A stretch of 64,000 nt of DNA, from assembly GCA_910592005.1 (NCBI GenBank), contig CAJVPP010000010.1, forward strand, positions 1-64,000, read 5' to 3'. The notes beneath the pieces were generated by a model that was not told the DNA's origin, did not search any database, and worked only from the letters and a program-made list of their open reading frames with translations. A program made the translations under genes and the position numbers. This DNA comes from Funneliformis mosseae (taxonomy: Eukaryota; Glomeromycota; Glomeromycetes; Glomerales; Glomeraceae). Below are positions 1-64,000 of the stretch, piece by piece (positions within the stretch are counted from its first letter, which is position 1; each line of letters starts with the position of its first letter).

Positions 1-263
1 CTTTCTTATTTTTCTTCTTTATTTTCTTTTACTTTTCTTTTCTTTATCTTTATCATTATTTTACTCATGAATAAACACATTATTTATAATACAATTTACT
101 GACAATCTGTTGAATCATAACTTGTTGTAATAATATAAATATTTTAATAAATCGTCTGAGTTAAAGCTTATAAACTGTTAAAAGATTACTGCTCAATTAA
201 AAAGAATAAACCGCTCGAACACCTCATCTAATAGTTATAATTCGCAAGAATTACACGTTAACA
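1..263 (+). repeat. LTR fragment (3' part) of the gypsy family also found at 21403-21977
   Basis: This stretch is the reverse complement of 21403-21665 with about 15 substitutions and one 1-base indel. It ends in CGTTAACA, the same LTR end as the right copy. It is not followed by the primer-binding site seen next to the right copy (TTTGGCGATAATGACAGGAC); instead TTAGTTAAAAATG follows. It is therefore the 3' LTR of an element lying to the left of the window, or a solo LTR. The 5' part of the LTR is outside the window. Confidence 0.9.
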
Positions 264-342
264 TTAGTTAAAAATGTACAACAAGCATAAATATGAACCA
301 GGCAAAACGTACGACATCCCTTTCCATTAATGTTAGCAATCA

Positions 343-720
343 TTAATTATTACGAACATGATAAGAAAAATTGAATTCTCGACTTCTCTGATGTAATTGT
401 ATGACTACTCCTTGAAACAATTGCCGAAAATGAACTATTTTTTCTAAAAGTTGTTCTTCTCTCTCAGAAGATAGAGCTATTTGTTGTTAAAAGTCATTAA
501 AACGTTACCAGAGACCATTGTAGAGGAACTCTAAATCCAAAAACTCTTCATTCCTATTATCTAAACGAGAAGAAAGATTTGTCAGTTCATGCGTTAGTTT
601 AGTAATTTTCTGTAGTTATCAATGATTCTCTATTTTCAAATTATTAATATATTCTCAATATTCTCTGAAAAGAGCGGATTGGTGAGTGATGAAAAAATGG
701 CTTTTTTGTTGTTTGCTCAT
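343..720 (-). pseudogene. Decayed coiled-coil ORF, probably from a transposon
   Basis: Reading on the minus strand from an ATG at 720-718, one frame stays protein-like for about 125 codons and is broken only by in-frame stops, with no frameshift needed. It begins MSKQQKSHFF and continues with charged, Gln/Glu/Leu-rich helix-like sequence (for example SSEREEQLLEK and HFRQLFQGVV). The stops sit where a Gln or Arg codon would become a stop by a single C-to-T change. Such short charged proteins are common as Gag-type ORFs, but I do not recognise the family. It lies beside the LTR fragment at 1-263. Confidence 0.35.
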
Positions 721-1413
721 GTTGAAATTATAAAAATTAAAAATTTATATATTTTAAGAAAAGTTTGAAATTTTACAATAATTTTGGAAGGAAGGGCAAA
801 ATTTTAGAGAAAATAAAAGAAAAATTTTGACGAATATTTATAAACAAAGGAAGTGGCTGTGTAGAATTCTTAAAAATTCTCAAGATCGTGAGAATTCTCT
901 CTTGCAGAAATATAAACAAACAACTATTGGTTCAAATTTGTTGATGATTATAGCGTGATATTTTTAAGGAATAAAACCTGTTTAAAATAGAAATCATACA
1001 ATCAATTAACAAAATTTGTAAATTATATGGAATAATTTGAAACAAATTGGAAATTTTATTATTGAAGATCTACAAACAAAGAAATTCATAATAAAGAAAA
1101 TTTGTTTAGAAAGTATTCGACGGAGCTCACTTTTTAAGAAGAGAAGTGTTAAATAGAATAACTCTTGAACTAATGATTAATATTTCAATAAAAATAGTAT
1201 CATTAGAACTGTCTTGATGAGAGCTTTTCAATGAATATAAGCTCGATTTGATTGGACTAATATTTAGTGAGATATTTTGAAAAGATTATTAAGTATAATT
1301 CTATATATCATTGCTAAATGGAGCTGTAATTCCTTAATGCAAATTAGCGATCGACTGATCAAGATTACGAAAATGACAAAAATGATGAAAACTATCATAA
1401 TAACGAAACTGAT
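721..1413. other. Non-coding AT-rich stretch, probable transposon debris
   Basis: No open frame of note on either strand. Composition is a little less AT-extreme than 2000-4400, which fits degraded element sequence rather than simple AT-rich filler. No RNA gene or terminal repeat recognised. Confidence 0.4.
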
Positions 1414-1990
1414 TGTAACACTGTTAACGAAATTAAATATGTTTATATAGTTAATGTAGTTTACTTAGTTAAACTTGTTAATTAAGTTAACAATGTTTAC
1501 AAGGTTTCTGTAGTTTATTAAGTTGTACTTTATCTTAATTTAGTAATAGAATTAGATCTAAAGTTTTGTATAAATAAGATGTATTTTCAGTAGTCAGTTA
1601 TTCAACAAGTCAGATAATAGTCAGTCATAAGTTAGTTTTTAATAAGTTAATAATCAGTTAGCCTTGAGTGAATTACAAGTAAGATAATTACTCAGTTAAT
1701 AAAATCAAGCTAGATAGTCTTGATATTGATTATTAAATAGTTATTCTAATACAGTTTTGATATAATTTAGTTTATTGTTTATTCTTTAATTTTGTAAGTT
1801 TGCGAACAAGAGTTTATTTAAATTATTGAATAGTATTAATCCTAATTTCTTTAATTAATAAACCAACCTTTTACCTTATAACTTTAATTAGTTAAACTCG
1901 TATTATAAAACCCAATCTATTATTATTGTTCTCCCATATAAATAAATATATTGATTGTAGTGATTTACTTTAATAATTTTATTGACGCTA
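1414..1990 (+). repeat. Possible solo LTR (ends not proven)
   Basis: The block starts with TGTAACACTGTTAACG, a typical LTR-like beginning. It holds a TATA-like TATAAATAAG at about 1570, followed by a run rich in CAGT/TCAGT words (1588-1700), which resembles an R-U5 leader. No second copy was found in the window, so the boundaries and the LTR nature are inference. Confidence 0.25.
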
Positions 1991-2941
1991 ATAAGACTTT
2001 AGGATTGTTAATATAAATTATTATCCTTCAGATACCTAAAACGTTGCTATACGCATTGAAGTTTACTTTTTAGTCAGTAGACTTTGCAATTGACTCGTAT
2101 AACAATATAAATTAATTTTATTAGTAAATTATTTACTTTATTTAAATACTAATATATTTGTAACACATTTTATTTTTATTATTTTTAAAATATTACTTAA
2201 TAAAAAAGTAAAGATAATCTATTATATATTCAAGAAAATCTTGCTAAAAAAAATTTAACATATTAAAATAAGATCCTAAATATTTCTTATTTAACTCATA
2301 AGTAACATATAGTAAAATTTATTCATTACAATTATTTAGTTAATATAAAGACTAAAAATATAATTTACTATTAATAGATTCTTTTTATTGAGATGATTCT
2401 AATAATAGCAAAATTGTCTAAATCTAATTACTAATTAGCTTATATATAAACTCTACACAAATTTTAATTTAAGTTATATAAGAGATTTTTAGAATCCTAT
2501 TAAAACTATAAATTTATAAAATATATATAAATACAATAAGTATTAACTTAAATTTAACTATTATAAGAAATATATTAAAAGCTAAAGCTTTGAACTTTGC
2601 AATTAGATTACAAATAATATTTTTTATTATTTATATAGATAGCTAATAAAATTTAAAAATAGTATAATGTAAAATAAATTAATAAAGCTGATAAGAAAAA
2701 TAATATATCTTTAAAATATTAAAAGAAAAACATAAAATTTTATAAGAAGTTATTAAAAAATATAATTTTTATGATAAAACTTTAAATAATATTGATATAT
2801 CTTATAAAAAACTTACGTAAAATTTATATGTAAATATTTTTTAAATAAATAAATAGAATTTGCATAAATTTTTTTAATTTTAAATTACTTATAAATTGTA
2901 TTATATAGAATTAACTAAATAGAAATTAAGAACTAGAGATA
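1991..2941. other. Non-coding AT-rich stretch
   Basis: Nothing recognised: no open frame, no RNA gene, no clear repeat. Confidence 0.5.
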
Positions 2942-3107
2942 TACAATCAATTCTTGATATAGTAAACTCTTGATATAACGAATTTTTTGAACAAATATAA
3001 TAAAAATACTCTTATTATAGTGAATTGGCCAATCAAATCTTCACTATAGCTTTATAGCGAAGTTGAAATCTAGAACATAGAGTTTGTTATAATAAGAGTT
3101 GACTATA
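2942..3107. mobile_element. pogo/Tc1-type MITE, 166 bp
   Basis: Left end TACAATCAATTCTTGATATA and right end (reverse complement) TATAGTCAACTCTTATTATA form terminal inverted repeats of about 40 bp that include the words ATATAACGAA and TATAACAAAC. The ends are TA dinucleotides, the usual target duplication of Tc1/mariner/pogo elements. There is no coding capacity. The pattern resembles 31543-31822 (TACAGTCAACTCTCTATAAA). Confidence 0.65.
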
Positions 3108-4439
3108 TAAAGTTGATTATTTTTTATTAATAATATTACAGTTAGTCCTTTAAGATAAAAATACTATTGCAATTAGTTACAACTAATAATAAATAAGTAT
3201 CATAGGATTGTAACTAGTTGTAACATTAATAAAATTAAGTTGTAATTAGTTATAACTATTAATAAATAAGTATTATAAAGTTATAACTAATTGTAGCATT
3301 ATTTTAATTTTAAGATATTTATAAATGATAAGTAATATGATAATTTCAATAGTAAGCAGAAGGATAATTTTATAATTTGATTTAAAGAGTATTGATCAGT
3401 AATAGTTTATAATAATAGTAATAAATAAATACTATCTCAATCAGTACTGTCAACAAAGTAATTAACTAATAATAATAAAGTTATGTAAATGATGCAGTAT
3501 GCAATCTTTTAATCTAGAATTTTGAAAATACTAAGAATTCTGCAAATTCTGAAAATGCAAAAAATCTATATAATTTTATTATTCTTTTAAATACTGATAA
3601 TAATTCTAATTTTATAAATTAAATGAAGTCTAAAAATATTTGATGTTATACTTATTCTTAATATTTATTTTTTATTATTATTTTTATTATATTATATATT
3701 TTTTATTATTTTTAGTATATTTAGTTTACTTATATTTTATTTCTCAAATTAGTGAGTTTATAGCATAATAAATAAATAATCATAATAAAAGAAATTTTGT
3801 ATAAATAGATAAACTTTTTGCTTATATTGTAAATTAATTTTTTTGTAAATATAAGTTTCAATATTAATAAAAGAATCAATTAAAACTTATATCTTTCTGC
3901 CTTTTCATATTTTTATATAATCTAACATGATTCTTATATATTATTTATAATTAAGTTCATTATTTAATTAAATTTGTTCATATTATTATCTTTCAAGTCT
4001 TCATATTTGACAGATTTATTAAAGTTAAAAGTTAGATAGATTATAAATAATGACTTTAAATAAAAATTTAAGGATATGATCAACTTAAATTGAAGAATTT
4101 CATAATGATAGTACTTTATATTATATAAATATTTTTAAGAGAATTATAATAAACTATCTAAAAAAAAATATGATTTAGACATACTACTAATCTAAAAGAA
4201 TTCTTCCTATATTTATATAAATTTAAACATATAGAATTATCAAAATAATAAAAAAAATATAATAAATAAATGATATAAATAAAATAAAATAAATAGCAAT
4301 AATATATTGAATAGAAAAAATAAATAGTATAAATGACATAGAAGATATATAAGATATAAATGATTTTCTTGTAATTATTATTATCTTTTGAATCATTATT
4401 ATCAATATATTCTATTATATAATTATAAAATAATAAATA
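3108..4439. other. AT-rich non-coding stretch
   Basis: Contains related, partly repeated words built on GTTATAACTAATTGTA / TTGCAATTAGTTACAACTAA at about 3130-3300, forming weak inverted and direct repeats. A 60-codon open frame at 4223-4405 (minus) is only Ile/Phe/Tyr-rich low-complexity sequence and is not a gene. Confidence 0.45.
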
Positions 4440-5040
4440 TTAAATCAGTACAGAGATTAAAAAAATAAAATAATGGAGTATAATTTAAAATAGAAGTTAA
4501 AAAAATAAAAAAATAAAAATTTAAAATTCAAAAAATTTGAATAAAGATTAAAAAATAAAAAAATGAAGCAAAATTTAAAAAATTAGAATAAAAGTTGAAA
4601 AAATAAAAAATAAAGTGTAAAATTCAAAAAATTAGAATGAAAGTTGAAAAATAAAAAAATGAAATAGAGTTTAAAAATTTAAAATAAAAGTTAAAAAATT
4701 AAAAATGAAACTCTATCTATTTATTATTTCTATTTTAATTTTTAGAACTCTGCTTCATTTTTTTATTTTTTAACTTCTATTCTAATTTTTTTAAATTTAT
4801 ATTTTTATTTTTTAACCTTCTTTCTAATTTTTAAACTTTTGTTTAATTTTTTTAATTTTACTTTAATTTTTAAACTCTGCTCTATTTTTTTTATTTTTTT
4901 AATTTTTATTCTAATTTTTTGAATTCATATTTTTATTTTTTATTTTTTTAATTTCTATTTTAATTTTTTAAACTTCACTTTATTTTTTTTTTTTTAAATC
5001 TTTATTCTAATTTTTTAAACTATGCTCTATTTTTTTTATT
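4440..5040. repeat. Inverted array of roughly 50-bp purine/pyrimidine tandem repeats
   Basis: From 4440 to about 4710 the plus strand repeats a purine-rich unit like AAAATTAGAATAAAAGTTG followed by AAAAAATAAAAAAATGAAG, with period about 50-57 bases. From about 4725 to 5040 the complement of that unit is repeated (TTTTTAACTTCTATTCTAAT and similar). The two halves are opposite in orientation around a short centre at about 4712-4725 (CTCTATCTATTTATTATTTC), so a transcript could fold into one long imperfect hairpin. Confidence 0.75.
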
Positions 5041-6635
5041 ATTATTACAAAATAAATTTTAAATATTTTAATAAATTTAATTAATTAATTTTAATTATTT
5101 AAATTTAATTTTATATTATAAAATTTTAAATTTGTGTATTCAAAGTTATTTTTTAATTAAGATATAAGTTTGTATAGCATTACTATATAAAAAAAGTTTT
5201 TTAGAGTTATTAGTAAATATAAACTGATTATTTGTAAGTTATATTAGTATTGTTCAGAATCCTTCTGTGATATTTATAATGTTAATGAAACAGGTAAATA
5301 TAAATTGAAAATTTTTAATATATTTAACAAATTTATTAATTGAAAATATTTTTAGTTCAGAGTGTATTGTAAGACTATTTACAGTCTAGATATAGTAATA
5401 CAAGATGTTTGTCTATCCTCTGCTCTTTGTTTAAGTCAATGTTTATTGACATGCATTTGTTTACTGATGATTTATTATGAATTACTTTATCACGTAAATT
5501 TAAAATAGGTTGTATTTTTAACACTCTGGACTGCAAATGATCCCTGTTACCTAGTAATATTATATACATTAGCTTTATTTGAAATTTAGAACCATCAAAA
5601 ATACTTTAAACTACTATATTTTTAATACTAAAAAATCAAAAATCATATTATTGTTATTTTAACTTATAATACTAATGCAAACTATAAATACCTGTATACT
5701 TTGATGTGAATTGATAAATTACAAATTAAATTGTATTTTAACAAATGTTATTATTTTATTAATAATTTATATAAATGTCAAATTGATTAATCTATCAGCA
5801 TTTTATTTTATTTTTCAAATAGCATTTCAGGTAGCATTCAAAAAAATTTGAATTACATATTTCAAATCATCCAACTTGTTCCTTATTTTGTGCAACTTGT
5901 ATTTTTGATTCTAAATACATGTATTTAGGAAATAATATTCAATGATATAGCATTTATCAATATTCAATTATTAAAGAAAATAATCCTTCTGATGATTTGT
6001 TACATGAATGGGATATTTATTGTGAATTGGAATTTGATAAAAATATAAAAGAAAAATAAATTTGGATGTTTATTGATTCTTTCTCAAATAGCATTGGAAT
6101 TATATTTGGCTACTATATCGAATTGTGCTATTGAGCGTAGTTTTTTTTATACAATACTTTCCTAAATAATGATTGTTAAAACTTATCAAAAGAATCACTT
6201 AAAAATTAAATGTTTAAAATTTATTTTTTTTTTTTTTTAATTAATTGTATTAAAATTATAATATAAAATTATAATGCCACAAAATCACAAATCGATAAAA
6301 ATTAGATTACAAAATTGAATTACACCACAACAAAACATTGTCCCTGTCCGAAATGTGTGAAATGTGTGTGACAGGTTACACTGTTTAATATATGTGACGC
6401 ATTTTGCAAAAAAAAAAATGCAAATTTTATTACTAAAACCTCATTTGGCTATATAATATTTTAAAAAGTTTATAATTTCGAAAAGAAAAAATTTGTCTGT
6501 GGCACATCTTTGTCGATCATTTCCGGAAAATTACTTAATATATTCACGGTTAAAGTCGTACAATTATAAAATTTACAAAAAAAAAAGATTTTTTTTTACA
6601 TCTGCCTTTTTTTAATAAATCTTTTATTTAATTTA
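5041..6635. other. Upstream non-coding region with possible coding remnants
   Basis: Contains two weak coding-like remnants that I cannot name. A 64-codon minus-strand frame at 5375-5569 begins MYIILLGNRDHLQSR. A plus-strand stretch at about 5860-6060 reads protein-like but is interrupted by stops (it includes SDDLLHEWDIYCELEFD). From about 6270 to 6635 lies the probable promoter and 5' leader of the HEATR5-like gene; no confident core promoter motif was found. Confidence 0.35.
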
Positions 6636-9600
6636 ATGAAAAATATGGCCTCGCCAAGAATATCATCAGTTTCAACAGGAAGAGATTCTCCAAATCCTAC
6701 ATCATTTAATGAACCTTTTCAATTTGATGAACAAAAAATTGCATCTAATGCAGCAAATCCTGAAAAACAAGAATTATATGTTTTTAATTGGTTAGCTAAT
6801 TTAGAAAGAGAACTCAAAAAAACTGATAAGGTAAATAAATTATTCCTCATTTAAATAACTTTATTTATTTATTTATTTATTTCGCTTCCTGGTATAATAA
6901 TTTTAAGGATTCACTAAAACAATGCCAAACAAATCTCGAGAAACAATTATTAAAATTTATATCGTCAGTAGCGCCAAAACCACATAGACCTATTAGACAA
7001 CTCGTAGCAAGAATTTTTGTTATTATATATATTAAAGGAGAATCTAGAACTTTATTTGATACTATTACAGCACTTCAGAGTTTAGTTGGTGCAGGTAAAA
7101 ATGTAGGAGAAAAAGAAACTAAATTGTGAGTAAAATTAAATATTTGATTTCTGATATTTTCTTTGATTAATGATCTATTTTTTTTTTTTTGTAGAGCTGC
7201 ATTACATTGTATCGGTATAATTTTAAAATCATTAGGTGATAGGATATTATCCCTATTTCCTGAAACTATTAATATTTGTTTGAAAACGATCAAGAATTCG
7301 TCTAATGTAAGCACATAATATTTGTTTAAATGTTAAAAATTTGTTTTAAAAATTTTTTTTTATCTGAATATTATAGGCATTGATCGTTAGATTAGAAGCT
7401 ATTTATACGATAAGTAAATCTCTTGAAGGAGCAGGTAAAGGTGCAACAGAATCTATAATAAAAGATATCATGAAGCAAATGAAATCCGGGTTAGGCGATA
7501 AGGCATTAATCATTAAGGTTGCCTCAGTACAGGTAAAAATCAATATTGACTTTTATTTTAAATCTTTTTTTTTACTAATGGCCAAACCTTTTTTTAATAA
7601 AAAGTGCATGCATGCAGTGGCAAAGTATACACATCAACAATATCCAATTTCAGCTAGTGAATTAGATAATTTACTTAATCAAATGGTTAAATTACTTGAT
7701 GGATCTAATCAAACAATTCGTCGATCAGTTTCTTCTTATATTGCAACATTATTAGCAGGAACGCAAAATGAAGTTGACTTTTTGGCAACAACAATTTCAT
7801 CATCATCAAAGAATAAATCATCCACCACGACACATAATGCATCATCACTAACATCAGGTGGTGGAAGTCCAACATTAAGCTCACAGCAGGATTCTTCATC
7901 ATCGGCCAAAGTGATATTATCAGTAGAAGAAATGCTAACACATTTATCAACAATTTATAACAAACAATCAACCACAAGAGAAATGAGAGCAGCAATAATA
8001 GAATCATATTCGGCATTATTTCTACAATTAGGTACAAAATATGTTGAATTAAATTATTCATTTATCGCACAACATTTATTAAAAGATCTTGTATCACATC
8101 CAAGAAATTCATCATCACGTTATGAAGCACTTAACGTTCGAGAACATTGTGAGTTATTATTGCGTGATGTTATTGGAACTAGATTATTAAGTGAACAAGG
8201 GCAAGTTACTGCAGTCCGTGAATTGGCTAACGGATGGTTAAAACAGTGGCCAGCATTAATGACAAATCAAGTTGAACCATCAAAATTATCACTTGTATGT
8301 GCAGTCAATGAAATATCCGGATTATTATTGGATTTAGGAGGAGCAGCAAGTACAGTATACGATGTAGTAGCAGATCCGTTAGTTATATTATTAAGTCATA
8401 CGAGTTATTCGGTACAAATAGTAACAGCATGGTGTCTTAGATGTTTATGTTATTCATTACCAATCAAATTATCAGGATTGATTACAAAAGTACACGGATT
8501 ACTTAATAAAGATCTAAATAATTTAGCGAATCCATCATCAACAACAGATTTATCAAAGAGAACACTTGGTTACGCGTATGGGTTAGCAGCATTATTAAGT
8601 GTTATACCAAGCAGACCATTAAATGTACCATTTGAATTAAGTGCAAAAATATTCTCATTATCAACGCAATTAATTAAAACAAGCGCAAACAAAGATTTGG
8701 CAATTGCAAGTATACAAATACAAGTAGCGTGGATATTAATAGGATCGTTAATGACACTAGGGCCTAATTTTGTTAAATTACATTTACCACAGTTGTTAAT
8801 ATTATGGAAAACAGCATTACCTAAATCAACTAATAGTAAAGAGTCGGTATCAAATCGAACTGAAAACGAATGGTCATTTATGTTTCATGTTAGAGAATGT
8901 GTTTTAGGAGCGATGTTAAGTTTTCTATTACATAATTCTAAATTAGTTACTATAGATATATCAAAAAGATTAGTAGCATTATTAGGTAATACATTAACAT
9001 TTATTTCGTTAGTACCAAATTCATTTTCGAATAATCCTACACCAAATTCGTCCGTTACGTCAATAACACCACAATTACCATTTTCAACATCTTTAAAATT
9101 TTCGGATAGAGAAAATATGTTAAAAAGAAGAACATTTCAATGCTTTGTGGCCTTAAGACCGATTAGTGTATATGATAATCTAATTACACAATTGTTGAAA
9201 TTAAGTGTGACGCAATTTGCGGATCCCGAAAAAAATGTGGGTAGCGCTATTACAGCAGCCATTGTAGCAGCAGTTTCAGGAAATTTTACCAGCGTATGGA
9301 CAACAGGAGACGAATACGCATATGGAGTGACCAGTAGATTGCAGGGAATGAATATAGATATCGCTAATCTAATAGATGATGATGATGAAAAAAGTGATAG
9401 TAGGAAAATAGGCGTGAGAGATTGGTTAAATAGAGATTTAGTAGAAAGCAGAGTAGAGAATCAATTAGAACAACCAATTATTGGAGCACCTGAACATGAC
9501 TCATTAATGATTTATACCACTTATTGGTCATCATCATCATCAATTATCAATGACAACAACATTAATATCAATAATAATATTAACAATGCCAATAATAATA

Positions 9601-12600
9601 ATAAAATACCAAAACCAGCACCGGCAGCAACGGCTTTAGTAGATTTTAGCATCGAATTATTTGGATTAATATTCCCAACACAAAGTGCTCAGGTACAAGA
9701 AATTATTTTAGATCAATTGACCAAGTCGATAAAGCATCCTAAATTAGAAAAAAGTCCAGGAAGAAAAATGGCAGTACAAGTTAATATGGTAGTTGGATTA
9801 TTAGCGATATTTAAAAATGTAATGAACAAGAATAATATTATTAATAATGGAAGTAATAATGGTATCGCGGATAAAAGGATCGGAAATATTATAATGGATA
9901 TGTTACAAGAATCAATCACGCATCCGGACCCATATTTAAGGAATGCGGCAAGTGAGACTTTAGGAAGACTATTGAGTACCGTTGGCGGTAATTTGGTAAC
10001 CACGCAAATGCAATTGTTGGTAGATCAGGTGGTTAATAATAGAGAACCAGACACTCGAGCGGGTAGCGCATTAGCACTTGGATGTATTTATAGTCACGTG
10101 GGCGGAATGGCGGCTGGTGGTCATTTGAAAACATTGGTTGGTATATTATTATCATTAAGTAGTGATCCTCATCCCGTTGTACATTTTTGGGCATTGTATG
10201 CGTTAGCACAAATAATCGAATCTGCCGGATTAATGTTTTCGCAATATGTCAGCAGCACTCTTGGTATCATTGTCAAATTATATATGTCAGATACTCATGA
10301 ACCAGGTGGTGGAACTGTCGGAACTACAAACGTTGGATTAGGATTTTCTGCTTATCAACAATTTGGTAAAATTATATATGGATTAATTGGTACGTTAGGT
10401 CCTGAATTACAATCAAGCACCAAAATACGAAACTTATGTTTAAATTTAATGATCGAATTAAGAAATGATGAAGAAGAAATGGTGGTGGTGGAATCAATTA
10501 GATGTTTACAGCATTTCATTATGTTTGCCCAGCAATTTATTGATTTACCTAGATTGGTAGCCTTCTTGCAATTTCAATTAAGCAGTAAACATTTACCATT
10601 AAAAGAAGTTGCTGTTACATGTTTGTATCAATTGGTGCAAAAGAATGCTAAACATGTATTTGAAGTTTCCGTACCTGGTTTGGATAACCAATTATTTAGT
10701 TTATTGGATACTGATCCAACCATTGATGGCGTTAAAGATATTGTAAAAAGTTGGTTAAATCAAACGGCGATAGATAATCCTTCCATTTGGGTCGAGTTAT
10801 GTAGAAAAGTAATGTCGAAAACTGGTAGTGTTGCAAGTGCTGGCGCTCCCATCGACCCTCCTTCTTTGGATTTATCTAGTAATGATGATTTAGATGGGAT
10901 TAACAATGAAAATGATTTAAATGATGAAGATGGTGATGAAGAAGTCGAGAGTTTCGATTTTAGAGAAAGAGCTAACGCTAATAGGGAATTAGAAAAGAAT
11001 ACTAAATTAATTCAAGATTCTGTTCAAATTCCACCCAGGTGGCGTACTCAATTATTTGCGTTACAATGTTTACATCAAGTTGTTGAAGTTATTAGTAATT
11101 CTGGCGATAAAGATCATTTTGATCTATCTATTGCAAAGAAGAAGAGTGCAAACGGAAAAGATTATTTAGTATTAAGAGTACAAGAATTAATCAAAATGGC
11201 GTTTACTGCTAGTACCGCCGTTGTTGGTGAAATGAGATTAGAAGGATTGACCGTATTAAGAGATGTGATTGAGGTATATTAACTTTAAGAGAATTGTTTC
11301 TTGTTTAAAAGGAAATAATTTCAAAATTTCATTCATGATTATTATTTATTATTTATTATTATTATTATTAGAAATTTGCTGCAACACCTGATCCAGATTT
11401 TGTAGAAGCTGCTCTTTTGGAACAATATCAGGTAATGGAATCATACCTTTCTTTTCATGTAATGTCATCATTTTTGTTCTAACTCGTGCTTGGATTTCAT
11501 GTAATAGGCGCAAATAGGAGCGGCGCTTACTCCAGCGTTTACAGCTGAATCTTCACCAGAAATTTTGTCAGCTGCTGTAAAAGTATGTGCTGTATTTGTT
11601 GGTAGTGGTATCGTAAAAGAATTATATCGTATGGGTCGCATTTTAAAGTTATTAACTACCGCATTGGAAAATTGTAAAGGTAATCGCAGTTTTATTTATT
11701 TATTTATTTTATTTTTTTTTGTATTTCGTTATTCTTTTGACTATATTAATGATTTATTTTTGTCTGATTTGGATTAGATAATGCTAACGTTACTGCTGTT
11801 GGTGATATTAAAGATTTAAGCCCTCATGCTGCAATTATGGTTAAATTATCCGTATTAAATGCGTGGGCTGAATTACAAGTTTCTAGCATTAAACAATCTT
11901 ATTTAATACAAGTATTAGAACCGTATCCTTTCAAAAAAAAAAAAAAAAACAAAGTAAAATAAAAGTAAATTACTTAATTGTTAAACCTTAATTATATATA
12001 AACTTTTTATTATAGAAACTTGCCATTGTTATGTCCATTGTGGGTATTAGCATTAAAAGAGTATGCAAGGGTACAAATTGAACCTGACATAGCTGAAGCA
12101 CAAATTAATATAATCGGTAGCAGAGGAAATGGGGGGAATGTTGGCGGGTCATTTCTTTCACCTACACAGACTGAAGTATTTGATTCAATGTATAGTGGAT
12201 TAACAAGAGAAGTTATTCTTCCGGTATGTACTTTGAGTATTGTCTTTTAAAATATTTTAATGACATTAATTGTTTTTTCATGGAATATTAGTATTATAAT
12301 AGATCTTGGTTGACTATATTAGGAGCCGTTGCTAGTTTAGTGGATAGTGGCAATCCATTAATTATTAATGCATTAAATGGAAAAGACCTTTCATCAACTA
12401 CAAGTGATGTAAAAGATGAAGTACAACAGCATGATGAATTTACAAATTTTGGTAATGACGTATCGTCATTTGACGATTTCACGGAATTTACTATCACCAC
12501 CACCACCACCACCACCACTTCCACCGCAAACACAGCAAAATATTTTTTTATATTGTTTGGACTTTGTGTAGAAGCATTATCAAAGACATTTGGAGGTGGT

Positions 12601-14681
12601 AGAAGATCGAGCGGATTGATCGGTAGTGTTAATTCAAGTGGAGATAAATCTAATGTTACAAGTGACAACGATAAAGTTGTCAAAACTTGTATTAATGCTT
12701 TAAAAGCTTTTCTTAGACCTATTGTCGCTGGTAACATATTTTTAGAAAGAATAATATTTATTGAATTAATTAGCTTATTTGATAGGTTAGTTCTAACTGA
12801 AGGATTTGAAGTACAACATGATATTATACAAACTATCGCTAATATTATTAATGATTATGGGAGTACTTTTATCTGTGATGATTTATTAACTATGGAACAT
12901 AAAAGAAGGTAATGCCATAGGAAGATTTTTTTTTTTTAAAAAAAAAAAAAATTTAGAAAAATTGATTTTAATGGTTTGATTTATCTTGCAGTACAACAAT
13001 TAATGGGAATTTGGGGAACGATTCTACTATGAATAATGAAGAAGATAAATCACAAACCATATTATTTTACATGTTAAGATTACTTGTTAACATATTTTTT
13101 CAAAAAATTCCTTCGCTTTCTGCAAGACCCAATTCCCTAAGGATATTTAGACCCCCCCAAGGTAAGTCTTATATAAATGCCTTTTGTGGATTTTTATTTA
13201 ATTTTTTTTTTGATAAGATGATTTAAATACGAGATTTTTATTAGGAAATGCTAGAGGTCAAACTTCTCAACAAATTAATACTGTATTAAAAGCATCATTA
13301 GAAGCTTTTACTTCACTTATTACTATTATACCGATTAAATATAAAAATGATTTAATCGCAATAGCATTTTATGTATTTATATGTAAGTATCACTTCCTAA
13401 TGATAACAATAATAAAAAATATATATTGTATTCGTTTCACTAATTAAAACAATTAATTTTATAGCTTTAATTCAGGATCCAAAATTTCAACAAAATGATA
13501 TGACACAAAATGTATTGTATAATATAAAACTATTATGTAATGGAGGAAATTTAGAGAGTTTGTTTAATGATGAAAAAGATTTGAAAAAATTTTCTAAAAT
13601 TATCCATTCTTCCATTTGGTCTATTTTAACTAAAATTAATTCTGTATTAACGAGGTTAGTTTCAATAATAATAATTATAATATCGATAATTTTTAATCAT
13701 TTGATTAATTAAATCAATTTTTGTTTCTCATTTGGGTTGGATATATAGTGTGGATAAAGAATATAGTGAAGAAGAAGTATCAATAATAAAAAATTGTTTA
13801 TTGGCTTTGGTATTATTATTTACTTGTAATCCTAAATCCTGTTTAAGGTCTTTAGGATTGCAAAATGAATTTGTTAAGATATTAAAAAAAGGATTTCAAT
13901 CTAATAATACTACGGTAAGTGTACTTTAGTTCACGTGATTTTTTCTTTCGAGGAAAATGAATAATATTAATTCAAATCATTATCTTCGTAATATAGATTG
14001 CTGTAACTTCATTACAATGTATTCGTACTCTTATCTTACTTTCAACCAAATCGGAAAGCGACACGATTACAGTAATGGCTTCAACGGAGATCAGTTATAA
14101 TTGTATTAAGGCGTTAATACCACAATTAGTAATGTTTTTACAAAATATTAAAGACTCAAGGTTGGAACCAAGCGATGATAAACTTGATAAACTTGATATT
14201 GTTGAAGAAGTTATTAAAACCTTACTTATGGTAAACACTGTAGCCAACGAATCTCACAGTGAGTATTAGTGTCATTATATACATTTCATTTTTATTTTGT
14301 TAAATGAGATTCAACTAATCTGAAATACATCATGTCTATTATCTCGATGTAGAATCGCTTGTTATTGCAGTTACTTTACCAACATTAATTAATCTTTTAG
14401 AAGATGCACCATTAGAATCATTTAATCCACTTCCAAAATTACATTTGATTTCGGTTAAACATGTTCTTTCATTGGCTGCTACTAATCCATTAAATTTTAA
14501 AGAAGCGTTAGCCACTTTAACACCTCAGCTTAAATCTAAATTAGAAAATTCTATAAGGTTTAATGTATTACAAGAGCAACAACGGTTACAAAAAGAAAGA
14601 GAAAGGAAGGCCAATGAGCAATTAGAATTTAGCAAAGGACCTAGTATTAGTTTAAAAAATGACTTTTCCGGGTTTGCTTAA
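6636..14681 (+). CDS. HEATR5/Laa1-like HEAT-repeat trafficking protein, 16 exons
   Basis: Animal HEATR5 and yeast Laa1 are very large HEAT-repeat proteins of about 2,000-2,070 residues that act with AP-1 clathrin adaptors and in dynein-linked endosome traffic. Exons: 6636-6830, 6908-7125, 7195-7306, 7377-7532, 7605-11273, 11372-11431, 11508-11679, 11778-11922, 12016-12223, 12292-12908, 12992-13161, 13245-13382, 13465-13654, 13749-13914, 13997-14258, 14353-14681. All joins are GT-AG and keep frame, giving 6,807 bases (2,268 residues). Family landmarks: QLVARIFV near the start, VAWILIGSLMTLGPNFVK, HPVVHFWALYALAQI, IPPRWRTQLFALQCL, LPLLCPLWVLALKEY and a C-terminal SISLKNDF. Low-complexity inserts: Ser/Thr-rich (about 288-328), Asn-rich (872-897), acidic (1313-1345) and a Thr run near 12500. 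The charged tail LQEQQRLQKERERK may be a coiled coil. The start ATG at 6636 could instead be 6645. An AATAAA lies at 14748. The gene looks intact. Confidence 0.9.
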
Positions 14682-15551
14682 TTTAGAAAAAAGTATTTAA
14701 ATTAAATGATAGAATTAGAATTAGAATGAATATTAAACATCTAATTTAATAAAATATTGACTTTTAAAAGATTTAAAAATACGTGCCGAATAATATAAAT
14801 ATCTTCATATCATTAACCACTTTGTTCCCCAAAAAGGTACAATTCATTTACATAATCGGAATTGAATAATTACATGACCGGCAAAAAATTCAAAATATGT
14901 ACCATTTCAACTACTACTACTACTACTAAAAGTTCGTCCCCTCTTGTTCTCTTGTTTTAAGTTAAATTTTTTTAATTGGTTAAAAACGGAACTTTGACCG
15001 ATATAGTTACAGCCCTCCCACATGTAAATACGCACAGAGGAAATGATTAGCATTTCTTTGACGTAGTACGCGACAACGTCTCTTATTGGCGGTCCACAAT
15101 AAGATTGTCCTTGATTATGATAACTGATTTTGTGGTTATCAACATTCTTTGTAATACAAGAGATAATATAGCAGAAATAGATTAGATAAGGAGGTTTACC
15201 ATTACTCTATATCCTTTTAACTTTTTTTGTTTCTTTAAATCGATGTCTGAAGAAAGTATAATCTTTCATTTTTGATCGACAATAAATTCAAACTTTATTA
15301 CTCCAACTGTATCACAAATAGCCATGTTTTTTACTGTTTATAGAACAATCCGATCGGCAATTAATATTAAAATTTTTTTGATTGTCGACCTTCCATAATT
15401 GGATAGATCTATGGCACAAAGCAAATAATAATTTAAACTATAAATATCTTGAGATCCTGAACCGTTCTGCTTAATATTGAAAAAAATTTTATTTATCGGG
15501 AATTCTTTTGAGTTTGAAATTATTGAATTATAGGGAGTTAAATAGAGGAAA
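14682..15551. promoter_or_regulatory. Intergenic region and promoter of the RAP1GDS1-like gene
   Basis: Holds the 3' end signal of the upstream gene (AATAAA 14748-14753), a CTA microsatellite at about 14911-14928, and a reverse CCAAT box (ATTGG within CTTATTGGCGGTCC, about 15080-15095). No RNA gene or ORF. Confidence 0.4.
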
Positions 15552-16800
15552 ATGACCGAAATTTCTCAAAATGATGGTATGTATGATTCAATTTCTGAAA
15601 GTTATTATAAAGATCAATAATCATCGTCATCCTTATACATCCTTTTTGACTTGAAAATTTTTTTTTTTTTTTTAGTCAATCAAATCAAACAACTTGAAGA
15701 TCTCGTGAAACAACTCGCTTCAAACGGTAATTTAAAATGATCAAAAATTGTCTTTTTAAGCCATCTAAACCGATCATCATCTCTTTCTTAATAGTGTCGA
15801 ATTTATTGTTATATCTTCCAAATTTAATATCTGGTCTTGAATCATGTAAACATATTTTAATTGATGATGATTCAACGTTTGATGAACAAACTAAAGCTTA
15901 TGCCTGGGCACAGGTTGTAAAAATCGTTGAATTATTGGCAAATGCTGCAAAAATTGGTAAATGATTTATTTTTGTTTAAATATTTTCTAGTTTTTTATTA
16001 AGAATTAATTCTAATTATAAAAAAAAAAAAAAAAAGATAAATTGCGTGATCCTCTCGGTTTATCGGGAGCTTTCGAGTTAATTGTTACATTTATGAACGT
16101 CAACGCCAATGTAAATTATCCTAATGTTGATTATCAATGTCTTCGCGCACTTGCAAATTTCTGTATAACTCATGGTGAGATCAAATTCTTTATTCTGATG
16201 TTATCACAAACACTAATTTTACTGAGATCGATTTATTATAATTAGATAGAAATCGGCAACAATTTATAGATACCGGTGGTATTGATGTAGCGCTTAACTG
16301 TTTAAAACAACAAAAAGATTTAGAAACGATTCGCGCTTCTAGTGCGACTCTATTAAACGCTGGACTCAATTATGGTGTGTTTGTCATTTTTTAACTTTAT
16401 ATGTTAATTCCCTCCTTTAATAATGTTATAAATCAATCAAACATCATGTCTTTTTATTATAGATAATGTCAATGTTGGAATAGTAGATAAGGATGGTTTA
16501 AATACTTTGGCCGAAATCCTTGATCCTGAGGGTGTATTAAAAAAATACGAGAATGATATTGAAGTCGCAAGAACGTGTGTATATTTTGCCACTAGAGTTA
16601 TCATAAACCTCATCGGCACAGGTCCGCAAATGATTTCATTAATTATATGTTGATTTTTATTTATTTATGACCAACTTTCATAATTGACTTTTGTTCTTAT
16701 TCAGCTGAAGGAAAGAAGGATATTGGAAATACAAAGGTGATCACCTCTTTAGTTCACCTTTTAAAGTATGCATCTAGGGAAGGTATTAGTACAGTTGATG
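15552..16800 (+). pseudogene. RAP1GDS1-like ARM-repeat gene, 3'-truncated
   Basis: RAP1GDS1 (SmgGDS) is an armadillo-repeat chaperone/exchange factor for prenylated small GTPases. Exons 15552-15576, 15676-15726, 15795-15956, 16037-16174, 16246-16374, 16463-16621 and 16705-16800 join in frame, all introns being phase 1 with exons ending in G. They encode about 253 residues, against about 600 in the animal family. Visible ARM motifs: QCLRALANFCITHDRNRQQF, TGGIDVALNCL, ASSATLLNAGLNY and ARTCVYFATRVIINLIG. The start is MTEISQND, followed by a short coiled segment (NQIKQLEDLVKQL). After 16800 a good donor (GTAGGTTT) opens an intron, but both nearby acceptors (16811 and about 16876) lead at once to stops, and the next recognisable sequence is the pol gene of a gypsy element. 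The rest of the gene was not found in the window. One intron (from 16622) starts GTCCGC, an unusual donor. The remaining promoter and exons look undamaged, so a short product is possible. Confidence 0.75.
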
Positions 16801-16889
16801 GTAGGTTTCAGATTCCATGTTGTAGAGCTGTTAGTCACACTGCTAACACTTTCACTTTCACTCTCAATTTTTGTTAGAATAGTTGTGGA

Positions 16890-19340
16890 TTATTGTGGGA
16901 GAAGTTGAGATAGTGCGTCAGCGTTTGAATGTAATTTTTCCTTTTTGTATCGAATTTGATATAAAAACTCCATAATGCAAATGATCCATCTCATAAATTT
17001 ACGAGAGGGATCAGGTTTGTTAAAAAGCCATTGTAAAGCTGCGTGGTCAGTAATCAATTCAAATTGCTGATGTAAGAGATAAGGTCGGAAATGTTCTATT
17101 CCCCGTACAACGGTAAGACATTCCAATTCAGTTGGAGCATAATTTCTTTCAGCTTGACTTATACTTTGACTGGCATAAACTATGACACGTTCCTTATTGT
17201 TATTATCTAATTGTGCTAATACTGCGCTAAGACCTATATACGAGCCATCAGTGAAGAGTAAAAACTTTTGTTTAAAATCAGGATAAATCAAGATCGGTGC
17301 AGTTATCAAGCATATTTTCAGATGTTCAAAAGCCTTTTGTTGTGATTCTATTCATACGTAAAGTGTTTTCTTTCGTAATAATAAATGTAATAGTGCAGCA
17401 AATATCAAGAAGTCCTAAATAAATCTCCTATAATATGATGCTAGTCCTAGGAATCCTCTTAATTCAGTGATATTCTTTGGGATTGGAAAATTCTTAATTT
17501 TATCAATTTTGGAGGGATCTGGTAAGATTTCTTGTCCACTCACTATGTGTCCTAGAAATACTAATTCTAATTTTGCGAATTCACATTTATCTTTTCTGAG
17601 TTTGAGTCTAGCATTCTTCAATCATTTAAAAATAAACTGCAAGTGTTGTAAATGCGTGTCAAAAGTATCAGAAAAGATAATAATGTCGTCCAGATATACA
17701 GCTACGAACTGTCTAATTTCTTCTTTAAAAATCTTATTCATTAGGCGTTAAAAAGTCGCAGAGGCATTTGTTAACCCAAATGGCATTACTTTGAATTCAT
17801 AAAGTCCTTGACTAGTTATGAAAGCTGTTTTAGCTTGGTCATTTGGATCTATAGCGACCTGCCAATATCCACTAGCCAAATCTAATGTTGAGAAATATTT
17901 AGCTTTTCCAAACATATTAAGCAACTCATCAATTCGTGGTAAAGGATGTCTATCTCGTTGGGTGATACTATTGAGTTTCCGGTAATCAACACAAAATCGT
18001 AATTTTCTATTTTTCTTTCGAATGAAAATAACAGGTGAGGCCCAAGGGTTTTCAGATGGCTATATCAAATGGTATTTTAACATTCTATCAACTTCTTCCT
18101 TGATAAATTCCTGTTCTAACGGAGCTACTCAATATGCACATTATCGTATAGACATTGGATTTTCTACTGGTATATGATGTTTTTCAATTGTTGTATGTCC
18201 TAACTGTAATAAGTCTTCAGCGAATGCATCTCTATATTTATGTAAAAATTGCATAATTTGTTACCGTTGGAATTCATCGAGATGGTTATAGGTTATTCTA
18301 CTAGTAGGTGGTTCATCTGGAATATTTCGTAATAGTTACCAGTGATCCCATTCTCTTTTACAAAGTTGACAAGTTTTATCAATTTTATCTAATTTATTAT
18401 GGCACCAATATCGATTTCCCGGTCCTTGCCAATGATATTTCCACTTTACATTCTTGGGTAGTTGGACATTGAATTTTTGATTTAAACTTTCAAAGTATTG
18501 GGGTGAATATTTCTGTCCATCTACCAAAGTTTATTTTGGATTACTTTCAGCCAAAAGAATAGAGTCATTGTGGTCTTCCAATATCATATAATGTCGTTGA
18601 GCTATTAATTCTTCATCTTCATATTCTTCGTCAGAGAAATTTTTGATAATATCAACAGGTTGTTGAAAATGATCAAACTGTAGTTTTTTTCAACAAGTCA
18701 TAGGGATCTGGTATTCCTTATTATCCCAAAAAAATGTAAATTTTTGACAGTCCTAATAAAGCTGTTCTCGACATTTAGTGAGCCAATTATTTCCTGCTAC
18801 TATATAATAGTCGTTTGATTCTGTAATATCAACATCAATAGGAATTTCTATATCATTTATCTGCAAAGGAATTTTAGTTACTCGCCCTAATGGTTGCAAT
18901 CGTCTTTCTTGTATATTAATCATGTAATAGTAGAAACTGACTCAATTTTCGTCCTAAATGTTATAAGAAGGATTTAGACATTACGCTTCTAGCTGATCCT
19001 GAATCCAATATTAAATATATGGGTTTATTGTCAACAGTAGCATTACAATAAACTGCTTCTATGGTCTTTAGTAATTCTGAGGGATTTATTTTCTTAATGG
19101 TACTCTCACCCTCTGAAGGTACCGTTAATAGTTTAAAGACTGTGATGAAGAGGCAAACGCACTCTGGTTATTCATTAGTAGTGAGTTTGGAATAGAGAAA
19201 GTCATGGATGTTTGTGGTACTGGAGTAAAACCTGTATTATATATTGGGATAGTTTGTGATAGTGCAGCACATTGTCTATTGTTAAAGCAGGTAGTACATT
19301 GACATTTTCTCCAATATTCCCAACGGGATTATTTATATTC
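16890..19340 (-). pseudogene. Gypsy A pol: protease, reverse transcriptase, RNase H (decayed)
   Basis: Protease is seen at about 19000-19035 as LILDSGSARSVMSKSFL (DSG active site). It is followed by a Cys/His cluster YWCHNKLDKIDKTCQLC at about 18350-18410. Reverse transcriptase runs from about 18100 to 17420, with NPWASPVIFIRKKN, LDLASGYWQVAIDP, VMPFGLTNA and the catalytic VYLDDIIIFS at about 17685-17710. RNase H (17309-16890) has LFTDGSYIGLSAVL, YASQSISQAERNY and ITDHAALQWL, and stops just after the usual HSNADALSQL end. Several stops interrupt the frame. No integrase follows. The short frames on the opposite strand are shadows. Confidence 0.9.
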
Positions 19341-19549
19341 TTAGTTAGGTATACATATCCCTAGTGTTCAAATTGGCTACAGTGTGGGCAAGGTCCTCTT
19401 GGCGGATTATTATAATTCCTGAAAATATATCTCTTTTGGTGGCAACTATGGCAGGTGATCCCTGTATTAGTCCTATTATTATACTGATTGTTCCCACTAT
19501 TATTTTAATTTCCTGGATTATTTCTTTGTTTAAGTCACGAGCGATATGT

Positions 19550-20892
19550 CCAGGTCGTCCACAGTTGTAGCAACTTTGATTATTTTGATTACTATTATTA
19601 GTATTATTACTATTATTATTATTTCTCTAATTATTATTTGTATTGGCTGGATGTGTGTTGATATTTTGGATGTGTTGTGTAGTATTTGTGGTTATTAGTA
19701 ATTGTTTGACTTCTTTTAACAATTTTTCATTATTTTAGTCGATAATTTGTTGAATGTCTGGGATAGCAATAGAATCCTCATTGATGTCATTATCCTTTTG
19801 ATTCAAATATGATTTACTTAAAGAATATCCAGAGAGAGTACTATCTTTAGATAATATGGCTTCGATAGCTTGTATTCGATCAATTGCTTCTTCCAAGTCA
19901 TGAGGTGCAGCTGCAGCAATAGCGGTATGAAACTCTAAGCAAAGCCCCTGTAGAAACTGTTCAATCTTTTCATCTTCAGATGTATTGTAATTAGGGTCTA
20001 ATTTGAGATATAATGACTTAACGTCAGTGGCATAATCCTCAACTGACTATCCAGGATGCTGCTTATATCATTGAAAGGCTGAGCGCCATTGTGTCCTTCG
20101 GTGCATTGTACAGTAATGCTTTAAAAAATGATTGTTGCTGATCAGTTGAATTATCCCAGTATCGTAAATCTTTTTCATTTTTAGTTTTATTATACCAAGT
20201 AAGAGCTGATCCTTTCAGAAATTATGGGACTAATGTAAGGCGTCGTTTGTCAGAAATTCCATTCGCATCTCCAGCATTGTTATACCTTTCTAATCAATTA
20301 CAAGGGTCCTGATTTCTACCCTTAAAAGTTGGCAAATCTACAAATTTCGCCTTCCGTTGTCCACCAAATCTGACAGTTTTAAAGACAGTTTGTAACCCTT
20401 TCATCATTTGGAAGAAGTTTCGTTCCTCATTGTCCCTAGCATTGTCAGTATTAAAGGGATCTTCACTGTCATCCTTTGAGTCACTATCTTCTGAACTAGA
20501 ACTAGAGGAAGAAGAAGAACTATTATAATAAGAAGGAGAGTGACAGTTCTTGACCTTACTAGTTTTCTTAAACCTAAGTTTTTTGCCTTTAATTTGATCC
20601 TTAGAGTGGTGACTCTTTGGTTTAGAATGCAGCGGATTGAGACTTTTGTGTTTCGAGTCACCTTTCTTACTTTCTGATTTTGATTCAGATAATCCTTTAG
20701 TGTTCCTATAAGAACTAAAGGTTAAGATATTGCTTTCTGAAAGCGGCGGATTGGATTTTCCACTTGGAGTGGTGTCGATAAATAAAGTATCATCAGACAC
20801 ATATGCTGATCAAGAAGGCGGATTTTTCTCTTCAGAAGTTGATGTGACTGTTGTACTGCTTCCGCGAGTTACTGGTTCCTTAAGTCCCATTT
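19550..20892 (-). pseudogene. Gypsy A gag (decayed)
   Basis: Starts with MGLKEPVTRGSS at 20892. After a TGA near 20810 it continues as a 168-codon frame (20800-20294) that is Ser/Lys-rich with a polyserine tract and an acidic patch. A retrotransposon-gag capsid region follows with stops (GSALTWYNKTKNEKDL at about 20150-20215). A zinc knuckle near 19580-19540 reads CYNCGRPGHIARD but lacks the fourth ligand Cys. Stops and frameshifts prevent a full Gag. Confidence 0.8.
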
Positions 20893-21380
20893 TATATTTA
20901 TTCTGGTTTAATACTGGAAGGATATATGATAAGCTAATATATTTAATTGTTTGTAAAGAAAAAGCAGTAGTGTTGTGGTGTACTTGAATAACTAGTTGAA
21001 GGGCTTGAGCAAGAGTATACAAAGGTTATTTGTTGTAGATGAAAGCTTGAAAAGTTTGATTATAAAAATATCATTGAAATTCAACAGTAGTAGCAGATTA
21101 AGCTATTCAAAAGTTTTTAATAGTTTTTCCCGTATATTATCGTGCGTCTAAGATAAATTTAGTCCACTCAAAGAAAGATCAAAATGAGGTTGTTAAAGTC
21201 AATGGTAGAGGTGCTGGATGGTAGATAATGCACAAAGTATCTAGTGTTAAGATAGTTGTGACTATATTACGTTCTCTCTGAAGGTGTTGTTGCTGGTGTT
21301 TTCTTTGGTAATTAAATATGTCTTCAAATGAACTCATGTAGTGTTTCTTATGTGTTATTACTGCACCAATTAGGAGAAGA

Positions 21381-21402
21381 TAGTCCTGTCATTATCGCCA
21401 AA
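21381..21402 (-). promoter_or_regulatory. Primer-binding site of gypsy A
   Basis: Immediately inside the LTR end (CGTTAACA) the minus strand reads TTTGGCGATAATGACAGGAC. The TGG that pairs with the CCA end of a tRNA is in the expected place. The tRNA partner was not identified. Confidence 0.6.
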
Positions 21403-21977
21403 TGTTAACGTGTAATTCTTGCGAACTACAACTGTTAGACGGAGTGTTTGAGCAGTTTATTCTTTTTAATTGAGCAGTAATCTTTCAACAGTTTACAAGC
21501 TTTAACTCAGATGATTTATCAAAGTATTTATATTATTACAACAAGTTTTGATTCAACAGATTGCCAGTAAATTGTATTTATAAATAATGTGTTTATTCAT
21601 GAGTAAAATAATGATAAAGATAAAGAAAAAAAAAGTAAAAGAAAATAAAGAAGAAAAATAAGAAAAAAAAGAAACGAAATACTAAAGCTAAAAGGTAACG
21701 CAGTAGGCCAGTTGCCTCTAAAACTACTAAAACTATCTTGCTAAATTCCAATCTGTCTCCCTTTTATATGAACTAAAAAGCTACTTATTTATATAAAATA
21801 AAATACATAGAAAAATATAACTAACATGTCTAATATATCAACTATATCTAATATATCAACTATATTAACTATGTCAACTATATCAAATATGTCAAATATG
21901 TCAAATATGTCTGACATATCATATATATCAATTATGTCAAATCGGTCAATCTTTTGCACCACTTAGGCTGCGTCACA
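21403..21977 (-). repeat. 5' LTR of gypsy A
   Basis: Minus-strand limits TGTGACGC ... CGTTAACA, about 575 bp. The 3' end is firm because it is shared with 1-263 and followed by the primer-binding site; the 5' end is inferred from the TGT...ACA pattern. A TATA box (minus strand TTTATATAAATAAG) lies at about 21784-21797, and a 9-bp tandem repeat lies just upstream of it in U3. Confidence 0.8.
21826..21951. repeat. 9-bp minisatellite in LTR U3 (14 units)
   Basis: Fourteen consecutive 9-base units of the type ATATCAACT / ATGTCAAAT without phase slips. They lie 30-160 bases upstream of the LTR TATA box on the minus strand, the position of enhancer repeats in many retrotransposons. Confidence 0.85.
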
Positions 21978-22462
21978 TTTATCTGTTCACACTAATATGT
22001 AACCTACGCTTCCTTTCCTCTTTTCTATTCTATAGTTTCTTTTGGGTTTTATAGTTTTAATATATTTTTTAGAATAGTCTTTCCTTGTTTTATCTTTTTC
22101 ATATTTTTGATTTTCATATATCTTGAATTTGTATTTCTCAATTATCTAATAAAATTTTGCACATCATTACGCTTTTGCTTTTTTAAATCTATAAAGTTAT
22201 CTAATAAACTAAATATTAAATAAAATAACTAAAATAAAATAAAAATAAAAAAAAAATAAAATCTGCTACTTTAACTACGCTAACTATATCACTAACTATC
22301 TTCTTTTTAAAAAATTGAGCTACTGCGAAATTAGAATGGTTGACATAATGACTGATATTCAGCCATTTTCAACCTTTTAATTAGAAATAGTGTTGTAAAC
22401 TTTGATTGATAAATTTGAGAAATATTATTTTCAAAAATAAAATAAGTTCTTTTTGCTGCTCT
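21978..22462. other. Junction between gypsy A and gypsy B
   Basis: AT-rich, with a weakly protein-like minus-strand stretch rich in Lys (about 22010-22150). It may include the 3' LTR of element B or older debris. No terminal repeat could be matched to a second copy. Confidence 0.35.
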
Positions 22463-24030
22463 TTAGTAATAAGGTGTAATTATTTTTCTAATAATATCTT
22501 TTGGAATTTCATGTGAATCAATTAAAATTCCTAAATAGTATGTATAGGTTAAAGTAGGAATACGCTGATGTAATCTTACAGATCTAACCATCCGTCGATA
22601 AGTTGATTTTAATTTTAATTCTGAATAATCATCATCATTATATGGGGGTAGAATCACTAAAATATCCTAAGGGTCAACTTCTAAAATGTCAAGACTTATA
22701 AGATCATATGGAGTAACCATTTTTGAATTTTCTTCTTGAATTTTTAAACTTAAGAAGAGTGGCCTTTATATAAGAATCTGAGGTTCTAAAATATTTTCAT
22801 AATACAATTTAAGTTAATCACTATGTATTATATCTTTAACCAATCTTTCATCCATATTTCTTAATTTGTAATTTTTGCCTCACACTTCATGTATGAAATA
22901 AGGTCTCATCTAACGTTCCTCTAATTTTGCAGAAAAATTAGTTTTTAACCATATGCGTTCTACTAATACTTTGTCACCTATTTTAAATTTCTCAAATATT
23001 ATGCTAATATCATGTTGATCCTTTTGTTTTTGTTAATTAACCTTGATTCGGTTAAGAGCAGTTTGTCGATCATCTTCTAATTGGTTGATTATCTTAAATA
23101 ATCTTTCTATTAATGCATCCTTAATATTTTTGTCATCACTCAATTCTGTTGGAATTTTTAATTCAATTAGTAGCTTTGCTTGTCTTCCATAAAGAAAGTA
23201 AAAAGGTGTATAACTAGTAGTATTATGCTTCATTATGTGGTAAGCAAATAAAACTGATTCTACATATTCGTCTCATTCTTTTTCTTTGTCAGCAACTAAT
23301 TTAGCAAGACATTTACTAATTATTCTATTGAATCTTTTAACTATACCATTTGTTTGTAGCCTATATGCAGAAGTAAGTCGATGTTTTGTTTGAAATTTTT
23401 CACAAAATGTATCCACTACTTTATTCAAGAAAAAAGTTGCTCTATCAGATAGAAGTTCTTCTGAAACATTATGTATGCAAATAATTTCATTAAAAATAAA
23501 CTTCGCAACTGTTTCTGATTTGATATCTGGTATTAATTTAGCTTCAGATCATTTTGTAAAGTAGTCTATGGCAATAATTATATAATGATTTTCTTGAAAA
23601 GTTCTAAGTAATGATCCTTTTATATCAATTCCAACTCTATGAAAGGGTGCTTTTACTTTGATTGGTTGCAAAGGTTCTTTTCTCTTAGATGATCCTCTTT
23701 TCTGACAATTGTTACATCGCTGAATATAACTTCTGATATCATCAAACATCTGGGATCAGTAATATCTTTCCTTTACTTTTTCATAAGTAGTATCAATTTC
23801 AAGGTGAACTCCTATCATATCTTTGTGAAAATTATAAAAATAATTTCCATTTGTTCATGCAAAATCACTCTCTTATCTCCATCTCTATTTTGTTTGTATT
23901 GTAAGTTGTTTTTCATTATATATTGGGTTAAATCCTTTTGCAGTTTAATCCATTGAGAGTTGTTCAAATCTGGTGGGTATGTAAGAGTTTTCAAATATTG
24001 GGTTAGATTTTCATAAAATTCATTATCCAT
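22463..24030 (-). pseudogene. Gypsy B integrase and C-terminal tail (decayed)
   Basis: The zinc-binding domain ends in RCNNCQKRGSSKRKEPL at about 23715-23680. The DDE core shows VGIDIKGSLLRTF (first Asp), LLSDRATFFLNKVVDTF (second Asp) and SAYRLQTNGIVKRFN. In this last motif the catalytic Glu (normally NGLVERFN) is Lys, a GAA-to-AAA change, so integrase would be inactive. Downstream are KHNTTSYTPFYFLYGRQA and the GDKVLVERIWLKTNF region that normally connects substrate to tail. The last open piece (22657-22463) includes YTYYLGILIDSHEIPKDI. Several stops interrupt it. Confidence 0.85.
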
Positions 24031-24099
24031 TATTGAAAAATCTAGAGTTTGGTAGTGATGATATATTTTCCTGTGTTAGATCATGATCATATAGGTTTA

Positions 24100-25330
24100 T
24101 CTGAGATAAGGCATCCGCATTTTCATAGTGTTTTTCTTTTCTATATTTTACCTTATAGCTATATTCTTATAAGATTAGTCTTCATCTCATTATCCTTTTA
24201 TTTTCAGTTAATTTTGATTCAGCATTTAATAACCATTGTAATGCTATATGGTCAGTGATAATTGTAAATCTACTTCCAAAGATGTAATGTCTAAAATATT
24301 TTACTGCCTACACAATAGCTAAACATTCTTGTTCTATTGTGTTATAATTCTTTTCAGCTGAATTCAGAGTTCTACTAGCATATATGATCACATGCTCTTT
24401 TCCATCATCTCCTTTTTAAGATAATACTATGCCTAAACTAATCTGAGAAGCGTCAGTATAAAGAATGAAAGGTTTATTAAAATCTGGATACATGAAAATA
24501 GGTGCTGTTATCAATTTTTCTTTCAATATATCAAACACTCTTTACCTTTTATCATTCTATATATAACTTTTCTCTTTTTCTATCAGTTTATACAATGGAG
24601 CTGATATCTTTGAAAAATCCTTGATGAACCTTTAATAGTAAGAAGCTAATCCTAGAAAAGCTCTTAATTCTATTAAATTTCTTGGTCTAGGATAATTGAT
24701 AACCTTTTCAATTTTTGAAGGATCAGGTTGAATTCCTTCCTCATTAATCACATGTTTTAAGAACTTTATTTCATTGGTACAAAAGTGACATTTGTCTGAT
24801 TAATTCTCAAATTAGCTTTTCTAATTTGATCAAAAACTAATTGTAAGTGTTGTAAATATTCCTGAAATGTTTTTGAGTGAATGTTTAGATCATCCATATA
24901 AACCTTAACAAACTTTTGTTTCTTTTTTTTGAAAAATAGTATCCATTGTTCTTTGAAAAGTAACTGGAGCATTACATAATCCAAATAGCATTACTGTGAA
25001 CACATACAATCCTTCGCTAGTAATGAAAGCAGTTTTCTCTACATCTTCTGATCGAATTTTTATTTGCCAAAACCCTGAAAATAGATCTAAAGATGTGAAC
25101 CAACAAGAGCCTTGAAGTGAGTCCAATAACTCATCTATTCATGGTAATGGATAATTATTTTTCCTCGTGATTATGTTAAGTTCTTTGTAGTTAATACACA
25201 TCCACATCTAACTATTTTTCTTTTTGACTAAAACTATAGGTGCAGACCAAGGACTATTAGATAGTCGAATTATTCCTTATTCTAACATTTCATCTATTTC
25301 TAATGCTATCCATTCCTTTTCTTTTGGAGA
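24100..25330 (-). pseudogene. Gypsy B reverse transcriptase / RNase H (decayed)
   Basis: Reverse transcriptase motifs: FTSLDLFSGFWQIKI, VMLFGLCNAPVTFQRTMD and VKVYMDDLNIHSKTF (catalytic YMDD, about 24890-24910). The frame shifts at the T-run around 24923-24931, splitting the domain into two overlapping frames. RNase H shows [50 protein letters not shown] and HYENADALSQ. Several stops are present. Confidence 0.85.
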
Positions 25331-25760
25331 TATTGCATATGGTCTTTTTTTTATAGAATGCACATCTTCTGTGATGATTGCATGTTAAGAAATATTGGTT
25401 TGTGTTAATTCTGACTTCTCATTGGCAAATAAATCTTCATTCTTCTCTAGTAATTGTTATAGTTACTGCTGCTGATCTTTTGTTAAATTTCCTATTAGTG
25501 TTTCTTTTTCTTTTGATATTTTTATCAGTTTATCGCTTGCTTCAATTTATGCTTTATTAATTGAAACAGCTATTTAATATTTCTATAGGCCCTGATGTAA
25601 TACTTTACAATATGAATAATCTTCTTCTTTTGATAATATTTTACACAAGCATCGTCCTGGTCCTTTCCAATACTTATTAGTCCTAAGGAGTTTAAGTTTG
25701 CTGAATTCTAAAAATTCAGCTGATTGTTGATGGTTGTCATATTGTTGTCAAAAGATACGT

Positions 25761-26324
25761 TCAGATAGTGTTAAGGTTTTTATATATTTCTTCAATTTCT
25801 AAATCATCATATTTTTCTTCAACAAAATCTATAAGAATAAATACTTTTGGATTGATCTTGGAAAAGTACATGATTGGAACAATATCAGTTTCATTATTTT
25901 GTTTGATTATCATAATTTGTTTACTTGTATCAATAATAGCCTTTGCTTGTATAGTTATCCAATCATTTCCAAGTAGAACATTATATCTAAAGGATTCAGT
26001 AACTATGATTTCAAACTTTCCTATTTTTATACTTACTTTTAACATTTTTCCTAAAGGTGCTATCCTTGCTTCTATAATACTAATTATTTGTATATTTGTA
26101 GATACTTCAATATCCTTATGCACAGAATCTAAGAAACTTTTAATGATGATATATTTCACAGCTCCTGTATCAATCATCACATTAATTTTCCTTTCAAAAA
26201 CTTCAGCTTCAGCAAAATATGCATCCTGGGGTTTATGTTCCTCCCATTGAGCTTGAGCGATCATTCTAGATATCTCTAAATTTTCTAATATCTTTTGAAA
26301 ATATTTAACATGTATTAAAGTCAT
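25761..26324 (-). pseudogene. Gypsy B aspartic protease domain
   Basis: An open frame of 187 codons. The retropepsin active site reads VMIDTGAVKYIIIKSFL (DTG), and the second hallmark LLGNDWITI lies near residue 118. This piece is still open, but the element around it is broken, so it is listed as part of a dead polyprotein. It is separated from the Nudix frame by a stop and a short gap. Confidence 0.8.
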
Positions 26325-26372
26325 TTCTTTTCTTTTACATTTTCCTTCATATTCTTCAAAGGTATTTAGGAT

Positions 26373-26987
26373 CTATGAACTTTGCTTATCCAGTTCAGTG
26401 TTTCTGAGGGTTGTGTTCATATTTACTTTGGTGATATAGATGTCGCAATTAAATCCAGAATCATTAAAAATAAGTTTTGGTATATCATTTTTAATAATTA
26501 ATCCTATTTTTTCTTCTGTTTCTCTAATAACTGCTTCGATTGAATACTCATTTTCTTCAATTTTTCCACCAGGAACTTGCCAGAGGTTATATATTTTCTT
26601 ATGTTTGTTGATCCTTTTTGATAGGAATATTCCAACATCATTATAGATAATATTCATCACATAGCCTAGGTTATGAGGCTTGTTAGATTTGTTATTTTTA
26701 GATATAATTGGCTTCCTGTTATCCTGTTGCTTTAAAATCTTTTGAACTTTAAGATTCTTTTTTCTTGTAATCATATAACTATGATGGTCAACATCATTAA
26801 AATTACAAACTAAACATGGAGTATCATATCCTTGGAAAATGTGCCAATACTCAACTAACTCATCATCATCTGGGAGCTTGTTAATAATAATATATTCATT
26901 CTCATAATCTTTCTTTTTAAATTCTCTAATTTCTTCTAATAGATTATTCCATTTTATTTGCTTTCTTAGAGGGTTTGAATTATTCAC
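26373..26987 (-). pseudogene. Nudix hydrolase domain inside gypsy B
   Basis: A 204-codon open frame. Residues about 108-190 form a Nudix fold: GYVMNIIYNDVGIFLSKR, then NLWQVPGGKIEENE and the box tail AVIRETEEKIGL (residues 139-163). The box follows G-x5-E-x7-RE-x2-E-x-x-G but has Lys where the second Glu of the EE pair should be (residue 160). This is a GAA-to-AAA type change at a metal ligand, so this copy is probably inactive. Residues 56-72 hold a Cys/His cluster (CLVCNFNDVDHH) that could bind zinc. Nudix enzymes hydrolyse nucleoside diphosphates linked to another group, for example oxidised dNTPs or caps. It lies between a Gag-type zinc knuckle and the protease, on the same strand, so it belongs to the element rather than being a host gene. 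Which substrate it used cannot be told. Confidence 0.8.
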
Positions 26988-27139
26988 ACTCTTATTTCCT
27001 AAAGGTGTGTCTACTAGTTTAAATGATTGATAGAGGAATTTATTTGCTGATTTTCTTCTGAGGATTGCCTGTTATTTTGCTAGTTATTTCTATTTCTATT
27101 ATTGTAATTACCATTTTCATTTTAATTGTTATTTTGACT

Positions 27140-27187
27140 TGATCAATAATTCTTTGCTAAATGACTAGTTTTATTATAGTTATAGCA
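27140..27187 (-). pseudogene. Gag zinc-knuckle remnant of gypsy B
   Basis: The minus strand reads ICYNYNKTSHLAKN, a CCHC knuckle in which the second Cys has become Tyr. It is out of frame with the Nudix frame, with stops between. Upstream (27215-27290) is a Lys-rich run from a polypyrimidine tract. Confidence 0.6.
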
Positions 27188-27290
27188 TATCTTTGTATTA
27201 TTATTATTGTTATTACTACTATTATTTCTTTTTCTTTTCTTTTACTTTTACTTTTTTTTTTTCTTTTTTTTTTTTTTTTTCTATTATTGA

Positions 27291-30200
27291 TTTAAATATT
27301 ACTTACTCACTTTCATTTTTTAAATTTTATAGTTTTGATTTTTTTAGTTTTTCTTTATAAAATATTTTTTAAGTTTTTTTTTTATAAATAAGAATTCTAT
27401 GTAAAAAATATCAGTATTCTTCCTTTTGTGTTTGGTTAGGTTTTAGATAGAATTCTTTATGTAGATTAGAAATTAATCATGTTATATTAAAATGCTTTTT
27501 CTTCTTCTTTATTAATAGTAAAATTTATTTTTTATGTGATAAGTGAGTCTACCAAAGAGGATAATAATGGCAGTTAATTCAAACAATTTAAAATATAGTA
27601 ATAAAAGGTAATGATAGTTTAAAATTATTATTTTTTAAATATTATATCTTAATTCTGTTTGTTTATTTTTAAATTTAAATAAACTTATCATGGTATTGCA
27701 TTATTAAACTAAAAAAAAAAGTTTTAAAATACTGTCAAAAGAAAATACTATAAATTTTAGATAAAATTTTTTTTCAAAAATATTATTTAATACTTTTTAC
27801 ATTATAATTAGTTAAAATACAAGACATAAAAACATATTGTTAAAATTTCTTCTCTGTAATTTTATCAATTATTATACTGAATACTATAATATCAAATAAT
27901 TTGTTTTAAATTTTTTCTTGAATATTATTTAATATTGTCTCTAAAAATTTATATTAAAAAATAAAATTTATATATCTAATCATATCATCAAAAGATTTGA
28001 TAAATCTAATTTCTTTATTAATTCAATAATAGAAGATAAAAGTCTGAAAGGCAAATTTTTTTTTGTAAAAAAATAAACAGTTCACATTATATTAATAATA
28101 TAATTTGTATTTATATTAAAAGAAACAAGCTTTTTTTGTAATAATTTTATTTATATTTTTATACTTTCTAATTTTTCTATATCATTATGATCTTTAATAT
28201 TTATATATTTTTTAATTGCTGATTTTTTAAAATATTTATCATTTTTTCTGTAATCAACTTATTTTTTTCTTATACCATATATATAAAGTATAATACATTT
28301 TTTTTTTATTTTCATTATAATGTAATCAAGATAATTTAATTAACTATTTAAGTTTAAATATTTTACTATTATTTATATAAAATATTTAATATTTTTGTTA
28401 GAATTATCTTCATATTAAAAATTGATCATTTTGAAATAAATTTTTTTACATTTAAATTCATATTGTAATAATAATATTATAAAATAAGATAAAAAATTAA
28501 AAAAAAAAATTATTATAATTTATTTGTGATACAAAAAATAACTGAAAATATTTTTCAATTTTAATTATATATTCTAGTTAAAAAACTAATTTTTAGAATT
28601 TTTATATTTCAAATTTATTTTTCACACTATTTTAAATAAATTTTTTTTTAGTTCATATTTTTTAAATAAATATTGTTGATAATTTTAAAATCTTTAAAAT
28701 TAGATTTTAAAAATAATTCAAATCATAATAAAATTACATATTTTCTTATTGTTACATTTAAAAATAATATGCAAAATGATTTGTAAAAATTAAAAAAAAA
28801 AAATGATTAATTTTGTATAATAGTAAAAGGATTTGCATTTGTATTACTAAACTAATTAGATAAATAATCTGCATTTCTTATTTTTCAAATTTAATAATTA
28901 TCATTTAATTTATTTATTTTATTTAAACTATTTTATCCATTTTTATTATTTTATTCATTTATATTATTTTATATATTTTATCTATTTTCTTTACTTTATT
29001 TATTTTATTGTTATTAATAAGTATTTTTATATAAATAGGATTAGTTTTATAGGAAATATAGAGAAAGTAGAACTTGTCTTGTAGTAAATTTTTAAGGAAT
29101 AAATTGTTTAGTACAGATGTGCTAATAGTAGTAGTACTAGTCTTTTATTTGTTAAATAATTAATTGCACGTATTACACCCACTTGTCTCATTTATTTCTA
29201 TTTTTTATATTTTGTATCTGTATTTTTAATCTTTTGTGTGAAGGAAACCTTCTGCTAAACTGTAATATTGCAGGTGATTTGCTCATGATCTAAAGAATTA
29301 ACATAACATTATAATGAATAATACAATTAGTTAAAATTAATTTTATTTTTAATAGATTTATTAATTACTTGTTTAATATTATTTATTGTGTTAATTCTAA
29401 TTTTTTAAAAGAGTATTTTAATATTACTAAAATATTTATCTGGTAAAAATTTGTGTGTTCTAGAACTATAAAATTTACTTTAATAATTTTATATATTCCT
29501 ATTATTATTAATCAAGATCAGAAAAATAAAGAAATATTATTCTTATTTTAATATATATAATTATTATAAGTAACTTTTAAATATTATTTTTTTTATTAAA
29601 TTTATTCAATATATTAAAAATAAAATTGATTATTATATTAACATCTTTTTTTACAATTTTATGTAAAAATTCATTTTTACTAATAATATAATTTAACTGT
29701 TATACAAGAGATTATTTCTTTTATATGAGCTATAAAAACAGTTTTGAAATATATTTGACTAATTTGCTGAAGTGAAAAAAAGTCAAAATATTTTATATTA
29801 AATTATAATAAATATAAGTAATATTTATATATATTACTAATTATAATATTATAATTATATTAATTTTGTTCCTTTTTTACTTTATCTTTAATTTTAATCC
29901 TATTTGAATTTTTTTATCAAAATTTTTTATATATTAAATTTTTTTAATATTTTATAAATATTATATAAATCTGTAATTAACGTTATAAATTTATATGTAG
30001 AGTAAAATTCTTTTAAAATTTAACAAAACTTTTATATAATATATAGATGTATATTTATCTAATTCTTTATATATTATAATAAAATTTCTATAAATTTTAA
30101 TAAAATAATTGTTAAAGAGTCTGTTTATATATAATGATTTAGTGAGAGAAATCTATAAATATTTGTATAATTATTAATAAAATTATAAACTTTTGTAGTT

Positions 30201-30395
30201 AATTTTTGATTTAAAATAATATGAAGATAATACTTTAAAAAAATTTTTATATTTTCATAATATCATTCTATTAATCTTTAAATTAATAAATAATGTTTAA
30301 TAACTTTTAAAGTTTTATTTTTAATACTAATAAAATAAGATTTTTAAATTAGAAAATATTAGATTAAATTAATAATTAAAAAGTTTTTTTCTTAA
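27291..30395. other. AT-rich gene desert, first part
   Basis: No open frame or RNA gene. The only less AT-rich piece is about 29040-29300, which could be an LTR remnant, but no partner copy was found. Confidence 0.5.
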
Positions 30396-30520
30396 TTAAA
30401 GATGTTCTCTATAATTATTTTTAAATTTCAATTGAGTTATAACTTAATTGCATCATAAAAAAATTTAATTGTATTATAAGTTATAAATTAATTGCGTTAT
30501 TTTTTTAATTGCGATGATTA
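30396..30520. mobile_element. Short MITE copy (AAAGATRGTC family)
   Basis: Starts AAAGATGTTCTCTATAATT and contains TTTCAATTGAGTTATAACTT, matching 49016-49143 over its length. The right end is blurred by an ATT run. No coding capacity. Confidence 0.6.
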
Positions 30521-31542
30521 TTATTATTATTATTAAAGAAAGCTAATAATTATCTTATTAAAACAAATTTCAATTATTTTTTAATAAACTTTTAAATTTT
30601 AAATATCTTACAAGAAAAGCTTTAAATCTAACTTCTTTAAATATTTTTTTTTTATTATAAGTATAGTTAGATAAAACAAAAAATTGTTTTAAATTATAAG
30701 TAATTTTTTGTATAAATTTATTATTTTTATATTATTCTAAAATAATATTGTCAAAAGAAAAAATAAATTTTTTTTTTTATTTTTTTTATTATTAATATTA
30801 TTAAAGTTAAATATATTTATATAAAATAAAAAATATGTATTATATTCAAATATAAATTGATTTTCATATTACTTTTTATTCTATGTAATTTTTATTAAAT
30901 TTTTAATTTCCATTTTTTTAAAAAAATAAATATTTCTTAAAGGTTTCTTTTTACTAATTATAACTTAAATATTAAAGAAGAATTAATTAAAAATTTAAAA
31001 TAGATATGATATATATAATAGAATATTAATAGAATTTTGAAATTAGATTAAAAATTAGAAATTAAAAATAAGAAATTAGAAATAAGACAAGTAAAAAATT
31101 GAAAATTAGAAGAATAATCTAAAGAATTAATTAATATTAAATTATTATAAGTAGGAATAGAATTTTATCTTATAAAAATAGATATTATTAGTTTAGATAA
31201 TAAAATTATATAATATTTACTATAGGATTAATAAAGAATTTTAGATATAAAAAAATATATTTGATATTATATTTACTTACTAATTTAATTATTATATTAT
31301 ATTATTTAAAAATAATAATAATAAATAAAATAAATTATTAATTAGAATAATATAAAAAAGAAAAATATAAAGAAATTTTTAAAAGAAAATTATATAAAAA
31401 ATAAAGAAAGGATTAAAAATAATCAGACAAAAATCTAAAATAAAATTAAAAAAAAATAAAAATAAAGAAATATATTATAAGATAAAAATTATAAAAAAAA
31501 AAATAATGAAGAAAAATAATAAAAAACAATAATAAAAAATAA
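30521..31542. other. AT-rich non-coding stretch
   Basis: Simple A/T sequence with purine-rich AAAATTAGAAATTAAAAATA-like repeats at about 31040-31110. Nothing else seen. Confidence 0.5.
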
Positions 31543-31822
31543 TACAGTCAACTCTCTATAAATGCATTTCTTTTAAGACTAGATATAAGGGTATATTTAA
31601 AGAGAGGGTGTATTTTAGAATATATATAAATCTATATAATACTAATCTAAAATTAAGGTAATACAAAAAATTTATAATAAACTATATAAAATTTTTTTTA
31701 TAAAGAATGCATTTACAGAGAGTATATATATATAAAAAATGTGCATTTAGCATTAAAGCTCAAGTTGTAACTAGATAAAAAGATACATTTATAAAAAGCA
31801 TATTTATAAAGAGTTGACTGTA
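31543..31822. mobile_element. pogo/Tc1-type MITE, 280 bp
   Basis: Left end TACAGTCAACTCTCTATAAA; right end, as reverse complement, TACAGTCAACTCTTTATAAA. Both continue with similar ATGCATTT / ATATGCTTTT words, and the TA ends fit a TA target duplication. Internal GCATTTATAAAG words are repeated. No ORF. Confidence 0.8.
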
Positions 31823-34800
31823 TAAAAAATAATAATAATAAAAGATAATAAAGAAGAATAATAAAGAATAATAAAGAATAATAATAATAAAAAATAATGA
31901 AGTATAATAATAACTAATAATAATAATAAAAAATAATAAAAAATAAAAATATAAAAAATAATAATAAAGAAAGATATAATTGAAGAGATAAAAGAAAATA
32001 AATTATATTTAAAGAATAATTTATCAAAATAATATAAAAAGTAATTAAAAAAGTATATAAAATAATAAAAAGAAATGAATAAAGAAAAATAAAGATATAA
32101 TAATAAAGAAAAGAAATATATTATATATAAAGAAAGATTTAATAAATTATAAATAAATAAAAATATAATATAAAAGAAGAAAAAAGTAATACAATAAATA
32201 TATAAATTTTTAAATAATTAAAAATTAATTTATAAAACAGATTCTCATAATAACCAGTAGTAAAAATATATTAAATAATACAGTTTTTGTTAAAAGTATC
32301 AAATTCAAAATATTATATATTTGTAAAATATAAGTTTTAACAATTATAATATATATATTATACCTATAGATTTATATACTATTTTTTATTTAAAAAGAAT
32401 AATTTAAATTAATTAAGATTATATTCACAAATATTAAAATGATTAAGTTACTATTGTGAATACTATTATGTTTAATTTTAAATTCTTAAAGTTTATAAAG
32501 TAATTACAATTAATTTTTTTATTTTAAAAACTACTATTAATATTATAAATTACTAAAATAATTAGATCATTACATATTATTTGGTTAAGATAATTAAACT
32601 TTAAGAATTTTACTACTAAATTTGAATAAAAATCTTATTTTAACTATAGTAATTTATATTAAACTATTTTTACTAAAATCGTTTATGTAAAATTTTATTT
32701 TATTAATAGTTGTTAAAATTTTTATAAGATCAAGATTTTTAAATAATAAAGTGATTATTATACTTATATTATTAAATCATTTAAAAATCTAATTTTATAA
32801 TGCAATTTATTATCACTAGTAATTCTAATTTCTTAAATTAATTTAATTTATTAATTACTAGTTAATTACCTTTTACAAAATAAGAGCTTTTACTATTTAA
32901 AAATATAAAATAGTATCTATTATAGACTTATTAGCAAATTTTGTTAATTTTTAATTTCATTTACATTTATATATTTTTAAATTCAATATTTAGATATAAT
33001 TAATATTAATTGATAGATTAATTAACTAATTTTAGCAATTATATATAATAATGCATTAAATTTAAATAAAATATTAAAAAAAATTTCTATAAGTTTAAAT
33101 AAACAAAATTTTTATATATATTAATTTATATACTACATATTTAGTTACAAATAAAATTTATATAAGAATTATATTATTTTATATTTTAGTTGAGACCTAA
33201 ACTTAGTATTGTATATTTTTAATATCTGCAACTTAAGATATTATAAATATATTTACATTTATTTTATTCTTTTATAATTGTAAAATTTATAAAAATATAT
33301 ATATTTATACGTAATTATACACTAAATATTTTTATTAATTATTAAAATAAATTATTATATAAAATTTTAAGAAACTAGCATTTTTTTTGAACATTATTTT
33401 GTAATAATACTATTAATTAAAAATAATATTGTAATATTGTAATATTTATTATAATATTACAATTAGTTGCAATATTATTTGTTACCTATTGTAATTAAAT
33501 AATACATCATTTTTAGTCTAAACTTATGATTATTAGAGATAGTAAATTATAAGGTTATTTACTATTTTTAAATAATCTTTGATTATTTTGACTTAAAATT
33601 TATAATAAAAATAATATTATTTGAGATTATTTTAAAGTTATTTTAAGGTCACTTATCAACATTAATAATTATTACAGTATAACTTATAATAGAAGTCCAG
33701 TTATTATTAATTAAACTAAAAATACTGATATAAGGTTATTTACCTAAACTCATTTTGGATTTAGTAAAATATCTAAACTTTAGCTAATTTTTTATAGGCT
33801 TTAATATAGTTTTACATTTTTATAAGTTTTAATATAATTTTATCTTTTTAAAATTTTGTAAATTTTATCTTTTATTATTTAAATGACTTGTAAAACCTCT
33901 AAGTTTTATTCAGAAATCTTATACTAATATAAATTTTATATACTATTAGAATATTAATATATATTATATAATATATTAAGAGATAGAGATGTTTATATTA
34001 TAATTAAAAATAAAAATAATATAATTCAAAATTATAAAATTTAATAATTTAATTAATATAAATAGTTTTAAACTTAATATATTTTTTTTTTATTAAAGTA
34101 TTAAAGTAATATTTTAAAATTATTAAATAAAAAAGTTTTTTTTAATAAAATATAAAATTAAAATAGTAAAATTATTATACAAAGTTATATTTGAGTATAA
34201 TAAATCTACTATAAGATTATTAGTCCAAAATAAAATGTAAGATTATATATAATAAAAAAATGGTTTAATATTTACCCACTCAATAATTAAGTCAATACTA
34301 ATTAGCTTTTATAATTACATAAAATTCTAGATAAAACAAATATCAGGGTGAATATTATTTAGTTATTATTTTAGACTTAATAAAAGTTTCTGTTTCTTAG
34401 TAATTATTAATTTTTAATTTTATAATATATTAAAAATTAATTAAAGTATTTTTTTAAGTTTTAAAAATATAATCATTTAAAACAAATTGATAAATTATAA
34501 TTTTAATTAAAAAAAAAAATATATATATATTTTATAATTAATTTAAATGTTAATCAATTTTTATTTTTTGTGGTTGTTTTAAAATTGCAAGCAAATTTGT
34601 TTATAATAACTAAAGAAGCTAATAAAATATTTGTTATTAATTATTTAATATAAAATAAATAAAGTTTGTTTAGATTAAATATTTATATTTAATTAAAAAT
34701 TTAAATATTTAATATTTATGAAATAAATTATTATAAGAATTTTTGTTTATTTATTTAATAAAATATTTAAATAATATCTTAAAGTAAAAAATAAAATATT

Positions 34801-35339
34801 AAATTATATTTTAATAATTATTTAAGCTAAACTATAAAATTAATATATAAATATATTTATAAATTATTTTTTAAACATTATTTAATTTAATTTAAGTATT
34901 AAAATTGTATTATAAAATCTTAATTAAATTTATTATAATATTTTATTGGTAAAAATTTTTAAATATAATAAAATTACATAGGTATTTTATGAAATCTACT
35001 AAAAAAATAAAATTTACTTTATATGTAAAATATGAATTTTTATAGCAAAATATGTTTAGATTTAATTTATTACAAAATGCTTATATTAAATTACATATAA
35101 TTTAAATAAAGTAAAATAATATAAATATTTTATTAAATAATATATATAATTTAAAGTAAAATATTTTAAATATAATTATAATGTGATTTTTAATTTATTA
35201 AATATATTAATAATTCTTATTGTATTAAAATTTTATTATTAAAATTAGTAAAAACGGTTAAAAAAGCTTTTGCTTTTTTAATTATTATAGTTTTACGTTT
35301 AATTTGCATATTACAGTACATTGTTACCTTTTGTTAAAT
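31823..35339. other. AT-rich gene desert, second part
   Basis: Long purine-rich (A/G) simple sequence 31823-32230, then plain AT-rich sequence. Small inverted repeats occur (for example TTGTAATATT / AATATTACAA at 33427-33470). No gene. Confidence 0.5.
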
Positions 35340-35460
35340 AATAATACCGATGCTGGTGGTATTTTGTGAAACCTTGACTATGCCTTTAATACTCGAACCT
35401 GAGCATCCCCACCACACAAAATCTAAACGCTGGTTTTACCCGGAAGATTAATCTCTCTTG
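35340..35460 (-). repeat. GC-richer island at the desert edge, LTR-like
   Basis: On the minus strand the island reads TGTGGTGGGGATGCTCAGGT and onward through GGTTTCACAAAATACCACC to GGTAACA at about 35325. The TGT...ACA form resembles an LTR beginning, and GTGTGGGGAT-like words recur at 52600-52650. I checked it as a tRNA because of GGTTCGAGT, but no cloverleaf forms. Identity uncertain. Confidence 0.3.
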
Positions 35461-35488
35461 AAGTAACTCCTCATTTTTTTTCAATTTC

Positions 35489-35521
<33 letters not shown>

Positions 35522-36230
35522 ATTTCTTCCTTTTTCCAAAACTCAAAGTTTTACTTTATTTTGTATAAATTTATAATCGAAGAAATATTTTTTTTTTTCC
35601 TTTTTTTTTTTATTTTTGATTACACCATATAATAGTTATAAAAATATTTCATATAGCTTAATCACAGTTGCTTTTACCTATTTTTTAAACACGATTTATT
35701 AAATTTATTTATTCTGCCAGCAAACTGACTTGTGCAATATTCAGTTTCGCTTTATTCATAAATTTAGTGTAATTACATTATAAACTTAGAACCTAGCAGA
35801 ACTAACGACCCCGAAAAAAAATTATTAGTACGTCGGGAAATTTTGTCAAGACATACTCAGCCAACTTGCGAGTCTTTTCATTTTTTCAGAGATTTATTGC
35901 TTTTAGACTCCCTTCCTTTGCAATATATTTGTTAGACATAAACTGAATAACTAACTAAAAATATCTTCAAATATAAAATTTTCTTTTTGAGGAGACGATT
36001 GGAAGAGAGAATTGGAGCGTTGAGGTGAATCATTAATTTATTATTATTAGTAACATTTGCAAATAGAAATTTAAATCATTTTTTTATAAGAATAGAGAAT
36101 TAATTTTGTTAGTGTGGTTCCGGTTCTGTTGGTTCCTTTGCGTTCATATTGCAAAGTTTATTAAACCTTAGCAACTTCGGATCCATACAAGGCAAGAAAT
36201 AGTTCTTGAAACTGGATAAAAAATTGAAAC

Positions 36231-36233
<3 letters not shown>
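35461..36233. promoter_or_regulatory. Upstream region of the vasculin-like gene
   Basis: Contains a run of 30 T (35491-35520) and moderately GC-richer DNA from 35690 on. No clear TATA box close to the start codon; the nearest sequence is the poly(A) run below. Confidence 0.4.

Positions 36234-36310
<77 letters not shown>
36234..36310 (+). repeat. Homopolymer of 77 A
   Basis: An uninterrupted run of 77 A, followed by TAAAATAAAATAAAATAAAA, ending about 20 bases before the start codon of the vasculin-like gene. Confidence 0.95.
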
Positions 36311-36312
<2 letters not shown>

Positions 36313-36354
36313 AAATAAAATAAAATAAAAAAAAATTAGTAGCACAATACTCCA

Positions 36355-38483
36355 ATGCCACCCCATACCACGATACATTATACCATGCCCCCTAATACAA
36401 CAAATTCAAAGTCTACAGCAACGACAGCCAATATCGGCACAACTCAGATGAATACCAATAATAAGTCTACTTCCACGCCTAAAACATCATCTCGACAAAG
36501 GAGAGCAACCTCTGCGTCATCTTATGTTTTTGCTCCTAGCTGGTTAACAAATTTAAGTAATAAATCTGGATCTTCCACAACGGTGTTAAGTCCAGCTAAT
36601 GCACCGGCAACTGAGGGAAAATCCGTAAAGGAGGAGGTGAAGGGGTGGGGTACGTCAAAGAAGGATGGACTTGGTAGTATTCGGCAGACCAGGGAAGGTT
36701 TAGGGAAAGGTAAGAATCATTTTTGATATATAGCTATCTGACCTAAGTTTATGGTATTAATATTATAATTAAGAATAAAATAGAAGAAAAAAATTTGGTT
36801 GGTGGTTGAATCAGTTTCCAAAAAATTTTTTAGGTTAAGAATCCTTTTTTGGGAATACTCTTGTGACACGGACCACAACTCTTATTTATAATTTTTATTT
36901 TATATAAAATGTAAACGTGTGTGAATTTACATTTTCAGATGGTAGCACTTCTCTTAATCGTTTATCAGCTAATGGGATATCGCCACTTTCTTCAACTCGA
37001 TCAAAGTCGCGAGATTTATCAAGTTCTCGCTTATCCGTTTTAAGTGAAGTAGAAAAACGTGAGGTGGTTACAAATATTAATGAAATTATAGAAATCTTTT
37101 TTTAAAAGTAAAGTTAATTAAATTTTGTGATTACAATTTTGACATCTAGTTACCGATTAAGGTGCATGGTCGATCCCGTTCTGCCTCCCAAACTAGTCAA
37201 CCTATTTCATCGAGTTTTGATAAGAATTTTGTAAGTTAAATAATTAATTTAATCAATTTATTTTGGCACCTTTATGAATTTCTAATCATAATCTTATGGA
37301 TCAAATTTTGTAATTATAATAGCCAACCTTAGCGAAAAAAAAGGAATTTAACTTGTCTGTAGACCTTCCAGCGAAGAATGTTGAAAACATTTGGGGTAAA
37401 TATTACTTTCATATAAATTTTGGTCTCGATTTAATTGAGTCCCGTACTTACTTTAGTTGATCTACTAATATAGCAAAGTCAGACACAAAATCAAAGTTAC
37501 TTTCGCCTACTTCTACCACGCCTGGTACTGAGGAATCTACGAAATTCTTTATTCCTAATATAGATGATGAACCGGAATTAGAGAGACGTATGTCCTTGGT
37601 ACCAAAGGTAGAAAGTGGTAAATTAGATGGGAAGAGAACCAAACACACCATGAAACGCAAAACTAGCCGGTCTTTGTCAGTAGATAGCGTTGCTCGAGGT
37701 CCCAACGGAAGCTCGGTTTTTGGATTTGGTGTAGGGATTGGTATATCGAATGGTCGATCTCTTGGACAAACGCAGAATGCCAGACCTTATCTTAGAGAGA
37801 CCGTGGCGACCAAACCTACCAACACTCAGCCTCAAAGGCAAAGGTCTGCATCCATCTCAACTTCGAAGACATCAACTGCGACATCTCGTATCGGTAATTT
37901 TGGTCAGTCATCGATAACGGGGAGGAGATTGAGTGTGAGTGGTAATTCAAAGTATTTATGGAGTAATACTACCATGGGAAAAATGGGATATTTTAAAATT
38001 TTTCCTGAGGAGGAAGAAGATGATGAAGGACTCTTGAATGATAGAAAGGAAAATGTTAATCCAATGAATGATTGTGATCATATCGAAGAAGAGGATGAGG
38101 AAGAGGTTGACAATATTAGTAGTGATTTAACGATCAAAGATATAAGTGATGAGAAAACGGCAGGTATAGATGTAAAAAATAATCATTACTCTGATATCTC
38201 AACTTCATCATCCGTTGAACGTGAGGAAAGGTTTCTTCTTCAGTTGGGATGGCAAAAACCATATAATGTAGATGGCTGCGATAGTGATGAATGGGCCATT
38301 ACAGAAGAAGAAAAACGATGTTTTGTGAATTTTGTCCGAGCCTTGAACGGGTTTTCTGTTTTAGAAAAAAATGATGCCAGTATCAGTGACGAATTATCTT
38401 ATAGTGAGATTAACCGAGCCAAGAAAAAATGGATTGCGATAATAAAATATATGAAGACGACAAATGGAGTAGATAAAAATTGA
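36355..38483 (+). CDS. Vasculin (GPBP1)-like protein, 5 exons
   Basis: Vasculins bind GC-rich promoters in animals and regulate transcription. Exons 36355-36709, 36939-37063, 37150-37230, 37323-37395 and 37474-38483 join in frame to 547 residues. The last acceptor is the TAG at 37471-37473, preceded by a TACTAAT-type branch site; the earlier AG would give a stop. N-terminal YVFAPSWLTNL resembles the vasculin FAPAWL motif. The middle is Ser/Arg-rich and probably disordered, with KVHGRSRSASQ and MKRKTSRSLSVDS. An acidic stretch lies near 38010-38110. The C-terminus carries the vasculin signature: ERFLLQLGWQKPYNVD, then ITEEEKRCFVNFVRALNG. The start ATG at 36355 is the first in frame; 36385 is an alternative. 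The role in fungi is inferred from the family. Confidence 0.75.
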
Positions 38484-38557
38484 TATGAACGTTACAAAAT
38501 TCGACATATTTTAATAATGGAACAAAAAAAAAGAGAAAAAAAAGTTTATATTACTGA

Positions 38558-38607
<50 letters not shown>

Positions 38608-38612
38608 CATTA

Positions 38613-38644
<32 letters not shown>

Positions 38645-39970
38645 TTCTAAAATTTCTTCATAATTTGATTAATTGCAAATATAAAAAATTAAACATTTTT
38701 TTTTGGAAGATGTATTTTTAACTTGAATTTTAAACCTGTTTTGTATTAAGATAGTATTATTTGACACAAAAATGAATATCGAACAATATAGCTTTTTATT
38801 TAATAAAAATTATATTTTTGTACCAAAAGAACTTAAAGTCATGTGACGAAAGATTTCTAGGTGATAAATATTTGTGGCAGTGAAAATTATTAATATGAAT
38901 GAGGCTTTTTTACCTAAAATAATCAGAACTTTATTTTAAAAATAGTTGTACGAATTGTTTTTTGGTAACGACCCTCAAAAGTAGGTTAGGTATTATCTTT
39001 CGGAATCGAAATTTTGATATTTCCCATTACTATTTTCAATCTATATATATATATATGAGGTTAGGGCTTAAACTCCCGCATAAATGAATGGTAAATGATT
39101 TTTTAAGAAACTTGGCTGAAATGAAGCGAATCTTGAATAGGAAAGAAATGCGCGTAATGAGTACGTGAAACATGCAAACAATTTTTGAATCAAGGAGAGA
39201 TTTGTTTCAAATGTGTATTAAGATTTTTTTTTTTTTTTTTTAAAACGTTTCAGGTTCTTATGTTTATTTGGTCAAATAATGGATACAAATAAATAATTTA
39301 AACAATGGGGAAAAAATAATCCTAGATTTATAAGGATAAAGCCAATGCCTCGTGTACTTGTTGTATATTTATATTTTTTGATGGATGGAAAAAAATAATT
39401 TAAAAATTCTAATAATAAAAAAAAAGTGGGTTATTTTTAAAAATGTAATATGCGAAATTACGCAAATTCGAACCTTTATTTGCGAAGGGAAGGGTAAAAA
39501 TGTTGAAAAATTCCTTAATCAAAAAATCCGCCGATAGATTAATTACCCATAAAAAGACAACAGAAAGAAAGAAAAAAAAATAAAGTAAAAATAAATCAGT
39601 TAAAACGTTACACAATGCATGTTGGTGGTCAATTTGAATGAAGTTCCGAGTTACACTCATCATCGAAACCGCTAAAAATATCCTGCTGCGGCATGACTTG
39701 AGCAAATGAAGTCATTCATACGAAAAATCCTTACCCAAATTATTTTGGCGTCGTTCTAAGAAAAAAAATTTTTTTCTCAGGCCTTTTTTTTTTATGATTG
39801 TAAGATTATTTTAGGGAATCAAAAACAGGTTTTCCTTTTGATTGTAATTGGAGTAACTTTATCAAGAAATATTTCGTAAATAACGCGTATTCCGATGTTC
39901 CTTAATCCGTTACACCACTTTATTTATAATTTTTTGTTTCAAACAATAAAAAATATTTCACGAAAATTTT
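38484..39970. other. Intergenic region with microsatellite
   Basis: Contains an (ATT)n microsatellite at 38559-38608 followed by a T/A run, a (TA) tract at about 39043-39056, and a 98-codon minus-strand frame (39409-39705) that lacks an ATG at its start and matches nothing known. No convincing gene. Confidence 0.5.
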
Positions 39971-40204
39971 CATATATAAATGGACTTTTTTTTCTCATCA
40001 AACAATTTCAAAATATAAAACAAAAAAAAAAAAATAATTGTTTCAAAAATAATCTTATATAAAAGAATAACTTGTAAGTGTTCTATTGTTTGTATTATTT
40101 TTGCATGAAAGAAATTAATTAAATTAATTTTATTTTATTTTATTTTTATTTTTATTTTTTTTTTCGTAGTTAAAAGCTAAACGGATATAAATCAAAAAAC
40201 AAAA
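39971..40204 (+). promoter_or_regulatory. Promoter and 5' leader with intron of secreted-protein gene 1
   Basis: TATA box CATATATAAATGGAC at 39971-39985. The leader holds AATCTTATATAAAAGAATAA followed by a donor GTAAGTG at 40074 and an acceptor TTCGTAG at 40163-40169, giving a probable 96-base 5'-UTR intron. The same arrangement is found upstream of the paralogue at 41989. Confidence 0.65.
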
Positions 40205-40408
40205 ATGAAACAATTCCTCAGATTATTTCTCGTTCTCGTTTTCATCACTGCCGTATTTGCAGCTCCAATGACGAACTTACGCAAGCGTCTCGGAGATGAG
40301 AAGGATTGCAAAACAAAATCAAAATTATCTGATGATGTGGCCTTTAAAGATAACGTACCAGTAGAAAATAGCGATACAAATTATTGTCCCGAACCCGCCA
40401 ACAATTAA
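40205..40408 (+). CDS. Small secreted protein 1, Kex2-type propeptide
   Basis: 67 residues. The hydrophobic signal peptide MKQFLRLFLVLVFITAVFAA is followed by PMTNLRKR, a dibasic Kex2-type site near residue 28. The mature part is short and polar, with two Cys (KDCKTK and NYCPEP). The chain resembles the product of 41989-42156 in signal peptide, AAPM junction, KR site and terminal CPE. Such small secreted, Kex2-processed proteins are effector or signalling-peptide candidates in mycorrhizal fungi; function is unknown. It is transcribed from a TATA promoter with a 5'-UTR intron. Confidence 0.8.
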   Translation: MKQFLRLFLVLVFITAVFAAPMTNLRKRLGDEKDCKTKSKLSDDVAFKDNVPVENSDTNYCPEPANN

Positions 40409-40954
40409 AAAATTACGTTTTTAAAAAAAAAAAAAATTTTTTTTAATATATTTTAGAATTTAGAGAATCATTTTTCTTTTTTTTTTTTTTGGTTCCACAA
40501 CAATGTACTATAATAATAAAAAGTCAGCCTGTAATTGTTAATATATTTTGATTATCATCATTTTTTATTTTTCCTTTCTTTATATGTATTTACTATTTCC
40601 TTGAAATAAAATTTTCGGTGCAAAGCATAATATTTAAATAATGTTTAAAAACAATGTACAAAATGCATATGACGCAGTAATTACAAATGAATTTTTTTTA
40701 CAATATTTATAAAGTTTCTTTCTATAATGAACCAACACCACCACCTCTGATTCTCGAAACCGAAGAGCTCAAAAGTATTGGTTCCGATACATTAGAATGC
40801 AAATACATGGTTCTCTTCAATGCGTTTGACTGATCACATTTTTTTCTTTCAAAATCAAAAAAATGAAGCGAAAAGTCAGACAACAATAAATTGCATTTAT
40901 GGGTTCAGCAAGATTTGCCGAGACGCGTTGGAGTAAATACTATCAGTTTTACAT

Positions 40955-41035
40955 TATGGGTCCTTTGCAAAAGAAAGGGAGGAAATTACCGGGAAACTAA
41001 AAATGAACTAAGCTGAATTTTGATTTGATTATTTT
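40955..41035. mobile_element. Partial MITE copy (TATGGGWCCTTTGCAA family)
   Basis: Left terminus TATGGGTCCTTTGCAAAAGA, then GGGAGGAAATTACCGGGAAA and AAAAATGAACTAAGCTGAAT, as in the complete copies. No right terminus: the copy is broken. Confidence 0.6.
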
Positions 41036-41371
41036 GCACAGATTGGGATAATGATCAACATATGAAAATCAAACTTCAAAAAAGTTGCGACCGAAAGTTT
41101 TGGTCCGTTACAGATGAAATTAATTGCTAGAGACGAAGTACGGTGGCAACAAGTTGACTCATCAATATTTATTTTTTCAAAGACACTATTGCTATTCATG
41201 TATAGACATTTTTCATACCATTATAACTTCATATTACTTTGAATTTTCAATTTGAAATTAACCATTTCAGATTGCAAGCTTACCTATTTTCGCTGAAAAA
41301 CCGATTAGATATTTGTATGGGTCATGAAACAAGAGTAAATTCGCAATTCTCAAACAGTTTCCATTGATGCC

Positions 41372-41418
41372 TACCCGTAAAGAGGCATATATTCAGCTTT
41401 ATGATGCCTTTACGGGTA
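41372..41418. other. Hairpin between the secreted-protein genes
   Basis: TACCCGTAAAGAGGCAT at 41372-41388 pairs with ATGCCTTTACGGGTA at 41404-41418 (one or two bulged bases), leaving a loop of about 15 bases. Stem of about 15 bp in non-coding DNA. It could be a structured RNA end or a remnant of a small inverted-repeat element. Confidence 0.5.
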
Positions 41419-41790
41419 CGTTTGTACACTAAATACTCGACTCATTAATTGTCAACGTCATAATTTCTCCATTCAGGATATGTGATATAATAAAATCGGA
41501 AAATACGAAAAGAACAAGAAACGCTCCCAAAAGATGCATAGCCGAGCCCACCATTAACATTTAATTGCATGGATGAGGGGAACCATCCTCATTGTAAACA
41601 ACGGTTACCTTCGCCATTGGCTTTGCTTCTATTCGGGCTATACATACTGTACAAGATGAAAAGATTTAATTTTATCAAAGTAATACCAACTATGGGAAGG
41701 CAGTGTATTTCGAGGCTATCCCAACACTCATTGATATCTTGATAAATCCTGCATTTCCTTTTTCAACGTAAGAAATTTGTGATCAAAATT

Positions 41791-41988
41791 CATATATAAA
41801 ATGAACTCAATTAAGTGTTTGCTTGTCTTCAGAATCTCATAAAAATAAGACATTAAATCTAATAATCTTATAAAAATATTCTGTAAGTGATTTTATTATT
41901 TGGCTTATTAAAAAAAAAAAAAAAAAAAAATTAAAAAAAAAATTTTTTTTTTTTTAAAATCCGTTTATTTATAGAAAACGAAGTGAAA
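41791..41988 (+). promoter_or_regulatory. Promoter and 5' leader with intron of secreted-protein gene 2
   Basis: TATA box CATATATAAAATGAAC at 41791-41806. The leader AATCTTATAAAAATATTC precedes donor GTAAGTG at 41883; acceptor TTTATAG ends at 41974. This gives a 92-base 5'-UTR intron in the same place as in gene 1. TATA-to-donor distance is about 90 bases here and about 100 in gene 1. Confidence 0.65.
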
Positions 41989-42156
41989 ATGAAACGATTT
42001 ATCAAATTATTTATAATACTCGCTTTCATCGTTGCTGTAATGGCAGCTCCAATGCCTATTCAAAAACGGGTTTCAGACTGCCCTGATGTAGAAAAAGATG
42101 ATAGAGCAGTCACGAATTCAGAGGGAAATGATTGTCCTGAAATCGTTAAAATTTAA
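41989..42156 (+). CDS. Small secreted protein 2, paralogue of the gene at 40205
   Basis: 55 residues. Signal peptide MKRFIKLFIILAFIVAVMAA, then PMPIQKR (Kex2-type KR), then a polar mature peptide with two Cys-Pro motifs (SDCPDVE and NDCPEIVK). Length, signal peptide, AAPM junction, dibasic site and terminal CPE agree with gene 1. The mature parts have diverged strongly, as expected for secreted peptides under diversifying change or relaxed constraint. Both genes are on the same strand, 1.6 kb apart, which suggests local duplication. Confidence 0.75.
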   Translation: MKRFIKLFIILAFIVAVMAAPMPIQKRVSDCPDVEKDDRAVTNSEGNDCPEIVKI

Positions 42157-42710
42157 AATCATCTAAATAATGAATTATATGCATTTCAGCTTGTAATTAT
42201 TTATATGTAAATCAATAGATAGTATTTGTTGGACCTTTTTTTTTTTAAAAACATAAAAATAAAATAAAAGTAAATCGTAATTTTACAACAAGTTCAAATA
42301 TCACTTTGCTCATAAATTCACCAAGCCTCATTTGTTACATGCGATTGTAAATATTATCATGAGTAAAGCTCGGCCTTACAGCTCAATCCAATTCCCATTG
42401 GCGCTGCTTAACGCATAGCCACTTACTTTATCATAAAAAAATATATATCGTTAATTAAGGGCGCTTTTATTATTAGGCGCTTGATTTTCAAAATGGCTTT
42501 TCACGTAACATTAGCCCTGACAATTTTCTTTCTTTTGAATTGATGTAATGTTGTCTCGGTTTCTAGAGAATTCAAAGTTTATTTTGCTGATTGGGTTAAT
42601 ATATTGTGTAAATCATTGATGTAAAAAAACAAAAAAAAAAAAATTTATAAAACATTAAAAATCCAAAAGAATTTTAAGTTTATTGTATTTTATAATTATA
42701 TTATTAGTAA
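42157..42710. other. Downstream region of secreted-protein gene 2
   Basis: Moderately GC-richer patches at 42360-42430 and 42455-42530, without ORF or recognised RNA. Ends at a MITE. Confidence 0.4.
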
Positions 42711-42838
42711 ATAATATGGATTATTTATAAAGAAAAGGGAAATTGCCGGGAAAAAAATGAGTTAATGCTAAATCTTAACATATTTTGGGCAGTTTTCCCT
42801 TTTTTTTATTGCAAAGGTTTCATATTAATATTATGATA
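42711..42838. mobile_element. MITE copy, internally deleted
   Basis: Left ATAATATGGATTATTTATAA, then AAAAGGGAAATTGCCGGGAA; right TTTTATTGCAAAGGTTTCATATTAATATTAT. It shares the AAAATGAGTTAATGCTAAAT core with the copies at 49312 and 56712. Confidence 0.7.
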
Positions 42839-45800
42839 ATATGGTTAACTTATGTTATTATAAGTTAATTATACTAATATACTATTATAATAATAGTATT
42901 TAATAAAAAAAATAAGATATAAAATAAAAAAATGAATACAAAATTTATTAATTACTAATTTATTTTTATAATCTTAATTAATTTCATTTAACTTTAAAAT
43001 TTAATAATTATAAATTGATTTAAAATTTTAATTATATGTTATTTTATTTTATTATATTATTTATTTTAAAATTTTTGTTATTAATTTTTTTAGTTATTCT
43101 TTTTAATTATTTTATTATATTTAATATTAGTTTAAAAATTAAAAAATTATTATTTAAATATTAAATAAATTCTAAAACTTTAGTAAAATATTTAAATAAT
43201 AAAAGTAAAACCCAAATTATTATTAAAAACTTGACTTATTTAATAACAAAACTAAAAATTTTAAATAATTTATTTTTAAATAATTTCTATAAAAATATAT
43301 TTATATAAATGTTTAAATTTGTTTATTGCTAATTATTTTTATTATAATATTTTAAATTTATATATTTTGAAATATTATTTAAATTTAAAAGATTATAATA
43401 TATTAAAATTATAAAAAAAATAAATTTTAAATTTTAAATTATAACAAAATATAAAAATTAATAAAATATATATATAAATAATAAAAATCTAAAAAATTAT
43501 TATTAAAAAATTATTAGATATTTATATAATATAATATTAATTATATATATAATAAGTAAAAGTTTATTATATTTATTTTAAATTATAAATATATATTAAT
43601 TTGCTATACTTTTAAATATATAAATAATTAAATTTGATTTTATAATATTTAATAATTTTATATAATATTTATGTAATTATTATTTAATAATATATATTTA
43701 TAAAAAATATATTTTATTTATTTTAGATTAATATTATATAATTATATATAAAAATTTTATAATTTTTTTTTAAATAAATTTTTAATCTAAATATTACAAT
43801 TTAATTGTATTAAAAATTAATTTATTTAAAAATAAATATATGGAAGAGTTTCTAGAACAATCAGGTTCTGAAAAATTTTTGATTTAAATTAAGAGTTTAA
43901 TACATTTTAATCTAATAATATCAAAAACTTAAAATGCAATAAAAATCTCAATTTTGTTAAAAAATTTCTAGAATCTAATTTTTCTAGCAATTAATCTATA
44001 TTTAGAATAAAATATAAGTTAAAAAAATAAGATTTTAATACTTTATAATTAAATAAAAATTTCATATTAACATATGAGCATTTTCAATAAAAAAAGAAAT
44101 TCAAAAATTTTTTTTTTGAATTAATGTTAAATTTGAATTTATTTTATTAAAAGTTATATTTAACTTATAAAATAAAAAATTTTTTTTTGGTAGTTTTTTC
44201 TTTTATTATAAAATATTCATATAATATAATATATCAATTTTAATTAATAATAATACAGTCAAGTCTATCTATAATTATTCTATTTATAATTATATTTTAT
44301 CTATATTCACTTAATTTTAATGTTTCAAAATCATAATAATATATCTTTTTATAATTATAACTATATGTTAATCATAATAAAATTTTATATTATTATCAGA
44401 TTTAGTTTTAGTAATTTTAATACTTAAATTAAAAATATTATAATAATTAATTTTACTTGTGAGTTTATAATCTTAGAATATTTTTTAAATTTTACAAATA
44501 TCAGTTATATTTAAATTAATTTTATAATTTATATCTTTTAGAATTTAAAAATTTATTTAGTCAAACTCAATAACAAACTCAAAAGCATATTAGTAGAAGG
44601 TATTATAATTAATTCTAAATGAAAGATAATGTAAATTTTAAATTAATTCTTTTATTTATTACTTAAAACTTAAAATTTACAAAATATTTTACTTTAAACT
44701 TAATTTACAACTTTAATACATTTTATATAAGGGATTTATATACAATTTTACACTAAAGTGTAAAATTGTATATAAATCCCTTATATAAAACTATTTTATT
44801 ATATTTAATTATTTGCTATTATAAATTAATTAATAAAGATATTTGCTATATAATATAAATAATAAAAATAAATAAAAATGATTAAATAAATTAAAAAATT
44901 TACAGAAAAATAAAAAAACAAATAAATAATTAAAATTAAAGTATTAAACTGATTTTCATTATATTAATCATTTTGATGTAATATTATTTTTTAGTAATCG
45001 ATTTATATAAAATTAGATTAACTTTTTGCAGATTATTCTCTAGTACTATTTTTTAACATTGATAATATATATTAAATAATTAATAAATAAACTATTTATA
45101 ATTACATTTTATATAAATTATATTATTTTATAAATAATTTATAATATTATTTAATTTTAAATAATTAAAGTTTAATTTAATTTAATTATAATTTTATTAT
45201 TAATTATATAAAGATTTCTGTATTAGACTATATGTAAAATCAGATTTTGATATTACAATTTTAATAATATTAAAATTATTTATATAGATTATGATTATTA
45301 TTTTTAAATAATAATAAATTATTTATCTAGAATGATAATAATCATTTTAAATGATAAAAAATCATTTAATAAGAATAATTAAAATGATGTAAATTATTAT
45401 TATATAAATTTTAATTTATTTATAATTATAGTGATATAATATTTATATTATAAGTAATTATAAAAATTAATTTTACTTTTATATATCAAATATGATTTTT
45501 AAGTTAAAATATATTTAAATAATATGCTATTTCTTTCATTTTTTATAATATTTATATTAAAAATAATTATATATAGGTTTTATTATTTATAATTATCATA
45601 ATATAATATTTATATAATAAATGATTATATATAGTTTTATTATATAAATTACCTCTATTTATAATAAAAAAATTTTTAAAATTAGAAAAGATAATTATAC
45701 ATAAGTTTAATTATAATATAAATATAATAATTTAAAAATAATTTTATAATTAACATAATCATATTTTATATAAAAGTATTATAAAATTTTTAATTTTTTA

Positions 45801-45925
45801 ATTAATTTCTTTTTTATTAAAATAATTGATTAAGTTTAAATAATTATTTTATTAATTTATATCATATAGTTTTAATTAATATTAGCATTTTTTCTTTATT
45901 AATAAAATATTTTCTTTAAACTATA
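42839..45925. other. Second AT-rich gene desert, first part
   Basis: Almost pure A/T sequence with no ORF. A single pogo-like terminus TACAGTCAAGTCTATCTATA lies at about 44254, and a perfect palindrome at 44721-44790. Otherwise nothing is seen. Confidence 0.5.
44721..44790. repeat. Perfect 34-bp inverted repeat with a 2-base centre
   Basis: Arms 44721-44754 and 44757-44790 are exact reverse complements (TTTTATATAAGGGATTTATA and on to TTTTACACT); the centre is AA. The arms include GGGATT, unusual in this A/T desert. It is too perfect to be chance in a mutating region, so it is recent or maintained. Confidence 0.95.
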
Positions 45926-45927
45926 TA

Positions 45928-47833
45928 CTGTATAGTCCTGAAAATAAGCATCTTTTATTTGATATAGAGGTGCTTATTTTCAAGTAATTTAAAAATTAAA
46001 AAAATTTGGCTTTTGTTATAAGTCTAAAGTAAATAACAAAAAATCAAAAATATCTTTTGTAGTGATCAACGTAATTGTGGTTATTATATAAATAAAAATT
46101 ATGTAATTCATAATTACAGTACGTGATTTATATAATATTTAATCATTTTTTATAAAAATTTCTATACTTATTTAGTTATTATATATAAATATAAATAATA
46201 TCACAAAAATAATAAAACGTAAGTAGATTATTAAAAGGCATAAAAGCAAGATCTTAAAAGTTCCTAAATGTACTTGAACTTCATACTACATTGAACAGAA
46301 AGAACAGATTGTAAATTATGTAAAAGAATATGAAAGAAATAATGCGGTAGTATATTTCAATATTAATAAAAATATGGTTAAACATTGAGTTAGAGTAAGT
46401 AAAAACTAGATGAATAAAGTAAGTAGAAATAGCAAGAGTGTTAGTTCTGAGTAAGAGATTTTTTAATTTAAAGCTGAAAAAAAGCTTTACAATTGGATAA
46501 TTGATCAAAGGAAAATGGATTTAGCTATAAACTATACTATCATACAAGTCAAAATGTTAGAAATTATAAAAGAGTCAGATATTGTAGCTTTTTATGGTGA
46601 TTTAACAAATAGTTTTAAGCTATCAAATTACTGGTTATATGCATTTATGAAAAGGCAAAAACTTTCTTTAAGACAGTGCACAAAAATCAGATAGAAACTC
46701 CTAAATTAAACTGAAGAATTGTTAGAGAATTTTCATTAATTTATTATTTGTCTTAGGATTAAAAATCCTATGAAATATACAACATTTTCAACATGAATGA
46801 GACATCAATATAGTTTGACATGGCTGGTAATTTCACTGTTAATCAATTAGGTGAAAAAATGATCTATATATATGAGATTGGCAATAAAAAAAATCATTTC
46901 ACTATTGTTCTCACTTGTGTTACTAGTAAGAATTATTGTATCTAATAAGTTTTTTAGATAAATCTTTCTTTTTTTTTAAAAACTTTTTAATATTCTTTTT
47001 TATATAGATAAAAGTAAACTACTATCAATATGCATATTTAAAGGAAAAAGAATAAGTTATAGTGAGCAAATTCAATTTAGTGTGAAGGTTTAATTCTAAG
47101 ATAATGGGTAGATAAATACAGAACTGATGATAAAATATATTGATTATTTTAATAATAATCGACCTATAGCATTAATAATACTTGTTTATGATTCTTTTCA
47201 AGATCACTTAGAAGAATCTGTTAAAGAAAAATTTTATAATAACAATATTGATTTAGCAGTTATTCTAAGTGACTTAACAAGTATATATTAATTACTCAAT
47301 ATTATTATTAATAAACTATTCAAGGATAATCTTCATAAAGAATGGTATTTATGAATAGTGGCTGGTGATGCTAGAGAGACTTCTGTAGGAAATCTTAAAT
47401 GTATTAAATATAGTGATATTTGTAATTGGGTAAAATGTTCTTTGAAAGGTATATCTGAAGAAATCATCATTAATTCTTTTGTAAGTTATTCTATAACAGA
47501 TTCTTTAGATAATTTAGATGACGAAAATGAAGAATTAGAAATTTCTGATATTGATGATGATTATGATGATAATATTCATGATAATAATAATATTAGTAAT
47601 GATAATAATAATGATAATAACTAATTAAATAAGTTTTTATAATAATTTTATAATAGTTAATAGTAATTTCTAATTTATTTTAGCTTTATTGTCAATAAAT
47701 TTTATATTATAATAATAGGATAATAAATATTTTTTTTGATTTTTATATTTTTTTTTGAAGAGTGCTTATTTTCAGGTAATATTAAAAAATAGGAGTGTTT
47801 ATTTTTAGAGATACTTATTTCAGGACTATACGG
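45928..47833 (+). mobile_element. pogo/Tigger DNA transposon, complete ends, dead transposase
   Basis: Left terminus CTGTATAGTCCTGAAAATAA and right terminus (reverse complement) CCGTATAGTCCTGAAATAAG, flanked by TA on each side (45926-45927 and 47834-47835). Inside each end is a second copy of TGCTTATTTTCA (about 45972 and 47763), in direct rather than inverted orientation, which could be an internal transposase-binding site. Length about 1.9 kb, typical of the group. Confidence 0.85.
46260..47624 (+). pseudogene. pogo/Tigger (DDE, CENP-B-type) transposase, decayed
   Basis: The CENP-B-type helix-turn-helix is visible as FKLSNYWLYAFMKRQKLSLR. The catalytic start reads FNMNETSI where functional relatives have NMDET, so the first Asp is Asn; the following Trp is a stop. 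FDMAGNFTVNQLGEK and HFTIVLTCVT follow. After a frame break, LIILVYDSFQDHLEESVK, AVILSDLTSIY, INKLFKDNLHKEW and then an open C-terminal piece (47358-47624) ending in an Asn/Asp-rich tail. Most lesions are G-to-A or C-to-T type. Confidence 0.85.
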
Positions 47834-47835
47834 TA

Positions 47836-48296
47836 TTTTTATTTATTATTTATATATATAATATATAAAGATTTTTATTATTATAATGAATATAAAAAGT
47901 TAATAAATATAATATTATTTTTTTAATAGTTTTACTTATAAATTTACAAATAATTATATTTATTAATTAAAAATATTTTATAATATTTTCTAAATAAAAA
48001 TTAAAAAAGATAATTAACTAAAGATTTTTTTTAAAGATAAATATATATAATTGGAATAGTAATAGTTGATTATATTAGTTAATAATCAGTCAATATTCAA
48101 TTAAAAGTTCTTGATTAATTAATTAGTTAACTAATTAATTTTATTAACTAGTTGACTGTCTGATTATAATAATATAATTAAGTAGTTTTGATTAAATAGA
48201 AGTTTAATTTAATCAAAATATTATAATTTTAATTTTTGCTTTAACAATTTTAGTGTGGTATTTTTTAAAATTATTTTATCATTTTTATTTAATAGA
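47836..48296. other. AT-rich spacer
   Basis: No gene. Words such as GTTAACTAATTAATTTTATT at 48060-48170 form weak inverted repeats. Confidence 0.4.
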
Positions 48297-48466
48297 ATAA
48301 TATGGGGTCTTTGCAATAGAAAGGGAGGAAACTCCAAAAAAATTAAAATTTTAGTTTATAAGCCAAAAATGTTTTAAATACTATAATTTGTTCAGATTTA
48401 TTATTAACTCATTTTTTATTTTTTTTTGAGTTTCCTCCCTTTCTATTGCAAAGGCCTCATATTATC
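48297..48466. mobile_element. MITE, full copy, about 170 bp
   Basis: Left ATAATATGGGGTCTTTGCAA then TAGAAAGGGAGGAAACTC; right GAGTTTCCTCCCTTTCTATT then GCAAAGGCCTCATATTAT. The terminal repeats pair over about 38 bases with few mismatches, which makes this the best-preserved copy of the family. Confidence 0.9.
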
Positions 48467-49015
48467 ATAAACTTTAATTTTTTTTAAAATTTAAAATTTT
48501 AATTTATATATAATTAAATAAAATATTGATTTATTAATTTAATATAATGTGTTTTTATTATTTAAAATATGATTATTTAGTCTCAAGCTAATTGGTTAAC
48601 TAATCAGTTATAATTAGTCAAAATATTAATATTTTTATATAATAAATTATTATAAAATTTTAAATTTTAATTTTTTATTTTTAATATATTTTTTAATATA
48701 TTTTTTTTAATTTTAATTTTTTTAAACTTATATATTTTGTTATTTATTAATTTTTATAAAAATAACAATATTTAATAAAATTTAATAAAATAAATCTAAT
48801 AAATTTATTGATTTTTTATAATTATTAAATAATTAGTTATTTTTAAAAATTAAAAAAAATTGATATAAATAATTTAAATATACTATTGTTAAATATATTT
48901 TAAATAATTAATAAATTTTATTTATTATTTTTATATTATCAGATATTAAAATATTATGATTTTTTTACAATATTATTAAATGATTTATACTTATCATTTA
49001 AAAAATATTTTTATT
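48467..49015. other. AT-rich spacer
   Basis: Nothing recognised. Confidence 0.4.
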
Positions 49016-49143
49016 AAAGATGGTCCCTATAATTATTTTCAAATTTCAATTGAGTTATAACTTAATTATATCATAAGGAAATTAATTGCATCTGAAGTTG
49101 CAACTTAATTATGCAATTTTTTTTAATTGTGATGACTATCTTT
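49016..49143. mobile_element. Short MITE, AAAGATRGTC termini
   Basis: Left AAAGATGGTCCCTATAATT, right (reverse complement) AAAGATAGTCATCAC. The body contains TTTCAATTGAGTTATAACTT and, inverted, AAGTTGCAACTTAATTATGC. Matches 30396-30520. Confidence 0.7.
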
Positions 49144-49311
49144 AATTTTTATATTTTAATTTAAGAAAAATTTAATATATTTAAAGTATTAAAATTTTAT
49201 TTAATATCTAAATATTATTAATCAAATTTAAATTAAATATTAATATAATAATAATAATATATTATTAAAAAATTAAATTTATATTACTTTTATAATATTA
49301 ATTTAATAAAT

Positions 49312-49485
49312 AATAATATAAGAACTTTGTAATAGAAAAGAGAAAAATAGCTAGAAAAAATAAAAAATGAGTTAATGTTAAATCTAAATATATTTTAATT
49401 TAAAAATTATATTTTATATATAAAATTAAAATTGATTTTATCTGTCAGTTTCTTTCCATTCTATTGTAATAATCCTATATCATTA
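49312..49485. mobile_element. MITE copy (TATGGGWCC family), diverged
   Basis: Left ATAATATAAGAACTTTGTAA then TAGAAAAGAG; core AAAAATGAGTTAATGTTAAA; right TTCCATTCTATTGTAATAAT. The G/C positions of the terminal repeat have mostly become A/T compared with 48297-48466. Confidence 0.7.
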
Positions 49486-52400
49486 TATTATTTTATTAAT
49501 TTATATTATAAATAAATTTTATTTATTAATATTTATATATTAAAATTTTATAAATATAAATTTGTATAAATTATAATACAAGTTTATGTAAAGTTATATA
49601 AGTTTATAAATAATATTTAAATATATATTTAAATAGTTATATAAAATTATATAATTATAAGATAAATTTATAATAATTAAAAATTTAAATATAAAAATAA
49701 AATTTATTAATTTTAAAATAGAATATTTTATATTATTTTATAAATTGTAAATTTTTACTTATTTATAAATTCTTTTAATTTATTTATATAAAAATTAAAA
49801 TTTTTAAAAAAATTTTTTTTAAATATAATTTTATAAATATATATATATTATCATTTTAATTGTTTTACTTACAAATTTATAAATAATTTTATTTATTAAT
49901 TACAATTATTTTTAATTATTTTTAAATATTTTAAAATATATTATTAAAAAAATTAACACTTTTATAATAAATTTTATGATGTATCTATTTAATGATTTTT
50001 TAAAGATAAATAAATAATAAATTATTATAAAAAAAAATTAAAATTTTAAACTTATATATCTTACTATCTATCCATCTTAAAAATATAAAAATACTATTAT
50101 TTAATAGGTTTTAATATGATAAATTTAATAAACAAATTTTATATTTTTGTAATTATTTTTTTTAAAAATGTGGTAATGCTTATATTTATTATAAAAATTC
50201 AAATCCAGTAGGTTAATATATAAAAATCTCAAAAACTAGATACAAAAGTAGAAAAAAATCAATTAAACTGCTTAAAATGTTTTTGTAAATTAAAAGCTTA
50301 TTAGTCTCAGACTAATTGATCATTCTACTATACTTAGAAAACAATTACTAGAAGAGTTCTCTCAAAGTTAATAAAAAACCTGACTCCAACAAGTTCTTAG
50401 CTAAGTTGCTTAATTAAATCCTAATTACAGCAATTTTTTGACACAGAAGCGTTTATATTACTAAGTTTTGTTAGAAACTCTTCAGTACTTTTAAACTTTT
50501 ATGCTAAGATATTTATTAATTCATATTACAGTCACTAGCAGGTATTGTATAAAGCTTAAATCATACAATTATGAAAAACTGAAAAATCCTGCTAAATTTA
50601 ATAAGCTCTATAATGTTAAAGATCTAAAAAGAGTGTACTTATTTAGGAAAGTAATAAAATAATTATCAAATGCAATTGGTTAATCTAAAGTTATTATCAA
50701 TCCTGATCATTATTTGGGATATATCCTGATGCTCACTTTTGTAGACAAAAAGAAAAAGGAAAAAATGGAAAAAACAGCTAAGAGAAGTGACAAAAAAAAA
50801 TATTTTAATAAAAACATTACTATTTGGACTAACAATCATATGCTAAGCTATAGCTACTCTTGAATCTACATATTTTTATGTAAAAATTCTTGGTTAAGTA
50901 ATCATCAGAAAGAGTTATATATTTTTGTAATTATTAGATAATAAATTATTTTTAAAAAATTAAAAAATTAATAGATATTGATAATTATTAATTTTAAAAG
51001 TTTAAAATACTATTATTAAATATATTATAGTATAATAAATCTAAAAAATTTTATTTTATTTCTTTATAATTATTAGATATTAAAATATTTTAAGTTTTCT
51101 AAAAAGTTTTTAAAATAATTTTATACTTACAATTTAAGAAATAGTAATTTTTTTTTTAATTATATAATAAAATCTAAATTTTAAAATTTATTATTAAATT
51201 TTGATAATTTTATTAAAATTTATTTTTAGTAATAATATTAATCATAATTAATTTAAAGCATTAATAAAGAATTATATATTATTATATAATATAATACAAA
51301 AATATTATAATATTTATTTATTTAATAATTGAGTCAATACTAATTAAATTTTATAAGTTTCAATAAAATATATAATTTTTTTAAATGAATTATAAAATTT
51401 ATAATAAAAAATAACTTTAATTATTCTCATATTATTAATTTAGCTGTTTAAGAAGCTCTTTTAATATTAAAAGAAGTTAGACCAGAAAAGAAAAAATTGT
51501 ATTAGAAAATATAAAAAATAATCAAAATTTAGAAGTAATTGAAAAAGTATAAAAAATTTATTTTTTATTCTAATTATTTATAATTATTTATAATTTATTA
51601 AAAAATTTTTATAATTTTATTAATAATAAAATGATTTAATTAATTTATAAATATGAATTTTAAGAAACTTTTAAAATTATTATAATAAAATTTTAAACTT
51701 AATGAACAAAATATTTTTTAATAAAATTAATAAAATTAATATTTAATTCTATTTTATATAATTATACATTATAAGAAAATAATATCTTGAGTAAATTTTT
51801 CTGTTAAATAATTTAAAATATAATTAATTTTATAATTTTAAAAATTAATTTATAGTTAAATAATAAATATAAGTTTTAAAATTAAAATTTTTATTTTAAC
51901 ATTTTTATTATATTAATAATATTAATTTTATGTAATTATTTATTGAATTAAATTTTTATAACTTTATTTATTAATTAAGTTAATTATATTAAAATTAATA
52001 TTAAATTTTGAGTATTTTTTTTTATATAAATGGATAAATTTTATTATTAGAATTATTTTATAGAAAATAATGAAAATTTATTAAAATTAATAAAATTGAT
52101 TAAGAAAATTTAAAATATTAAAAAGTTATTATTATTAAATAATAATATGTAATTTATTCCTTAGAATATAAGAGTTCATAGGTATATTTACTTGCTTATT
52201 TATTATAAATTTACTTTTGATTTACTTTTATGAAAATTAAATTTTTTAAAAAATTTTTTTATAAATATATATTATATTATAAAATTTTTTATTTTTAATT
52301 ATATAATAAAAATCTAAAGTTACTTGTAAGCTAAATTAGCAATATTAATCATAATAGAATATTATAAAATTTATTATAAAGAATAACTTTAATTATTATA

Positions 52401-52529
52401 ATTTTTATGATTTATAATAGTAAAGTGATTCAATAAGTTAGCAAACGTATTAATTTTTAAAATATTATTATAATAAATTATTTAAGACTTAATTTTAGTT
52501 AATAATTAATATTTAATTAAGAAATTAAT
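49486..52529. other. Second AT-rich gene desert, later part
   Basis: No gene. 50180-50930 is an island of slightly higher complexity with short protein-like stretches broken by stops (for example INPDHYLGYILMLTFVDKKK, plus strand). It is probably an old transposon remnant I cannot assign. Confidence 0.4.
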
Positions 52530-52700
52530 GCTCTTTTTATTAAGTTTGCAGGTAAACTGCCTGCTAGATTAATAAATAATTATTGTCCGTAGGACATTAC
52601 GGTTAGACCTGAAAATATGCATGTGGTGTCTATCCCCACACGTGATCTAACAAATAAGTATTGTGCTACGGTTGATCAAATATCAATTATTTGAACTCCA
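52530..52700 (-). repeat. LTR-like GC-richer island at the desert edge
   Basis: On the minus strand from 52651: TGTTAGATCACGTGTGGGGA, then TAGACACCACATGC and CCGTAATGTCCTACGGACAA, including CCGTAatgtcCTACGG as a small hairpin. TGTTAGATC is a usual LTR beginning. No partner copy in the window. Confidence 0.35.
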
Positions 52701-53565
52701 ACGGTTTACCTATTAATATTATATTCTTTTAGTAAATTAACTTTTAAATTTAAAGGAAAATTTGAAAGTGATTTAAGTTAACTTGAAATATTTAAAATGT
52801 TTTATTATAAAATCATTAAATTTATAATGATTTTAAAAAAATATTTCATTAATAACCTTTTATATAAATTTAGGATTAAATTTTTTTTTTCAATAAAATA
52901 TTTTTCATAACGGAAATCCTTTTTGTATAACGATAATATAAAATATAAAATATCCGGTGATTGGTCAATCCAAACGGGTTTGAAATATCATCACGAGGGA
53001 TTTACAAAGTACTTAAAATGAAAGATTGTAAACTTTAATAAATTTTATAATTACCTGTAAAAAAAAGTATAAGATTATTGGTGAAAAATCTGTAGGTAAA
53101 ATTTGTTATGATTTATTAAATTTTAACACAATAACAATAAATTCCATCATTTTATTAGACCAAATTTTCAAAAAAAACAAATTCCAATCAGATGAAAAAA
53201 AAGTAAAAAATCATTGCCACAAACAGGGTTACATTAGTTATCATCCCTGATTTACATCAATGAAACTCCATTTAATTGTTCATTTTATTGTTGAGGATCT
53301 TTCAATGACATTTTTGTCCAAGACCCTAAATAAATAATAAACTTGTTTAAAATAGCCGTCACTTACGAAAAAGCCCCATTATTTTTTTTATGGTGAGTTT
53401 GTTACACGTAAATTACAAAATATTGGTGTGACAGCAATGAGTGAATAACAATGAGGTACATAAAAAAACCCACATATAAAGATATCGGCGTTAATTTTGT
53501 TCTTTCCGTAAATTGCCCTTTTTTTTTTTTCATTCACCTATCCCCAAAATATTTACAAGACAATC
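52701..53565 (+). promoter_or_regulatory. Upstream region and promoter of the F-box gene
   Basis: TATA box CATATAAAGATATCGG with TATAAA at 53475-53480, about 86 bases before the start codon. Further upstream nothing is recognised. Confidence 0.5.
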
Positions 53566-55011
53566 ATGCTTAGCCTTTCCGCAGACTGCGTTTACGAAAT
53601 CTTAAAATATGTAGAGGAGGATATCAAAACTGTGCACTCGTGCGTTTTAATAAATAGGATGTGGTGTGAAACTAGTGTCCCAATTTTATGGAGGAATCCT
53701 TGGAAGGTGAACATACCTTACATTAAGGGAAAAGTTTCGGTCGCATTATTTACGGCGCTATTTTCATGCTTAGAAAAAGATATCAAACGATTTTTTTACG
53801 AATGTAATATTCATCCATTCGATTTATCAAAGCGAGAGGATTTTTTTAATGAAGCTTTATTTCAATACCCAAAATATGGTAGAAGTCTTGACCTTAAAAA
53901 ATTAAGTACAATTATTGGCCATCAATTTTCAAGTGAGGATCATAAAGTTCTCGTCAATCAAGAAATTTTAAAGATGATATTATCAAAAAGTCGTTCAATT
54001 AAAAAGATAATTATGTTGGGAATTGAAGCACCTTATCCGTTATCAAATTGCCTTTGGGCTGACGATTCTTTATCACAATTGGTAGAATTGCAATGCGACT
54101 GTGACGACGCTCTATTCTACTTTGGACTGGCGAGACATTGTCGAAATATCGAAAAGTTGGATGTTATTTGTGGAGCTGACAACTTGGGATTAACGTCATT
54201 GATCGAATTACAAAATTCTTTAAAATCTTTACGTTGTGAAGCTTATGATAATTTGCATGAATTTGGGAAAGCTTTATCAAAATATCAATCAACTTCACTA
54301 CTTGAATTGGAAATATTTGAAGGTAAATGTATTCCAATCGAATTCTTCTCTTCATTTATCAATTTGAAGAGATTGAAAATCGGATATATTGAGGATATTT
54401 GTGATCCAAAAGACCTACACGCCTTGGAGTATACCATATTACCAAATTTAGAATTTTTATCAGCCGACATTGAACTTCCTCGATTAAACATCTTGACGAG
54501 ATTGATATCAAGTACCATTGGGAATCTTACCCACATCTTTCTTGGTTCTTACATACCGGAGGATGCTACTCAGCAAATCGAACCCTATCATATGACTATT
54601 TCAAACCATTGTCCAAACCTTTATTATGTTTCAACATTTTTTTACGAAGGTAATGGGAATAGTTCTTTTGGATTAGAAGAATTAATTAGATCTTGTAATA
54701 AATTAAGAGGAATTATCTTCAATGCGCTATCGATGAATTCAAGTGGCTTTGATTTATTTAACTTGGTTAGAAGGTTTGCTCCGAGTTCTTTATGTGATAT
54801 TAAAATTGTTGGGAATTGTGGATTAAAATCTTGTTATTTGGAATGGTTTTTGGAATCTTGGAGATCAAGACGACCTTTGTCTTTAAGCATATCCGAAGAT
54901 GTTTATGAGCTATCGGAAAAATTGGAACGGGTCAAGAATAAATTCTTGGACGTAGGTGTCTTAAAAAATTATGAAGTTTTAGATTATCTTAGGGATTTTG
55001 AATCAGATTAA
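53566..55011 (+). CDS. F-box protein, intronless, 481 residues
   Basis: N-terminal F-box, residues about 3-45: LSADCVYEILKYVEEDIKTV, then LINRMWCETSVPILWRNPW, the usual glomeromycotan form. F-box proteins dock substrates to Skp1-cullin (SCF) ubiquitin ligases. The remaining 430 residues contain irregular leucine-rich segments (FINLKRLKIGYIED, LPNLEFLSADIELP, LIRSCNKLRGIIF), probably a substrate-binding leucine-rich repeat domain. The frame is open from the ATG to TAA with no intron, as is common in this expanded family. A TATA box lies 86 bases upstream and an AATAAA at 55150-55155. The target cannot be predicted. Confidence 0.9.
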   Translation: MLSLSADCVYEILKYVEEDIKTVHSCVLINRMWCETSVPILWRNPWKVNIPYIKGKVSVALFTALFSCLEKDIKRFFYECNIHPFDLSKREDFFNEALFQYPKYGRSLDLKKLSTIIGHQFSSEDHKVLVNQEILKMILSKSRSIKKIIMLGIEAPYPLSNCLWADDSLSQLVELQCDCDDALFYFGLARHCRNIEKLDVICGADNLGLTSLIELQNSLKSLRCEAYDNLHEFGKALSKYQSTSLLELEIFEGKCIPIEFFSSFINLKRLKIGYIEDICDPKDLHALEYTILPNLEFLSADIELPRLNILTRLISSTIGNLTHIFLGSYIPEDATQQIEPYHMTISNHCPNLYYVSTFFYEGNGNSSFGLEELIRSCNKLRGIIFNALSMNSSGFDLFNLVRRFAPSSLCDIKIVGNCGLKSCYLEWFLESWRSRRPLSLSISEDVYELSEKLERVKNKFLDVGVLKNYEVLDYLRDFESD

Positions 55012-55689
55012 AAAAAAAAATAAAAAAAAAATGAAAGTAGGGAAGGGAAAAAATTTCACGAAATTACTTCATTTTACTCTCATTATAATATTTTCTCCTT
55101 CTTTACATATTTATTATGTATATTTTATTTAGTAAAGATTAAATTGAACAATAAATGACAAAAATTTATTTCATTAATTGTTTGATTTTCTTTATTTAAC
55201 GAAAGTTTGGTGATATGGTGATACCAGATTGATCGACAATGTTAATTTATTTTAATATAATCAAAGAGTATCAAATTATTATTATCTATAATTGGAAGGT
55301 CATATTTTAAGGGCTTGTATGCATATATATATGTAATGTACGTTGAGTGAACCTGCACATTTGTGTAAACAACAAAAAAACACTATTAACCAATTAATTT
55401 AGTTCGAACCAGCCGAGTTGAATGCGCATGACCTAAATAGGTTGAATCCGGTTTTAAAACTTGAAGTCCCAAAAAAGTTCAACTATATATTTTTTTATTA
55501 CAGGTTCAATTCTGATATTAATCGGAAGTTTACTTATCCGAAAAATTTCCAGATTTAAAAAATTTTGCCGGAAGATTCGGAAATTTTGGAAAAGATTATG
55601 CGTTAGCATGACCTGCTCGTTCACACCAATATATAAACCTGCGGATTTACTACCACGTGACTCACAGCATAATTGATCGACAACTCCGG
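55012..55689. other. 3' region of the F-box gene and spacer
   Basis: Polyadenylation-type signal at 55150. At 55454-55732 both strands have open frames of 71-92 codons. The plus frame (from 55461) has a hydrophobic stretch FFITGSILILIGSLL after an initial MKSQKSS and a basic segment, but no other support. Confidence 0.4.
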
Positions 55690-55860
55690 AGTAGGGTTGG
55701 ATCGGTCGGTCCAAACGGACCGGTCTTATCATCTTTCTTTGGACCGGACCGTTCCATAAGTCTGCCCTTGGACCGGTCCTAAGACCGGTCTTGAGTCGGT
55801 CATGGTCCTAAATTTATTCTGGACCGATTCATAAGCCCAGTCCTTGATCCGGTTTTTATA
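55690..55860. repeat. GGACCGGTCC-type clustered palindromes, hAT-like terminus
   Basis: Starts GGGTTGGATCGGTCGGTCC and repeats GGACCGGTC / GACCGGTCC words at irregular spacing at least six times. GC-rich palindromic clusters next to a GGGTTGG-type end are usual at the subterminal regions of hAT transposons. No transposase is attached here. Confidence 0.55.
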
Positions 55861-56000
55861 ACTTAAATATATATATATTATTAAAATTACGATATTTTAT
55901 TAAACGATAACATCCAAAATGGAAATGGAGAAATAAAGAGATTAAGAAGGCGCAATAATAATTTTGTTAATTGTATGTATGCAATTATTATTACACAAGA
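55861..56000. other. Short spacer
   Basis: AT-rich, nothing recognised. Confidence 0.3.
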
Positions 56001-56104
56001 AAATGGGAACCATTATAAGTCCAGAGCTCAATAATCGCATAAGAGAAACTCATGTGACCACATTGCGTAGACTTACCTTGTTCCCTTCGTACATTCAGAG
56101 ACCC
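56001..56104. repeat. Repeat unit A (GGAACCGTTG...CGCTTCG family), degenerate
   Basis: Reads ATGGGAACCATTATAAGTCC, then AGAGCTCAATAATCG and AGAGAAACTCATGTGACC, ending CCCTTCGTACATTCAGAG. Same order of words as units B and C, but diverged. Confidence 0.45.
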
Positions 56105-56236
56105 GGAATTATTCCGATATCAAATCACAAATTTTTATCACGATAACGGGAAAAATTCCGATTTTATTCCGATAAAAAATTACCAATTATAGTAAGAAAC
56201 ATTTGATAAATCTAGCCGGGTCTCTCGTTCATTATA

Positions 56237-56528
56237 CTAGGAAACGGTGACCGTTGTGAGTACTGAGCGAATTATTGGACGAAAATCACGTGGCGGACAG
56301 AGAAACTCTCACATGACCAAAAATTTCTCAATGCACAGATATATATAGTCATTCGCTTCGTTCAGGACAACTAGGAAACGGGAACCGTTGTTGAGTCCGG
56401 AGCGATCTTGACACTTTCCAAAGCGGAGATTTCATTTGTTGAATATCACGTGGCTGACAGAGAAACGCAATAATCACGAGACCGAAAAATTTCATAGACA
56501 TATATTTTCCTTCGCTTCGCTCCGGACA
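56237..56528. repeat. Repeat units B and C in tandem
   Basis: B (56237-56370) and C (56371-56528) both begin CTAGGAAACGG, continue with CCGTTG and a GAGCGA word, contain CACGTGGCGGACAGAGAAAC or CACGTGGCTGACAGAGAAAC, and end TTCGCTTCG(C/T)TC(C/A)GGACAA. GTCCGGAGCGA near the start and TCGCTCCGGAC at the end of C are inverted copies of each other. Confidence 0.7.
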
Positions 56529-56711
56529 AATAAATTTATAGAATTATTTATAAAATTTATTACAAAATGTATCTATCAGGTGAAGGTGGTTAAATAAATA
56601 AATAAATATATATATATTTTTTTTTGAATTTTTCTAACACAATCTGCACAGTACATATGTTTGATGATATATGTAAACTTTTTTTAATATTAAAAATAGA
56701 GTGAATTATAA

Positions 56712-56874
56712 TATATGGGACCTTTGCAATAGAAAAGGGGGAAATGGCTGGAAAAAAATAAAAAATGAGTTAATACTAAATCTGAACATATTTGACCTAA
56801 AATCATGTTTGGCATTTAAAGTAAAATTGATTTTTTCCGGCTGTTTCCCCCCTTCTGTTGAAAAGGTTCATATA
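56712..56874. mobile_element. MITE, full copy (TATGGGACCTTTGCAA family)
   Basis: Left TATATGGGACCTTTGCAATA then GAAAAGGGGGAAATGGCTGG; right CCGGCTGTTTCCCCCCTTCT then GTTGAAAAGGTTCATATA. Terminal repeats of about 45 bases; core AAAAATGAGTTAATACTAAA. Confidence 0.85.
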
Positions 56875-56955
56875 GTACTTGGTTAAAGCTTGGTTGTTAT
56901 AAAGATAAAATATGGAGACAAGGCATTATTCGTTATGCCAAAGATGTAGTTCTTT

Positions 56956-57334
56956 GATTTTTATAACGCCGACCATATACCAGCTATTACTGATATAGAA
57001 GTTGAAAATATTAATGATGAATATGATGTAATTATAAATCATAATTTTTGTAAAAATAAAAATGTTAATTTATTTAATGTATTAATTAATTCAATTAAAT
57101 TATGTACCGAATATCCATGTTTAGCCATAATGGCTAGAGATTATCAGGTGTAAAAAAAAAAAAAAAAATTGTCGATTATTAAACATTAATTAATACATTT
57201 TTTTTTTTAATAAAGCAACAAATGTTCCATTAGAACGAGTTTTTTTTTCTGGCGGAACTAGTCTAATATCAACCAAAAGATGTGATTTTAATTCGCGCCG
57301 CCTGTTAATCCTGGTGAAAAAAGATGTAAAATAA
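56956..57334 (+). pseudogene. hAT transposase C-terminal (dimerisation) fragment
   Basis: A first piece, DFYNADHIPAITDIEVEN through CTEYPCLAIMARDYQ (56956-57147), is followed by a 68-base AT-rich segment with GT...AG ends. A second piece, ATNVPLERVFFSGGTSLIST then KRCDFNSRRLLILVKK (to 57334), follows. The pattern MARDY...ATxVPxERxFSxG is the hallmark of the hAT dimerisation domain. The frames do not join perfectly and the N-terminal zinc finger and DDE core are missing. Confidence 0.75.
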
Positions 57335-57419
57335 ACATAAAATAAACTTTAAATTTTTTTCAAATTGCTATGACACTTTTTTATTATCTGTATATAATAA
57401 ATAGTTGTATGTTCGGCAT

Positions 57420-57535
57420 TAGTATTACCCTTAAAAATTCGAGTTAAACAATAATCGGGTCGAGTCGAATTCGGGTTTTGTAATTATTAACGGGTTCGAT
57501 GCTTCAAAACCGACCCGACCCGCACTACTCTACCT
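57420..57535. repeat. hAT-like subterminal repeat, GGGTCG/CGACCC
   Basis: CGGGTCGAGTCGAATTCGGG and CCGACCCGACCCGCACTACT form inverted GC-rich words just downstream of the hAT transposase fragment. They are probably the right end of that element. Confidence 0.55.
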
Positions 57536-57582
57536 TCACTAATTGTATCGTATGTATGTATCGAAGCTTATAATATTATAAT

Positions 57583-57775
57583 ACTGGGAAACGGAAACCG
57601 TTGTTAAGTCCGGAACGATTTTATCTAAAAAAATTCATACTGGTATTTTCTTTATCTAGACTTTGTACAATTACAAAAGCCAATCAGCATCAACTCAAAT
57701 TATTGAGCGGGGGGGATTCAGACATTTTGAATCAATATTCATAGTATTATATAGTCCTTCGCTACGCTCCGGGGC
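57583..57775. repeat. Repeat unit D (GGAACCGTTG...CGCTACGCTCCGG family)
   Basis: Begins ACTGGGAAACGGAAACCGTT, then GTTAAGTCCGGAACGA, and ends CCTTCGCTACGCTCCGG. It shares both ends with units B and C, but has a different middle. Confidence 0.65.
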
Positions 57776-58170
57776 TAATAAACCGGCCAAAACGACAAAT
57801 ATCTATTAAAAAAAGATTTTCTTGCAAAGCGTATCGTAGTCCATGCATTTTTTCAATCCTTTCAATGCACCTTCGTGATAAAGTTTTCTCATTTCGGTAT
57901 ATACTGTATATATCGACGGATTACATAAGACGCAGACATATTTCAAACATATACTTCCAACATTTGCAAAAAAAAAAGAAGCTCAAATATAATCAATATT
58001 AGTTTAAACATTACAATTAAAAGAATTATATAAAAAATTAAATTATTTATCGAGTCGGGGATTTTTTGGTATGACAAAAAAAAATAATTTTCAACTGATT
58101 TGCATAAATGAATCATAAAATGACGCCATTTCCGTTTTGTGATTTTTTTTTTTTTTTTATACTAGCCTAA
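57776..58170. other. Upstream region of the kinase pseudogene
   Basis: AT-rich with a T run before 58160. No gene recognised. Confidence 0.4.
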
Positions 58171-58990
58171 ATGACAAAATGTGAATGGATTATTTGGCTT
58201 GATGAAGCAATTGAAAAAGGACACATAAAATATTATAAATATGATCAATTTATAAATGTTGAAAAGATTGGTATTGGTGGTTTTGGAGAAGTGATGGAAA
58301 CGTTTTAGCTTTGAAAGCATTTGAAAATAAAAATGTGTCTGTTGGTAACGTCATCAAAGAGGTAATTATCTGTTTGCAGTAATAATCATTTGCTTGAACT
58401 CTTTAATTAGATTAATTTGTTACGCACTGTTAATTATTATCATGAAAATATTATACGTTTCCTTGGAATTACAATCAATATGGTATTAGTAAATCCGTTA
58501 TTTATTAATTTGTCTAATGATAATTTGGATAATTTACGTTATTATTATTTGCTAGATAACCCGCTTTCACAAAATAAAAAATATTTGATAGTAATGGAAT
58601 ATGCATGGAGGCTTGCTTAAAGACTATTTGAATTATCATTTCAGTAAATTTAAAAATGGGATGACAAATATCAATTAGCATATCAAATTGCAATTGATTT
58701 TGGTGGACGGCCTCCATTTGAGAATAGTGATGTAGAGTTGGCAGTAAAAATTATGTTATGACAGGTCTTCGAGAAGATGATGTAGAAGGTACACTTACGG
58801 AATATTGCAATCTGTATAAGGTTTTAATCCATTCTGATTTTTTAATTTTAAATTTTTTTTTTTGAAATTATTAATTTAATTATTAGTATGTTGGGACAAT
58901 GAACCGGATAAACGTTCAACCTCTAAACAAGTTACTAAATTACAATCCATTATGGTGATGACGTTAAAAAAGCAATCAATTATTAAAAGA
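58171..58990 (+). pseudogene. Protein kinase domain, internally deleted
   Basis: Start MTKCEWIIWLDEAIEKGHIK resembles the N-terminal leader of the expanded glomeromycotan kinase family. The glycine loop IGIGGFGEV is followed by a small deletion/frameshift, then NVLALKAFENKN with the ATP-binding Lys, an intron (donor about 58362, acceptor about 58410) and NYYHENIIRFLGITI. YLIVMEYA (hinge) is followed by a frameshift and GGLLKDYLNYHF. The catalytic HRD and DFG loops are gone: the text jumps from YQLAYQIA to GGRPPFENSDVELAVKI. The C-lobe end is seen after another intron (CWDNEPDKRSTSKQVTK). It cannot make an active kinase. Confidence 0.85.
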
Positions 58991-59040
58991 AGTTCAAAGT
59001 AATCCAATTACAAGTAATAGTGAACAATCGGAAATATCTT

Positions 59041-59460
59041 AAAAGTTTCCAACTTAACGGCCTTGACTTAACGGGATTTACTTACAAAACATCAACAACT
59101 TCTTCAAAGGTCGTGGTAGAGACAGCAGCTGTTGAAGCAACTCCATTAATAGTTCCATTTACAAAATATTTTCCTTTGGTTTCTGAAATCGGAAACGCTT
59201 TTAATGAAATCTTTGAAATTGTACAAGTTGCAGAGCATAAGAAACGAAAGTTCCAGGAAAGGATCAAATCAAAAACATTATTTATATATAGAAAATTTAG
59301 TCCACGTTATAATACAAATTAGAAAATTTGTATCAGAAATCTCGCAAATGAAAACTTTGTGAAAATATATTCAAGCTAAAAAGTATTGTGAGAACTTTAA
59401 CGATTTATGTAAAGAATTTGATGGCTGTATAAATGTATTAAATTTTTAAAAATAACATTT
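59041..59460 (+). pseudogene. MLKL N-terminal-like (HeLo-type) helical domain
   Basis: A 100-codon open piece, with PLIVPFTKYFPLVSEIGNAF and EIFEIVQVAEHKKRKFQERI, continues out of frame with IIQIRKFVSEISQMK and NDLCKEFDGCINVLN. This arrangement fits the four-helix domain (MLKL N-terminal type, related to HeLo) found next to kinase domains in Rhizophagus proteins. In animals it disrupts membranes during necroptosis; in fungi HeLo domains act in cell-death or incompatibility reactions. It follows the kinase pseudogene on the same strand and is broken by frameshifts. Confidence 0.65.
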
Positions 59461-59552
59461 GTGCTAATGAAGGTAAACAAATATTATCAGTAAGTTTAAT
59501 TAATTTCAAACAGATTTGATCAAGACATCAATTTATTATTTAATAATTTATA

Positions 59553-60026
59553 GTATCCGGAAGATATCCTTAGAGGAGAAGTTGGGAAAGAATTTGGAGA
59601 GGAGATTTCCTCGATGGTTTTAAAAATCAACACAATGCATGCTACGATGGAACGACTCCTGAAAAAACAAAATTTTCAATGGGAAATCAATAATATTTTC
59701 AAAAATAATCGACTAATTATAAAGAAACAAATGAGAAACGTGGTGATGGGGTTATAACTCGATATGTTTATGACGATCGAGAATTTGCATTCAGACTCAA
59801 TGACGTGAATGATCAAAGTCGTGTGCGAGACCAAATTACAATTCTTAAAGAATTTCAAAGGTCTTATTTCTGGTGATGATGGATGGTATTTGGTAACAGA
59901 ATGGGCTGAATTTTGGAAATCTACGTAAATTTTATTCAAACTTTAAAGAACGATTTGTTCATAATCTTAAAGTTACGTAAATCCCTTGATATTGCACGTG
60001 GATTAAATATTTTAAGATCTGTAGAG
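59553..60026 (+). pseudogene. Second kinase-like domain, N-lobe part
   Basis: EDILRGEVGKEFGEEISSMV continues from the helical domain. After a stop, TRYVYDDREFAFRLNDVND and QITILKEFQR (N-lobe), then DGWYLVTEWAEF with frameshifts (hinge) and LRKSLDIARGLNILRSVE end at an exon border (donor at about 60027). The catalytic loop exon (usually HRDI-type) does not follow. In related genes the order helical domain, then TKL-type kinase is usual, so this is the end of the same decayed gene. Confidence 0.65.
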
Positions 60027-63000
60027 GTAATTATTTAATAGTGTTGTATTCAGTTTATGTATTTATTATTAATTTGATCATTGTTGCCTCAACGTCGGCG
60101 CTCTAACTTTCGCTTTGTCAAAATATTAAAACTAAGTAAATGCTATCAATTAATTAGAACTGCGCAATCACAAATTATTACATAAAAATTGTATAACAAA
60201 CTATTAATAAAGATCGGAAATTAAAAATAAAATAATAAACGAAATTACATATATGAAATTTAAAAAGTTAAAACGGCGAAAGAAAATATCACGAAGGTGT
60301 TAAAGGAAGGACTCTGAAGTGAATGTATACAAAGAAATATAACAAGGGGGAGCGTGGAATATTTAGCTGTTTAAGAATTTCCGGCTTGTATAAAAAAAAA
60401 AAAAAAAAAAATTTAGGCCAGCCTGGCAAATGATCTTCAAAAAGGCTAAATGCGCAGCGCCAATCATTAATTAAAAATTTTTGTACTACGTAAATTAGCC
60501 TATCTTCATTAAGTTCGAACATGACAAAGACTTAACAAAATACAACTTTTTTACAATATACTAAAAGTAGTACATATGAACTTTCAAATGGCACTAATTT
60601 CGTTATAATATCTCGCTTCCTTAAATATTTCGATATATAAGGCTTTTCTATGATTTTTTGAACTTTAAACTGAGATCCTTCTGCCAATACTGGTTCTTTT
60701 ATAAAGTCATTTACGTGAGAAGTTAACCGTTAATATAGATATATTATTATTAAATTTGTTTGAAGTTTATTTGTACATTGTTGAAAAAGGGCCAAAAAGG
60801 TTATTATAAGCATCAAATTTAAAGAAATATTAAGATAGTTTACAAACATTGTAACCTTTTTTTTATATAATTTACATAAAAAATACAAATAATTTTATTT
60901 TTAAAGATAAATTTTTAGTTTACATATTCAAATAATATTTTACATGTTCAATGACTTATCCCTTTTTTTATTCACATCACACATTCACTTATAAACATTC
61001 ACCAACAACCTCTAAAATTAATATTATTTTATTTTATTTTAATTAAAAACTAAAAATCTTGAATAAAAATATATTTTTGAAGACCAAACTTATTTGTGCA
61101 GTTTGCGTAGTTTCCCATTAACTTGAAAGGTTATAATACTTTAACAAAATAAGTAACCAACTTTACAAAGAGATCCTTTTAACTTCTCATTATTAAATAG
61201 CAAAAAAAAATTTGTTTTTAAATGTTTGTCTTAATTTAGAGACTTAAAAAAATTTGATAAAATTTATTAGTAGAATTACATATGATGAAAAAACTGGAAA
61301 TTTCAATTTTTGCTAATTAATTATAGTAAAAAAAAGTGATTAATAAGCTGCATATTAAATTAATAAATCTATTTAATTCCTCTGATTTCAGAAATGATTA
61401 GTAATTGATGATGGACTAATGGACTTTGAACCTAATAAAGATGTCTAGTTTAATTTCAATTCAAATGGACTATAATTATATAATTTTAATCAAATTATAA
61501 TTCTATATACTATAATTCTAGCAAATTTATAATTTTAACCTAATTTAAAAATTTATAATGATAAAATCATTCTGCTTAAATGATCAATAATAAATTCATT
61601 CAACTAGAATAATCCTACTGATTTGATCTTGATTTTCAGATGATAATAAATTTGAAATTAATATGATAACCATTTTAAATTTACCTCATCCTTTTAGAAA
61701 TTAAGATTCTAAATAGAAATATTTAGATAATTATATTAAAAATTTAGGGAAATCTAATTATTTATCAAATTTTATATTAAGTAATAATAAGTAAATTTAA
61801 TAAAATTCTAATAAATATCATAAACATATTACTAAAATTATATGTAAATTTATAGTTGTTAAATAAAATATATAGTCTAATAATTTAATATTTAATAAAA
61901 TTGGAATGGGCTAAGTCTATTAGTCCAATAGCCTAATGATCTAAAAGTTATATTAGTCCAAAAGGCTAATACTGCTTATAGTATAAAATGTAAATATCAT
62001 TTTTTAAAAAAATTAATTTAAAAGAGTTTAACTTATTTTAAACATCTTTATGTTCTTGTTAACAGATTTTATATATCAATAAATTGCTTTATTTATATTT
62101 ATTTCAATCTCATTTTTAATTTTATATATAAAAGCAAAGAAAATAATAAGTCTCATTAATTTTTAAATTTGCAGATTTTTATATTGATATTAGTACTGAG
62201 CACTTTATGATAACAATATCATAAATTTAATATTCAAATTAAATAGTTTCTATCTGCTAATTTTTTAAAAATATTATTATAATCAATATTAACACCATTA
62301 AAATTTTGATAATAAATACTAAGGTTATAAATAACAATAATATTACTATTATTTATAGCATTTATAAAGATTATAAATGCATTTTTTTTATAAACATTAA
62401 TCTAATAATATTATAATAACAAATTCTTAAATTTTAAATTCTAAGTTCTATCTAAATAATTTCCTTTTGCAGATTTTTCAAAAGCTTTATAATTTATATA
62501 AATATCTACTAAATTTTTATAATAAATATTAAGATTATACATAGTAATAATATTACTATCATTGGTAACCTTTGCAAATAATTCAAATTTTTTTTGCTTA
62601 TCAACATATGGAAACTAAGTTATTAAAATCACTTATAAAATAAGAAATTGATTTTGAATAAATGATGATTAAAAATATTATATTACAATGAATATTTTAA
62701 CAATATAAATTATTCTATTTTTAAATATTAAGTCAAATTAATTAATAAGATTATGCTAAAATTTATTATTATTAAAATTATTTTATAAGACTAATTTTTA
62801 TAATACTTGAATTTAATTTGTAATACTTAAGATTTTTTATCAAAATCATCTTACAAGAAAATTCAATTTTTAAAATAAAATTATATATTTATTATTTATT
62901 TTAAAAAAAAATATTTGCTAAAGTATTAAATATCTCTTATACATCTCTCTTAATTCAACTATTAATAATAATTAAAAAAATTTTGAATTTTATAAAGATC

Positions 63001-63923
63001 TGAAATATTTTTCTTATTTTTTTAGTAACTAAATACTTAAAATCTATATAATAATTGTTAATGATGCTCTTAGAGATTACTTAAAGTAACCTCACATTAC
63101 ACTTAAATCTTAAGACCTTAAAGATTATAATTAGACACAAGTTCTAATCAGAACCTGCCTGTTGATACTAGTCTAAAGTTTGCCATCTAAGTTAACTCTT
63201 AAGAGCTAATCTAAACTTCAGAATTACGATTAAATTTGGATAGAGTGATTACTTTCAGTCACAGATACTTTTGTTAATTTTCTCTGTATTTATTAATACT
63301 ATATCTAGATCACTATTATCTTTACCTAGTATCAAGATATATTACACATGATCAGAAAGGCTTTATGAAATTTTTTTAACTTTAATAATAATGTTAATTA
63401 TTTTTAAATTTTTGTTAATTATTTCTAAATTTTAATTTTAATTAATATTATACAAAAATAAGAAATTTTAGTAGCTTAATTATTTATTTTGTTAGAGTTT
63501 CAAAGTTGAGTTCTAGTTTTAGTTTTAACCTATTTTGAGTAAATATCAATCAAAAATTTATTTTTGAATAATCTGATAACCAATTTTTTAAATAAAACCA
63601 GTTTGCACTATTAAATTAATTAGCATTAAGAAATCAGTTTATACTAATATACCATTTATTAATTTATAATATTAGCAGTTGTGATAATATTTTATTTTAT
63701 AAAATAAAACAAAGTACTATTATACAATTTTTATATAATATTAACTATCTTGAAAGTGAAAGTAAAATATGATCATATATATGCTATATAAATATTAATA
63801 TATTATTTCAAAAAAGTGGATTAAAAAATCATGTGATAATATCAAAATGCATTTATATTATTTAATTTATTTATTAAAACTATTTTACTATATTATATTA
63901 ATTATATTGATCATCACAGTATG
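60027..63923. other. AT-rich non-coding region
   Basis: No convincing gene. A 77-codon minus-strand frame at 60289-60522 (MFELNEDRLIYVVQ...) contains a poly-Phe tract from an A run and is unsupported. A diverged direct repeat lies at 62250-62390 and 62470-62605 (ATAATAAATAYTAAGRTTAT, then AATAATATTACTATYATT). 63060-63340 is of higher complexity, possibly LTR debris. Confidence 0.45.
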
Positions 63924-64000
63924 TACAGTGATGCTTAAAAGTATTGCATTATCTGAATACAAATTTTAAAATGGCATTTTTTTGTGATTAAGATAGCGCA
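63924..64000 (+). mobile_element. Possible Tc1/mariner terminus, cut by the window edge
   Basis: TACAGTGATGCTTAAAAGTA then TTGCATTATCTGAATACAAA: a TA followed by CAGTGATGCTTAAAAGTATTG, the usual form of a Tc1/mariner end in fungi. The rest lies beyond the window. Confidence 0.45.

Follow-up and report, generated by a model that had tools for sequence, protein, structure and literature searches.

A stretch of Funneliformis mosseae DNA analysed here, the first 64,000 nucleotides of contig CAJVPP010000010.1 and hereafter the window, carries a Nudix hydrolase domain amid the remains of a Ty3/gypsy retroelement, which raises the question of whether such an enzyme belongs to the element that carries it and, if so, what it would do there.

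The Nudix-bearing copy in the window

All of the features described in this section lie on the minus strand, where an earlier note had read the order zinc knuckle, Nudix domain, protease, reverse transcriptase (RT), RNase H and integrase, and all of these domains were mapped in that order. The open frame that holds the Nudix domain (26376..27071; 232 codons, from the ORF reading and Pfam) includes a Cys/His stretch and most of the domain, and is separated from the protease frame by an in-frame stop (26373..26375), evident from the same reading. The domain itself (26253..26663; PF00293, and 74% to the database protein P0006 at E 2e-68) runs on past this stop into a C-terminal part common to its relatives, while its Nudix box, GKIEENEYSIEAVIRETEEKIGL (26499..26567), was confirmed in translation and alignment to have Lys at the expected second Glu of the EE pair (RETEEKIGL). 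Ahead of the fold lies the Cys/His stretch (CLVCNFNDVDHH..., 26724..26858; 69% to P0006, E 2e-21), probably a decayed zinc-binding cluster, and ahead of that the Gag zinc knuckle, mapped by homology at 27128..27229. The CCHC knuckle that the note had described is thus present upstream of the Nudix domain, but it is decayed (CYNYNKTSHLAKNY, with two of the four ligands) and in a different frame.

Downstream, homology mapping places a retropepsin-type aspartic protease with the motif VMIDTGAV (25872..26240; Pfam matches below cut-off), an RT (24707..25246) interrupted by 12 stops as well as frame changes, an RNase H (24095..24541) and the zinc-binding part and catalytic core of an integrase (23153..23836; Pfam rve below cut-off). 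The protease-RT-RNase H-integrase order on one strand is therefore present in the window copy by homology mapping, and the frames of its relatives, read by eye, agree with it. The nearest relative found, C1778, has 85% DNA identity, and its homology to the window copy stops at 27227, which marks a 5' truncation, so that Gag and the 5' LTR are missing; no convincing LTR pair was found for the copy in window positions 14000-31000, nor in a self-comparison of 12000-31000. The window copy is a decayed, 5'-truncated Ty3/gypsy element with a Nudix domain between the zinc knuckle and the protease.

Just downstream of it, at 16902..20809 on the same strand, lies a second decayed Ty3/gypsy copy of another lineage, in which Gag, knuckle, protease, RT and RNase H were mapped by homology; it has no Nudix match and provides a comparator. 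A predicted F. mosseae protein (5885_t:CDS:2, P0001) matches the window Nudix frame with 100% identity across 99% of the frame; the public gene model of this protein splices around the stop of the element and lacks the Nudix-protease stretch that holds it.

Enzyme type, conservation and proposed role

Relatives of the domain were sought with a profile of eight sequences (A1) in a database of 5.8 billion proteins, in which the 7997 candidates sharing most words were scored, yielding 72 proteins at E <= 1e-3. The named fungal matches are from Rhizophagus clarus, R. irregularis, R. diaphanus, Funneliformis mosseae and F. geosporum, and P0005 from F. caledonium belongs to the same element, with a gene model that has no Pfam match. 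Automatic names vary, some matches being called ‘8-oxo-dGTP diphosphatase’ and one, P0039, bearing the misleading name terminal uridylyltransferase 4. Nudix and RVP_2 both score above their Pfam cut-offs in one polypeptide in P0003, P0006, P0007, P0008, P0013, P0018 and P0019, from R. clarus, R. irregularis and metagenomic or unnamed sources, with P0008 having two zinc-knuckle stretches in addition; the protease of P0025 falls below cut-off and P0055 has no protease match. The search proposed in the earlier note, against Pfam and database proteins and keeping those with a retropepsin, thus turned up in-frame Nudix-retropepsin fusions in Rhizophagus and in metagenomes.

The identity of the domain is borne out by Pfam PF00293, for which the window frame scores 40.9 bits (E 2.5e-10) and P0003 50.1 bits, above a cut-off of 21.1, and no dUTPase family appears among the Pfam matches of the window frame and the database proteins at E <= 0.1. 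The MutT equivalog TIGR00586 reached 43.5 of the 97.9 bits of its cut-off and all NCBIfam equivalog matches lie far below theirs, and for this reason the domain is not filed as MutT. A profile search of the PDB is led by 8-oxo-dGTPase/MutT entries at E 3e-9 (among the best 60 of 81 rows), and the segment EPEK..W after the Nudix box aligns with plant NUDX1. An AlphaFold2 model of P0003, built from 30 sequences, has a mean pLDDT of 81.4 with confident blocks at about 19-152 and 166-290, whereas the model of the window frame itself is poor (mean pLDDT 56.2). The P0003 model is predicted to have a Nudix fold, and Foldseek relates its Nudix half to NUDT15 (E 1.4e-8) and its protease half to Ddi1 retropepsins. 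Both the sequence and the predicted fold point to MutT/NUDT15/NUDX1-like enzymes.

We moderately favour the reading in which the Nudix domain belongs to the Ty3/gypsy elements of arbuscular mycorrhizal fungi as an enzymatic module that is integral to them, is exchanged recurrently and cleans the (d)NTP pool during reverse transcription, a substrate that we infer from sequence, the predicted model and analogy. It would be translated within a Gag-Pol or Pol polyprotein, from which the protease of the element presumably releases it, and would stay in or close to the particle, where it would act as a MutT/NUDT15-type (d)NTP pyrophosphatase that clears oxidised or miscoding nucleotides during reverse transcription. 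Such an action would parallel the removal of dUTP by retroelement dUTPases, which provide the strongest analogy.

It is unlikely, although this is the best placed of the alternatives, that the domain instead processes RNA 5' ends, acting in a Dcp2- or RppH-like manner on the cap or triphosphate ends of element genomic RNA or host mRNA and so aiding genome selection for packaging or suppressing host translation. Dcp2 does come first by VIA-align Z score (17.1), but NUDX1 (16.9), MutT with 8-oxo-dGMP (16.6) and NUDT15 (16.2) tie with it within 1 unit, and because of the tie between Dcp2, NUDX1 and MutT the fold does not fix the substrate. By sequence, the Dcp2 rows share 12-15% identity with the domain against 20-25% for the MutT, NUDX1 and NUDT15 rows, and among the best 60 of 81 PDB profile rows it is the 8-oxo-dGTPases that match best and no Dcp2 appears.

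The substrates of Nudix enzymes are broad, which counts towards a reading that we hold to be less likely again, namely that the domain is a signalling or alarmone hydrolase that removes ApnA, ADP-ribose or related nucleotides and thereby blunts a host response. Ap3A and Ap4A docked best into the new subfamilies of a 2025 fungal survey, as given in its text (PMC12210691), but that evidence is docking, the profiles closest to the present domain are MutT-like, with Ap4A hydrolases at E 4e-5 to 0.003 against 3e-9, and the activity has no tie to element replication.

Of 89 database rows, 78 have all four R/E/E/E residues of the Nudix box and 11 lack one or more; the columns concerned are 94-98% conserved against 62% for the median column. 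The 89 rows are those kept after P0001, P0002, P0073 and any row with fewer than 75 filled columns or more than 8 X had been dropped, and among them are P0044, P0080 and P0086, for which no retroelement parts are known. The window copy itself fails at one Glu, and the view of the earlier note that the lineage rather than this copy would be active agrees, at the level of sequence, with the catalytic set found intact elsewhere. Among the copies in the F. mosseae genome, the set is complete in 10 of 18; E to K and R to Q make up most of the losses, and since these fit G-to-A (C-to-T) transitions they hint at methylation-linked decay.

Purifying selection on the Nudix region, a test that the note had proposed, was assessed on 15 pairs against a null in which the kinds of change were kept and their places moved, with 1000 nulls per pair. 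Nine of the 15 Nudix pairs, which share sequences and so are not independent, depart from neutrality (at most 5 of 1000 nulls as low) and six are not significant; at most 10 of 1000 nulls were as low in 8 of 15 RT pairs and 3 of 15 protease pairs. Between the window copy and C1778, the Nudix domain gives a pN/pS of 0.20 against a null mean of 0.45, with none of the 1000 nulls as low, and RT gives 0.73, with 236 of 1000 nulls as low and hence no selection seen, a result that counts against the favoured reading but is given little weight because the stretch is full of stops and frame changes. The domain is co-encoded with protease and in several cases with Gag knuckles or RT, it is maintained, and its catalytic residues are kept.

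A passenger or purely structural domain without catalysis, which we judge improbable and place below both alternative activities, would sit well with the decayed copies of the F. mosseae genome, with the 11 incomplete database rows and with the many gypsy lineages that manage without a Nudix domain. It is opposed by the catalytic columns, which are among the most conserved of the domain, and by pN/pS values that are well below the null for Nudix in about as many pairs as for RT.

Distribution of the domain among elements

A search of the F. mosseae genome (82 Mb, 4154 contigs) with the window Nudix frame gave 44 matches, of which 30 were excised as loci, two of them from one element, leaving 29 distinct loci. 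Gag, knuckle, protease, Nudix and RT were mapped by tblastn in these and in a control, L003, with 1.5 kb flanks. A same-strand retroelement domain lies beside the Nudix domain within the flanks in all 29 mapped loci, a count that covers the 30 of 44 matches excised as loci. Two orders were found, namely Gag-CCHC-protease-Nudix-RT in 23 loci (protease upstream in 21 and RT downstream in 21) and Gag-CCHC-Nudix-protease-RT in six, including the window copy (protease downstream in all six and Gag upstream in five). The control, a host gene on C590, has no tblastn match to any of the five queries, and its frame, by our reading, looks like an ADP-sugar pyrophosphatase. One copy, C643, is bounded by LTRs, a pair of direct repeats of about 480 bases with 90.0% identity at a distance of 7310 bases; its frames, read by eye, place Gag, knuckle, protease, Nudix, RT, RNase H and integrase between them. 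The fetched stretches of C3932 and C1778 (L040 and L041) gave no LTR-like repeats.

That a host Nudix gene landed by chance in a single dead element, or that the arrangement is an assembly artefact, is refuted by the fixed orders in 29 of 29 loci and by the same fusion in another genus and in metagenomes; the decayed state of the window copy and nothing else could be cited in favour of it. The earlier note had held that copies without the domain, or a host gene with introns of its own, would speak for such an accident; all 29 mapped loci are retroelement-borne, and although gypsy lineages without Nudix do exist, RT trees reveal no shallow mixing of these with the carriers. The place between Gag and protease that it had singled out stands for the six loci, but there are at least two such places and probably three. 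These results support the view that Ty3/gypsy lineages carry the Nudix domain as a stable component rather than as an inserted host gene.

Among the best 136 of 573 candidate RT matches in the genome, 25 (on 23 contigs) have a same-strand Nudix match within 3.5 kb upstream, which is a lower bound, as decayed Nudix domains escape detection. Most of the scored gypsy RTs have no nearby Nudix match, and gypsy elements in general can therefore do without the domain. Thirty of 42 aligned rows, 13 carriers and 17 non-carriers, were chosen for an RT tree, in which the carriers fall into three groups and the carrier label requires 3 changes; holding the carriers as one clade was rejected (p-AU 0.0059), in a test that came after an RT FastTree and for which the carrier group was set by Nudix presence alone. 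From this rejection it follows that the module has been acquired or swapped on more than one occasion, or else lost several times. Of the contigs bearing the 17 non-carriers, none is among the 44 Nudix matches except C10, whose match is the window Nudix copy, and the neighbouring copy at 16902-20809 falls among these non-carriers.

A comparison of C643 with C3774, whose pol frame is long (1481 aa open), uninterrupted and free of Nudix, outlines the site at the protein level. The two align upstream over protease and an acidic linker (115 columns, 34%, E 1e-21) as far as residue 110 of the C643 frame, the C643 Nudix domain starts at residue 111, and the alignment resumes after it (33 columns, 48%, E 5e-5). 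C3774 is thus an approximate, protein-level empty site for the C643 Nudix domain as judged from these alignments, and not a bare one, because it has 32 residues of its own between the two blocks.

Further positions emerged from a profile of the Nudix domain only (A3), which gave 231 matches at E <= 1, from the best 120 of which P0078, P0125 and P0103 were added. In P0078 a stretch weakly like the end of a protease is followed in one frame by Nudix and the start of an RT, and the protein aligns with C3774 from residue 178, close to where its Nudix domain ends, through to its last residue (E 9e-36); its bin is named Ignavibacteriaceae, and we take it for a misplaced eukaryotic contig. P0125 consists of a Nudix end and then RT, while P0103 (6 members) has PF00293 after RNase H in one protein, a third module position by Pfam. 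The A3 ranking continues with P0133 (5e-13), P0134 (7e-10) and P0135 (2e-8, named Oscillospiraceae), of which the latter two look like ordinary bacterial Nudix proteins.

A tree of the Nudix domain itself was built over 127 columns from 45 of 123 rows; of its 42 inner branches 20 are open, and the outgroup is not on one side of a branch, three outgroup rows having fallen inside in an earlier FastTree as well. Single-clade tests gave p = 0.057 for the protease-Nudix-RT rows, p = 0.325 for the CCHC-Nudix-protease rows and p = 0.153 for all 39 rows outside the MutT outgroup. P0044 and P0080, two Nudix proteins whose N-terminus is F-box-like (below the Pfam cut-off in P0044, no F-box match in P0080), group in this tree with the element protein P0078 (92/92, not starred), possibly as domesticated derivatives or as donors.

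Viral and prokaryotic sequences were also searched for an origin. A scan of IMG/VR with P0003 gave 9 pattern matches, none of them confirmed, and one with the A3 alignment gave 429 pattern-matching stretches, 189 of them confirmed; best-segment identity was 26-53% among the best 80 of these 189, which we take for ordinary phage Nudix genes. A scan of prokaryote genomes gave 16 pattern matches, none of them confirmed, and PHROGs returned general Nudix families along with weaker portal and unknown families.

The Cys/His cluster, which the earlier note had treated as a second unexplained module, was mapped before the Nudix domain as it described, but is not apparently tied to it, a similar motif being present in the Nudix-less C3774. 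Of the relatives found, P0006 is the closest without interruptions; there zinc-knuckle-like motifs lie between CLICDFDDVDHH and the Nudix domain, with one zf-CCHC match just above the Pfam cut-off. A loose pattern, C...HH...C..C, occurs in the RNase H-integrase spacer of both C643, with Nudix, and C3774, ahead of the Nudix domain in C3932 and P0053, and behind it in P0102, a Nudix protein of 141 member sequences. This pattern, which is matched by only 2 of 173 database proteins and by neither the window nor P0006, may represent a zinc-binding element that these lineages have independently of the Nudix module, and the window stretch, judged by its spacing of Cys and His, may be the same thing.

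Relation to known systems and earlier surveys

In their overall organization these elements are like other Ty3/gypsy elements (Metaviridae), with LTRs (in C643), Gag with knuckles, a DTG protease and the protease-RT-RNase H-integrase order, and differ from the usual form in the extra Nudix domain and the extra Cys/His cluster. From MutT, NUDT15 (MTH2) and plant NUDX1 the domain differs in being fused to retroelement proteins, in its C-terminal signature W..F....Y...a....TTPTH..Y and in scoring far below the MutT equivalog cut-offs.

The closest known counterpart is the dUTPase carried by retroviruses and by bdelloid, basidiomycete and ascomycete LTR elements, according to the main texts of PMC5408684 and PMC2864245, in neither of which the word Nudix occurs. 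In fungal gypsy elements, dUTPase is placed at the N- or C-terminus of Pol or between protease and RT in the account of PMC2864245, which also describes it as apparently acquired independently. Like the Nudix domain as we interpret it, retroelement dUTPase is a nucleotide-pool enzyme within a polyprotein at a variable position, described also between RT and integrase, but it is of an unrelated family and acts on dUTP. The places in which the Nudix domain is found are comparable to those of dUTPase. A Nudix domain in retroelements may thus be a counterpart to the dUTPase of some retroviruses.

Among titles and the opening lines of abstracts in a mainly open-access literature, bioRxiv and supplements aside, no Nudix-bearing gypsy element was found, and the one relevant statement is in PMC12210691 (Pasterny et al. 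2025), where 9 of the 14 proteins of fungal NUDIX subfamily K are given ‘diverse retrotransposon related domains’. In the text of that survey, subfamily K comes, within Glomeromycota, only from Diversisporales, its table also gives 25% bacteria, and the retrotransposon domains receive an entry in that table and a single sentence, which give no element context, positions or interpretation; the named matches here, set against this published description, are from Rhizophagus and Funneliformis. No Nudix-bearing gypsy element is described in the available text of PMC6338049 or PMC3985635, and the word Nudix is absent from the main text of a paper on R. irregularis transposable elements (PMC11075540).

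The abundance of NUDIX in Glomeromycota is discussed in the text of PMC12210691 as gene duplication, possibly connected with DNA repair or lipid metabolism, and NUDIX is among the differentially abundant domains in arbuscular mycorrhizal fungi as reported in PMC7550596. We think it somewhat probable that a dedicated retro-Nudix pyrophosphatase family circulates in the Ty3/gypsy elements of these fungi, having entered at least two and probably three polyprotein places, as a second, non-homologous solution to pool cleaning besides dUTPase; such a family would account for much of the NUDIX abundance that has been reported, and certain free-standing Nudix proteins, such as the F-box-like P0044 and P0080, would perhaps have been domesticated from it. 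NUDIX counts in mycorrhizal genomes therefore need rereading, as element-borne Nudix domains may partly explain the abundance. By an exon-wise PF00293 search of the F. mosseae genome, which is biased against host genes with introns, 16 of the 20 matches coincide with matches to the window Nudix frame, and the 15 of those 16 whose context was mapped, all but C1824, lie in retroelement loci.
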